IMG/VR virus record: IMGVR_UViG_3300024518_005059
Coordinates: 1 to 43,095 of that record
Reading direction: 5' to 3' (one strand)
DNA length: 43,095 nucleotides
Source: a virus
A program made the position numbers and the translations under genes. The notes beneath the pieces are model-generated. The model was not told the origin of the DNA and made no database searches. It saw only the letters and a program-made list of their open reading frames with translations. Position 1 is the stretch's first letter. Each line of letters begins with the position of its first letter. Below, piece after piece: positions 1 through 43,095 of the stretch.

Positions 1-526
1 AAAATTAATTCAGGTCTCATCTGGATTTTTACGCAACACAAAAGCGGGCCTCTCAGTCTATACGGGCACCGAAAAACTCATAGCCGCAGTAGGATTTGTG
101 GAAGCCCAACAGGGCTCTCCTGTCCTGATCGGGTGCAACTACACGCCGGAAATAATCAGACTAAAAGATGCTCTGAAAGGCTACACGGTAGAAACTATAG
201 CAGGCGGGATGGCCGCTAAAAAAACAAAGGAAATAATAGAAAAATGGAATCAGAAAAAAATAGACGTACTCATCTGTCAGTGCGCCGCAGTCGCGTACGG
301 CCTAAACATGCAGTACGGAGGGCACACGCTCCTATGGTTCAGCCCCACTCTGGACCCAGAGCTGTATGTTCAATTTAACGGACGACTAGATCGCCCAGGA
401 CAAACAGAGCAGGTGGAGATACACCATCTAGTAATGAGAAAAAGCAACGATAAGATGTGGTACGAGCGTCTCACCACGAAAACATCCATTCAGGATGCCC
501 TTTTATCCTACCTTTCAGGAGAATAA
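1..526 (+). CDS. SNF2-family helicase, C-terminal part (continues from 42299..43095)
   Basis: The reading frame is open from base 2, so this is a partial gene. It carries the second RecA-like lobe of an SF2/SNF2 ATPase: a segment reading GLNMQYGGHTLLWF (motif V region), then QFNGRLDRPGQ, the classic motif VI with the arginine finger. The N-terminal lobe with Walker A and DEXX box is at the other end of the window, and joining the ends gives a protein of about 438-440 residues, normal for small phage SNF2 helicases. These proteins usually sit in phage replication modules beside VRR-NUC nucleases, as here, and are thought to remodel DNA or protein-DNA complexes. The stop lies 3 bases before the CsrA-like gene, so the two are probably co-transcribed. 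Confidence 0.93.
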   Translation, partial: KLIQVSSGFLRNTKAGLSVYTGTEKLIAAVGFVEAQQGSPVLIGCNYTPEIIRLKDALKGYTVETIAGGMAAKKTKEIIEKWNQKKIDVLICQCAAVAYGLNMQYGGHTLLWFSPTLDPELYVQFNGRLDRPGQTEQVEIHHLVMRKSNDKMWYERLTTKTSIQDALLSYLSGE

Positions 527-529
527 AAA

Positions 530-946
530 ATGGAATACCGGAAACATTACAGCCTTTTGCTGCTCGGACGAAATCCTGGGCAGTCAATATATGTAGGGGA
601 ACATTTGAAAATCTCATACGAGAGCATAAACACGGAGACGAACGTCATCCATTTGCAGGCCTTGTACAAAAATTTAAAAGAGGCCCCGCTATCTGGCGGC
701 CACATGTACATCCGTGACCATTCGAAGTTTGAGCTTTTTCACATTCACCTTGACCTGGAAAATGATATAGAAATTTTGAAAAATGTCAGAATGTTTTACC
801 ACTCGCGCAGCCCCGGAGGGCGACAAGTAATACTAGGATTTGATGCTCCGTCCTCTGTAGGGATATGGCGGGACAACGTGAAAAATAGAACGCCAAAATG
901 GGAACGAGATATGCACGAGGTCGCACCATCCTCTTATGTATTTTAA
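530..946 (+). CDS. CsrA-like RNA-binding protein with a large internal insertion
   Basis: A 138-residue protein. Residues 9-34 match the first half of CsrA (LLLLGRNPGQSIYVG against the LILTRRxGExxxIG pattern), and residues 98-121 match the second half (RQVILGFDAPSSVGIWRDNV against NQVRIGVNAPxxVxVHREEI). The RNA-contacting positions known in CsrA appear kept: Leu12 and Arg14 correspond to L4 and R6, and Arg114 corresponds to R44. Between the halves, where CsrA has a short beta2-beta3 turn, lie about 63 extra residues (35-97) of unknown fold. Ordinary CsrA is about 61 residues. Pseudomonas RsmN also has an insertion at this place, but a much smaller one. It follows the helicase by 3 bases and precedes a promoter. 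A role in post-transcriptional control of host or phage mRNAs is inferred from the family. Confidence 0.72.
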   Translation: MEYRKHYSLLLLGRNPGQSIYVGEHLKISYESINTETNVIHLQALYKNLKEAPLSGGHMYIRDHSKFELFHIHLDLENDIEILKNVRMFYHSRSPGGRQVILGFDAPSSVGIWRDNVKNRTPKWERDMHEVAPSSYVF

Positions 947-949
947 GTG

Positions 950-978
950 TTGCGCTAACTCAGTCACAGTGCTATAAT
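950..978 (+). promoter_or_regulatory. Sigma70-type promoter for the accessory operon
   Basis: TTGCGC at 950-955, a 17-base spacer and a perfect TATAAT at 973-978. The spacer contains AACTCAGTCAC, an element repeated in other promoters of this window. It lies just after the CsrA-like gene and upstream of the gene starting at 1034. Confidence 0.75.
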
Positions 979-1033
979 GTTTTTAGTAGCGTTCATTTTG
1001 GCGCGGTTTTTAACGAATCAAACGGAGGATGTA

Positions 1034-1417
1034 ATGGCAGTTAGACCTGAAATGACAGATGCTGAGATGGAAAAGGAAAAAAACTATAGTTTGTTCTATT
1101 TGCTCGTGGACGGCTATATTAGGGATGGCAGTGAAGACTCTCTTGACTGTATTGGTTATTTTTTGGGGGACAATAACATCTCGTACGGAGATAATGAGCT
1201 GATAGACTCATGCGTCCATAGGGCAATCCTAGATGGAGACTCGGCTTTGATTGAGGTTTTCGTCGTCAAGGGGCTTAATCTTTTCAACATTCCTTTTCGG
1301 GTTTTCGCCGAAGCGTTCAACAGAGAAAAGCACGAAATGTGCGAGAAGCTGTGGCATCTATTTCTTCCGGAATTAGAATTCAAAATAATGAAAAAAGAGC
1401 CCCTATCGAATGACTAG
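1034..1417 (+). CDS. Ankyrin-like protein, paralogue of the 2192 gene without the alpha-CTD-like tail
   Basis: A 127-residue protein. An upstream ATG at 977 overlaps the TATAAT box. The ATG at 1034 follows a GGAGG ribosome site and matches the start of the paralogue at 2192 almost base for base, so 1034 is chosen. The middle holds degenerate ankyrin-like helix pairs (AILDGDSALIEVFVVKGLNL, then IPFRVFAEAF). Similarity to the 2192 protein continues to ELEFK-MKK and then stops; the alpha-CTD-like domain of that paralogue is absent. It is the first gene after the 950-978 promoter. It may be a protein-protein adaptor, and no function is proven. Confidence 0.75.
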   Translation: MAVRPEMTDAEMEKEKNYSLFYLLVDGYIRDGSEDSLDCIGYFLGDNNISYGDNELIDSCVHRAILDGDSALIEVFVVKGLNLFNIPFRVFAEAFNREKHEMCEKLWHLFLPELEFKIMKKEPLSND

Positions 1418-1664
1418 AGATGAATTTTTAGAAATGAGGGATGCTTATATTAAGAATCTTAAGCGTCTTACTGAGCCTAGAGAGCAGGCGTTCGAACGGT
1501 TCAGAAGAAACATACGCCGTGCGCGCCTTAGAGTTCATGGAGCCCATAAATCCTCTGCCAAAAAATCTGAAATAAAAGTCGTGTGGATAGAGGAGCATGA
1601 CAGCACTACTGATGATCTTATTCCAGCTCCCCACGGGGACGAGCTAGAACCAAAAGGAGAATGA
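1410..1664 (+). CDS. Small basic hypothetical protein
   Basis: An 84-residue protein overlapping the end of the previous gene by 8 bases, which suggests translational coupling; its own ribosome site is weak. The first 50 residues are rich in Arg and Lys (FERFRRNIRRARLRVHGAHK) and the last 25 are acidic. The basic part could contact nucleic acid. I do not recognise a family. It sits between two ankyrin-like genes in one operon. Confidence 0.6.
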   Translation: MTRDEFLEMRDAYIKNLKRLTEPREQAFERFRRNIRRARLRVHGAHKSSAKKSEIKVVWIEEHDSTTDDLIPAPHGDELEPKGE

Positions 1665-1665
1665 A

Positions 1666-2202
1666 ATGGCACTTCACGATGATGTAATGGCCGAATTCAG
1701 AAGGGCTGAGATCTGTTATGTTTTATCGGAGATGGTTGAAATGTACCTTAAGGGTCGACAAGAAAACCTGCTCAGACTTATTTATCGCTATCTAGACCTG
1801 CACCCTTATGTGTACGGAAGCAATAGCTGGCTAGACGAGACCATTGAGAGTGCCGCAACGGATGGCGACCCCCTTTTAATGGAGGCTTTTATTTTAGGAG
1901 GATTTGATCTTTTTAGTATTCCTTTCAAATTTTTCAAAAAACCAACCAAAAAGAACTTCCTTCTTGAGGACCTACTTAGCCGACTGCCAGGCTCCTCCAA
2001 AGGAATGAAAGATCGAATTGCAAACTGCCTTAAAAGTGAAAATATTCTCACGCTTGAAGATTTAATTAGCAAAGAAGAATGTGATCTTCGAAGGATTCCG
2101 AAATTCGGAAAACATTCCATGAGGGAGTTAAAGCGTGGCCTTCTCATTCATGGCTTTCCTCTGAAGAACCATAAATCAAACGGAGGATGCAATGGCAGAT
2201 AG
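1666..2202 (+). CDS. Ankyrin-like N-terminus fused to an RNA polymerase alpha-CTD-like domain
   Basis: A 178-residue protein with a good AAGGAG ribosome site. Residues about 17-100 resemble the ankyrin-like region of its neighbours (AATDGDPLLMEAFILGGFDL, IPFKFF). Residues about 114-166 closely follow the RpoA C-terminal domain: DRIANCLKSENI, then DLISK, then IPKFGKHSMREL. E. coli alpha-CTD has RSANCLK and TPNLGKKSLTEI at these places. The positions that in E. coli bind UP-element DNA appear kept: Arg117 (R265), Asn120 (N268), Gly148 (G296), Ser151 (S299) and Glu154 (E302). I infer a transcription modulator that can touch promoter DNA or activators in place of the host alpha-CTD. A generic helix-hairpin-helix domain is the alternative reading. 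Confidence 0.72.
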   Translation: MALHDDVMAEFRRAEICYVLSEMVEMYLKGRQENLLRLIYRYLDLHPYVYGSNSWLDETIESAATDGDPLLMEAFILGGFDLFSIPFKFFKKPTKKNFLLEDLLSRLPGSSKGMKDRIANCLKSENILTLEDLISKEECDLRRIPKFGKHSMRELKRGLLIHGFPLKNHKSNGGCNGR

Positions 2203-2761
2203 GACTGAAATGACAGAAGCTGAAATGATAAAGGAAAAAAACTATAGTCTTTTCTACTCGTTGGTGTTTGCCTATATTAGGGGTGGCACCGAGTCTCTTG
2301 ATAGTATTGGCTATTTTCTAGAGGAAAACAACATCTCGTACGGCTATGATGGGCTGGTAGACGGATGCATCAGTGCCGTAATCCAAGGTGGGGAGGCAGC
2401 TTTGATGGATGTTTTTGTGGCTAAGGGGCTCGATCTTTTTGATCTGCCTTTTCGGGTTTTCGCAGAAGCGTTCCGGAGTGAAAAATACGAAATATGCGAG
2501 AAGCTGTGGCATCTATTTCTTCCTGAATTAGAATTTAAAAGAATGAAAAAAAGTAGAGCCAAATACAGACATTCTGTCTGCAATATAGGCCTGAAGCCTA
2601 AAGTTTCAAATCGATTGCGCCGAGAAAATATACACACTGTCGGGGATTTAGTTCGCTGCACCAAGGATGATTTATTGCAAATTGAAAATTTTGGAAATAT
2701 TACTGTCGACGAGATCGAAGTCGCCCTATCTATCTGTGGCTTATGCTTGCTTGCCTATTAA
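2192..2761 (+). CDS. Second ankyrin-like / alpha-CTD-like fusion protein
   Basis: A 189-residue protein starting 11 bases inside the previous gene, after a GGAGG site. Residues 1-118 are close to the 1034 protein, including a near-identical leader. Residues about 131-187 repeat the alpha-CTD pattern (SNRLRRENIHTVGDLV, then IENFGNITVDEI). The residues matching N268 (Asn140), G296 (Gly168) and E302 (Glu174) are present. R265 is replaced by Lys and K298/S299 by Ile/Thr, so DNA contact is probably weaker than in the 1666 protein. The two fusions may have divided tasks, one binding DNA and one binding protein; that is inference. The 1034 copy looks like a version that lost this domain. Confidence 0.7.
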   Translation: MADRTEMTEAEMIKEKNYSLFYSLVFAYIRGGTESLDSIGYFLEENNISYGYDGLVDGCISAVIQGGEAALMDVFVAKGLDLFDLPFRVFAEAFRSEKYEICEKLWHLFLPELEFKRMKKSRAKYRHSVCNIGLKPKVSNRLRRENIHTVGDLVRCTKDDLLQIENFGNITVDEIEVALSICGLCLLAY

Positions 2762-2796
2762 AACCACAACTAAACACCAACTAAACGGAGCACATT

Positions 2797-3216
2797 ATGT
2801 CAGACGATTCAAAAGACACATTAACATCTATGATCGAGAGCGCAAATCTCAAACTGATAAAGAAATTTTTCACGGAAGATACGCCCTCCCAGGATTACAT
2901 GCGCAAAGCAGTCGAGACTTATCTAATCAAAAAAACTCCAAAAAACCCATCGGAGGACAGATTTAAAATAGTCGAGTATATTTTTGAAAAATCCGACAAA
3001 ATAAGCATGGAGTTCTTCGAGATGTCGCTTTTTTTCGGAGATGCTCCTCTTCTGAAAATGTTCATCGAGGCAGGCGCGGAAACAGAAAATATACGTTTGG
3101 GCGTCTTTGCCATGTCTATGTCCATGGGGCACACAGAGGCGTGCCAACTTGCGTTTGCCAGCTCAAGTCAGAGAGCGTCGCTCGTTGCCAAAGGTACAAG
3201 CGGGGTGCTTCACTGA
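2797..3216 (+). CDS. Ankyrin-like protein
   Basis: A 139-residue protein with a leader (AAACGGAG) like those of the neighbouring genes. Residues about 75-125 show ankyrin-like units: MSLFFGDAPLLKMFIEAGAE, then VFAMSMSMGHTEACQLA. The N-terminal half is helical and charged and not recognised. It belongs to the operon of ankyrin proteins; the next gene starts on its last base (TGATG). Probably a protein-binding module; target unknown. Confidence 0.7.
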   Translation: MSDDSKDTLTSMIESANLKLIKKFFTEDTPSQDYMRKAVETYLIKKTPKNPSEDRFKIVEYIFEKSDKISMEFFEMSLFFGDAPLLKMFIEAGAETENIRLGVFAMSMSMGHTEACQLAFASSSQRASLVAKGTSGVLH

Positions 3217-3545
3217 TGAGAAAAAATGAATGGCCGATCGACGAGAACTCATGGTGTCTGGAGGACATCACCAACCTTGAAGAGCAGGACCTAGATGAAG
3301 TCATATGGTTTGTGAAAAAAATAGCCGCTATTATCTTTTTCCTTCAGCAAATACCCCAGTTCCATGATCTTGGCGTTGAATTATCCGACGAATTATACCC
3401 TGGCAGAGATAAAGCGGATGTGCTGGATAGCGTGAGATCCGCGCAGCGCACAATGGAGGGCCTAGAGCTGGTAGCGCTGATGGCCAATTCTTACCTATAC
3501 AGACACAAAGAGAGTTTGAAAAAAACTACAAAAAAAGGGAGGTGA
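3216..3545 (+). CDS. Hypothetical protein
   Basis: A 109-residue protein. An upstream in-frame start at 3141 would lie deep inside the previous gene, so the ATG at 3216, which shares a base with the previous stop, is preferred. A hydrophobic stretch (FVKKIAAIIFFLQQI, residues about 31-45) is short for a membrane segment and may be a buried helix. The tail is basic (KKTTKKGR). Family not recognised. Confidence 0.6.
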   Translation: MRKNEWPIDENSWCLEDITNLEEQDLDEVIWFVKKIAAIIFFLQQIPQFHDLGVELSDELYPGRDKADVLDSVRSAQRTMEGLELVALMANSYLYRHKESLKKTTKKGR

Positions 3546-3548
3546 AAA

Positions 3549-4193
3549 ATGGCAAGTGCTGCATTGATGGGTGTAAAAAAACACGCCGAATGGGAAAATG
3601 AGCTTCGACAAAAAATAAAAGAAGCCGACATAAATCATATCCGTTCAATGCTGAGAGATATTCGGGGAAGGGATCGATCAAAATATCTCCTGTGGTCCAT
3701 ACAGGCATATTTGAAAGAGGCCCCATGCAATTATGGGGCACTGGGAAAGAGTCCGGTATGCCCTCATGGTCCGAACTCTTCATATTACCCTTCTTGCCAA
3801 GGCCTGTGCAGAGGTCTTGTGGTGAAAGAAATGGCAAAAAGATCAAGGGGAAAAAAAAATATTAAAAAATGCGCGGAGCTGGCCGTTTTGGCCGGGCAGA
3901 TAGGGATTTTGGATCTCCTTGTTGAGTTAGGATATTCGTTGGGCGACATGCCTTTTAAAACATTCTTGGCCGCCTGTGAGCTGGACAGGGTAAATAGAAC
4001 ATCTTCCATTTCTGACCTTCTAAAGAAAAAAGGAAAAAAGACAGTGTGTGTCTGCCTCTCCGGAGGGTACGATTTTGAGGATGAAGATGGGAAAGAGATA
4101 TCAGTGTACGAGGGAGAGGGTACTTATACCGTGTATTTCCGCCGGTCAGACCCGGACCCAATTAACACAAAGGTAGAAAAAAATGCAAACTAA
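3549..4193 (+). CDS. Ankyrin-like protein with a cysteine-rich insert
   Basis: A 214-residue protein following a GGGAGG site. Residues about 15-58 are helical and ankyrin-like. Residues about 59-88 form a Cys/Pro/Tyr-rich loop with four cysteines (in CNYGALG, VCPHG and SCQGLC), which might bind metal. Residues about 105-150 form another ankyrin-like unit (AELAVLAGQIGILDLLVELG). The C-terminus is acidic, then ends YTVYFRRSDPD. The Cys-rich loop coincides with a 7-base inverted repeat in the DNA (3720-3739). Function unknown. Confidence 0.68.
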   Translation: MASAALMGVKKHAEWENELRQKIKEADINHIRSMLRDIRGRDRSKYLLWSIQAYLKEAPCNYGALGKSPVCPHGPNSSYYPSCQGLCRGLVVKEMAKRSRGKKNIKKCAELAVLAGQIGILDLLVELGYSLGDMPFKTFLAACELDRVNRTSSISDLLKKKGKKTVCVCLSGGYDFEDEDGKEISVYEGEGTYTVYFRRSDPDPINTKVEKNAN

Positions 4194-4965
4194 ACAACAA
4201 GACCTAGACTTCGCCTTAGGAGATGCCATATTAGATGGGGATGTGAGCGCAGCGCGGAAAGCACTAGAAAACGGCGCGAACATAAACTCACTATGTTGCG
4301 TGTCTGGCAGCCAGGCATGTGAGCTCACCCCGCTGTACTGGGCCGTTTCGTTCCAGCTGTATGAATGCGCTGAGATGCTGTGCCAGTATTGCCCAGATGC
4401 AAACTTAGGAGAGGATCTCCCTATAGTCTGCGCGTGTCAAGCCGGTGATATACGAATGCTTAAGATCCTGCTGTTGAGCGGCATAACAATAGATGTCGAA
4501 GCAGACAATAATCTGGCCCTCTACGAGGCCCTCCGTAGCGGGTGCCTGGATATCGTCAGGCTGCTGGTGAGTCATGGAGCAGACATGCGGGAGCAGGAGC
4601 GTCCAATTTTAGGAGCTGCGGTAGAGTGCCTGGTTGACTCGGAGTTGGAGGATCTAGGACACGCCGCACTGATGTACGCTATAGAATCTGGATCGAGGGC
4701 GGACATACGGAGCAGTTCCGCGTTGAGGTCCGCGACAGGCCATCGCTGCTATGACGATTTGATATTTTTAATGATTCTCCTGGGGGGGGACCCACTTAGC
4801 CTTAAGTGCCGTGCCCTCTTTGATGTGGCGGAAGCTGGGAATGGATACATGACGCAAGCCATGCTGGCATATGTGGGCACCAAAATAAGCAACAAAAACA
4901 AGGGCCTAGTGTTAAAAGCGCTGGGAGACGCGAAAAGACGAAAAGCGCAGGAGAGGAAAAAATAA
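4183..4965 (+). CDS. Ankyrin-repeat protein
   Basis: A 260-residue protein overlapping the previous gene by 11 bases. It begins with a tag (QQDLDFALGDAI) shared by several proteins here. Clear ankyrin repeats follow: residues about 12-35 (DGDVSAARKALENGANIN), 49-72 (TPLYWAVSFQLYECAEML), 80-100 (PIVCACQAGDIRMLKILL), 112-135 (ALYEALRSGCLDIVRLLVSH), then more degenerate ones. The last 25 residues are basic. There is no signal peptide or membrane segment. Ankyrin arrays bind proteins; in intracellular bacteria and their phages they often act on host factors. It is a close paralogue of the next gene. Confidence 0.85.
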   Translation: MQTKQQDLDFALGDAILDGDVSAARKALENGANINSLCCVSGSQACELTPLYWAVSFQLYECAEMLCQYCPDANLGEDLPIVCACQAGDIRMLKILLLSGITIDVEADNNLALYEALRSGCLDIVRLLVSHGADMREQERPILGAAVECLVDSELEDLGHAALMYAIESGSRADIRSSSALRSATGHRCYDDLIFLMILLGGDPLSLKCRALFDVAEAGNGYMTQAMLAYVGTKISNKNKGLVLKALGDAKRRKAQERKK

Positions 4966-5780
4966 TGAACAAACAACAAGACCTAGACTACGCCCTAGGA
5001 GATGCGATTAGGGAGGGAAAAATAGGAAAAGTGACAGGAGCTATAAAAAATGGAGCCGGTATAAATTCCGTTTTTTGCTCCTCCTTGGGAAGCTGTTATG
5101 AGAGGACGCCGCTATACTGGGCTGTGTATGAGGAAGAGCATGAGATAGCCCAGATGCTATGCGACTATGGTGCCGACGCTACCATAGGGGAAGATCTCCC
5201 TCTCGTCTGTGCTGCCAAAAATGGAGATATTCGAATGATTAATATTCTCCTTAATAGCGACATAAAAATAGATGTGACGGCAGACAATAATGAGGCTCTG
5301 TATGAGGCTCTAGACAACGGCTATATGGATGTCGCGCAACTACTGGTAAAGCATGGGGCCGATATGTGCGATCAGTCTAGCTCTATGTTAGACGCAGCTA
5401 TCTGCTGGTCATCTGAGACCGAATCCGACGAGTTAGTACTCTACGCAATAGAGGCTGGTGCACGAGCAGACGTTCAAAAAAGCGTGGCACTACGATCTGC
5501 GGTAAAAAATAACATGACAAATAGCATGATTCTTTTGCTAATTATTTTCGGCGGAGATCCGCTGGGCAATGATTCGGAAGCTCTCTTTACGGCAGCTTCC
5601 GCTGGCCGCGAAAGCATAACCCGAGCCATGCTAGAGCATGTAAAAGACCGTATAAGCGGAAAACACAAAGATTTAGTTTTGAAAACTCTAGGAGACACAA
5701 AGAGACGTAATGACCGACAGCAAACAATCAAAGAGCAAAATACCACAATGGAAGGCTTTAAGTCCGAGACGCTGCATTAA
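4965..5780 (+). CDS. Ankyrin-repeat protein, paralogue of the previous gene
   Basis: A 271-residue protein whose ATG shares one base with the preceding TAA. It has the same plan as its neighbour: tag QQDLDYALGDAI, then repeats such as NGAGIN, TPLYWAVYEEEHEIAQML, PLVCAAKNGDIRMINILL and ALYEALDNGYMDVAQLLVKH, and a basic C-terminal tail. Gene duplication is plain from the collinear residues. The two copies diverge most in the third quarter, where binding specificity could differ. Co-translated with the 4183 gene. Confidence 0.85.
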   Translation: MNKQQDLDYALGDAIREGKIGKVTGAIKNGAGINSVFCSSLGSCYERTPLYWAVYEEEHEIAQMLCDYGADATIGEDLPLVCAAKNGDIRMINILLNSDIKIDVTADNNEALYEALDNGYMDVAQLLVKHGADMCDQSSSMLDAAICWSSETESDELVLYAIEAGARADVQKSVALRSAVKNNMTNSMILLLIIFGGDPLGNDSEALFTAASAGRESITRAMLEHVKDRISGKHKDLVLKTLGDTKRRNDRQQTIKEQNTTMEGFKSETLH

Positions 5781-5805
5781 AATTCAAAATTCAGGAGAAT
5801 GAAAA

Positions 5806-5880
5806 ATGAAAACTAAACAACAAGAACTAGACTACGCCCTAAGGGTCTCACTGATAGGGGGCCGACATGGACAGGGATAG
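5806..5880 (+). pseudogene. Truncated ankyrin-gene remnant, 24 codons
   Basis: After a good AGGAG site an ATG opens a frame that begins with the family tag (KQQELDYAL) and ends in a TAG after 24 codons. It matches the first codons of the 4183 and 4965 genes. Its end overlaps the start of the next gene by 14 bases. It is either the 5' stump of a deleted ankyrin gene or a leader peptide that feeds ribosomes into the 5867 gene. Confidence 0.6.
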
Positions 5881-6295
5881 CAGGATGAACTGCCAGGAGC
5901 TCATCAATCATAGGCTAGGACACTACATAGCTATAGGCGATGTCGCCCACTGTCGGAGACTGATCGAAGAGTACGGAGCAGATGTGAATACGCCGAACTG
6001 CGTCAGATATGTTGACAGGTCGTTTCGGCCTCTAGAGCTGGCCATAGAGGAGGGAGACCTACGCATAGTTGACCTATTGCTCTTATTGGGAGCTGACCCT
6101 GAGCTAGGGTGCCCGTGTCCACTAGACAGAGCTAAATCTGTCCTAGAAGAGAGCCCGCCCCAATCTGAGCAGAAGAGTATATACGACTCGATAGAGAGAG
6201 CGGCAAGAGAGAGGGCCCCAGATCCTCCACTGACAAACGAAGAACGCAACGCTATTTTGTCACTGCTGAAGACGCCGCCCCCCTATACTGTCTAA
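5867..6295 (+). CDS. Short ankyrin-repeat protein
   Basis: A 142-residue protein. The ATG at 5867 follows AGGGGG, but comparison with the paralogues suggests that the ATG at 5885 (MNCQELINHRLG, matching the family tag) may be the true start. Two ankyrin repeats are visible: GDVAHCRRLIEEYGADVNT and PLELAIEEGDLRIVDLLLLL. The C-terminus (PPLTNEERNAILSLLK) reappears in the next small gene, so that tail is a separate module. Confidence 0.75.
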   Translation: MDRDSRMNCQELINHRLGHYIAIGDVAHCRRLIEEYGADVNTPNCVRYVDRSFRPLELAIEEGDLRIVDLLLLLGADPELGCPCPLDRAKSVLEESPPQSEQKSIYDSIERAARERAPDPPLTNEERNAILSLLKTPPPYTV

Positions 6296-6352
6296 ATTTA
6301 ACACTTTTAGGTTCCAAAAAATGCGGGGCCTTACACTTTTAGGAGCGTAAAA

Positions 6353-6538
6353 ATGAACGAAAGAAATATTGGGTCTCAGCAGTATGACCTGAATGAAAAA
6401 AAGAGGAGAAAAGAACCCCCTCCCCTCACAATGAAAGAGTGTGACTATATATTGTCATGCTTAAAAGGGCATTTCTCATCGGCAGGGAGGGGGAAAATGA
6501 CTGATTCAAAAGATAAAATCCCGACTAAACACTCTTAG
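6353..6538 (+). CDS. Small protein resembling the tail of the 5867 protein
   Basis: A 61-residue protein with a TTAGGAG ribosome site. The segment PPPLTMKECDYILSCLKGHF resembles PPLTNEERNAILSLLKT at the end of the preceding protein, so it may be a duplicated C-terminal module or the remains of a larger gene. The rest is lysine-rich. Function unknown. Confidence 0.55.
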   Translation: MNERNIGSQQYDLNEKKRRKEPPPLTMKECDYILSCLKGHFSSAGRGKMTDSKDKIPTKHS

Positions 6539-6547
6539 GAGACTAAA

Positions 6548-6784
6548 ATGAGCGAAAACTACACCTTGAAACAGGTAGAGGCTGCGATAGAGGTTCTGGA
6601 GGCAAAAAAGATCGCGGGAGATATTATGTACAGAAAGTCACGCGCGTATTACGAGCCCCCTCCGAATTTTGACGGCTACCTGAAATCAAAACAAGAAATC
6701 TCGCTATCTATACATATGGAGAACGGGGTCATCTCAGAAGCTCTGGACGAATTGAGAGCAAAAAAAGAAGAGCTATCAAAGTAG
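6548..6784 (+). CDS. Small helical hypothetical protein
   Basis: A 78-residue protein 9 bases after the previous gene, with a TTAGGAG ribosome site. Helical charged segments at both ends (VEAAIEVLEAKK and ISEALDELRAKKEEL) flank an aromatic/proline loop (YYEPPPNFDGY). It may form a coiled-coil dimer. Family not recognised. Confidence 0.6.
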   Translation: MSENYTLKQVEAAIEVLEAKKIAGDIMYRKSRAYYEPPPNFDGYLKSKQEISLSIHMENGVISEALDELRAKKEELSK

Positions 6785-6831
6785 ACAGAGAGCGAGTAAT
6801 TTTTTCAATAAAATTAAAAAGGAGAATTAAA

Positions 6832-7149
6832 ATGCTATTTAGCAATAGCTTTAGCTGGCTGAACACAATCACGATGAACAATATATCGCCCAGTCAGTAT
6901 GAGCACTGCGGATCTTGCGACACATTGTCATCTGAAGGGCACGATGAAAACGACCAATATTGCAGGTACTACACAGGGCGTAAAACCACATCCGAGGAGG
7001 TAAATCTCGCTGAGCTCGGGGAGTATCTATTAGCTGAGGTGACTGAAGAGATATCGGATTTGAAAAAAGAATTATCCGACCTAAAAAAAGAATTGTCCGA
7101 TCTTAAGCGGAGTAAACAAAAAACCCTTGACGAGACTGGGTCACTATAG
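6832..7149 (+). CDS. Small protein with a heptad-repeat coiled coil
   Basis: A 105-residue protein after an AAAGGAG site. An N-terminal region with three cysteines (CGSC, QYC) is followed by a coiled coil of near-identical heptads (SDLKKEL repeated, residues about 78-95). The final codons lie inside a 64-base DNA repeat that also holds a promoter, so the C-terminus (TLDETGSL) is promoter sequence read as protein. That suggests the original 3' end was replaced. Function unknown. Confidence 0.65.
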   Translation: MLFSNSFSWLNTITMNNISPSQYEHCGSCDTLSSEGHDENDQYCRYYTGRKTTSEEVNLAELGEYLLAEVTEEISDLKKELSDLKKELSDLKRSKQKTLDETGSL

Positions 7150-7176
7150 TATAATGATTTTAAGTCGGTCACGCAG
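7113..7176 (+). repeat. Promoter-bearing direct repeat, copy 1
   Basis: About 64 bases nearly identical to 7609-7671. The repeat runs from TAAACAAAAA through a complete sigma70 promoter to AGTCGGTCAC. Here it overlaps the end of the 6832 gene. Confidence 0.85.
7127..7155 (+). promoter_or_regulatory. Sigma70-type promoter for the 7220 gene
   Basis: TTGACG at 7127-7132, a 17-base spacer and TATAAT at 7150-7155. The spacer contains GACTGGGTCAC, a variant of the element shared by the early promoters. Confidence 0.85.
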
Positions 7177-7219
7177 TAGGTGACATTTTAAAATAACCAT
7201 AATAAAAAAGGACAATAAA

Positions 7220-7606
7220 ATGACCTCTCAACAAGAGCTAGATTATAAACTAGGGAATGCCATAGTAGATGCATTGCCAGAATTTATTTTGGAAGATATT
7301 ATTAGGTCAGGGGCCGATATAGACGCAAAAAGATGCCTACAATATGGACCGGACATCTGCCCCCTCCACCTATGCATTACGGAGCTCCATCCAGGCGCAC
7401 TAAAACTGCTACTTTCACTTCGCGCTCAACCTAATGTTTTGTCTTTTCCCCAGAAAAGCATCCCTGCAAACTATGATCTCTCTGAGATATTTCTGCTAAT
7501 AGAGTCGGAAGCGAGAAGGCTTAGGGGGAGCGCCAGAATTCAAGATGAATTTCTGTCCTACGATTGGGAGTTGTTGATTTTTAAGATAAAAAAAGCACAG
7601 AAGTAA
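7220..7606 (+). CDS. Short ankyrin-like protein
   Basis: A 128-residue protein beginning with the ankyrin-family tag (SQQELDYKLGNAI). One or two degenerate ankyrin units follow (IRSGADIDAKRC, CPLHLCITELHPGALKLLLSL). The C-terminal half is helical and unrecognised. Unlike the main ankyrin operon it has its own strong promoter, so it may be expressed separately. Confidence 0.75.
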   Translation: MTSQQELDYKLGNAIVDALPEFILEDIIRSGADIDAKRCLQYGPDICPLHLCITELHPGALKLLLSLRAQPNVLSFPQKSIPANYDLSEIFLLIESEARRLRGSARIQDEFLSYDWELLIFKIKKAQK

Positions 7607-7608
7607 AT

Positions 7609-7671
7609 TAAACAAAAACCATTGACGAAACTGAGTCACTATAGTATAATGATTTTAAGTCGGTCACACAG
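7609..7671 (+). repeat. Promoter-bearing direct repeat, copy 2
   Basis: Near-identical to 7113-7176. Each copy stands upstream of a gene, so the repeat is a duplicated promoter cassette. Confidence 0.85.
7622..7650 (+). promoter_or_regulatory. Sigma70-type promoter for the 7720 gene
   Basis: TTGACG at 7622-7627, 17-base spacer, TATAAT at 7645-7650. The spacer holds AAACTGAGTCAC, the shared early-promoter element. Confidence 0.85.
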
Positions 7672-7719
7672 ACCGCAAACACTAACTTTTAACGTAGTAC
7701 TTAAAACGGAGATTTTAAA

Positions 7720-8427
7720 ATGAAAAACTCAAAAAGAAACAACTCACTAGACCATAGATTCGAAGATAACATGACCAAAGAGGCATCTGAAATAGTAAAA
7801 AAACATATAAAAATAGAAGATGCATTTGAAGATGTCTACGAAGAGGGGGCGGCGTCGATGCGAGAAGAGTTCAAAGCCATGTCAGACGATGAGGCTTTTG
7901 ATTCGGCTAATGATGATATTGAAGGTTGGGCCTTTGATGGCGCAAAGGCCTGCGTCCTGAGATGTATAGCTGCCGGCGCAGATTCAGATTCTATGGGAAC
8001 TGCCCTATGGGCTGCGCTAGACAACAGGTCGGAGCTAGCTAGCTACGAAAAATCCTCACACACTGATGAGGACGATATTTTCGAGGGCCATCTCCCAATT
8101 GCAGAGCTAATACTAGATCTGTGGGTAGCTGGGGAGGCATGCCTGACACGTGAAGAGCTTGAGAGATTTATTGACTCCTCAATTTCAAAAGGAGATAAAA
8201 AATTAACAAAAATGCTAGAAAAATATTACAAGCTAAAATTCAAATATAGCTACCTAGAAGAAAAAGAGAAAGAAAAACAACAGGAAATGCAAGAGAAAGA
8301 AAACGATCAAGCGGAGAAAGAAGAGGACGAACTCTACATGCAGGAGCGCAGAGAGGATATGCTAGGCCGAGACGGTAAGATCGCCAAAGAGGAGGAAGAT
8401 GAGCTAGACCACGAACTTTTCGGATAA
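7720..8427 (+). CDS. Acidic protein with an ankyrin-like core and a long charged helix
   Basis: A 235-residue protein after an ACGGAG site. Residues about 66-95 are ankyrin-like (AFDGAKACVLRCIAAGADSD, ALWAALDNRSEL). Residues about 150-235 are a long Glu/Lys/Gln-rich helix, probably a coiled coil (EKEKEKQQEMQEKEND). The whole protein is strongly acidic. It is expressed from its own promoter. Function unknown; an elongated adaptor or DNA-mimic role is speculation. Confidence 0.7.
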   Translation: MKNSKRNNSLDHRFEDNMTKEASEIVKKHIKIEDAFEDVYEEGAASMREEFKAMSDDEAFDSANDDIEGWAFDGAKACVLRCIAAGADSDSMGTALWAALDNRSELASYEKSSHTDEDDIFEGHLPIAELILDLWVAGEACLTREELERFIDSSISKGDKKLTKMLEKYYKLKFKYSYLEEKEKEKQQEMQEKENDQAEKEEDELYMQERREDMLGRDGKIAKEEEDELDHELFG

Positions 8428-8440
8428 TTAATTTCAAACC

Positions 8441-8456
8441 GCCCCCGCAAGGGGGC
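8441..8456 (+). promoter_or_regulatory. Stable RNA hairpin just upstream of a ribosome-binding site
   Basis: GCCCCC and GGGGGC pair around a GCAA tetraloop. No T-tract follows, so it is not a standard terminator. It ends 4 bases before AAGGAGG of the 8475 gene, and could stabilise the transcript end or set ribosome access. Confidence 0.6.
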
Positions 8457-8474
8457 CTCAAGGAGGAATGGAAA

Positions 8475-8627
8475 ATGGAAATTTTCAAAAACAAGAGATT
8501 CCCGGATAAAAATTATAAATACCGAGGGACACGCAAAAACTATGTGATCCTTTCCGAGTCAGATCAGATTCAATATTGGTCCGTCGAGCAGTTCAAGCGA
8601 TGGTTTGCCAGAAAAAAAGAGAGGTGA
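8475..8627 (+). CDS. Small aromatic-rich protein, 50 residues
   Basis: AGGAGG lies 8 bases before the ATG, and the gene ends 3 bases before the next start. The product is basic (NKRFPDKNYKYRGTRKNY) with a C-terminal helix (YWSVEQFKRWFARKKER). I do not recognise the family. The good ribosome site and tight spacing support a real gene. Confidence 0.65.
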   Translation: MEIFKNKRFPDKNYKYRGTRKNYVILSESDQIQYWSVEQFKRWFARKKER

Positions 8628-8630
8628 GAG

Positions 8631-9056
8631 ATGACAGATATAATGACACCGCTTACTCGCCGGATGGTTATTAGATTTCTTTTTAAGAATCTAATCTATC
8701 GAAACTCAAAGCCTGAAGACCTAATAGAGGTGCTGTCGTGCGGACGTTCCCGCTCATATGGGAGCGCCTTATACCAGGTTAAATATTCTCATTGTCATGA
8801 GATTTATGGTCTTTTATGCCTTGACGGCAAAAAGCTAATTTCAAAAGAATCCGATATCTGCATAGTCGAGAATTTGGCCGCCCCCAAACATAATGTTTGT
8901 ATAGATAGCGGAAGATTATCAGAGCTCCCAGCTATAGATCGGATGGCACCGCACGAAAGGGACATGTATATCCTGTCTCTCACGGGGACCACACTTACCG
9001 GTGAGCCTGTGACGGCCCACGAATCCATGAATATTGACGGGAGGTGCGAAGAATGA
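8631..9056 (+). CDS. Hypothetical protein with an N-terminal module shared by two other genes
   Basis: A 141-residue protein. Its start (PLTRRMVIRFLFKNLIYRN...DLIEV) resembles those of the proteins at 10558 (ITQDLLNFFKEGKLY...LLYRV) and 11469 (ITRELILGVIDGKVLYRN...LYYI), so a small N-terminal module of about 40 residues seems to recur. The rest is unrecognised and rich in Cys and His in the middle. The stop overlaps the next ATG (ATGA). Confidence 0.62.
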   Translation: MTDIMTPLTRRMVIRFLFKNLIYRNSKPEDLIEVLSCGRSRSYGSALYQVKYSHCHEIYGLLCLDGKKLISKESDICIVENLAAPKHNVCIDSGRLSELPAIDRMAPHERDMYILSLTGTTLTGEPVTAHESMNIDGRCEE

Positions 9057-9385
9057 AAAAGAAAACAATGGAAGAATTATTAGGACTCGATCGCAAGAGG
9101 AGAGTGTACCGAGCGCATAGCGACAGATTTTACATGGTCGTACTTGAGGACGATCCAGAGACCAAAAAACCATATGTTGTGAAAATGACAATTTGGAAAT
9201 GGATAAAAAATCTATTTAGGGAGGACGATAGAAAAGTAATGTTCCGTGTGGTGAGACATGCCCGTCTCCATGGGCGGAAAGATAACCCAACCGAGACCAC
9301 TACGGAGCATTTTTTTTGGGCCAATTTCTACGCAGCCGACCACAAAGGTAGGGCTATCTATGAGGACGATCTAGATTGGTGGTGA
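9053..9385 (+). CDS. Small basic protein, tandem copy 1
   Basis: A 110-residue protein. A GTG at 9044 is in frame, but the ATG at 9053 is preceded by GGGAGG and matches the start of the next copy (KKKTMEELLGLDR), so it is chosen. Core segments shared with the copy at 9447 include DDPETKKPYVVKMTIWKWI, NLFREDDRKV and TETTTE-FFW-NFY. It carries aromatic and charged residues and no membrane segment. Family unknown. Confidence 0.68.
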   Translation: MKKKTMEELLGLDRKRRVYRAHSDRFYMVVLEDDPETKKPYVVKMTIWKWIKNLFREDDRKVMFRVVRHARLHGRKDNPTETTTEHFFWANFYAADHKGRAIYEDDLDWW

Positions 9386-9446
9386 GATACTTTACGCGTT
9401 GCCGTCACATGCGCCCCCGCATTAACCAAAAAAAGAGCAAGGAAAA

Positions 9447-9785
9447 ATGAAAAAGAAAACAATGGAAGAATTATTAGGGCTCGACCGCGCGAGGAGAATA
9501 TACCGAGCGTATAGCGACAGCTCTTACGAGGTCGTCCTTACTGACGATCCAGAAACCAAAAAGCCATATGTTGTGAAAATGACAATTTGGAAATGGATCA
9601 AAAATCTATTTAGGGAGGATGACAGAAAAGTAACATTCCGGGTGGCGAGCTATAACAGGCGCAAAGATAACCGAACCGAGACCACTACGGAGTATTTTTT
9701 TTGGGACAATTTCTATCCCGCAACACACAAGAGTGGCCCTCTCTATGAAGATATCCCACCAAGGCCAAAATGGGCGAAAAAATAA
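9447..9785 (+). CDS. Small basic protein, tandem copy 2
   Basis: A 112-residue near-duplicate of the 9053 protein, differing mostly around residues 15-32 and at the C-terminus (RPKWAKK). The leader also resembles that before the 10558 gene (GCCGTCACAT and ATTAACC). A decayed third copy follows. Recent duplication is clear at the DNA level; function unknown. Confidence 0.7.
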   Translation: MKKKTMEELLGLDRARRIYRAYSDSSYEVVLTDDPETKKPYVVKMTIWKWIKNLFREDDRKVTFRVASYNRRKDNRTETTTEYFFWDNFYPATHKSGPLYEDIPPRPKWAKK

Positions 9786-9789
9786 CCAG

Positions 9790-9918
9790 ACCTAGACTAC
9801 TGCGGAGCATTTTTTTTGGGCCAATTTCTGGCCCTCAACCTACAAGGGCTTCCCTCTCTATGAGGAGATCCCATTAAGACCAAGACCGCGCGTAGCGCAA
9901 AAGGAGGAAGGAAAATGA
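9790..9918 (+). pseudogene. Decayed third copy of the 9053/9447 gene family
   Basis: From about 9790 the sequence aligns with the last third of both copies (reading TAEHFFWANF, then PLYEEIPLRPRPR), but the GAG codon at its start is TAG and no start or 5' part exists. The frame ends in a TGA that overlaps the ATG of the next gene. Confidence 0.75.
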
Positions 9919-10481
9919 AAGAATTTCCGGTTGAGTACACGGCTTTTAGATGGGACCCCAAAAGGCCAGAGTTTTTTTGGAGGTACGATGTAGAGGATGC
10001 GGTGGAGATGATATACGGCGCGCCAATTTACATGCACCACTTAAGAGAGGAGGCGCAAGAATTTATAGGAGAGATTCAATCAGTCAATGAAAAATCTTCA
10101 AAACGAGGGCCTATGGTGTTCTGCTTTCATATTCTTGTCGTGGCATGGATGGCCCTCGACCAGCACATCCTGTCGCAACATCTGATTACCGCTGCCTATA
10201 TATTGTTTTTCGTTTGGACGATCACATTTTTGGCCCTGTCGTATTTAGTTTTTTTTTACGGTAGCCCCATACCGTACGATCTAGACTCCGCAGACATAGA
10301 GAAAAATGAAGATATAGATCAGAAAAAAGGAGATTCGATCCAACTTCTTATTTTTGCGATCAACAAAAATTACCAGTCTGCTAGCGTAAAATGGAATATG
10401 ATAAATGTCTGCGCCTGTTTTTCCGCCTTCGTGACGGCCCTGATGTTTGTTGTTTACAGCTTCGCGTATGCAGTGTGCTAA
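9915..10481 (+). CDS. Membrane protein with about three transmembrane helices
   Basis: A 188-residue protein with an AAGGAGG site. Hydrophobic segments are at about 67-85 (VFCFHILVVAWMALD), 92-114 (AAYILFFVWTITFLALSYLV) and 165-187 (FSAFVTALMFVVYSFAYAV). A charged loop separates the second and third. The three-segment plan and the sequence before the first segment (SSKRGPMVFCFH) match the next gene (SSKGTMLFLLH), so they are paralogues. Inner-membrane location is inferred; a role in superinfection exclusion is possible but unproven. Confidence 0.72.
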   Translation: MKEFPVEYTAFRWDPKRPEFFWRYDVEDAVEMIYGAPIYMHHLREEAQEFIGEIQSVNEKSSKRGPMVFCFHILVVAWMALDQHILSQHLITAAYILFFVWTITFLALSYLVFFYGSPIPYDLDSADIEKNEDIDQKKGDSIQLLIFAINKNYQSASVKWNMINVCACFSAFVTALMFVVYSFAYAVC

Positions 10482-10557
10482 GCGTAAAAAACAGTAATCA
10501 CGCTGAGATCCTGCCGTCACATCCGAACCCGAATTAACCCAAAAAAGAGGAATTAAA

Positions 10558-11364
10558 ATGAAACAGATAACACAAGATTTATTGAATTTTTTTAAAGAGG
10601 GAAAATTATACGCCACGACCAAAAGTCCTGATCTGCTATATCGTGTTGTAGAAAAAAGAAACGGATGGATAAAAATATCAAGTCTGTTTCCAGCGTCCAA
10701 TAACAGCCTTTTGGTAAAAATAAACATAAGTGATTTTGAAAAAGAACATCAACAAGTAATCGACCTAACATCGCCAGAGCATGGCTTATTGTTTGGCCCG
10801 CTGCGACTTTCTGAAATGTCCGAATTTAAAGGGAAAAATTACAAAGAAAAAATTAAAATATTAGATGAATTAGTCGCTCCGCGCACAGCAGAACACGAAG
10901 AGAGCGCGGAAAACATAAGAACATCAGATTATATGATTTATTCTGCGCGGGAGATGGCAAGAAAAATACAATACTGCTCTGAGAGAGCGTCCAGCAAAGG
11001 GACTATGTTATTTTTACTGCACGTTAGTTGGGCGGCATGGGTTGCGCTTGACCCTCACCCTTTATCTAATGTTCCATTGTTTGCATTTTTATTGTTTTTT
11101 GTGTGGGCATGCACCGCTTTTGTTTTGCTTGGAGTGCTTTTTGTGGGGAAAAATTACACATCTCCCTTCCTTGACACCTCAAAAATATCGATGGACGAAA
11201 ACTTCCTTGAGCTACGAAAGGAAGAGCTCGTGCAGATTGATCGTGCAATAGAAAATAACTCTAAAATAGTCGCAACAAAATGGAAAAAAATTAAATACTG
11301 CTCTTTTTCTACTTTTGGTCTTGCGTGTGCGATGCTTTGTCTTTCTTTGTTTTTCAAAGGATGA
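10558..11364 (+). CDS. Membrane protein with an N-terminal soluble module
   Basis: A 268-residue protein. Residues 1-40 belong to the small module shared with the 8631 and 11469 proteins. Residues about 140-265 repeat the plan of the 9915 protein: a hydrophobic segment with WAAWVALDPHPLSN, a second (FAFLLFFVWACTAFVLLGVL), a charged loop and a last one (FGLACAMLCLSLFF). Downstream of both membrane genes the DNA repeats AAAAACAGTAAYCAC, showing they were duplicated with flanks. Function unknown. Confidence 0.72.
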   Translation: MKQITQDLLNFFKEGKLYATTKSPDLLYRVVEKRNGWIKISSLFPASNNSLLVKINISDFEKEHQQVIDLTSPEHGLLFGPLRLSEMSEFKGKNYKEKIKILDELVAPRTAEHEESAENIRTSDYMIYSAREMARKIQYCSERASSKGTMLFLLHVSWAAWVALDPHPLSNVPLFAFLLFFVWACTAFVLLGVLFVGKNYTSPFLDTSKISMDENFLELRKEELVQIDRAIENNSKIVATKWKKIKYCSFSTFGLACAMLCLSLFFKG

Positions 11365-11468
11365 GCCAAAAAAACAGTAACCACATAAGTTTCTTTTAGG
11401 GTTTTTGCTCTAAAAATCACCGAAAGCAACAAGTAGGCTTACCCATCTTTTTTACTAGGAGCAACAAA

Positions 11469-11870
11469 ATGACACAAATAACTAGAGAGCTCATCCTTGG
11501 AGTAATAGACGGAAAAGTCTTGTACCGAAATTTTCAACGTGACGAGCTATATTATATTGAGGGGATTGATGTTAGAGGTGGCAACTATGATATACGCCCA
11601 ATTTATAGCTCACCGCCCCCTATCAGAGAGTACATGAGAATAGAAGAGATTGAAGTGGAGCCGAACAGTTATGAGGCTTTAACCAGCGATGAGGCTGCAA
11701 AAAAAATAAGCAGGGCTTCATTTTATTTCCTTCGAGATATTTTTAGGAAAGACCATAAAATAGCACATGGAAATATTTTTATTTCTCATGTTAATTTTAA
11801 TCCGAGTAAAAACGAAGCGGAGAAGATACTTCACTTTTTGAGGCTAACGGACGCAGACCGGAGATTTTAA
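11469..11870 (+). CDS. Hypothetical protein sharing the N-terminal module
   Basis: A 133-residue protein after a CTAGGAG site. The first 35 residues match the module of the 10558 protein (MTQITRELI...GKVLYRN...LYYI). A proline-rich piece (SSPPPIREY) and a helical C-terminal half follow. There is no membrane segment, so the module exists with and without a membrane anchor. Function unknown. Confidence 0.65.
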   Translation: MTQITRELILGVIDGKVLYRNFQRDELYYIEGIDVRGGNYDIRPIYSSPPPIREYMRIEEIEVEPNSYEALTSDEAAKKISRASFYFLRDIFRKDHKIAHGNIFISHVNFNPSKNEAEKILHFLRLTDADRRF

Positions 11871-11871
11871 A

Positions 11872-12000
11872 ATGACACCCCTAACATGGTCAAAGAATAG
11901 AATATCTGCACAAGCTTCTGGCGGGCGGTTTTCACCCTACCTTCCGCGAGCTTCTGTCTCATTCATAAAATTAAAAATAAGAAAGGAGAATTCAAAATGA
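11872..12000 (+). CDS. Possible 42-residue protein
   Basis: A short frame starting 1 base after the previous stop and ending ATGA-fashion on the next start. Composition is ordinary and slightly basic (SWSK-free start MTPLTWSKNR, end KLKIRKENSK). No family. The ribosome site is weak (GGAGATTTTAAA). Possibly only a translational link. Confidence 0.35.
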   Translation: MTPLTWSKNRISAQASGGRFSPYLPRASVSFIKLKIRKENSK

Positions 12001-12173
12001 AACCCCTGCGCCCCCACCTAATAGCCCTTAGCACAGCAGCATCTGTGCTCCTCTTACTTTTCCTCTGCGGAATCTGGCCCAAGATGCCGAGCTATGAGAA
12101 GCTCAACGAGCGCATTATGGCGGAGCCTACACATGTTGGAGCGTTTATAGTTCTTGCGGACCGTCTCCACTAG
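11997..12173 (+). CDS. Small membrane-anchored protein at the convergent operon end
   Basis: A 58-residue protein after a strong AAAGGAG site. It has a basic start (KPLRPH) and one hydrophobic segment (about 8-27, LIALSTAASVLLLLFLCGIW), then a short tail. Its last 120 bases are antisense to the Rz1-like gene, which is unusual. The tail may be an accident of truncation where the plus-strand accessory block meets the lysis genes. Confidence 0.5.
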   Translation: MKPLRPHLIALSTAASVLLLLFLCGIWPKMPSYEKLNERIMAEPTHVGAFIVLADRLH

Positions 12174-12392
12174 AGATCGCATAGAGTCATCTGGCATTAT
12201 CGCCATCGTCTGACACGTCACCATGTAGGTCGTGGGGATGTAGTTCTCGGCCTGCACGGTGGCCTCATGCAGGCTTGAGCGTTTAAGGATTTTTAGGTCT
12301 GGCAGCGTCGTCGAGCAGCTGCCTAATATCATCGCCAACACTAGGACAGACAGACTGCTCAATAGTTGAATCGGTCGCGGCGTCATCGGCAT
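12054..12392 (-). CDS. Rz1: Outer-membrane spanin lipoprotein (Rz1-like)
   Basis: A 112-residue protein starting inside the Rz-like gene in another frame, the usual Rz/Rz1 arrangement. The N-terminus is a lipoprotein signal with a hydrophobic stretch and the lipobox LGSC (Cys26), then a mature part of about 87 residues, long for Rz1. Spanins link inner and outer membranes and complete lysis of Gram-negative hosts. Its 3' end runs antisense into the plus-strand gene ending at 12173. Confidence 0.75.
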   Translation of the reverse strand: MPMTPRPIQLLSSLSVLVLAMILGSCSTTLPDLKILKRSSLHEATVQAENYIPTTYMVTCQTMAIMPDDSMRSLVETVRKNYKRSNMCRLRHNALVELLIARHLGPDSAEEK

Positions 12393-12645
12393 ACTCCATA
12401 TTTTGAAGACGCTCCTCTAGCTCTAGAGCATCTAGTTTATGGTCTTTTTTTTCGGACATAGCATCCTGGTGTCTAGCCTCAAGGTGACTCTCATAGTCCT
12501 CTGACTCACGCACCATTTGCATCGCGCAGGCATTATGGCCCTCGCGATATTTTCTGACGCCATACATGGTTATGGCCGCTATTAGCGACGTCAGCAGCAA
12601 ACCTGCTGATATCAATATTATTGCTAGCTTCGAAAATGGTAACAT
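12283..12645 (-). CDS. Rz: Inner-membrane spanin (Rz-like)
   Basis: A 120-residue protein with a GGAGGGGG ribosome site. An N-terminal membrane anchor (residues 5-28, SKLAIILISAGLLLTSLIAAI) is followed by a charged periplasmic helix (RHQDAMSEKKDHKLDALELEERL), the normal i-spanin layout. It overlaps the Rz1-like gene by 110 bases and the previous gene by 22. It implies a Gram-negative host. Confidence 0.8.
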   Translation of the reverse strand: MLPFSKLAIILISAGLLLTSLIAAITMYGVRKYREGHNACAMQMVRESEDYESHLEARHQDAMSEKKDHKLDALELEERLQNMEYADDAATDSTIEQSVCPSVGDDIRQLLDDAARPKNP

Positions 12646-12833
12646 ACCCCCTCCATATCTTCATGATCTTCTGCTCCGTCAAACAGTGATGACATGTGAA
12701 GTTCGAGCTCCATGTCCTCAAAACTCTCGTACTCCTCGTTGAATTTTTTTTTGAACCCTTTTTCCCTGATCTTTCTGCCGTAGGTTGAGGCCTTATCGTT
12801 CTTGAGTTTTTTTTTGAATTCTTTCGGTTTCAT
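12624..12833 (-). CDS. Small charged hypothetical protein in the lysis cassette
   Basis: A 69-residue protein. The ATG at 12833 overlaps the transglycosylase stop (ATGA) with AGGA upstream; a more distal ATG at 12854 lacks a ribosome site. The N-terminal half is very basic (KPKEFKKKLKNDK, REKGFKKKF) and the C-terminal half acidic (FDGAEDHEDMEG). Family not recognised; position suggests a lysis or late accessory role. Confidence 0.55.
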   Translation of the reverse strand: MKPKEFKKKLKNDKASTYGRKIREKGFKKKFNEEYESFEDMELELHMSSLFDGAEDHEDMEGVCYHFRS

Positions 12834-13408
12834 TGGAGCATCCTGGGTAGCCATTTGTAGACTATACTCTTAACATAGCCAATGGTTTCTAGGCTATGTC
12901 GCCCTGTGATCTCAGGGAGAAACTCTATTATACGCCTGTAGCTATGATCTCCACCAGCTTTTTTTTGTGCTTTTTTCATATTTCCGATCCCTGCATTATA
13001 CGCTGCTAGAGATAGCTTATATTTGTCTTTCTGATTGCTCTTTTTCCAGAACTTATGCAATGCTCTCATGTACAGTGCGCACGCGCGAATGGAGCTTTCG
13101 GGGTCAAAAATATCTGAAAAAGAGGAATCGTAACGCTTCATGTCCTGCCACGTCGCAGGCATGAACTGGCACAGGCCCCGAGCCCCAACAGGTGATACGG
13201 CGCGAGGATCTAGTCGGCTCTCCTGGTAGCACTGCGCTTTCAGGGCTTGCCAGGGAGTGCCCATCGGCATAAAAATAACCGATGATTTAAAGTGCCTGTC
13301 GAAGCGGCTTGAGATTCGGTGACTAGAGGACCAGGCCGACAAGGAGACACACCCCAACGAAACGAGCAGCAAAAAATATAGAAAAAGCAAGCGGTTGCGT
13401 GTCTGCAT
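12830..13408 (-). CDS. Lytic transglycosylase endolysin (SLT fold)
   Basis: A 192-residue protein. An N-terminal hydrophobic segment (residues 7-25, LLFLYFLLLVSLGCVSLSAW) can act as signal or signal-anchor. The SLT domain covers about 52-165: catalytic Glu63 in CYQESRLDP, then GARGLCQFMPATW (75-87) and AAYNAGIGNM (135-144), all hallmarks of the soluble lytic transglycosylase family. It cleaves peptidoglycan glycan strands. It lies between holin and spanins, so it is the likely endolysin. Confidence 0.9.
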   Translation of the reverse strand: MQTRNRLLFLYFLLLVSLGCVSLSAWSSSHRISSRFDRHFKSSVIFMPMGTPWQALKAQCYQESRLDPRAVSPVGARGLCQFMPATWQDMKRYDSSFSDIFDPESSIRACALYMRALHKFWKKSNQKDKYKLSLAAYNAGIGNMKKAQKKAGGDHSYRRIIEFLPEITGRHSLETIGYVKSIVYKWLPRMLQ

Positions 13409-13553
13409 TTTTTAACCACCTAGATAAGACGTTGCTTTTATTCTCAATTTTTTTATCTAAATAACTGAGCATGAAAAATGCACTTGAAATCGCAAGAATT
13501 ATCCTAATAAAAACAAACGCTTCTTGGTATAAAATTGACGAAAAAACATCCAT
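13323..13553 (-). CDS. Putative holin
   Basis: A 76-residue protein with two hydrophobic segments (about 13-31, VFIRIILAISSAFFMLSYL, and 55-75, LAFSIFFAARFVGVCLLVG) separated by a charged loop (DKKIENKSN), the class II holin layout. GAGGTGAT precedes the start. Its last 86 bases overlap the endolysin gene in another frame. Assignment rests on size, topology and place in the lysis cassette. Confidence 0.65.
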   Translation of the reverse strand: MDVFSSILYQEAFVFIRIILAISSAFFMLSYLDKKIENKSNVLSRWLKNADTQPLAFSIFFAARFVGVCLLVGLVL

Positions 13554-13556
13554 ACA

Positions 13557-14243
13557 TCACCTCATTCTGTGAGCACTAAAGTTATAGGAGTCACACAGTA
13601 CGGTTATAGGGCCGCCCCCAAAATTGGTGGACCCCACAAGATGGAAGCTATCGGTCGAGGTGACCTCCCTCATGAAGGGGATCATGACATTTAAGGGGGT
13701 GCTGGCCACACTGTTGTCATATTGGAATGAAAATACGGAGCTGGCCAGAACACCGAACGAATCATGTATCGCAAATGACATGCCAAGAGGGCTCGCCACC
13801 TGCGAGCATTTCATTGTGAATGCGATAGCGAAGCTATAAAAATCAGCAACAGGGATTGTTAGGGGGGCTGTTGCTCCTGGGCCCATAGACGCTCCGCCGA
13901 ACACAGTCGATGACATCACAGATGTTGACACGTCGTAAAATGTTCCAGGCAGAGCCATACTGAAAGTAGGCGGCGAGACGCCTCCGTCCTGGCTGAACGG
14001 ATAATAGATGTTGCCGCCGACAGGCGTTTTCATCGTTCCAAGTTGAAGGTCTATTCCCTCAAAATTATGCAGCACACCATTGGACAGTGTTGAATAATTG
14101 ACCGGTGTGTGGGACGAGGGTATGTCCGACATCAGTGCTTTGTAGGATTTGGTTGACCCTCCTTGGGAGATCGGGATGTAGTCCGACGTGCTGACCAGAG
14201 GAGAGCTTATGTTTGGCAGTGACGCCTGGTTGATTATGGCCAT
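13557..14243 (-). CDS. Tail fibre/receptor-binding-like protein 2
   Basis: A 228-residue Ser/Gly/Pro-rich protein with a low charge content. Its N-terminal part (LVSTSDYIPISQGGSTKSYKA) has the Pxx-G--K/Y-A pattern that begins many fibre-type modules and resembles the gene at 14243 (TGDTFPLNQG...KKADLG). Beta-rich sequence follows. Located just before the lysis genes, where fibre genes end late operons. Probably host recognition; partner unknown. Confidence 0.55.
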   Translation of the reverse strand: MAIINQASLPNISSPLVSTSDYIPISQGGSTKSYKALMSDIPSSHTPVNYSTLSNGVLHNFEGIDLQLGTMKTPVGGNIYYPFSQDGGVSPPTFSMALPGTFYDVSTSVMSSTVFGGASMGPGATAPLTIPVADFYSFAIAFTMKCSQVASPLGMSFAIHDSFGVLASSVFSFQYDNSVASTPLNVMIPFMREVTSTDSFHLVGSTNFGGGPITVLCDSYNFSAHRMR

Positions 14244-14917
14244 TAGCCTATACGCTCCATAACGAATGTCACACTGCTTAAAGTGAGAGTGGCCCCGGCA
14301 CCGATAGTGGACCCCATCAGTATGTACCCCTCGTTAGGGAGCGGACCTAGCGGGATGTTCTCTGTCCACACCAGAGGTGCCGGCGGACTAACAGATGGGC
14401 TCCCGGAGAGACTTTGAAATGAGTCGGGTATGACGATATCTACCCCCGAGTTACGCGTGCCAATAGCTAGCTGCCATACCTGGGTCAGGTTCGACGTCGC
14501 GCTAATGGTCGCTTTAAACTCGTAGATACCTATCCCATTTGGGATAATGCTGAACCTAGGAGAGTCCCCAATCGAGAAGCCCCCCGAAACCTCAGTGGTA
14601 GGCGTCCCGGTAAATTGAAGAGCCGAATAATTTGCGGCCCCTCCGGTGGCATTAATAAGTGCCGCACTAGCCCCCGGGTAGCTCACCATTCCTCCTCCTG
14701 ACACTCTGGACGCAAGAGAGGTGTCTACCGCAGTGAAATACGAGGATATCGTGTCATTCGCAGGCGTGAAATTAACAGGAGCAGCAGACACAGGGAGTGA
14801 TCCTAGGTCGGCTTTTTTCGCGTCCGGATTAAGGCCCTGGTTCAGGGGGAAAGTATCCCCAGTGGGGCTCAGAGGTAATGTCGCGAGGGGTAGATTGGTG
14901 ATTGCGCTATCTGCCAT
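14243..14917 (-). CDS. Tail fibre/receptor-binding-like protein 1
   Basis: A 224-residue protein starting after a GGGACCATGACAAA-type leader. It is Ser/Thr/Gly/Pro-rich with few charges (SVSPPAPLVW, GATLTLSSVTF). It shares its N-terminal pattern with the following gene and overlaps it end to start by one base, so the two are related structural proteins. No enzymatic motif is seen. Confidence 0.55.
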   Translation of the reverse strand: MADSAITNLPLATLPLSPTGDTFPLNQGLNPDAKKADLGSLPVSAAPVNFTPANDTISSYFTAVDTSLASRVSGGGMVSYPGASAALINATGGAANYSALQFTGTPTTEVSGGFSIGDSPRFSIIPNGIGIYEFKATISATSNLTQVWQLAIGTRNSGVDIVIPDSFQSLSGSPSVSPPAPLVWTENIPLGPLPNEGYILMGSTIGAGATLTLSSVTFVMERIG

Positions 14918-14921
14918 TTTG

Positions 14922-15311
14922 TCATGGTCCCGTGAGTAGTATGTCTTCCGGGTCGCTAGATGACCCGATAAAATTACTGCCAGTGGAATCCGAGAGAAAA
15001 TAGAAGGTCTCTATTTCGCCGGATATCACGATCTGGCCCTTATTTTGAACGCCAGGGATACCCCCTGCTATCCGAGCGAATATATCGGAGACGCCAGACG
15101 GCTCAACAAAAGTAGTCCATGCCTCTCCCGTCCTGATGATCAGCCCAGAGTCATTAGGGGACGGAGGATCCCCAGGGTTCCCGATGTACATGTACGCATC
15201 TACTGCCCCAGTATTTTGCAGGATGTATGTGTTTCCGGGGATGAGAGTTAGAAGTGCGCTAAGGCTCTGCCAGGAGGCAGTTATGTCAATCGCTTGGGTT
15301 ATTTGTGTCAT
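14922..15311 (-). CDS. Small tail-tip-associated structural protein
   Basis: A 129-residue protein overlapping the previous stop (ATGA). It has a beta-sandwich-like low-charge composition (WQSLSALLTLIPGNTYILQN, GDPPSPNDSG). It shows a loose likeness to the 15308 protein (W--L start, then a GN-YI/FLYV piece), suggesting a pair of related fibre-accessory proteins. No known family assigned. Confidence 0.55.
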   Translation of the reverse strand: MTQITQAIDITASWQSLSALLTLIPGNTYILQNTGAVDAYMYIGNPGDPPSPNDSGLIIRTGEAWTTFVEPSGVSDIFARIAGGIPGVQNKGQIVISGEIETFYFLSDSTGSNFIGSSSDPEDILLTGP

Positions 15312-15619
15312 ACGGGCCGCACCACAGGAGGAGAGATAACTATGTCGATATCACTGGCAGTAGCTGAGCGGACGTAGGATATTAGCCTTGTTTTTCCATC
15401 GCTATGCATGGTAGATATATTATACATTCGCCCGACAAACATTGGCGTCCCAAGTGAGCTTACAGGAGGGGCCTCTTCTCCTGCCGGGCACACGTACAAA
15501 AAAGCATCATTTCCAATGACTGAAAAAATAGCACCGTGGCAGTCATTTAAGGTCTCTTTACACACTAGAGGAATCCACTGTCCGCTGGGAACAGCTATTT
15601 CTTTTGTTTTGTCTAGCAT
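15308..15619 (-). CDS. Small tail-associated structural protein
   Basis: A 103-residue protein. Longer starts up to 15694 lie inside the fibre gene. The ATG at 15619 follows TGAGGAAAAA and is 8 bases after the fibre stop, so it is chosen. The product is mostly beta-like (GQWIPLVCKETLNDCHGAIF, VGRMYNISTM). Presumed virion component by position. Confidence 0.55.
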   Translation of the reverse strand: MLDKTKEIAVPSGQWIPLVCKETLNDCHGAIFSVIGNDAFLYVCPAGEEAPPVSSLGTPMFVGRMYNISTMHSDGKTRLISYVRSATASDIDIVISPPVVRPV

Positions 15620-15626
15620 TTTTTCC

Positions 15627-16568
15627 TCATGATATTTTGTAGAATCGTATGGATGCGCTGGCAAGAGGTACGGTCGGCTCATTAGTCGTCCCAATATAAG
15701 AGCTCAATCCCCAATAAATTTGTACAGTAGTCATTGCTGGAATCATTCCGATCTCAAATATTGAAGGAGAAGCAACCTCAAATTCTGCGCTTCTCTGGTG
15801 CAAAACATACCTGTTAGACGAAGTGCTGATAATCGTCGAGAACTCAGTAGGGCTTGCGTTTAAACTATATTTTAGGTCGAATTTTGTTTTTGGATCAGTT
15901 GATCCGTATAGGTAATTTTGAAAATTAAGAGTAGATTCAGGGGAGTTAATTCCTGATCCTGTTTCTACGAGAGGCGCGAGCAAAATAACTACCCGATAAT
16001 ATCCCGGTTGATTTATCAGGCATCTATTAGTCGATGACACCCACTGAACCGGATCGCTTCCTGTATTTATATCTGCCCCGAAATTCACGGGCTGTTCCGT
16101 TAGCGTTGGTATGACAAATTGTTGGCTTGCAAAACTCGTTGCCTCCATTACCAAATTTGGGATATCTGATTTCTGAACTATCTGACCTTGCAGCGTTGTA
16201 ACATCCGTCTCAAGCGTACTTACCTGCGTAGCTGTCGGCTGCGCTTCCCACGTCGCTGGAGCTGGCGTGATAGGATCTACGCCTGCATTAGCAATCAGAG
16301 CCCGATAGACTATTCCGTTTGAGCCCATGACCATCGCATTGATGACGTACGGTATAGTGGCGTCCCATTGCAGGGTTGCTCCCATCTCGTTGATGTCTAC
16401 GCATGTAGAATAGGTCTGGTTGAATGCGTAATTGAAAGTAGTGCGCAGAGGTACTGCGGTGGACTCGTAGGCTTGGGGCCACCCAGTAGTTATGGGGAAT
16501 GTGGGGGGTGCCTTATCGCCTGTGCCGGCAAATGGCACTGTAAAAATACCGTCTGGATTACGTGCCAT
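15627..16568 (-). CDS. Tail fibre-like protein
   Basis: A 313-residue protein directly following the gpI-like gene, the usual place of the first fibre gene. The N-terminal third has the FAGTGDKAPPTFPITTGWP type of baseplate-attachment segment and a short repeat (SNGIVYRALIANAGVDP) seen in fibres. A helical heptad region (STLETDVTTLQGQI, about 130-145) fits a trimeric stalk, and the C-terminal half looks like a beta-sandwich head. Host-range function is inferred. Confidence 0.7.
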   Translation of the reverse strand: MARNPDGIFTVPFAGTGDKAPPTFPITTGWPQAYESTAVPLRTTFNYAFNQTYSTCVDINEMGATLQWDATIPYVINAMVMGSNGIVYRALIANAGVDPITPAPATWEAQPTATQVSTLETDVTTLQGQIVQKSDIPNLVMEATSFASQQFVIPTLTEQPVNFGADINTGSDPVQWVSSTNRCLINQPGYYRVVILLAPLVETGSGINSPESTLNFQNYLYGSTDPKTKFDLKYSLNASPTEFSTIISTSSNRYVLHQRSAEFEVASPSIFEIGMIPAMTTVQIYWGLSSYIGTTNEPTVPLASASIRFYKIS

Positions 16569-17198
16569 TTATGCCTCTATTATTGGTCTAGCAAATGGAG
16601 CTGTGTTAAAAGGAGAGCCTACACCAGCGAACCCAAAAACAGGCCCATCTACGATTACTATTGTCACGCCTACTGCGGCTGGACGCGTAACCACCCCAGC
16701 ATTGACAAATGCTTGAACTACCTCGATGAGCTGGCTGGTATCTATGGTGACGAACATGTTCATATTTTGAGCATCGGAGACCACAGCATTTTCAAAAACT
16801 AACAACAATATATCACGTATATCTTTCGCGCTGCAATCGGTAACTGCTTGTCTTGCCTTAACTTTTATTAGTTTTCTGAACTCGGGATCAGGCATTGGAG
16901 TTGTCCCTTGAGCGGTCGATCCAAAAGGCAAAGTATTGAACGGACTCCCTATCGGATCGAAACCAAAAGCCTGTGTAGTAGTCTGAATTCCCGGTCTCTC
17001 AGTCACCCCATATCTGTACCCAATAAAATCAAGCCACACTCCACTTGCCGTGTCTACGTTAGATTCTGCCGGTAATTGTGCCAACACCGTCAACATCTCT
17101 GTTTCGAGTATGCCGCCTTTTGCGGCCTCAAGGGCCTGGATATTTGTGCCCTTATATTGGACGGCTAGCCATTTTATATTTTCCGCTAATGCGCCCAT
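16569..17198 (-). CDS. Baseplate protein, gpI-like (DUF2612 type)
   Basis: A 209-residue protein immediately after gpJ (TAATG overlap). It carries the DUF2612 signature: VDTASGVWLDFIGYRYGVTE and the repeated FGFDPIGSPFNTLPFG / FGFAGVGSPFNTAPF segments. In P2/Mu-like tails this protein bridges baseplate and fibres. Length is typical. Confidence 0.82.
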   Translation of the reverse strand: MGALAENIKWLAVQYKGTNIQALEAAKGGILETEMLTVLAQLPAESNVDTASGVWLDFIGYRYGVTERPGIQTTTQAFGFDPIGSPFNTLPFGSTAQGTTPMPDPEFRKLIKVKARQAVTDCSAKDIRDILLLVFENAVVSDAQNMNMFVTIDTSQLIEVVQAFVNAGVVTRPAAVGVTIVIVDGPVFGFAGVGSPFNTAPFARPIIEA

Positions 17199-18421
17199 TA
17201 TGCCACCGTCACAGAGATGCTGTTTTCGTTTACGATCAGACGCTGATTCAAGTTCGGAGTAATCACCGATTGCGGGGTGCCTGATCCTTGTATCTCTTGA
17301 GATAGGGCTGTCACCTCAAAGCCTGTCACCGAATTTATCGGCGTGTACAGGCGACTCTCGTAGGAGGGCTCACTTATGTTGATGCCGCTAGAATCGAACT
17401 GAGAATTCCCTTGCGCGTCTGTGCACGATGAAAAAGTGCCATTAAAATACTCGATTATTCGGGATTTAATCTGTCCGATCACATTGCTGGTAGCTGAAAA
17501 AAGCTGAATAGTCATGCTAATAGAAACAGTAAGCAGCTCTGCCGGGTAGTAGTAGATGGTTATGTCATCAGTTCCACCGTTGGTGGGAACTATTACAGCC
17601 GTCTGTATTGCCGTATTTCCCCCTTCAGTATTCGCACCTACGGTCTTTACTGCTATTGCGTTACCGATGTCTTGTGCCACGCCCCCTTCAACAATGACAG
17701 CAATAGAGTGCGGCAGTAGAGTGACGCCTTGAATTATGACATTTGTAGACCCCGTGTTATCGAATACTTTTGTCGCTGTAACTCCTTGTGTGGCAAGCAC
17801 TGAGCTCCTTATCGCCTCTAATGTGGATAGGGCGTTTTGATTGATCCGAGCGTAATAGGAGTTCAAGAAGGCAGCGTCTGTCTGTTCTGCTGTCCCTAGT
17901 GTTCCAGCGGATGAATTGTTAATCGTCTCCCAGCCTGGCACTACATCCACTATCTGAGTCAGAGTGGAGGCGTCAATAGGGATTGCGCCTGTTTGTTCAG
18001 ATGAGAAATTACCAGATCCGTTTCCTGTTGGGTCTAGAGTTATGGGGGCGGACGCAAGAAAGACATTTCCGCTTGTTGTTTTTGCTCTTGAACCTGAAGG
18101 AATAACGGTGGCTGGCACTCCGGTCACTTGAGCTGTGACAACTGAGGAGGTAGCGGGAAGCCTCACGATATTAAACGGTGCCCCGAACGAGTCCAAGAGT
18201 GCGCCTGTGGCCGTAAGAATGTTCATCGCATTGAAGAGCTGAACGACAGACGCATCTAGCGTCGCGAAATTCAGAGAGTCTATTCCGATTAGCTGGCCTT
18301 GCGGGGTCTGCGCGCTTACATCCAGGTCTGATCCTAGGGAGTTTTTATACGCAGTTTCAAGTTGCGTTTTGTACTGGGCCAGAGTGGTGCCCGTGATGCC
18401 GTCACTAGTGATTGTAGCCAT
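17198..18421 (-). CDS. Baseplate wedge protein, gpJ-like
   Basis: A 407-residue protein. The N-terminal region (AQTPQGQLIGIDSL, ATGALLDSFGAPFNIVRLPA) and the middle (GWETINNSSAGTLGTAEQTD, FLNSYYARI) are characteristic of the baseplate_J family. It forms the baseplate periphery with the gp25-like and gpI-like proteins encoded on either side, the conserved W-J-I order. Confidence 0.92.
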   Translation of the reverse strand: MATITSDGITGTTLAQYKTQLETAYKNSLGSDLDVSAQTPQGQLIGIDSLNFATLDASVVQLFNAMNILTATGALLDSFGAPFNIVRLPATSSVVTAQVTGVPATVIPSGSRAKTTSGNVFLASAPITLDPTGNGSGNFSSEQTGAIPIDASTLTQIVDVVPGWETINNSSAGTLGTAEQTDAAFLNSYYARINQNALSTLEAIRSSVLATQGVTATKVFDNTGSTNVIIQGVTLLPHSIAVIVEGGVAQDIGNAIAVKTVGANTEGGNTAIQTAVIVPTNGGTDDITIYYYPAELLTVSISMTIQLFSATSNVIGQIKSRIIEYFNGTFSSCTDAQGNSQFDSSGINISEPSYESRLYTPINSVTGFEVTALSQEIQGSGTPQSVITPNLNQRLIVNENSISVTVA

Positions 18422-18424
18422 GCG

Positions 18425-18793
18425 TCATCCTATGAGAGTTTCGGTGGATGTTGAAAGCGACAAACTTCCAAAGCTCGTCTCCACCGTAGCGGAATATGTG
18501 AATTGCCGCGTATCTTTTTCGAATAGGGCCTGGGTTTCATTCACAGAAATAACGTCCTCTTCTTTCGATATCTCGCCCGTCAAGATGGACGTTATCAGGC
18601 CTGTGTCTACAGGCTTTTCGAAAATCTCTTGAAGGTATGGAACGCCCTGCGTGGTGTCGAGAAACCACTCACCCAAGAAAAAGCGCAATCTTTCTTCGAG
18701 TTTCTCTTTCAGCGCATTAATTCCTGTGATAACAATTAGATCGTTATTTACGACATTTAAGCCTGTGATATTGTTAAAAGAAAGCGTCCTCAT
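18425..18793 (-). CDS. Baseplate wedge protein, gp25/gpW-like
   Basis: A 122-residue protein with the gp25-like core: LKEKLEERLRFFLGEWFLDTTQGVPY (broken here as RLRFFLGEWFLD and TTQGVPYLQEIF), which is the EWFLD-GVPY hallmark. It is of normal length and located between spike and gpJ. It forms the wedge core that attaches to the hub. Confidence 0.9.
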   Translation of the reverse strand: MRTLSFNNITGLNVVNNDLIVITGINALKEKLEERLRFFLGEWFLDTTQGVPYLQEIFEKPVDTGLITSILTGEISKEEDVISVNETQALFEKDTRQFTYSATVETSFGSLSLSTSTETLIG

Positions 18794-19500
18794 ACCGGCG
18801 GTCCTGATACGTCTGGCCCTGTAGTCACCGCGCTATGCAGATGCGTCTCTAGCGAGACTGTTCCGCTAACGATATCGCCAGAGCTATTGATTAGCCCGTT
18901 AGAAACTTGCACGGGCGCAGTGTTGTTTATTTCAACGTCCCCATTGATTGTAACATTTCCGTTAAGCTCGATCACCGGTGCAGTTGCGGTCACTTTTTGC
19001 ACACCTACAGCTGTCACTTCATTCTCTTCGACGGCGACATAAGTTGTCCCCGCAGCGTTTTGAATCGTTATTGCGTCTGTTTTTGCAGGGGTGTTTGTCA
19101 AGTTCCCAAATCCCGGAATTGCTACGCCGTCCTTTATCTGGAATAGACCGCCAGATCTCTGTGGGGCCGACTGGGCGTAGCTGACTTTGAACGCGCTTAG
19201 GTCTCGGCTCGAAAAACAGACCATAACAGGATCATCTTTTTCGAGCGGGAACTGAATTGAAAACTTTTTACTCGAAGGAAAAAGGGTGGGGACATCCACT
19301 AAGGCAGGCAGTTCCATTCTCGTGCCATCCGTCTTGAGCCGGTCTATAGCAAGCTGCACCGTTGCCCTACGTTTCGCAGCATCGTAACTCACGATCAGCC
19401 CAGGCATCATGGTAAAAATGAACTTCATACGCTGATCGAATGCGAAATTGAACCAGTCTGTCAGGTTGTCGTACTCTTTTTCTCGGTTGATATTTGTCAT
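18790..19500 (-). CDS. Baseplate spike protein, gpV/gp45-like
   Basis: A 236-residue protein. The ATG at 19500 overlaps the hub stop (ATGA) and is preceded by GGAGG; a longer frame from 19527 lacks support. An N-terminal OB-fold region contains the Mu gp45-like DDPVMVCFSSRDLSAF segment. Then follows a repetitive beta-helix part (PVIELNGNVTINGDVEI) and a C-terminal THLHSAVTTGPDVSGPP, the HxH metal-binding tip. It pierces the outer membrane. Confidence 0.9.
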   Translation of the reverse strand: MTNINREKEYDNLTDWFNFAFDQRMKFIFTMMPGLIVSYDAAKRRATVQLAIDRLKTDGTRMELPALVDVPTLFPSSKKFSIQFPLEKDDPVMVCFSSRDLSAFKVSYAQSAPQRSGGLFQIKDGVAIPGFGNLTNTPAKTDAITIQNAAGTTYVAVEENEVTAVGVQKVTATAPVIELNGNVTINGDVEINNTAPVQVSNGLINSSGDIVSGTVSLETHLHSAVTTGPDVSGPPV

Positions 19501-20357
19501 GTTTGGGAGCCTCCGTAAGGCACGCACTGTATCATGGTGCGATAGGTGCCGTCCCAGTTGTCTCCTTCATGTGTGGTCTGGATTATCTTGTAGAAACCCT
19601 CTGTATTCTTTGGGGTTTTTTGAACAAAGTAATCATTGAAGCTGGAATTTTGGACTACATCGCTTTCGATTTTTACGATGCCGCCCACAATTAGCTTGGC
19701 ATTCAAAAGGCATGTCGCGTTTACTCCCCTGTCTGTTTGCACTGCTGTTTTAACGAGGCCCGTTCCACTATTTAAGACAAAAACATCTCCGGACTGCGCA
19801 GAGGTGATTTCTCCTTTTTTTGATATCAAAATTTCCGAGTCCTTCTCGAACCATTGATACCCGATAGGCTGCAAGAGCTGATCAAGCACGTCTCCCGTGC
19901 GCCCCGAGAATGAGAAATTATCTAGCGTAATATCTCCGGGGATCTCATTTACGGCAGATTCGGCAAATGTCAGCGAAAACGTAGGAAGTGCATCTAGCAC
20001 TATTTGGCGCAAAGATATCGACCCCGAATAACTCTTTGAAAATACAGCATCTTTTACAGAGAAAATCCTTCCTCCAAAAAAAACACTAGTCTTTCTGTTG
20101 GCTTGATCATCCTCTTGTGCCACACGAAGAACATCACCGTCGTGCAGCAGAGGAGGGTCTCCGTCGCCGTAACCTGCTGATACTCTTATTCTTTTCCCTC
20201 TTTCTCGCGCAAACTCTTTGGTCTGATCGGCCAAATTAAAAACAGTAACCATCCCCTCAGCAGTCGCGCTAGAGATCAATTTTTTTATGCTAAACGAAAT
20301 CTTGAACGTGTTAGGTACGTTTATTGCCGCGCCCCCATCGCCTATTTGCACCGTCAT
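19497..20357 (-). CDS. Baseplate hub protein (gp27/gpD-like)
   Basis: A 286-residue protein. The ATG at 20357 comes 5 bases after the previous stop; the longer frame from 20414 lies inside the previous gene. The N-terminal half is beta-rich (TFKISFSIKKLISSATAEG, RVSAGYGDGDPPLLHDGDV), and the middle has the hub segment IGYQWFEKDSEILISKKGE. The size and place before the spike match the Pam3/Mu-like hub, which sits under the tube and carries the spike. Confidence 0.75.
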   Translation of the reverse strand: MTVQIGDGGAAINVPNTFKISFSIKKLISSATAEGMVTVFNLADQTKEFARERGKRIRVSAGYGDGDPPLLHDGDVLRVAQEDDQANRKTSVFFGGRIFSVKDAVFSKSYSGSISLRQIVLDALPTFSLTFAESAVNEIPGDITLDNFSFSGRTGDVLDQLLQPIGYQWFEKDSEILISKKGEITSAQSGDVFVLNSGTGLVKTAVQTDRGVNATCLLNAKLIVGGIVKIESDVVQNSSFNDYFVQKTPKNTEGFYKIIQTTHEGDNWDGTYRTMIQCVPYGGSQT

Positions 20358-20364
20358 GTTTCGC

Positions 20365-20718
20365 TTAAATAACTCCACTGGGGATCTCCGATGGGGGGAA
20401 ATACACCAGATCATGCGTGACGCCCCACGGGCTCCTAGATGTTAGGTCTGGATCTCCTGGGACTAGAGGGGTCACATAGATTCTGCCGACCATGGGGCTA
20501 TTAAGGTTTCTGCCTATGTAATTATAGGTAGTTAGTTTTTGGCCCTGAACGATCTGAACTTCCGTCGCTGTGAATAGTTTTAAATCGGCGTACCACCCAG
20601 TGGGGACGCTGACGCAGTCCTGATCTAGGTATCTTAATCGCAGCTCTATTTTTTGGCTCCCAACGGTCGTCGTTATCAGTTGGTCGGCTTCAGAGCCTAT
20701 AGATAGTATTTGTGCCAT
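20365..20718 (-). CDS. Baseplate plug protein (Pam3 gp18-like)
   Basis: A 117-residue protein. The pattern QKIELRLRYLD, GWYADLKLF and a late MVGRIYVTP piece resembles the plug-type proteins that seal the tube end in cyanophage Pam3-type baseplates. It stands between a Dit-like protein and the hub, as expected. Identification is from pattern and order only. Confidence 0.62.
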   Translation of the reverse strand: MAQILSIGSEADQLITTTVGSQKIELRLRYLDQDCVSVPTGWYADLKLFTATEVQIVQGQKLTTYNYIGRNLNSPMVGRIYVTPLVPGDPDLTSRSPWGVTHDLVYFPPSEIPSGVI

Positions 20719-20719
20719 T

Positions 20720-21385
20720 TTAATCCCCTGGTGTCACCGGATTTAGGGCTGCGCGAGTTTTGTTCGTGAAAGCGTTAAAAGTCTGAATCGATAGAGTGTC
20801 TTTTTGCGCGGAGCTGCCCTCTTGCGCCTGTCGTACTCCATTGTTGACAGTGCTTGCCTGATTGTCGGCAGCCCCAGTAATATTTGACTCAGGGAGCTCG
20901 GTGGTTTGTGTGTTCGCTATTAGGGCCTCCTTGAACTTTAGCCGAGCAACCAGAGATCTCCCGGTGGATTGGTCCTTATCGACTGAAACGTCCGTTAGAA
21001 TCAAATTATTGTATGTTTTCAGGAGGGTTACGACTGTAACTAGATTCCGTCTTTGGATCTGTAGAAGAATTCTCTCCCACCCCTCGCGGTCTCGGTATGG
21101 CGTGAGCAGCGTCGTGAATCGCTGCACCAGAATATCGGACACTACGGCGAGCATTTCGAGCTCTAGAGGCTTGATGAATGCGTGGTCGGTGAGGGTCGCC
21201 CCGGTTTCAATCGGGTAATCTGTGGTGCCCACACTAACGGTATGTTTTTCTTCAGGTATGTAGTCGAAAACGCCCACAAGGCTCAATATCTGAGACTTGA
21301 CCGTCGTAATCACAAGAAAAGACGCCTCAGAAACTATGGCATTTAAGGGGGATGAAATGTAGTCAGAAGTCTGAATATTGCTCAT
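20720..21385 (-). CDS. Baseplate/tail-tip protein, Dit-like
   Basis: A 221-residue protein starting 4 bases inside the end of the tape measure gene. The segment YPIETGATLTDHAFIKPLEL is typical of Dit-type N-terminal domains, followed by REGWERILLQIQRRNLVTVV and LILTDVSVDKD. The C-terminus is low-complexity (Gln/Asn/Thr). It probably forms the ring joining tube and baseplate. Confidence 0.7.
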   Translation of the reverse strand: MSNIQTSDYISSPLNAIVSEASFLVITTVKSQILSLVGVFDYIPEEKHTVSVGTTDYPIETGATLTDHAFIKPLELEMLAVVSDILVQRFTTLLTPYRDREGWERILLQIQRRNLVTVVTLLKTYNNLILTDVSVDKDQSTGRSLVARLKFKEALIANTQTTELPESNITGAADNQASTVNNGVRQAQEGSSAQKDTLSIQTFNAFTNKTRAALNPVTPGD

Positions 21386-22671
21386 TGTTCTATCCCGCTG
21401 TCGAAAGTGTTAATGCTATTTTTTAGCTTCGTCGCTAGTTGCCCCGCCACATTTTCGCCAATTTCCTTGGGGCTAGCATTTGCCCCGTTAACTGTTATTC
21501 CGCCTACGCTGACAGACAGATTTTGAGTGAAAGCTTTCGTGCCAAATCCTGCTCCCGATGGCGCAAGCACTCTTTGGGTGCGGTCTCTTAAAAGGTCAAA
21601 AGGGATCTTCTCGCGTTTCTTTTTTGTCTGCTCTTCTTCGACCAGCTTAACTACGAGCTCTTTTGGTTTTTTAAATATTTCGTCTATTTTTTTTAAAAAA
21701 TCCCGAACAAGCTTAATGCTCAGTAGCCATTTTTTTGTTTTTGCGACTAAAATACCCGTAACACTGTTGAACCCTCTGAAATATCCGATAATATCATCCA
21801 GGGCCAGAACTATCCCAGTCAGTGCGCCAACCACCCCTAGAAAGCGCACCGATGAGAGTCCTATGGCTGCTATGCGGGCCTTTATGAACCACCCTGTGAG
21901 GAGCCCCAGAGCCACAGCGGCAGCCTTAAAGAGAGCGGAAAAATCGCGAGCTCTCAAAATTATGGCTTCTGTCTTTTCTAGTAGTTTTGATATCGGAGGT
22001 AAAACTTTTGACACCAAATTCACACTCAACCTGAAAAGAACAGTGCGAAGCTCAGTTAGTGCCTGAGTGAACTTTCTTGCGTTTTGTACGTTCTTTTGTG
22101 TGATGAGCCCGAGCGTTTTAGATTTTTTTATCAGCCGATCAAACTCTTTGGGCGACTGCTGCAAAATTCTAATCGTGGCATCGTTTAGTCCGAGCGATTT
22201 TGCAAGATCAAATTGCTGGACGCGATTAAGCCGCTGGAACACTCGGTTCAGCTCTCGCATTAGCTGAGCAGCATTTTTTAGACCGCCCGCGCCCCCTCGG
22301 ACATTAACTCCAAAACGCGCAAAGGTAAGGCCAAAATCGCCGGCCCCTCTTGCTGTTTTTGCCAGGGCTGCCGTGAGCTGGCTAAGGCTCCCCTTCATTA
22401 CGTCCGCAGATTCGCCGGAGCTCTCTGCTACGAACATAAAGGATTGCAGCTCACCAACAGTGATGCCGATACTACGCGATAGGCCGTCTAGCTCATTGAC
22501 TATTCGAGAGGTGCCCAGTATTAATTTGGTGCCGCCAAAAGTAGTAAGGAGGGTGGTGCCAATTTTTAGGATTTGTCCTTCGATCGCCTTGAAAGATTTT
22601 GCTACTTTTTGAAATCCAGAACGATCTGATTCTACTCGGAAAACCGTGAGGAATGTGTCAAGGATAGTCAT
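21382..22671 (-). CDS. Tail tape measure protein
   Basis: A 429-residue protein. It is helical with hydrophobic patches (about 240-290, FKAAAVALGLLTGWFIKARI and VVGALTGIVLALDDIIGYF) and Gly-rich turns (ARGAGDFGL, RGGAGGL), as in tape measures. It follows the frameshifted chaperone, the conserved order. By the usual rule of about 0.15 nm per residue it implies a short tail near 65 nm. The C-terminal part is beta-like and may bind the hub. Confidence 0.85.
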   Translation of the reverse strand: MTILDTFLTVFRVESDRSGFQKVAKSFKAIEGQILKIGTTLLTTFGGTKLILGTSRIVNELDGLSRSIGITVGELQSFMFVAESSGESADVMKGSLSQLTAALAKTARGAGDFGLTFARFGVNVRGGAGGLKNAAQLMRELNRVFQRLNRVQQFDLAKSLGLNDATIRILQQSPKEFDRLIKKSKTLGLITQKNVQNARKFTQALTELRTVLFRLSVNLVSKVLPPISKLLEKTEAIILRARDFSALFKAAAVALGLLTGWFIKARIAAIGLSSVRFLGVVGALTGIVLALDDIIGYFRGFNSVTGILVAKTKKWLLSIKLVRDFLKKIDEIFKKPKELVVKLVEEEQTKKKREKIPFDLLRDRTQRVLAPSGAGFGTKAFTQNLSVSVGGITVNGANASPKEIGENVAGQLATKLKNSINTFDSGIEQ

Positions 22672-22674
22672 TGA

Positions 22675-22899
22675 TTACCTCCGGTTGTTTTTTGCGGCTT
22701 GCGCCTCGTGATGCTTGGCTTGCTGCTCCTCGTTGAAGTTTAGCACATCTACTATTTCATTCATTCTGACAAAATCATCCAGGGGAAGCGCGTGAATATC
22801 AGAGTAGGTACAGAGGCCGCGCAAAATGGGGGCGACTAAAAATGGGCTGATGCTCTTCGTTACCTCGGTGCGGTAGGGGGCTCTCCCGCTGCTCCGATT
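22675..22899 (-). CDS. -1 frame extension of the tail assembly chaperone (gpT-type part)
   Basis: Directly after the chaperone gene the -1 frame is open for 74 codons, with no usable start of its own, and ends 3 bases before the tape measure start. It reads CTYSDIHALPLDDFVRMNEI and ends in a charged helix (FNEEQQAKHHEAQAAKNNRR), the kind of sequence seen in T-parts of G/GT chaperone pairs. A run of seven A (minus strand, 22898-22904) in GCC-AAA-AAA-ATC is the likely slip site. The fusion would have about 214 residues. Confidence 0.7.
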   Translation of the reverse strand, partial: NRSSGRAPYRTEVTKSISPFLVAPILRGLCTYSDIHALPLDDFVRMNEIVDVLNFNEEQQAKHHEAQAAKNNRR

Positions 22900-23318
22900 T
22901 TTTTGGCGATCGACTCCAAAGAATAAAAAAAATTCACGATCAGCCCTCTGGCGAAAACCTCATATACATGTACGATTTCCATCCCTTCAAAGGCAGCCTC
23001 AAGCATTGAGTCGTCGAGCGCAAACCCCGCTCCCTTTTGGGGAGTGTTTTTGTTTGAAAATTCAATGTACTTAAAAATCTCTGCTCGTATTTCTTCCACC
23101 GCATCTATTGGAAGCCCAAGTATAGCTTTCAAAATCGCAAAAGGATTTTGCGCGTCTAAGCCTTTGATTTCGCTGGCAATTGCAACGCGAATCTTTTCTG
23201 CGACCTCAAAACCCTTAAAAGCAGATAACTTCTTGATTTTAAAGTAAGTATCGTTAATTTTAAACGACGTCCTGTTTGAATCTTTAGCCCATTGGGCCAG
23301 CATGTTGTCGCTGATCAT
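22860..23318 (-). CDS. Tail assembly chaperone (gpG-type part)
   Basis: A 152-residue protein between tube and tape measure genes. It is helical, with a chaperone-like middle (FAILKAILGLPIDAVEEIR) and a helical end (IVHVYEVFARGLIVNFFYSL). In most tailed phages this gene yields a short form and a longer frameshifted form; the extension frame is present here. It binds the tape measure during tail assembly and is normally absent from virions. Confidence 0.78.
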   Translation of the reverse strand: MISDNMLAQWAKDSNRTSFKINDTYFKIKKLSAFKGFEVAEKIRVAIASEIKGLDAQNPFAILKAILGLPIDAVEEIRAEIFKYIEFSNKNTPQKGAGFALDDSMLEAAFEGMEIVHVYEVFARGLIVNFFYSLESIAKKIGAAGEPPTAPR

Positions 23319-23320
23319 TT

Positions 23321-23758
23321 TTAATTCTCAAAGTTTGCCGACTCAAAGTTACCGCTCGTACTTTCAAATGCAATGACATATTCCATATCGCTGCTTTCCC
23401 CTTTGCCCAACGTTGGATAAATGGTGCCCGATGTGAAAACGCCATTAATCATTGATAGGCTGGTGCCATTAGCCGCGCTAACAAAAGTGCCATTAAAAAC
23501 AACACGATCCCCTCGGTTATGCCGCTCCAAAAGTTTGGAGAGGAACTTTACGCTATTCGATGTCGGAAGGAGTTTTAGCGTGATATTCACTCCGCGATTC
23601 CCGGTTGAGCTCGCGGTCATGCCTCCATCAGCACCTCTGCGTACTGTAGACATGTCTAGCTGCTCGATAGAAAAACAGTCAGTTGCATCTGAGAATCCCG
23701 TGATAGTAGTCCCATTCAGCGTGAGGGTGCTGGACCCTAGGTCGAAAAATGAACTCAT
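23321..23758 (-). CDS. Tail tube protein (DUF3277-like)
   Basis: A 145-residue protein after the sheath gene. The pattern ITGFSDATDCFSIEQ, RRGADGGMTASSTGNRGVNI and LKLLPTSNSVKFLSKLL fits the DUF3277/KPP10-type tube family (GADG, then N--G-ITL-L--TS-S). Length is standard. It polymerises inside the sheath. Confidence 0.85.
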   Translation of the reverse strand: MSSFFDLGSSTLTLNGTTITGFSDATDCFSIEQLDMSTVRRGADGGMTASSTGNRGVNITLKLLPTSNSVKFLSKLLERHNRGDRVVFNGTFVSAANGTSLSMINGVFTSGTIYPTLGKGESSDMEYVIAFESTSGNFESANFEN

Positions 23759-25272
23759 GGTGTCAGCTCCAGGTTGATCGTTACAAAGTTAACAGCACCA
23801 GATCCGGTAGCCCAAACGTAGATCAAAGGAGCTTCTCGATTAGTGCGCTGCGCGGGCGTTAAGCTGCTCGCTGGAAGCGGATATACTAGATAACCAGAAG
23901 TCAAAAAGCCGTCAAAAGTCTGGTTTCCGGTTATGTTGACAATTTGGGATTTTGTGGACTGGCTTACGTTCCCAGGGGCCAATAGACTGTTGTTTACGCC
24001 CTGCTGGAGAGGCACCTCAATTACAGATTTTAAGAGAGCTTGGCCTTCATCAGTCTGTGGAATTCGATCGTTTTCCAAGAGGGCCTGCAATACAGCGTTT
24101 TGGATGGAATTAATCAGCCAATCGAATCCATAACGTATATCCTGATATATTGCCGGTGAGCACGTGGTGCCCTCCTGGTATATATTCGTCAGAGTAGGAT
24201 TGACTGTGTCTCCTCCGATAGTCGTGTAAAAATTTGCCAGCTTTCTCTTTAATTCTGTTGATTGGGATGTCGTTAAAATTGCAGGCTCTATAGTTGGGCG
24301 AGCCTTGAATTTTGGATTTATCAGCGAATTGGGCGCGTTAAAATTAATGCTGGAAAGCCTTGCCGCAGATGAGACAGAAAGATAGTCCGTCACAAGAGAT
24401 GGATTTGTGGATGTTGCAGGCGTCCAGTCAGTAGCGGTGCGTGAACTACCTTGTGCGAATAGCTGCGCTACTTCACTCGTAATATCTCCGATGATTAGCG
24501 CATTAGGATCAGAGCTTTCTGCAAAAAAGAAATACGATTTTCCAATCGTCCATGTGCTAATCTCTGGAACTATTGCGGTGTCTTTTTGTGTGGCGTCAAA
24601 TGTAATGAAATAGAATGTGTTATTGATGCTAACAAACTGATCCATAGCTGTGGAAATTAGCTCAGCTGATACACCCTGATTAAGTTGTGTGGCTGTGGTG
24701 CTAGACATGGCTAGCAGGCCAGACACATCTGTCCCCGAGCCCGCTGGGCTCGCATAGGTCAGTGTTGCGCTGGATCCCACGGCAGTCGTAAATATCTCAA
24801 AATATGCTTTAGTTGCATTATAGGAGCATGTGATGCTTAAGCCCGCAGCAACAGCCTGTGTCTGTATCACAGTCGCAATATCCGTGTAGCTTAAGGCGGT
24901 TGTGAAATCCATTCCGACTACATTTATTCCGTTCATTGCAAATGTGCCGTCATTTATTGCGGTAAGCGTGGCAAGTGCAGCGGGTGCTCCTCCTAATACA
25001 TTCGCTGGAACGTCATTATCGAACCATCTCCCGATTATTAGATTTTTCGGGAATGGATCTTGGGCAAAATATACTTTTGCGGCCTTGTACGGCTCGGATG
25101 TGATTGAAAAATCCTGAGCAACATCAGTAAGGTCTGCATAAGTTTTCATTCGCTCCGACGACTGAAGCGTTGTGTCTGGTGTTACAAAAAGCGTAATGCC
25201 GAATTCACGAGCCAGGACACCTTGTGTCAAAATGGTTGCGTTGATGGTTACGATGTCATTTATATTGGACAT
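23755..25272 (-). CDS. Contractile tail sheath protein (DUF3383)
   Basis: A 505-residue protein. The ATG at 25272 overlaps the previous stop region; a longer frame from 25287 starts at TTG. The product has the DUF3383 layout: NDIVTINATILTQGVLAREF at the start, the KVYFAQDPFPKNLIIGRW piece, a middle domain and a C-terminal DIRYGFDWLINSIQNAVLQAL helix plus VNNSLLAPG. DUF3383 proteins are the sheath of Pam3- and PAK_P-like myoviruses. Confidence 0.9.
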   Translation of the reverse strand: MSNINDIVTINATILTQGVLAREFGITLFVTPDTTLQSSERMKTYADLTDVAQDFSITSEPYKAAKVYFAQDPFPKNLIIGRWFDNDVPANVLGGAPAALATLTAINDGTFAMNGINVVGMDFTTALSYTDIATVIQTQAVAAGLSITCSYNATKAYFEIFTTAVGSSATLTYASPAGSGTDVSGLLAMSSTTATQLNQGVSAELISTAMDQFVSINNTFYFITFDATQKDTAIVPEISTWTIGKSYFFFAESSDPNALIIGDITSEVAQLFAQGSSRTATDWTPATSTNPSLVTDYLSVSSAARLSSINFNAPNSLINPKFKARPTIEPAILTTSQSTELKRKLANFYTTIGGDTVNPTLTNIYQEGTTCSPAIYQDIRYGFDWLINSIQNAVLQALLENDRIPQTDEGQALLKSVIEVPLQQGVNNSLLAPGNVSQSTKSQIVNITGNQTFDGFLTSGYLVYPLPASSLTPAQRTNREAPLIYVWATGSGAVNFVTINLELTP

Positions 25273-25273
25273 T

Positions 25274-25816
25274 CTACTGGACCTCAAACGTAGTGGTTAG
25301 CGTGGCTTCGGCGTCTAGAGTCGCGTCTATCGGGACCTTAGCCACCTTGGTTACTTTCACTTGGGCCGTCTCGGCCACGATTATTTCTAAATTTAAAACT
25401 GCTCGCTCCTCATAATTCTGCGACATCTGGATCGATGCGCCATCTATAGAGTTTATGCGTCTAAACGTGAACAGGCTCGTTTGGATGAATTCTTTCCCGG
25501 CTGGAAAATTATGAAACATTAAAAAATCCCTAGCCAAATCAGCAGCTCCAATCCGATAGAATTGAACCGAGTAAGTATAGTACCTTTTGCCTCGCACGTC
25601 ATATAGGAGCTTCGTCGCATCGCTCACGTCCTCTGATATATCGATGTTGGCCGTGCCGGACGTTATCTCTGTCACGTATTGAATTGTGCAATAATTGCCC
25701 AATGGAGAGGGGGCGTTTTGTTTCGCTTTTATGACTTTTTCGCGAGGGAGCCCCGTCGCCAAAACCGTGTAGTCTACGAGCTCCTTCAAGAGCTCGTTGC
25801 GTGTCGGTTTAACCAT
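25274..25816 (-). CDS. Neck/tail terminator-like protein
   Basis: A 180-residue protein. The ATG at 25816 follows GTGGAGG and overlaps the end of the previous gene by 8 bases; the frame from 25843 has no ribosome site. The region YTYSVQFYRIGAADLARDFL and LFTFRRINSIDG fits the phage neck-terminator family (LIC_12616-like). It lies between the head-closure-like gene and the sheath gene, where tail terminators are found. Confidence 0.7.
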   Translation of the reverse strand: MVKPTRNELLKELVDYTVLATGLPREKVIKAKQNAPSPLGNYCTIQYVTEITSGTANIDISEDVSDATKLLYDVRGKRYYTYSVQFYRIGAADLARDFLMFHNFPAGKEFIQTSLFTFRRINSIDGASIQMSQNYEERAVLNLEIIVAETAQVKVTKVAKVPIDATLDAEATLTTTFEVQ

Positions 25817-26201
25817 CTTGATCCTCCACACGCATGCACACACATTTTATGTGGCCGTTAAGTCCGTAATTTTTAACGGAATAAATCTCATATACTATCC
25901 CCCCGATTTCAAACGCATCACCTGGGGTGTTGTTTGTACCTTGGCGCACGGGGCGAACTAAAGTTGGATCATTGGTTTTGATCCAGATCGTTTTTGCCTC
26001 CCTGATCCTCTCGCCCGCCGGAAGATTTAATCGGTCATCATCACTTGCAGGCTGAACGCTCGCTTTAACCGGGAGGACAAAAGGGGCCCCAGGGGAGTAG
26101 ATCCCGTCAATATAGATCCCAGACGCGTACTTTCGCAAAAGTATATCGGTCCCGAACCTCTCGTTCGTCGGTAGGTTATACGTCAGGTGTCCGATCAGCA
26201 T
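25809..26201 (-). CDS. Head closure-type connector protein
   Basis: A 130-residue protein with beta-rich content (GIYIDGIYSPGAPFVLPVKA, IVYEIYSVKNYG). The GxxYE-W/IYS-xxY pattern near the C-terminus is frequent in head-closure (stopper) proteins. Order (DUF4054, gp10-like, this, terminator) supports the assignment. Confidence 0.62.
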   Translation of the reverse strand: MLIGHLTYNLPTNERFGTDILLRKYASGIYIDGIYSPGAPFVLPVKASVQPASDDDRLNLPAGERIREAKTIWIKTNDPTLVRPVRQGTNNTPGDAFEIGGIVYEIYSVKNYGLNGHIKCVCMRVEDQDG

Positions 26202-26679
26202 CTGTTTTCACCGTTTTTGATGCTATGGCCTGCTTCATGTCTCCGCCTTGAATGAGGGGTTTGTCGCGCCCTTTTCGTTTTATGGTTTCTGGGGCATTAG
26301 GAGGGATGCGCCATGCATTGATCGACTTTTGGACTTGTGCCGCGTGGAGCAGCCCAATCTGATCCATCTCCTGAGCTCCAATTGTATAGGTGGGGGACTC
26401 TTTCAGGCTCTTTTCGATTATTTTTTGTAATTTTGGCTCGAAATTTTTATTGGCCGATCTGAAAAAGGGACGCTCAGGGATGTGGGTTGTGCCTTTTCTA
26501 GTTTTTGTCCCAAACTCATTGTCAATTGCAACCTCGGCAATTTTCTTTCCGTCCGGATAAGTTGACCCCTTGAAAATTCCAACGTCATATCCCGCAACCC
26601 CTTGTTTTGCATCAATTAATTTACGCAGCCTAGATTCAATCTCTTTGTTTCCTTTTAGGGTCACGCCTGTTTTTGGCAT
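26176..26679 (-). CDS. Tail completion / HK97 gp10-like neck protein
   Basis: A 167-residue protein. The segment DVGIFKGSTYPDGKKIAEVA, then NEFGT and HIPERPFFRSA, is the usual signature of gp10/gpG-like neck proteins (V-I--G--Y-DG----VA---EFG---IP-RPF). The C-terminus has NAWRIPPNAPETIKRKGRDK, also typical. It acts at the head-tail interface. Confidence 0.8.
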   Translation of the reverse strand: MPKTGVTLKGNKEIESRLRKLIDAKQGVAGYDVGIFKGSTYPDGKKIAEVAIDNEFGTKTRKGTTHIPERPFFRSANKNFEPKLQKIIEKSLKESPTYTIGAQEMDQIGLLHAAQVQKSINAWRIPPNAPETIKRKGRDKPLIQGGDMKQAIASKTVKTDADRTPDV

Positions 26680-27080
26680 CAGTATATCCCCTGGGTGAAG
26701 TTTCTGTTGAAAACTCGAACCGACATTCGGTAGGAGGGGGAGGCTTTTTTAAACGCAAGGAATTTTCGCCCATAAGGCGTAGTCGTATAGAAGCTGTCAA
26801 GATTAGACTCGGCCATAGTTTTGACTGTGACACTGATTTCCCCGACTTTTTCGCTCTCATGCTCGCCGTCTCCACCGTCCACTACGCCTCCGGTCCCTCC
26901 TTGCCCCACTCCGCTTGCCTGGTCCAGGACCAGCAAATGTGCCGCTAAATAGACCTGCGCCCTCTGGCTCGCGCAGAAAATAACACCGGCATCCACTAGG
27001 TACGCGTCCACGACGGCATCAGATATTCCTGCGAACTCTGGAAAAAATGATCTGAATAAAGGAAGCAGGGTGTTAGACAT
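26679..27080 (-). CDS. Head-tail connector (DUF4054 type)
   Basis: A 133-residue protein beginning LLPLFRSFFPEFAGISDAVV, then a helical part with AQVYLAAHLLVLD, a Gly-rich loop and the ending NLDSFYTTTPYGRKFLAFKK, which is the DUF4054 pattern (S--TPYG--FL-L). It forms the adaptor ring on the portal. Confidence 0.82.
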   Translation of the reverse strand: MSNTLLPLFRSFFPEFAGISDAVVDAYLVDAGVIFCASQRAQVYLAAHLLVLDQASGVGQGGTGGVVDGGDGEHESEKVGEISVTVKTMAESNLDSFYTTTPYGRKFLAFKKASPSYRMSVRVFNRNFTQGIY

Positions 27081-27087
27081 TTTTGCC

Positions 27088-27405
27088 TCACCATGGGCTG
27101 CGTGGGAACTGCATGCGTTTGAGCTGTTCGTTGATTGTCTCGCGGGCTTTTTGAGCCGCGAGCTCTAGTTTCTTTTTTTGCTCTTCCGCGATGAGTTCGG
27201 CTGCTGTCTTTTTTTTCGCCTTAGTTTTCAAGCCTATAACCTCTAGGCCCGTAGAGATCCACCATTTCCCAGCCTTTCCAGCTTTCGCTGATTTTAAATC
27301 CTCGTACGCTAATGCGTCCACGGAATACGTGGCCCCTGACGGGACCACAAGTCTTCCGAGTACTACCGGATTTTCTGACTGGTTCTTGATTTTAATCTTT
27401 TTCAT
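27088..27405 (-). CDS. Small head-associated protein, paralogue B
   Basis: A 105-residue protein overlapping the previous gene by 4 bases. The first 60 residues (NPVVLGRLVVPSGATYSVDA, WWISTGLEVIGL) parallel the neighbouring 27402 protein (NPVWVGKVLIGPGQTRNVEA, FWVEEGLEVIRA). A basic helical tail follows (KKTAAELIAEEQKKKLELAA). Such small proteins follow the capsid gene in many DUF2184 phages; the role is unknown. Confidence 0.65.
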   Translation of the reverse strand: MKKIKIKNQSENPVVLGRLVVPSGATYSVDALAYEDLKSAKAGKAGKWWISTGLEVIGLKTKAKKKTAAELIAEEQKKKLELAAQKARETINEQLKRMQFPRSPW

Positions 27406-27644
27406 TCGGCTTCTTTTTCGGCCTCTTTTTTCTTCTTTCTAGGCGTGGGTGCCCTGATCACTTCGAGGCCCTCTTCGACCCAGAACTTCGCCGCTACAGC
27501 AAAGCCTTCCGCTTTTGCACCTTTAGCTTTAGCTGCATCCGCTAGGTGGCCGTAATCTTCGGCCTCTACATTCCTGGTTTGCCCCGGCCCAATTAAAACT
27601 TTTCCCACCCAAACTGGGTTGGGTGCAAGATTTTTAAGTTGCAT
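27402..27644 (-). CDS. Small head-associated protein, paralogue A
   Basis: An 80-residue protein after a GGAGGAGA site just downstream of the capsid gene. It has a beta-like half with V-G-V-IGPGQTR, an Ala/Lys helix and a charged tail (RKKKKEAEKEAE). The likeness to the next gene suggests tandem duplication. A minor capsid or fibre-docking role is possible. Confidence 0.65.
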   Translation of the reverse strand: MQLKNLAPNPVWVGKVLIGPGQTRNVEAEDYGHLADAAKAKGAKAEGFAVAAKFWVEEGLEVIRAPTPRKKKKEAEKEAE

Positions 27645-27656
27645 TGTCTCCTCCGA

Positions 27657-28358
27657 TTATATTGCATCAAAATAGAGGCACCCTACACCTCTCTTGACAT
27701 TCAGCCCGGAGATCTTGTACTCCATAGGAGCTGTATAATAAAAGTTCTCGCGGTTCACATGTAGTACCCTAGGAGAGATTGGCATGGCCATTTCCCACAC
27801 TCGATCTTCCGTGGGATAACCCCATATGGCCCTTTGGACTCCGCCAACGCCAGCGGAAGAGAGCTCTTGGACGGCCTTGATCAAGAGTTTTCTTCCGGTG
27901 TACTTCGTCCACATATTTGAATCTTGTATGAACTCAAAAATGGTGGAATCACTGAATGAGGCGCGAGGAGTATTGAGTAGGGCATATCTCTCGATAGACA
28001 GATATAGGCAGGCGTCTACCTTTAGATTTCTACCGAATATCTCATGGGTCTGAGTGATCACTCGGGCTGCTATAGAGTTGATCTGCTCGATTATCTGATC
28101 AGGGCTGAGCGTGTCCCACGTTCCCGCGGTATTCGTCAGGATCGGAATGCCCGTTGAATTCAACATGCCTTCGAATCTGTTCTGCTCTGTGTCAGTCCCA
28201 AGGCCTACTCGCTCAATGTGCTGCATGGCACCTTCTGTCGCAGCTCTGATGCTCTCAGTGGATAGCGGAATGCCGGCTATCTGAGAGGATCTCAAGTCAT
28301 CTTCTGACCATTGGGCTACTATTCCACCCAGGTTCAGGTTGTACGCTACGTTTTGCAA
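27657..28358 (-). CDS. Major capsid protein (DUF2184), C-terminal part after a frame break
   Basis: This frame encodes the larger part of a DUF2184-type capsid: VAYNLNLGGIVAQWSEDDL, then LNSTGIPIL, and a late part with MEYKISGLNVKRGVGCLYFD. The apparent start at 28358 is a TTG without a ribosome site inside conserved sequence. The same frame reads upstream as YSYRITNAQGQGRFIENYG, continuing the capsid, until it meets the N-terminal frame near 28448-28453. One added base there would give one protein of about 373 residues. Confidence 0.85.
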   Translation of the reverse strand: MQNVAYNLNLGGIVAQWSEDDLRSSQIAGIPLSTESIRAATEGAMQHIERVGLGTDTEQNRFEGMLNSTGIPILTNTAGTWDTLSPDQIIEQINSIAARVITQTHEIFGRNLKVDACLYLSIERYALLNTPRASFSDSTIFEFIQDSNMWTKYTGRKLLIKAVQELSSAGVGGVQRAIWGYPTEDRVWEMAMPISPRVLHVNRENFYYTAPMEYKISGLNVKRGVGCLYFDAI

Positions 28359-28369
28359 CGTGACGCCCG

Positions 28370-28777
28370 CTACTGGCGCGTCCGTACCGTAATTCTCGAT
28401 GAATCTACCTTGACCTTGAGCGTTCGTAATGCGGTAAGAGTATGTCTGGCCCCTTCCGGGATGTTGTTATTGAAGGGAAAATAGTCGTTGAGACGAAACT
28501 CACCGTACATTATCTCTTCAATCTCAGCTTGGATAGCCTGAAGATTGTTCGTGATGAATTCTATTGATTGACCGGGCTGCCACGCATCCCCAAAACGAGC
28601 ACTCATCGATCTTTTGCGGTCAGTGAATCGGCCGGCCCCACCGCCAACTTTTTGGTAGGCGTTAAAATCGTGACCACTTCTTCGGATCTCATTCTCTAGG
28701 GCCTGACGCCCATGAGTTTTTTCAAAGTCGGTATAGTACTTGTAGTCTCTTGCCGATTTTCCAAAAATATTTGCCAT
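28370..28777 (-). CDS. Major capsid protein (DUF2184), N-terminal part before a frame break
   Basis: A 135-residue frame with a normal start. Residues 1-116 look like a capsid N-arm and first domain, ending in FNNNIPEGARH. After this point the frame reads an unrelated basic tail (TALRTLKVKVDSSRITVRTR) until the stop, while the -1 frame continues the capsid (GQTYSYRIT). So this is the front half of one gene. It follows the decoration-type gene by 12 bases. Confidence 0.82.
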   Translation of the reverse strand: MANIFGKSARDYKYYTDFEKTHGRQALENEIRRSGHDFNAYQKVGGGAGRFTDRKRSMSARFGDAWQPGQSIEFITNNLQAIQAEIEEIMYGEFRLNDYFPFNNNIPEGARHTLTALRTLKVKVDSSRITVRTRQ

Positions 28778-28789
28778 GTTATCAGCCTC

Positions 28790-29320
28790 TTAAGGATTGA
28801 ATGGTGCAACTACATCTATCTGCACAGGGACGACATCTCCGGCCTGCCCTGGGCTCAGGGCTCTGACGTTTACGCGCGCATTAGCGGCAGTGTTAGTTTG
28901 CCAGGTGAAAGTCGAGAAATTAAACTCTAAAGTCTCTCCGACATATACAGCCACCTCTACAAGCACGTAGATCGGACCTTTTCGCATGGCTTTTACTTTT
29001 ATCGAGTTAGCGGGGTAAACCACAGAGCTCGTAGCATTCCCGGCGGGGACCGCCAATGGAGTATTAGGGTCATTCACCTCGAACGAGACGATGTGCGTCA
29101 CGAGTGCCTGATCAGGAGCTGAAGCTGGCAATATCCACTCATTTACAGTAGGGCCTGGAGGGCCTGCATAGACGCCATAGCCAGGTTTGACTTCCACCGC
29201 ATTGTTGAGCACGTCAAATGTAAAATCGCCGTTCTGCGCGCGAGCAATCTGACCCGGAAGGCCAGGTAGCTGGTATCTTGAAAAATCAGCCTGAAGAGCT
29301 GGATTAGGGTAGGTAGCCAT
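28790..29320 (-). CDS. Head decoration / cement-type structural protein
   Basis: A 176-residue protein between protease and capsid, the usual place of decoration proteins. It is beta-rich with few charges (VKPGYGVYAGPPGPTVNEW, GPIYVLVEVAVYVGETLEF, ALSPGQAGDVVPVQIDV). The N-terminus (NPALQADFSRYQLPGLPGQI) is typical of cement proteins of DUF2184 phages. The exact family is inferred. Confidence 0.68.
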   Translation of the reverse strand: MATYPNPALQADFSRYQLPGLPGQIARAQNGDFTFDVLNNAVEVKPGYGVYAGPPGPTVNEWILPASAPDQALVTHIVSFEVNDPNTPLAVPAGNATSSVVYPANSIKVKAMRKGPIYVLVEVAVYVGETLEFNFSTFTWQTNTAANARVNVRALSPGQAGDVVPVQIDVVAPFNP

Positions 29321-30546
29321 TATTTCTCTCCTTTAAATTTCATTGCGTTGCGAAGCGCGATTGCTCCCGTGGCAATTTCGTCGTCGCCCAGAAGAGAGGA
29401 TCCTGAGTCTCTCCCCATGTTAGATAGATATGTTTTGGCAGAGTCTCTTTTGTCGCTGTAGGATTTTGCGACGCCCATCAAATAATCGACAGACTTTCCT
29501 TGTATTCCTTTTACCCCTACAACTTTTTTCAAAGAGTCCTGCAAAAGACGTAAGTTACTCTGTTTGCTGGATTTTTTGTCGCATAATCGCAGCACTTCAA
29601 CCCGACGGTTTATTGCGCGTTTGACGGCCTCGTCTCCTAAGCGCACCTTGACCTCTTCTCGGTCCTCGTCGCATTTTCCACCCTCATCTATGAGGTCAAT
29701 ATCCTCGTTTTCTCGCTCCTCGATTCCGGGCTCTCCCACTGGGGCGTCTTCGGTCTCAATTTCAACCTCTTCCCGATCTTCGTCGCGTTCTTCTTCGCGT
29801 TCTTCGTCTTCCTCTTCACGCTCATCCTCTCCGTCCACTGACTTCACGATCAGTCTACCGACCATTTCGGCGAGCTTATTTTTAAAGTCGTCGCTCTCCA
29901 TCATTTTGAGCATCTGCGGCAGGACTTTTTCCGCCACTCTCTCAACGATGTCGGGCATGTCTAGTTCAGCCATATTTAAACCCTTGTTTTTACTGTCTAA
30001 AATGCAGGCATCTGCACACCTGCCCTCAGCGACGAGGGCCAAATGATTAACCACCATCGGACCATCGAAAATAAAATCGTACGGTACTCCCTCATGCTCC
30101 CCTGATTCTGGAATGACATCAGCGGTATAACCTAAAGATACTGCGCTTAACTCACCTGAATTTACACGATTTATTGTGTCTGCGTCATACAATATTAGTG
30201 GGGCAGTCAGTGCCCCGTTAATTTTTTTAGCCCTTTCGCCAAGGGTCCCAACCGTCTCGCGCTTAAAGTTTGTTGGGTCCACTGCGGAGTCTGGATGCTC
30301 TATGGTTAGCGGCTTGAGAGCTAGCGAGCTAATTGTCTCATCCGCGAAGACCGTCTCAGCTGGTCTCATTACACTGTATGTTTTGTCTTGGATAGCCCCC
30401 GCTATCTCTGGCAGCTCAGATCCTAGATATTCTTGCACTCCTACGGCAGTCAAGATGGCGTTCGCGCGCAAATACCCCTCTGGCGTCAGCTCACGAGACG
30501 ATTGAATGGGTCGAGTATCTTTAATTGTTGTTTTTTTTCGTGCCAC
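29320..30546 (-). CDS. Prohead protease (DUF2213) fused to a scaffold domain
   Basis: A 408-residue protein. The start is a GTG at 30546, preceded closely by an in-frame stop. Residues about 16-185 match DUF2213: LKPLTIEHPDSAVDPTNFKR, then LSAVSLGYTADVIP, with the His and Ser expected of HK97-type proteases, and VVNHLALVAEGRC. Residues about 240-300 are extremely acidic (Glu/Asp/Arg), then a helical C-terminus, as in self-cleaved scaffolds. A promoter-like sequence with a palindrome stands upstream. Confidence 0.85.
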   Translation of the reverse strand: MARKKTTIKDTRPIQSSRELTPEGYLRANAILTAVGVQEYLGSELPEIAGAIQDKTYSVMRPAETVFADETISSLALKPLTIEHPDSAVDPTNFKRETVGTLGERAKKINGALTAPLILYDADTINRVNSGELSAVSLGYTADVIPESGEHEGVPYDFIFDGPMVVNHLALVAEGRCADACILDSKNKGLNMAELDMPDIVERVAEKVLPQMLKMMESDDFKNKLAEMVGRLIVKSVDGEDEREEEDEEREEERDEDREEVEIETEDAPVGEPGIEERENEDIDLIDEGGKCDEDREEVKVRLGDEAVKRAINRRVEVLRLCDKKSSKQSNLRLLQDSLKKVVGVKGIQGKSVDYLMGVAKSYSDKRDSAKTYLSNMGRDSGSSLLGDDEIATGAIALRNAMKFKGEK

Positions 30547-30587
30547 GCGCAGCGTGCCTCAAAAGGAGTAGGGAGAGATTTTTAAGG

Positions 30588-30616
30588 AGTATACATATTT
30601 TTTTGCTGTGCAACAA
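30588..30616 (-). promoter_or_regulatory. Promoter-like sequence before the protease/capsid genes
   Basis: On the minus strand TTGTTG (30611-30616), a 17-base spacer and TATACT (30588-30593). The -35 box lies inside the palindrome at 30607-30623, so a repressor bound there could block it. Moderate match to consensus. Confidence 0.45.
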
Positions 30617-30623
30617 ATGCACA
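30607..30623. promoter_or_regulatory. Palindrome TGTGCA-N5-TGCACA (operator candidate)
   Basis: A perfect 6-base inverted repeat around ACAAA. Three similar sites stand in the origin-like region at 37704-37765. It fills the gap between the MuF-like gene stop and the protease gene. Confidence 0.65.
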
Positions 30624-31394
30624 CTATGAGAAACGAACGTTCTCAGTGATGCCCTCAATGTAGGGCTCAGCGGTGCAGCGACAGTTTATAGGCTGCCCTG
30701 GAATGCCAACTGATGGGGGGGCGGACCATAAAAAAACGCGCCCCTCTAAGACTCTGTGCTCTGGCCGTACCGCTGGATCACGCGAGGTGCGCCAGACAAA
30801 TTTTAAAAATCCAGCTTGCGTTTGGCGCAATTTCGTAAGTGCACCCACGGTCTTGCCGGTCTGATCTGAAGCGATTAAATTAGCTCGGCTTTGTGCGACA
30901 CCAAAACGCTCTGATAGCATTTTCGCCATAGATGCCTGATTAAAGCCTTCCGTGCGTAAGATATTATTGTATTTTTCTATTATTTGAGAATGAAGCGTAG
31001 GGGAGATTGATCTTATAAGGGCTACATTTGCGTCTACTATGGGGTCAAGGAAAGTTATTGTCTGCGATTTTTTTAAATATGGAACCACATCTATCTCTAT
31101 TAGCTTTTCCACTTGAGCTTTGAATTTTCTCCGCTGCCACGCATCTATTTTTTGAACTTGTCTAGTTGAGATTATCTGTGCGCCTTCTTCCGTTCTTTCT
31201 TCAAGTTCCGGGTCAAAAAAAACATCATCAATAATCTTTCTGTAGGCCGGCTGAGTGATATGGTCTGCTGGTATTTTTGCGAGGGCCTTTACCAGGTCCC
31301 GCCGCAATGGATCTATCGCTAGACGCTGGATCTGGCTGCCGTATATTTTCTCGTGAGCACGTGTCGGCTCGATACGTTTTGTAGGAGGGGCCAT
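30624..31394 (-). CDS. Head morphogenesis protein (Mu gpF / SPP1 gp7-like)
   Basis: A 256-residue protein directly downstream of the portal. The C-terminal half has the MuF core: RANLIASDQTGKTVGALTKL, then FVWRTSRDPAVRPEHRVLEG and PGQPINCRCTAEP with the two cysteines of the signature. It is a minor head protein thought to act in DNA packaging or ejection. Confidence 0.92.
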   Translation of the reverse strand: MAPPTKRIEPTRAHEKIYGSQIQRLAIDPLRRDLVKALAKIPADHITQPAYRKIIDDVFFDPELEERTEEGAQIISTRQVQKIDAWQRRKFKAQVEKLIEIDVVPYLKKSQTITFLDPIVDANVALIRSISPTLHSQIIEKYNNILRTEGFNQASMAKMLSERFGVAQSRANLIASDQTGKTVGALTKLRQTQAGFLKFVWRTSRDPAVRPEHRVLEGRVFLWSAPPSVGIPGQPINCRCTAEPYIEGITENVRFS

Positions 31395-31395
31395 G

Positions 31396-32883
31396 TCACC
31401 CTCGGTACATGGTGTCTTCGACCTCTAGCTCCTTCTCGGCTTCTTCGTTTATCCTGCGTTCCTCATCAATTTCTTTTGAAAAATCAAACCCTTCGTCCAG
31501 CTCGCCTATTACGTCGTCCCCCTTCAATATGTTCCGGGCCTCATCAGAGCTCACCAGCCCAGTCTGGAATAGATCTCTGGCCATCTCGACCTTTTTGAGC
31601 GCAATATCTGTGCGCTCAGTGTCGCTAATGTCTAGGAGAGAGGGGAAGGTATAGTCAGGCAGACCCTCAAACCCCCCGGTCCGAGTCATTATCGCGTCGA
31701 TGAACTCGTAGGCAGGACGTAGTCTGTTCTCCTGCTGTGCCGCTACCTTTCCAGCATTTATAATTAGATCATTTTCTCCTGTTGCGTTTAGACCAACAGG
31801 GCTTTTCCCAAGGAAAATAGTGGCCGGAATATCAGCCGCCGCCGCTAGCTGGGCAGCATATCGGTCCAGTAGCTCAGGGAGCCCGGAAAAATTAACAGCT
31901 ACGCGCTCGTACTCGTCCTCCGCGTCCATGATCATTTGATTGTACACGGATTTCGTCATGTTTGTGTTGTCCGCGTACGTCTGTACTGACGCACCATCTG
32001 CCGGAGTGCTAATCCCAGGGCACGCGCCCACTGCCTCACGAAAACCTTGCATTTTGATCACGGGAATGGACGCCTCAGACATAAGCTGGGATGTCGCATG
32101 GGCCGCCTGGGCCTGCTGGTAGATAGGCTCCATCACAGGGATTAGCTCGGGAACTCCATAGTCAGCACTATATCCCGAGACCCACCCGTTCGAGCTCAGT
32201 GGGACCTGTCCGTCCATCCTCAAAACACGACTATGATGTATTTCAAAACCACCCCCAAACTTAGGGGAAACCTTGTATTTGATGGCTCTGCCATAGTTTG
32301 GATTCGTAAAATCGTAGGTCCTTTCTAGCACGAAGGTTGAAAATCGGTCGAAAACTAAAACATTCACAAGGTCCCCTTTTCGAAGGAGACGCAAATCAAG
32401 AGGCTCATCGAGAGGGGCCTCTTTCGTGATGAAGATTAAAAATGACGTCCCGTACAGTCGCCCCCCTTTCATAGTGTCGCCTAATTTTTCGTTACTCCCC
32501 CACTGCTTTAGCCATGATTCATATTTTTCAATTTCAAAATCATTCTCTGAATCAAATACTCTTGGGCGCATAAGGAGCTGATCTATTGGGAAATTTACGA
32601 ATTTTTTAGCCGCCCAACTCTCGTTTAACAGAGTCTGCCAAAATGTTACATTTTCAAGGATGGTGGGGGAAAAAGTGCTCCCCATATTTTTGTCAAAACC
32701 ACCCCCAGCCCCACTCATTGAATTTTTATATCCGCCTGAATTTATTCCAGCACCAAAAGATGTAGACGGCTGAGAGGAGTCTTTTTTTGTGGCCGGTGGT
32801 GAGGTGTTTTTTGATGGGTGCACTAAGGCGTCTTTTAGGATGGGTGCGCTCTTCTTTTTCAAAAAACCGAATGGATTCAGCAT
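31396..32883 (-). CDS. Portal protein (DUF1073)
   Basis: A 495-residue protein overlapping the end of terL by 7 bases. Hallmarks: WAAKKFVNFPIDQLLMRPR, WGSNEKLGDTMKGGRLYGTS, the GFREAVGACPG loop and FLGKSPVGLNATGENDLI near the end. A low-complexity Ser/Gly stretch sits at residues 30-65. It forms the dodecameric ring for DNA entry and exit. Confidence 0.9.
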   Translation of the reverse strand: MLNPFGFLKKKSAPILKDALVHPSKNTSPPATKKDSSQPSTSFGAGINSGGYKNSMSGAGGGFDKNMGSTFSPTILENVTFWQTLLNESWAAKKFVNFPIDQLLMRPRVFDSENDFEIEKYESWLKQWGSNEKLGDTMKGGRLYGTSFLIFITKEAPLDEPLDLRLLRKGDLVNVLVFDRFSTFVLERTYDFTNPNYGRAIKYKVSPKFGGGFEIHHSRVLRMDGQVPLSSNGWVSGYSADYGVPELIPVMEPIYQQAQAAHATSQLMSEASIPVIKMQGFREAVGACPGISTPADGASVQTYADNTNMTKSVYNQMIMDAEDEYERVAVNFSGLPELLDRYAAQLAAAADIPATIFLGKSPVGLNATGENDLIINAGKVAAQQENRLRPAYEFIDAIMTRTGGFEGLPDYTFPSLLDISDTERTDIALKKVEMARDLFQTGLVSSDEARNILKGDDVIGELDEGFDFSKEIDEERRINEEAEKELEVEDTMYRG

Positions 32884-34229
32884 CTTATCTTTAGTCCTCT
32901 GATGAGGTCCCTGGCGAATGACATCATTATGGCGTCAGCTAGGTTGGGACTCTGCGTGGAGCCTGGGGCTTTGTCGATGCGCAGGCGATTGGAATTATCG
33001 CGATCATACGTTATTTGGGCCAACTCCTGCAATGCAGCGTCAGGAACCGACTCATCAAAAAATAAGCATGACTCTAGCGGAACGCTGGTTTCTCCGCGCA
33101 GAGCAGCTAAGGTGCTGTTTAGTCTCAGCCTTAAGTTCCAAAATCCTTGGGCGTTTAACCTTGAAAAATATTGCTGGTTGGTAATGTTCGCGCAAAATAG
33201 GCGTTGGCCCCCTTGGACTTTGCCTCCAAAAAGGAACCCCTCCGGCACGAACGGCAGACGGTTGAATTTGTTCATTCTGAACAGCTCCGATTTAACGCTA
33301 GCCCCCACTCCCGTGGCGTCGTAGTAGACTCGCACGGCCTTTTGTTCGACGACCTCGGGAAAAATTGCCTCAACAATTTCATATCCATTTTTGCTGCCGA
33401 GCTCCCGTGCCTCAGTCACTAGGGCTCCTTTTCTTATGGCTACTGCGGGCTTATCTTTTCCGCCGTCGGCCACGTCGAGCCCGAAATAACAAAGAGAATT
33501 ACTGGGGTCGTAGTTTAATTTTTTATGCGCGCCAACACACTGTTTTAATTGCATATAAGGTAGTACAGTTTGCTCGCCGATTTCTTGGAATTCCCCTAGC
33601 CAGATGTGAGGGTACTCGGAGGGCATACGTAATTCGCAAATTTTTCGTTCTAATTCAAGGGCTTGCGGAAAGAATGGATTGTCATAATAGTTTACATGTC
33701 TAACTATCGCTTCGTCTTCGTATGTTTTAAAAAATTTCTGAATCGGATCAAATGAATTCCTGGGGTTCCAGGTCGCCCAAATCTCTGATCCGTTTTCCCT
33801 TATGGTGGGCGTCAGAAGCTTGAGGCTGCGCTCAGAAATTGACTCAGCCTGCTCGATCCATACGTATTTTATCCCCTCCATAGATAGGACCTGATCTATT
33901 GAGGAGCCGCTTAGTCCGTTGAACATAAATTCTGATTTTGTGCGACGACAGACTATTTTATCTACCTGAAAATCAAAAAAGGGCTGCAACATCAGCTTGT
34001 ACACGGCTTTTTTTATCGCCATGTAACTGGACTGCTTCATGGATTTCTGCACTTCGCGGCCGCAAAGTAATCTGCACTCCTCTCTGTAGGAGAACATAAC
34101 GAAAATTATTGCCACCGTGCTGGTTTTTGCGCTCCCTCTGCCGCCCTCTATCCCTTTGAATCTTTTGTGCGGGAAAAATTCTTCCGCGTATTCGGGCAGG
34201 TGAATCTCAACATTCTCACTAATCGTCAT
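32877..34229 (-). CDS. terL: Terminase large subunit
   Basis: A 450-residue protein. ATPase: Walker A GGRGSAKT (29-36), Walker B YVWIEQAES (122-130), coupling motif ATWNPRNSFDPI. RNase H-like nuclease: FGLDVADGGKD (Asp252, Asp255), YYDATGVGA and a late PNLADAIMMSF. It is of the PBSX-type group and normal length. GAGGGGGG precedes the ATG. A partial copy of its 5' end lies between it and terS. Confidence 0.93.
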   Translation of the reverse strand: MTISENVEIHLPEYAEEFFPHKRFKGIEGGRGSAKTSTVAIIFVMFSYREECRLLCGREVQKSMKQSSYMAIKKAVYKLMLQPFFDFQVDKIVCRRTKSEFMFNGLSGSSIDQVLSMEGIKYVWIEQAESISERSLKLLTPTIRENGSEIWATWNPRNSFDPIQKFFKTYEDEAIVRHVNYYDNPFFPQALELERKICELRMPSEYPHIWLGEFQEIGEQTVLPYMQLKQCVGAHKKLNYDPSNSLCYFGLDVADGGKDKPAVAIRKGALVTEARELGSKNGYEIVEAIFPEVVEQKAVRVYYDATGVGASVKSELFRMNKFNRLPFVPEGFLFGGKVQGGQRLFCANITNQQYFSRLNAQGFWNLRLRLNSTLAALRGETSVPLESCLFFDESVPDAALQELAQITYDRDNSNRLRIDKAPGSTQSPNLADAIMMSFARDLIRGLKIRC

Positions 34230-34404
34230 CTCGTTCCCCCCTCAAAATTTGGAGTATCCTCTTTTTTTCAGCTCGTAGCGTCGCCCAGTTTAAGGTCGGT
34301 TTGCTTCTGCACCTTCCTCCTCTCAGCCCTTTGAATCTTTTATTGGGTAATAAATGGGACGAATATTCGGGCGGTCGGACTTCTACATTCTCACTGATCG
34401 TCAT
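34219..34404 (-). pseudogene. Partial duplicate of the terL 5' end
   Basis: A 61-codon frame whose first 32 residues copy the terL start (TISENVEVRPPEY, KRFKGLRGGR) and then diverge before the Walker A. It ends in GERDDD, like the terS C-terminus (REPRDDDQ). The two ATGs are 175 bases apart, so a unit spanning the terS end and terL start appears tandemly duplicated and then decayed. It may still be translated. Confidence 0.75.
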
Positions 34405-34945
34405 CTCGTGGTTCTCGTGGTGGGACGAGTCCTTTCTTTTTTTCAGTTGGCACCATCACCCATTTCACAATGGCCGGTGCCCCATCTTCATTCGTTTCTA
34501 TTTTTAGCGTGTTCCCGTACACTCTCGGAGCGAGCTTGGAACAGAAAAATTTTACGGTTCGCGCTTCCAGGTCCATCGCGGCTATCTCAATTTTATCCAC
34601 AGATCCCTTCTGGGATCTTGCCCGCTCTGCCATCTTAAGGACACGCACTACTGTGTCCTCCATCAGCCAGTCGGCCAATACTAGCCTGGCATTATTAAAT
34701 CGCGTCTTGAACTCGTCATCAGCTATTATCCAGTCGTAGACTGTGTGGCGGCATGGCAAGGATTTATCGGTTTCGAGCGCGTCCCCCAAGCTCACGCCAT
34801 TTTTGAAAGCTTGAATTATTTTATCTTTAGCTTCTTTTTTCTTTTTTGCGGTCCAGTATTTTTGGTCTTTTTTTGACGCATCCATTGTTTTTTTGAATTT
34901 TTTACGGAGCGGCATCTCCTGTGCTCTATTGGTGACCGTCGGCAT
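34391..34945 (-). CDS. terS: Terminase small subunit
   Basis: A 184-residue protein with AGGAGG before the ATG. A helix-turn-helix is visible (ALETDKSLPCRHTVYDWI, about 59-76), followed by the DDEFKTRFNNARLVLADWLM segment common in Sf6/PBSX-type small subunits, and a C-terminal tail that probably touches terL. It binds packaging-site DNA. It immediately follows the HTH gene. Confidence 0.85.
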   Translation of the reverse strand: MPTVTNRAQEMPLRKKFKKTMDASKKDQKYWTAKKKKEAKDKIIQAFKNGVSLGDALETDKSLPCRHTVYDWIIADDEFKTRFNNARLVLADWLMEDTVVRVLKMAERARSQKGSVDKIEIAAMDLEARTVKFFCSKLAPRVYGNTLKIETNEDGAPAIVKWVMVPTEKKKGLVPPREPRDDDQ

Positions 34946-34946
34946 G

Positions 34947-35213
34947 CTACACCTCCTTAGAGGAGATGAGCTGCGTATATGTTTTGATTGGGTATATTCT
35001 TTGTGTTTTGCTTTTCAGATCCTTGATCTGTTCGCGGTCGTACAGAATTTCTTCTAACTTTCTTTGTGCGAGCACACTTATTTTCTTCCTCTTCCCGCTG
35101 CGGATATAAGATATGTAGGAGCGTGACACCCCCAGTGCTGAACTCAATGCTGCGTGGGATATTCCGTGCATCAGTATATGATTGACTAGCTCTTGTGGCG
35201 ACTCTTGCTTCAT
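34947..35213 (-). CDS. Small XRE-type HTH protein
   Basis: An 88-residue protein after GAGAGGAAA. Residues about 10-45 form an HTH (LMHGISHAALSSALGVSRSY, then ISYIRSGKRKK). It is the first gene behind the strong minus-strand promoter at 35292-35320. It may regulate the late or replication promoters, for example via the TGTGCA palindromes, or be a terminase accessory. No partner lysogeny genes are seen. Confidence 0.8.
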   Translation of the reverse strand: MKQESPQELVNHILMHGISHAALSSALGVSRSYISYIRSGKRKKISVLAQRKLEEILYDREQIKDLKSKTQRIYPIKTYTQLISSKEV

Positions 35214-35291
35214 TTTCCTCTCTCGCGTCTATGCCTCTGACCCGCCCAGGAGTGCGGGCCGAAGCACTGTTAAGGTCTCAAAACCGGGATC
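35214..35291 (-). promoter_or_regulatory. Late-operon 5' leader with a small hairpin
   Basis: The untranslated leader between the late promoter and the HTH gene. Read on the minus strand it holds a hairpin with CCCGC/GCGGG arms (35241-35258) and an 8-base loop, without a T-tract. No reading frame with a ribosome site is seen. Confidence 0.4.
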
Positions 35292-35320
35292 ATAGTATCA
35301 TTGCGCGCCCCCTGTGTCAA
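35292..35320 (-). promoter_or_regulatory. Strong sigma70-type late-operon promoter
   Basis: On the minus strand a perfect TTGACA (35315-35320), a 17-base spacer and TACTAT (35292-35297). It stands just behind the primase stop and reads into the HTH, terminase and structural genes. Confidence 0.85.
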
Positions 35321-35325
35321 CAAGG

Positions 35326-37386
35326 TCACATAATATGGACCGGGAAAGTGTTCCTCATTTCGTCCCACCGTCTTTTGATTTCTTTGTGGTCTAAACTCTT
35401 AGAATATACATAGCACACTCTCCCGTCGACCCTGACCTGCTGCGAAGAGTACCCTTTTTTACGCAGGGATCTCCCTAGATGATATGTGCTTTTTTGAGTT
35501 GGAAAATGATTGGGGAATTTCTCCCGAATATATTTCGGACACACAAAGTCGCTGAATCTACACAGAATTTCTTCTTCTAAAAAAATGTCAGTAGGATTAT
35601 GTGAGGCAAGCACCATCTGGTCTTTTGATTTTGTTGAGGGGGCGGCCGAATAGTCCAGATCTGAGACCTCCCTGTCGAGCAGATAGTCGTACAGAGCCTC
35701 ATACCCTCCTTTTTTCATCCACGAGGCAAGATCTCTGTATTTTCCTGGCGCAAGTGGCTTCCTGTGCGTAGAGAGCACTAGCATTCGAGGGTCATTGTCC
35801 GTCATAGCTACCGCGTCCAGATAGTTCGTGAACGCCAAATATACCGAGTTATTTTCGATCTGGAACTGATCGATGTATTTTTGATTGACCGTCAAAACTG
35901 GCTCCGTTATCTGCTGTTTCAGCACATTATAGAGGGCCATTTTTTTTGAGCCAGCATACAGCTCCTCGATGATCCCTAGGTGCGTGCGCGTCAGGTACCC
36001 ATTGTGTGTGCCTGTCACCAGAGATTCATTGAGCATGACAGTGTTTTTGGGACCGCAAATCTTACGCATGACCGCGCCGATAAATGAAGATTTTCCCACC
36101 TGATTCTCACTGCTGTGCACCAGGAGCATGTACCTAACTCTGATTCTCTGTGTGACCGCAGCCATCCAGTCTAGCGCATGCTCTGAATCGTCTCCCCAAA
36201 AATGACGCAGAAACCCCAAAAAGATCGAAACATCCCCTTTTTTCCTCGTGACGCCAGGATCAACCCAGCAATTCACGTAGAGGTCCCCTTTCTTGTTTAT
36301 GGTGGGACCATCCCCAGGAGAAAAAGTAAGGCCCGTCACAGTGCTTAAACTGCCGTCTATGAGCAGCTCTGTTATCTTGTACCCTTTCGTCTCTCTGGCT
36401 AGCGTCAAAAGTATGTCTGAGCGAGAATTCCAATATCCGAGTCTTCTGTTAAAAAATCTCCCGATCCCATCGACATACACCCAATCCTTGAATTTATCTT
36501 CCCATTTCGGTTTTTCTTTTTTTGGGGCTTTTTTAGGGGGTGACCGGGAAGGCTCAATTATATTTTTTTCTCGGCCCTCAAGCGCATCAATGTCTCCGCC
36601 AGCCTGCGCGTAAAAATACCTCAGTGACTTGTGCGTTCGCCCCCGCTCTCCCGAAACCCCTCTCCATTGGGCCGTAATTTGCCTCTCATGCTTTTCCTTA
36701 GGGTAATTGATGTCTGTACAGCACCAAGAGATAAAATCGCTTAAACGGCCTCCTGATCCCTTGTACGCAGCAAGCAGCGAAAACCACCTTTGGTACTCAC
36801 CAAAATCGGAGGCGTCCAAATACTTCAAAATCATAATGCACTGATCGGGCGTGAGCCCTTGATCTCGGGAGGTAAAAATTGGCTCATCAGGTATGGGAGC
36901 GGCTGGGGCTGCGGATGACCTGAAAAAAAAAGATGCAATCTCCGCAGGTAGAGGTGGGTGCGAATCGAAGATACTCCCGCGTACGTATTGGTGCCCCTGG
37001 TTGCGCTGAGAGGGTATCGTGATAGATCTCCCGACAGACAGCAGCTCAATCCCTGGTAGGTCTTGCGAGGTGGTTTTTAGGTTGGTCATTCCATGGGGGC
37101 GCGAGAAATAATAATGCGCCCCCAGTCCAGGGGTGCAAACGATACAGCGGCAAATTCTGAAATCTATAAATTTTTTTTCGGTGAGGACCCTGAAGGAATC
37201 ATCGCCTCCATTCCGCGGGTCCACGTCCATCGCTATCACATTCTCATCTAGCACCAGGGCTAATCCCTGGTGTATTTCTTCGTGTTTTTTCAGTTCTTCG
37301 GCCGTGTTCACTTTAATGGGTGGGTTCGTCGTCCATTCTTTCATCGTTGGAATTTTGGTTTTTAAATTTACTGGTACAAATCTCAT
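35326..37386 (-). CDS. Primase-polymerase / SF3 helicase fusion
   Basis: A 686-residue protein. The ATG at 37386 follows AGGAGA; the longer frame from 37428 is less well placed. Residues 1-160 form a prim-pol domain: catalytic DVD (Asp54, Asp56) in IAMDVDPRNGG, GLGAHYYF (88-94) and GIELLSVGRSITIPS. A linker domain (about 180-260) follows. The C-terminal part is a D5/SF3-type helicase with Walker A ENQVGKSS (427-434), Walker B GIIEEL (471-476) and the sensor FTNYLDAV. It would prime and unwind phage DNA; with no phage DNA polymerase visible, the host polymerase is presumably used. Confidence 0.88.
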   Translation of the reverse strand: MRFVPVNLKTKIPTMKEWTTNPPIKVNTAEELKKHEEIHQGLALVLDENVIAMDVDPRNGGDDSFRVLTEKKFIDFRICRCIVCTPGLGAHYYFSRPHGMTNLKTTSQDLPGIELLSVGRSITIPSQRNQGHQYVRGSIFDSHPPLPAEIASFFFRSSAAPAAPIPDEPIFTSRDQGLTPDQCIMILKYLDASDFGEYQRWFSLLAAYKGSGGRLSDFISWCCTDINYPKEKHERQITAQWRGVSGERGRTHKSLRYFYAQAGGDIDALEGREKNIIEPSRSPPKKAPKKEKPKWEDKFKDWVYVDGIGRFFNRRLGYWNSRSDILLTLARETKGYKITELLIDGSLSTVTGLTFSPGDGPTINKKGDLYVNCWVDPGVTRKKGDVSIFLGFLRHFWGDDSEHALDWMAAVTQRIRVRYMLLVHSSENQVGKSSFIGAVMRKICGPKNTVMLNESLVTGTHNGYLTRTHLGIIEELYAGSKKMALYNVLKQQITEPVLTVNQKYIDQFQIENNSVYLAFTNYLDAVAMTDNDPRMLVLSTHRKPLAPGKYRDLASWMKKGGYEALYDYLLDREVSDLDYSAAPSTKSKDQMVLASHNPTDIFLEEEILCRFSDFVCPKYIREKFPNHFPTQKSTYHLGRSLRKKGYSSQQVRVDGRVCYVYSKSLDHKEIKRRWDEMRNTFPVHIM

Positions 37387-37423
37387 TCTGATCTCCTGTA
37401 GGTTTGGGGTGGGTGGAGAAGTC

Positions 37424-37452
37424 ACCATACCTAGGGACGAGTGACCAGTCTA
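37424..37452 (-). promoter_or_regulatory. Possible promoter of the primase gene
   Basis: On the minus strand TAGACT, 17 bases, TATGGT, each 4 of 6 matches to consensus. GACTGGTCAC overlapping the -35 resembles the element shared by plus-strand promoters. Confidence 0.4.
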
Positions 37453-37851
37453 CGTGGAGACAGCAGCACACCTGTGTACGTACGTGCTTTTCTTTTTCCC
37501 TACCTCTCTATATTACACCCTATATTTCCCCTCTCTCCTCTCTACTATTCTATATACTTTAATATATAGAAAAAGTAGCGTACAGCGTACATATAAGGAG
37601 CTAACCTGTGATTCCAGTAGGGGTCATGCCCTGTACGCTGCTGTCAAAAAGTGGTGTACGTGTACGTGAATTTTGGGGTTTTTGGGCCTCGAAAAATGTT
37701 TGCTGTGCAAAAAATGCACAGGTGTGCAAAAATTGCACAGCAGATAATTGTGCAAAAAATGAACAGTTTTGGCCCAATCTGTACGCTAGTTTGAGGATTC
37801 AGCGTACGTGTACGCTGTAAAATACGCTGATTTTTGGAGCATCTTAAAAGC
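37453..37851. other. Origin-like repeat region between divergent replication operons
   Basis: About 400 bases without a convincing gene. It holds at least six copies of AGCGTAC or its complement (37577, 37584, 37633, 37781, 37801, 37810), including CAGCGTAC-GT-GTACGCTG at 37800-37817; three TGTGCA palindromes; a strand-biased pyrimidine tract (about 37488-37550); and an AT-rich piece (37550-37572). Iterons plus an AT-rich segment beside a primase-helicase gene are the usual makeup of a replication origin. Confidence 0.6.
37704..37765. repeat. Three TGTGCA-N5-TGCACA palindromes
   Basis: Sites at 37704-37720, 37723-37739 and 37749-37765 (the last with one mismatch, TGAACA). The first two start 19 bases apart, about two helical turns, so bound dimers would lie on one face. 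A fourth copy is at 30607-30623. Confidence 0.75.
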
Positions 37852-37881
37852 TTGCGCTGACTGAGATGCCTGTGTTATGAT
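37852..37881 (+). promoter_or_regulatory. Sigma70-type promoter for the plus-strand replication genes
   Basis: TTGCGC at 37852-37857, an 18-base spacer and TATGAT at 37876-37881. The first bases (TTGCGCTGACTGAG) resemble the 950-978 promoter (TTGCGCTAACTCAG). Confidence 0.65.
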
Positions 37882-37923
37882 TCTTTTTTCTAGTATTTTT
37901 TTCAAAAAAAAGGAGTCTTAAAA

Positions 37924-38652
37924 ATGCCTCTACGTCTACTTACCTCAGATACCGCGCTATGGTCGAAGTGCCTCCAATCTCAGATCCTACCCCGATGCTC
38001 CCGCGCCTATCGCGAGCGCATTAAAAAATATAGCTTTCGGGAGCACGATTTATTTTTTTCTCTATATGAGCGCCTGCTAGGAGAGGATCCTATGAGTCCT
38101 ATTCTGCCGTCGCCCCGTCACGTCCACGGTGAGGCCCTCACTATGCTGAACAGGATGAGGCTTAGCGTTTTGAGGAATTTCCCGCGCGATGGACATTACA
38201 AGTACCACTGTTACTATGGTTCGGATATTATCGTAAGCCAACTTCCCGCTGAAGTGGTCTACCTCAAGACATTCCTTGCGACCGACTCATCCCCTGAATA
38301 TAGATCGGGGGAAAAGTCAGCGCCTATATGGGTTGTACATTTTGATTTTTCAAAGGACCCATGTTTAAAGTCCAATAAAAACAAACTATACCTGCAGATT
38401 CTTTCCGTGTACTTGCATCGATACAGAAAAAACCAAACATTTCTCTTTGGGCACGTACGTGGAGCTATTATCTCTTCGGACGGGGGAATATTCAAACTGT
38501 CTAAAAAATCCTCGTCGGAAGAAAAAATCAACCAGAAAGCGACTAAATTGCTTTCTTTGGCAATTAACAGGGATTTTCAATTCCATCGAGGCAAACATTG
38601 TTCTCACTGCGTAACCTCTGACATCTGTCCAGTCTTCAAGGGTAACTCTTAG
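37924..38652 (+). CDS. Degenerate DUF2800/Cas4-like paralogue
   Basis: A 242-residue protein after AAAGGAG. Its start (LTSDTALWSKCLQSQIL) matches that of the DUF2800 protein at 39365 (FSPSSASIWQHCLQSQLL). A core piece IWVVHFDFSKD...KLYLQILSVYL aligns with IAVLDFKTGI...QLTIYLMGFL, and both end in a Cys cluster (here HCSHCVTSDICPVFK). In the place of the catalytic D-x-K (DFK) it reads DFS, so the nuclease lysine seems lost or shifted. The Cys cluster could still hold a metal or Fe-S centre. A non-catalytic or regulatory partner is inferred. Confidence 0.62.
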   Translation: MPLRLLTSDTALWSKCLQSQILPRCSRAYRERIKKYSFREHDLFFSLYERLLGEDPMSPILPSPRHVHGEALTMLNRMRLSVLRNFPRDGHYKYHCYYGSDIIVSQLPAEVVYLKTFLATDSSPEYRSGEKSAPIWVVHFDFSKDPCLKSNKNKLYLQILSVYLHRYRKNQTFLFGHVRGAIISSDGGIFKLSKKSSSEEKINQKATKLLSLAINRDFQFHRGKHCSHCVTSDICPVFKGNS

Positions 38653-38691
38653 TGTAGAAAATTTTACACCACTTTTAACAGGAGATTTAAA

Positions 38692-39342
38692 ATGCAAGAA
38701 GAGCAAAAAATTAATAACCTAATATTTGAACGTCTAGATAAATACATGCGCGTATGCTTGCCTAATGAGGCAAACTTTGGGTTTTTGGGGTCCGAGGTTT
38801 TGGCGAAAGAAGATAACCGGCTAAAAGACGCATGGGATCCTGTTCCCAACCGGAAGTATGAGTGTATGGCTAGATCGATGATCAACTGTTATGTGGCAAT
38901 ACGAGAGCACGGAAATACATTTTCTGCGCCACAATCTGTAGCAGTTGGTCAAACGGCAAAAAAAACACAAGATAATATTGAGTTTAATTTGCACAAGTTT
39001 TTGGAGCCATCTTTTTCTATGGCCGGCACCCAAGAGGCGGTGTGTGAATATAAGCCTATCTCCTTTTTGGGTTTAATGAATTTTTATCCAGACCTAGATT
39101 GGCGCGATATAAACGCACGGAAAAATGAAACGCGAGGGAAGGCTGATGCGTTACGTTTTGTTAAGTCACTGAAAGACGATTGTGAAATCAATATTAATCG
39201 CTCAAAAACGATCATGATAGCTAATATACTAGGGGACGGTACTTTTCTGACCCACGTCACAACAACAGCAGACATGCTGAAACATTCTGCGCTTATTTTG
39301 AACAATCTAAAAATAGTGCAAGATATAGAACATTTTGCTTAA
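38692..39342 (+). CDS. Hypothetical protein in the replication operon
   Basis: A 216-residue protein after AGGAGA, between the two DUF2800-like genes. It is of mixed composition with helical stretches (NNLIFERLDKYMRV, KADALRFVKSLKDDC) and no motif I recognise. Position suggests a role with recombination or single-strand DNA handling. Confidence 0.6.
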   Translation: MQEEQKINNLIFERLDKYMRVCLPNEANFGFLGSEVLAKEDNRLKDAWDPVPNRKYECMARSMINCYVAIREHGNTFSAPQSVAVGQTAKKTQDNIEFNLHKFLEPSFSMAGTQEAVCEYKPISFLGLMNFYPDLDWRDINARKNETRGKADALRFVKSLKDDCEININRSKTIMIANILGDGTFLTHVTTTADMLKHSALILNNLKIVQDIEHFA

Positions 39343-39364
39343 AAAACTAAAAAGGAACCTCAAA

Positions 39365-40531
39365 ATGACACATAACCTATTTTCGCCCAGCAGCGCATCC
39401 ATCTGGCAGCACTGCCTACAGTCCCAACTTTTAAAGGGAGAGGACACCGCAGGAGAGGCCGCAAAGCGCGGCACCCTAATGCATGCAGCCCTAGAGGCGC
39501 GCATGCGCATGAAAACCGATCCTCCCTCACCTGACGGACCAGTACATGCAGATACTACAGGCATGAAGGAGCTGGGGGAAAAAGACCCAGATTGCTTGAG
39601 GCAGATTTTGGAGGCCGAGAACTTTCTTATGGCCAACTATCGCCTGAGGGACTGGCACTATTGTATAGAGTCTAGCGCACAGATATCGATACCGACCCCG
39701 TTGGGATGCACTCCGATTGGCGGGACCGCTGACTTTGCGCTAATCGGGCGCGACCCTCCTGTCTCATTCCGGACGGTGACGACCCCATCCATAGCTGTCC
39801 TGGATTTCAAGACCGGCATAATACCGGTCTCTCCAAAAAAAAACCCACAACTAACCATCTACCTGATGGGTTTTCTCAGTTCTCTTTTCATCAATCTCAA
39901 CAAGGAGGGTTGCGCTCCGGTCGTGAAGCTACAGGCCGGCATAATACAGCCGTCCGCAAATAACATAGAGGTCTGTGATATAACCTACTCTGAGCTTGAT
40001 GATCATTTTAATCAGATCACCAAAAAACTTAAGGAGGGAGATTTTGGATTTTATCCGGGCGATCATTGCAAATGGTGCAAAGCGAAAAACAACTGCCCTC
40101 GCGTAAAAGAGGCCTCGACTCTCGCTCTAGACGCTGTAGACGAAAATCTCATTTCCGATAAAAATAAATCCGAACTTTTAACTTCGGCCGCTCTCATCAA
40201 AAAATACATAGCCGAAATAGAGGAGGAATATTTAAAAAGGCTTGAGGGTGGCGAGGAGATCCCTGGCTTCGCCCGCGTGCCAGCCCGCCAACTAAAAAAG
40301 CTGGATGAAAAGGAAGCCGCCCCATTCCTACGTGGCGCGCTCGGTGGTGCGGCCTATACATCACCATCCCTCATCTCCTACTCCAAAGCTCGGGATCTCC
40401 TGATCCAAAAAGATCTAATGACCGATTCAAAACTGACCAAAAAAAGAGCGAAAGAGCGCGTATGTGAGCTGCTCGATCAGCATCTTGATCTAAAAAGACC
40501 AATAAAATACAAGCTTGCTCTTGACAGGTAG
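39365..40531 (+). CDS. DUF2800 family (Cas4/RecB-like nuclease fold)
   Basis: A 388-residue protein; the ATG at 39365 after AAAGGAAC is preferred over 39335. PD-(D/E)XK elements: His40 in RGTLMHAALE, Asp123 in GGTADFALI, Asp147 and Lys149 in AVLDFKTG, and Gln162. A Cys cluster CKWCKAKNNCPR follows, with an earlier Cys16, as in Cas4/AddB-type Fe-S nucleases. DUF2800 and DUF2815 genes occur together in many phage recombination modules, as here. Confidence 0.88.
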   Translation: MTHNLFSPSSASIWQHCLQSQLLKGEDTAGEAAKRGTLMHAALEARMRMKTDPPSPDGPVHADTTGMKELGEKDPDCLRQILEAENFLMANYRLRDWHYCIESSAQISIPTPLGCTPIGGTADFALIGRDPPVSFRTVTTPSIAVLDFKTGIIPVSPKKNPQLTIYLMGFLSSLFINLNKEGCAPVVKLQAGIIQPSANNIEVCDITYSELDDHFNQITKKLKEGDFGFYPGDHCKWCKAKNNCPRVKEASTLALDAVDENLISDKNKSELLTSAALIKKYIAEIEEEYLKRLEGGEEIPGFARVPARQLKKLDEKEAAPFLRGALGGAAYTSPSLISYSKARDLLIQKDLMTDSKLTKKRAKERVCELLDQHLDLKRPIKYKLALDR

Positions 40532-40552
40532 TCGAAACTCAGTCACACTTAC
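40521..40552 (+). promoter_or_regulatory. TTGACA with the shared AACTCAGTCAC element
   Basis: A perfect TTGACA (40521-40526) overlaps the end of the DUF2800 gene and AAACTCAGTCAC follows at 40535-40546. No good -10 box is placed 16-18 bases downstream, so this is a degenerate promoter or an operator only. Confidence 0.4.
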
Positions 40553-40594
40553 CAATCTTACTTCGTTTTTTTTTAAACTTACAAAGGAACAATC

Positions 40595-41347
40595 ATGAAC
40601 ACTAACCACTACACCCAAGAGATGCCGAAAGGCAATATAAATGACACCCTCCCCGAGCTAGAAACTACCAGGCCTGTGTTGAACTCATATCTTTCCGCCT
40701 CAAAAAAAACTCCAGGCCAATATATAATGGAGGGAGTGACTTTAATATTCTCTCAATTCGCAGAGCCTAAAGCATTTGGAGATGGTCAAAAGTTAAAATA
40801 CTCAGCTAGGGTATATTTCAAAAAAGGCTCTGACCTAGATGTATCTATAGGGGAGCTGATAGGAGTTACTGCTAAAGGTAAATTCCCACCTGAGATTTGT
40901 GCAGGATATGTTTATGGCAGAGGAGCTAAATTTGGATACTACGTGATGGACGGGGACGACCAGAGAGACAAAGAGGGAAGGCCTGTTTGCGAACCTAGAG
41001 AGTACCTGTTCGGCCAGCGACATATGAAAGCATCATCTATATACCCTCCTATCCTATACGATATTGACGGGACTCTTATAACAGAATGCCATGACGGAAT
41101 GTTTTGTCGGGAGTCAGTTTGCAGGCTGTTCGTCAGCCCTTTTGCGTTTACCGCGAATGGAGCTCATGGGGTAACTTTTAGGTTGATTGGAGTTCAAAAA
41201 ATAACAGAAGGAATCCCATCTGGCAAGCAGTCCATCTCCCAAGATGACATAATCATGTCAAAGCCAGACACCCAAGTCCTGCCTGACCACGAAATAAAAA
41301 CCGATGGAGTCTACCGAGCCAGCGATCCTAGGACATGGCACGAGTAG
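40595..41347 (+). CDS. Single-strand DNA-binding protein (DUF2815-like)
   Basis: A 250-residue protein. The order YYVMDGDDQRDKEGRPVCEP, YLFGQRHMKASS, then CRLFVSPFAFTANGAHGVTF and LIGVQKITEGIP follows the DUF2815 layout (phage T7 gp2.5-like OB-fold proteins), in which the last part is the N--GV--GL--VQK--DG pattern. The acidic region fits an SSB tail. It is placed after DUF2800, its usual partner. Confidence 0.75.
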   Translation: MNTNHYTQEMPKGNINDTLPELETTRPVLNSYLSASKKTPGQYIMEGVTLIFSQFAEPKAFGDGQKLKYSARVYFKKGSDLDVSIGELIGVTAKGKFPPEICAGYVYGRGAKFGYYVMDGDDQRDKEGRPVCEPREYLFGQRHMKASSIYPPILYDIDGTLITECHDGMFCRESVCRLFVSPFAFTANGAHGVTFRLIGVQKITEGIPSGKQSISQDDIIMSKPDTQVLPDHEIKTDGVYRASDPRTWHE

Positions 41348-41362
41348 TATATTATTTTTTAC

Positions 41363-41380
41363 GGGCTGCTCCGGCAGCCC
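41363..41380 (+). promoter_or_regulatory. Stable RNA hairpin in the leader of the VRR-NUC gene
   Basis: GGGCTGC and GCAGCCC pair around TCCG. It is followed by an AGGAG ribosome site, not by T residues, so it is not a normal terminator for this strand. The layout matches that of the hairpin at 8441-8456. Confidence 0.6.
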
Positions 41381-41401
41381 CTCTCAACAGGAGCGTTCCC
41401 A

Positions 41402-41707
41402 ATGCCCAACCTAGAAGGCTCTGAACAGAAAAAAACAATAAAATATCTCGAAACTACATTCGACGCTTTAGTGCTTAAGCACATTAGGTGTTCCGATGGT
41501 GGCGTGCCAGATTTGCAGGTTTTTTTGGGGGCACCTTACCCTGGTTTTTTCATTGAACAGAAAACTAAAAAAGGAAAACTCCTTCAATCTCAAATAGATA
41601 TGGGGGAGGAAATCAGAGGTAAGGGAGTGCTGGTGTACGTACTTTATGGTTTCGACCCGGACCGTATCGATTCAATCGTGAAAGAGGTAAAAGGGAGGCA
41701 AAAATGA
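41402..41707 (+). CDS. VRR-NUC domain nuclease
   Basis: A 101-residue single-domain protein with GGVPDL (33-38, catalytic Asp37), FFIEQKTKKG (Glu52, Lys54) and LLQSQ (Gln64), the complete PD-(D/E)XK set of the VRR-NUC family, which cut structured DNA such as branched intermediates. Such stand-alone VRR-NUC genes are common next to SNF2 helicases in phages, as here. Confidence 0.88.
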   Translation: MPNLEGSEQKKTIKYLETTFDALVLKHIRCSDGGVPDLQVFLGAPYPGFFIEQKTKKGKLLQSQIDMGEEIRGKGVLVYVLYGFDPDRIDSIVKEVKGRQK

Positions 41708-42321
41708 AAGAAGCAATCTTAGCTATGTACCCGCATGTGCACTCGGGAGGTGGTCCGGAAAAAAAACAAAGACGCCCAAGGAAAGACGCGCAAGCAGACA
41801 TCATAAAAAAAGACAGTGCTACGGCGCACAGAGACGCTCAACTACGGTCGTTTGTCCGCATCGAAAAAAGAAGAGATCTCGACATCTCACTAGTGGAGGC
41901 GTGCGAAGGCATAAAAGGGAAAAGTTCATACTGCGACGGCCTCACCGTCAGTGAGGTCTACCATATCTGCGCAGGTTCTCCTTTTATTCGTCAGCTTTTT
42001 TCTTCAGATTCAGAAAAAGTAGGAATGTATAGTCTGATTCAAAAACTGGCAGATGCAGACCGCCGAACAGAACGCACGGTTAGCATTTCAGCTTTTAACC
42101 GAAACATAATTGACTATGGTGCCAAGGAGTGCGTGTCCAATCCCCCGGAATGCATACTGCACCTAGCCCAGAGAGCCCGAAATGAATACCCAGGGGCAAA
42201 AAGAAAAAAAATTTCGGGAATTTACAAATTATACCTTAATTCTCGCAAGATACGCAATTTATTTAAAGGGCCTCAACAGAACAGTAAAGGGAAAAACCAT
42301 GAAAAAAATAGAGCTGTCTAA
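41704..42321 (+). CDS. Hypothetical basic protein between nuclease and helicase
   Basis: A 205-residue protein starting inside the previous gene (ATGA-type overlap of 4 bases) and ending 23 bases into the helicase gene. A basic N-terminal region (KKQRRPRKDAQADIIKKD) is followed by helices and a basic C-terminus. Phages often encode a small transcription or packaging factor here, but I see no recognisable motif. DNA binding is possible from the charge. Confidence 0.62.
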   Translation: MKEAILAMYPHVHSGGGPEKKQRRPRKDAQADIIKKDSATAHRDAQLRSFVRIEKRRDLDISLVEACEGIKGKSSYCDGLTVSEVYHICAGSPFIRQLFSSDSEKVGMYSLIQKLADADRRTERTVSISAFNRNIIDYGAKECVSNPPECILHLAQRARNEYPGAKRKKISGIYKLYLNSRKIRNLFKGPQQNSKGKNHEKNRAV

Positions 42322-43095
42322 GCACCAGAAAATCATCCACGACGAGATGTTGAAGCATCCTAGGTACGCTGCGTTCCTGCCGACAGGAGCCGGCAAAACC
42401 CTGATGACACTAGAGGTCCTAAAAAATATAAATAAGAAAACCCTGATAGTCGCCCCCTCGCACGTCATACAGTCCACATGGGCACAGGAGATAAAAAAAT
42501 GGGGCTATGACATTACAATGGCTGACCTTAGAGGGAAAGTTTTAAACGACACTATACCTCCGGCAGATATCTACATCACGACGCCTGAAACATTAATAGG
42601 CGCAAAATTCCAAACGATATACCCGCGCCTAAAGTGTGAAGCAATCGTCCTAGATGAGAGTTCAAAATTTAAAAATGTCAGCTCGAAAAGAACGAAATGG
42701 ATGCGTAAAGAGTGCGGGAATTTCAAGCATTGCTATCTCTTGAGCGCAACACCGGCCCCCAGAAGTCTAGAGAATTTATGGCCTCAGTTTTATTTCGTTG
42801 ATTTTGGCGAACGTCTCGAAAGGACGATAACCAACTACAGACGTATGTATTTTATGCAGGTCGGTCCAGTGGAATATTCAAAATATGAAATCCTGCCTGG
42901 GGCCTCGGAAAAAATCTACCTGAAAATAGAAGACAGGGCAAAATCTGTGAAGGTGAACAATGGGAAGGTTCTTCACAGTGACGTAATCGTTCTCCCAACT
43001 CCGAAAACGCTCAGTTTGATTTCAGATACAAAAAATGGATGCGTAAAATTAGACCCGGAAAATAAAATCCACATCCACAATATAGCCACAAAATT
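42299..43095 (+). CDS. SNF2-family helicase, N-terminal part (continues at 1..526)
   Basis: A partial gene running off the window, 265 complete codons. Walker A PTGAGKT (28-34), motif Ia IVAPSHVIQSTW, DEXX box VLDESS (118-122 region), motif III LLSATPAP (147-154) define an SF2 helicase of the small phage SNF2 type. The last two bases (TT) plus the first base of the window complete a Leu codon, and the frame goes on into 2..526. Confidence 0.93.
   Translation, partial: MKKIELSKHQKIIHDEMLKHPRYAAFLPTGAGKTLMTLEVLKNINKKTLIVAPSHVIQSTWAQEIKKWGYDITMADLRGKVLNDTIPPADIYITTPETLIGAKFQTIYPRLKCEAIVLDESSKFKNVSSKRTKWMRKECGNFKHCYLLSATPAPRSLENLWPQFYFVDFGERLERTITNYRRMYFMQVGPVEYSKYEILPGASEKIYLKIEDRAKSVKVNNGKVLHSDVIVLPTPKTLSLISDTKNGCVKLDPENKIHIHNIATK

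Follow-up and report, generated by a model that had tools for sequence, protein, structure and literature searches.

Does a viral protein in which CsrA-like sequence appears as two separated halves represent one CsrA split by an insert, or some other arrangement of the fold? The window analysed here, all 43,095 nucleotides of IMG/VR record IMGVR_UViG_3300024518_005059, carries such a gene on its plus strand at positions 530 to 946, encoding 138 amino acids. Normal CsrA is a homodimer of ~60-residue subunits with two identical RNA-binding sites. Our initial annotation described the window gene as a CsrA split by 63 residues. A combination of the ATG-initiated open reading frame, Pfam, tblastn and profile HMM comparisons instead makes it very probable that the gene encodes two CsrA copies joined head to tail within a single polypeptide, forming a candidate single-chain CsrA pseudo-dimer.

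The open reading frame starts 3 bp past the stop codon of a helicase gene and is preceded by an AGGAG ribosome site. The Pfam CsrA model (PF02599) matches the whole protein above its cut-off of 27 bits (30.4 bits, E 3.8e-7), and the similarity, which is far above chance, resides in two stretches, residues 10-34 and 97-120. A PHROG CsrA-like regulator also matches (E 2.3e-6). The equivalents of CsrA L4, R6 and R44 are L12, R14 and R114, while R7 is replaced by Asn15. The front and back halves of CsrA and their RNA-binding Leu/Arg and Arg positions, as reported initially, are thus present, and the search that had been proposed with the two halves joined gives a single stretch of 37.8 bits (E 1.8e-9). 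Judged by these similarities, the window protein is a CsrA homologue.

The repeated nature of the protein becomes apparent from its relatives. We compared eight proteins, namely that of the window and seven relatives or look-alikes: three from phage or prophage loci in IMG/VR (L024, L035 and L040), one from Pseudomonas phage vsMR (L029) and three from plasmids of Xanthomonas/Stenotrophomonas. The closest relative, L024 (101 amino acids), was recovered by a scan with the window protein aligned to real CsrA sequences, and matches window residues 8-133 with 29% identity (tblastn, E 1e-8). Pfam CsrA matches the L024 open reading frame twice, at model positions 1-42 and then 14-50. Positions 14-42 are present twice, and L024 therefore is a tandem rather than a split CsrA. 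Two CsrA stretches each also occur in L035 (109 amino acids), which lies on the same 87.5-kb record as L024, in L040 (100 amino acids), which was reached via a neighbouring integrase, and in L029 (92 amino acids), which was found on re-examining CsrA matches in named phages.

A tblastn search with the L029 protein led to Xanthomonas plasmids, among them pXCV183, and to a single Stenotrophomonas plasmid, with full-length matches in 14 plasmid records, where the product is annotated as carbon storage regulator. Copy 1 of the plasmid proteins matches CsrA positions 1-34 and copy 2 positions 6-58, the latter copy being 48% identical to E. coli CsrA. The middles of the three plasmid proteins match CsrA by themselves, with scores reached by 0, 0 and 5 of 1000 shuffles. 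On Xanthomonas citri plasmid plB (L144:2501-3134), the two-copy gene is located directly beside an ordinary csrA.

An HMM built from the other seven proteins finds the window protein as one domain spanning residues 10-121 with 35.1 bits, compared to 6.8 bits for the best of 500 shuffles. The phage members are only 21-36% identical to one another, and a tree of the eight proteins resolves nothing outside the plasmid group and does not support a single common duplication. When copy 1 and copy 2 of the same protein are compared pairwise, they show no significant similarity, so the duplication is visible only via CsrA as an intermediary. In the relatives it is demonstrated by these repeated matches to the CsrA model. 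For the window protein we infer it from homology and from a structural model of moderate confidence, because its middle segment alone is not significantly CsrA-like (8% of shuffles reach its score).

AlphaFold models of the window protein and of L024 both contain nine strands in a 4+5 arrangement. For the window protein, modelled with moderate confidence (pLDDT 61) from an alignment of four sequences, the strands are residues 8-14, 19-22, 26-34 and 39-47, then 67-75, 80-83, 86-93, 100-106 and 110-113; helices of at least four residues are not predicted in the intervening segment. Those of L024 (pLDDT 72) are residues 2-6, 11-14, 18-26 and 31-36, then 41-46, 50-53, 57-64, 67-73 and 80-82. Such an order is as expected if a complete copy 2 came after a CsrA copy 1 that lacks strand 5. 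The break between the two CsrA halves that we had initially described is real, as the Pfam stretches do lie apart. It had been placed at the beta2-beta3 turn and in canonical numbering falls at the turn between strands 3 and 4, because three predicted strands (8-14, 19-22 and 26-34) precede it.

Combining the predicted strands with residue mapping, we assign residues 8-47 (positions 551 to 670, plus strand) to strands 1-4 of copy 1, including L12 and R14. Residues 48-66 (671 to 727, plus strand) would form a linker in which strand 5 of copy 1 is absent or degenerate, a low-confidence reading given that residues 55-64 have pLDDT values below 50; the sequence HMYIRD at residues 58-63 could be a remnant of that strand. 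Residues 67-120 (728 to 889, plus strand), which include the second Pfam stretch at 97-120, are assigned to strands 1'-5' of copy 2. The 63-residue segment thus most likely consists of strand 4 of copy 1, the linker and strands 1-3 of copy 2. Most relatives have only a short linker between strand 4 and strand 1', and that of the window protein is the longest.

A Foldseek search of BFVD with the L024 model returned as top match a 114-residue protein of a phage that bears the name carbon storage regulator (E 6.7e-6, TM 0.70 over 96 columns), along with 12 more phage proteins of 81-201 amino acids (E ≤ 4.1e-3, probability 1.00). A0A6J5RUQ1, A0A2I7QSD7 and A0A7S5US24 are among these BFVD matches. 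Nothing significant was found in the PDB, which was searched chain by chain, because each solved CsrA chain represents only half of the fold.

An RNA site of CsrA brings together strand 1 from one monomer and strand 5 from its partner, with L4 and R44 being critical (PMC7652899). Across the eight proteins, which represent about six separate lines since three are close plasmid relatives, the corresponding residues are divided between the copies. Copy 1 retains L4 in 7 of 8 and R6 in 7 of 8 and never has A36-P37, while copy 2 carries A36-P37, V/I40, V/I42 and R44 in all eight (A106-P107, V110, I112 and R114 in the window) and lacks R6 in every case. Since a site combines strand 1 with the opposite strand 5, the protein is best read as a pseudo-dimer in which, by analogy with the known CsrA dimer and from the pattern of conserved residues, one RNA site is probably intact. 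Copy 1 would supply strand 1 (L12, R14) and copy 2 strand 5 to rebuild this site, and the opposite site, formed by strand 1 of copy 2 and strand 5 of copy 1, would be without its key residues.

Three other explanations must be weighed against this arrangement. The window protein could be one CsrA fold interrupted at the turn between strands 3 and 4 by a domain of ~63 residues that adds a new surface, which resembles our initial proposal of an extra binding surface. Its two Pfam stretches are complementary, barely overlapping on the model (positions 2-32, then 28-51), hhalign prefers an alignment in which the window profile covers CsrA once, in two separated parts, and the insignificant score of the middle segment and the very low model confidence at residues 55-64 point the same way. 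However, the CsrA matches of L024 and of the plasmid proteins overlap broadly, and CsrA-like strand spacing continues through the segment in the AlphaFold models of both the window protein and L024. An inserted domain is therefore not the best reading, as the segment belongs to a second CsrA copy in the relatives, and we regard it as quite unlikely.

A two-copy protein might alternatively be covalent and bivalent, with both RNA sites working, if copy 1 of the window protein keeps its strand 5 in the form of HMYIRD. The length of the window linker, which has a beta-like stretch with Arg62 following A52-P53, and the presence of an Arg at the R7 position in copy 2 of the plasmid proteins would fit this possibility, and R62 could be a remnant of R44, in which case the second site would not be fully lost. 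Yet R6 of copy 2 and A36-P37 of copy 1 have disappeared from all eight proteins, the window model has no confident strand at residues 58-63, and the linkers of most relatives offer little length between strands 4 and 1', making two working sites unlikely. Least probable, in our judgement, is a degenerate CsrA that has given up RNA binding altogether and acts by contacting proteins such as host CsrA or the helicase. The high divergence among the phage members and the visible loss of one site agree with such decay, but L4 and R6 in copy 1 and A36-P37, V40, V42 and R44 in copy 2 are kept where little else is common.

The fusion of two CsrA copies with a single intact site thus remains our preferred reading. 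Directly upstream of the tandem gene lies the C-terminal part of an SNF2-type helicase (positions 2 to 526, plus strand; 146 bits to PHROG DNA helicase), and the N-terminal part of the same helicase is found at the other end of the record (42302 to 43095, plus strand). The two join in frame, so that the 43,095-base record closes through the helicase gene, as a circular genome would. The phage has genes for tail sheath, baseplate, terminase, primase and endolysin, which identify it as contractile-tailed. A replication-recombination block ends with the helicase and then the two-copy CsrA gene in the window, L024 and L040. Downstream of the CsrA gene, all three prophage loci (L024, L035 and L040) have an excisionase-like gene and a tyrosine integrase; none of 18 other records with related integrases has a CsrA.

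Several additional features of these genomes were observed. The record that holds L024 and L035 contains two related integrase cassettes, at about 34-41 kb and 81-87 kb, whose integrases are 51% identical and each of which has its own divergent two-copy CsrA. A small conserved gene (71-77 amino acids, 44% identical) is located shortly before the two-copy CsrA at L024:2761-2994 and L035:654-869, and its L024 copy has no Pfam match. In the window, the proteins encoded at 1666-2199 and 2192-2758 end in RNA_pol_A_CTD (Pfam, 41.1 and 51.6 bits), and a fusion to this RNA polymerase alpha C-terminal domain is unusual for a phage. Two proteins encoded within 977-2761, one starting at 977 and the other at 2192, resemble paralogues in sharing the start T.AEM..EKNYSLFY, and the leader AATCAAACGGAGGATG precedes the start codon of both genes. 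Three adjacent genes at 4183-6295 encode ankyrin-repeat proteins, which are uncommon in phages.

Other searches for members of this group gave no additions. The window protein as a single query yielded no relative in a scan of IMG/VR and no real match by tblastn in phages, and an HMM scan of the retrieved stretches, including helicase-related loci, detected no further member among them. CsrA is present in 0 of 17 terminase-related records, and the record with a relative of the helicase (L019) is without a relative of the window protein. Scans of genome contigs found solely an ordinary CsrA, located next to flagellin in a Clostridium MAG. A match in Xanthomonas phage LucasX is weak and lies inside a 410-residue protein that is not CsrA.

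If one site is intact, the protein would be a monomeric binder of single GGA hairpins that is unable to bridge two sites and has no need to form mixed dimers with host CsrA. As the product of a gene that closes the replication operon of the phage, it may control translation of phage mRNAs, compete with host CsrA, or do both. We offer this role as a monovalent regulator or competitor tentatively, as RNA binding, valency and biological role are all hypotheses drawn from sequence. Overriding of host CsrA or regulation of phage mRNAs had been suggested initially with reference to GGA in the phage ribosome sites, and both are possible. ANGGA occurs at 27 of 61 assumed gene starts in the window, with two or more copies at only 3. 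Shine-Dalgarno sequences contain GGA, which makes its presence in ribosome sites uninformative, and counting ANGGA around the assumed starts provided no lead. An Rfam search of the window had no match, and hence found no known Csr/Rsm sponge RNA.

More broadly, it is a nearly even possibility that the two-copy proteins of phages, prophages and plasmids constitute a natural class of single-chain, one-site CsrA that binds GGA without bridging or mixing with host CsrA, serving as monovalent competitors or private regulators. If so, a natural CsrA with one site in one chain would be a ready tool for testing the importance of bridging between two GGA motifs, and a mobile element could enter the Csr network of its host without subunit mixing. 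Within the open-access literature, to which our search was directed, GST-fused CsrA was the only tandem or fused CsrA found, and the two-copy form is apparently undescribed there. Such proteins pass for a CsrA with an insert or receive a plain carbon storage regulator annotation.

Occurrence of CsrA on phages and plasmids was already known, with phage CsrA reported in 2020 (PMC7366521). Ordinary phage representatives, such as those of Escherichia phage Pondi, Providencia phage PSTCR8lys and BcepMigl, are single-copy proteins of ~60-67 amino acids. The window protein resembles CsrA, RsmA and RsmE (PF02599) in sequence profile, strand order and the residues L4, R6, V40, V42, R44 and A36-P37. However, these proteins have a single copy of about 60 residues (~61) with five strands and a helix, whereas the window protein has 138 residues, nine predicted strands, Asn in place of R7, probably two copies per chain and, as far as its residues indicate, one site lost. 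RsmN (RsmF) of Pseudomonas aeruginosa likewise belongs to the relatives of CsrA in which additional residues separate core strands, and its chain topology is altered (PMC3791407). As the initial annotation held, its insert is smaller: RsmN is a two-site homodimer of 71 residues in which strand 2 is separated from strand 3 by one helix of 16 residues (PMC3791407) and which has no C-terminal helix. The window protein differs in being interrupted between strands 3 and 4, in having no helical insert of this kind and, most likely, in carrying a second copy. A functional parallel may be the engineered CsrA heterodimer in which one subunit carries R44A (Mercante 2009, described in PMC7652899), used to test how far bridging between two GGA sites matters. 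It also has a CsrA-like scaffold with a single functional RNA site, a property here predicted from sequence. For that heterodimer, full repression of glgC is reported to have needed both sites (PMC7652899). The heterodimer is a laboratory form, whereas the two-copy protein would be its natural covalent counterpart.
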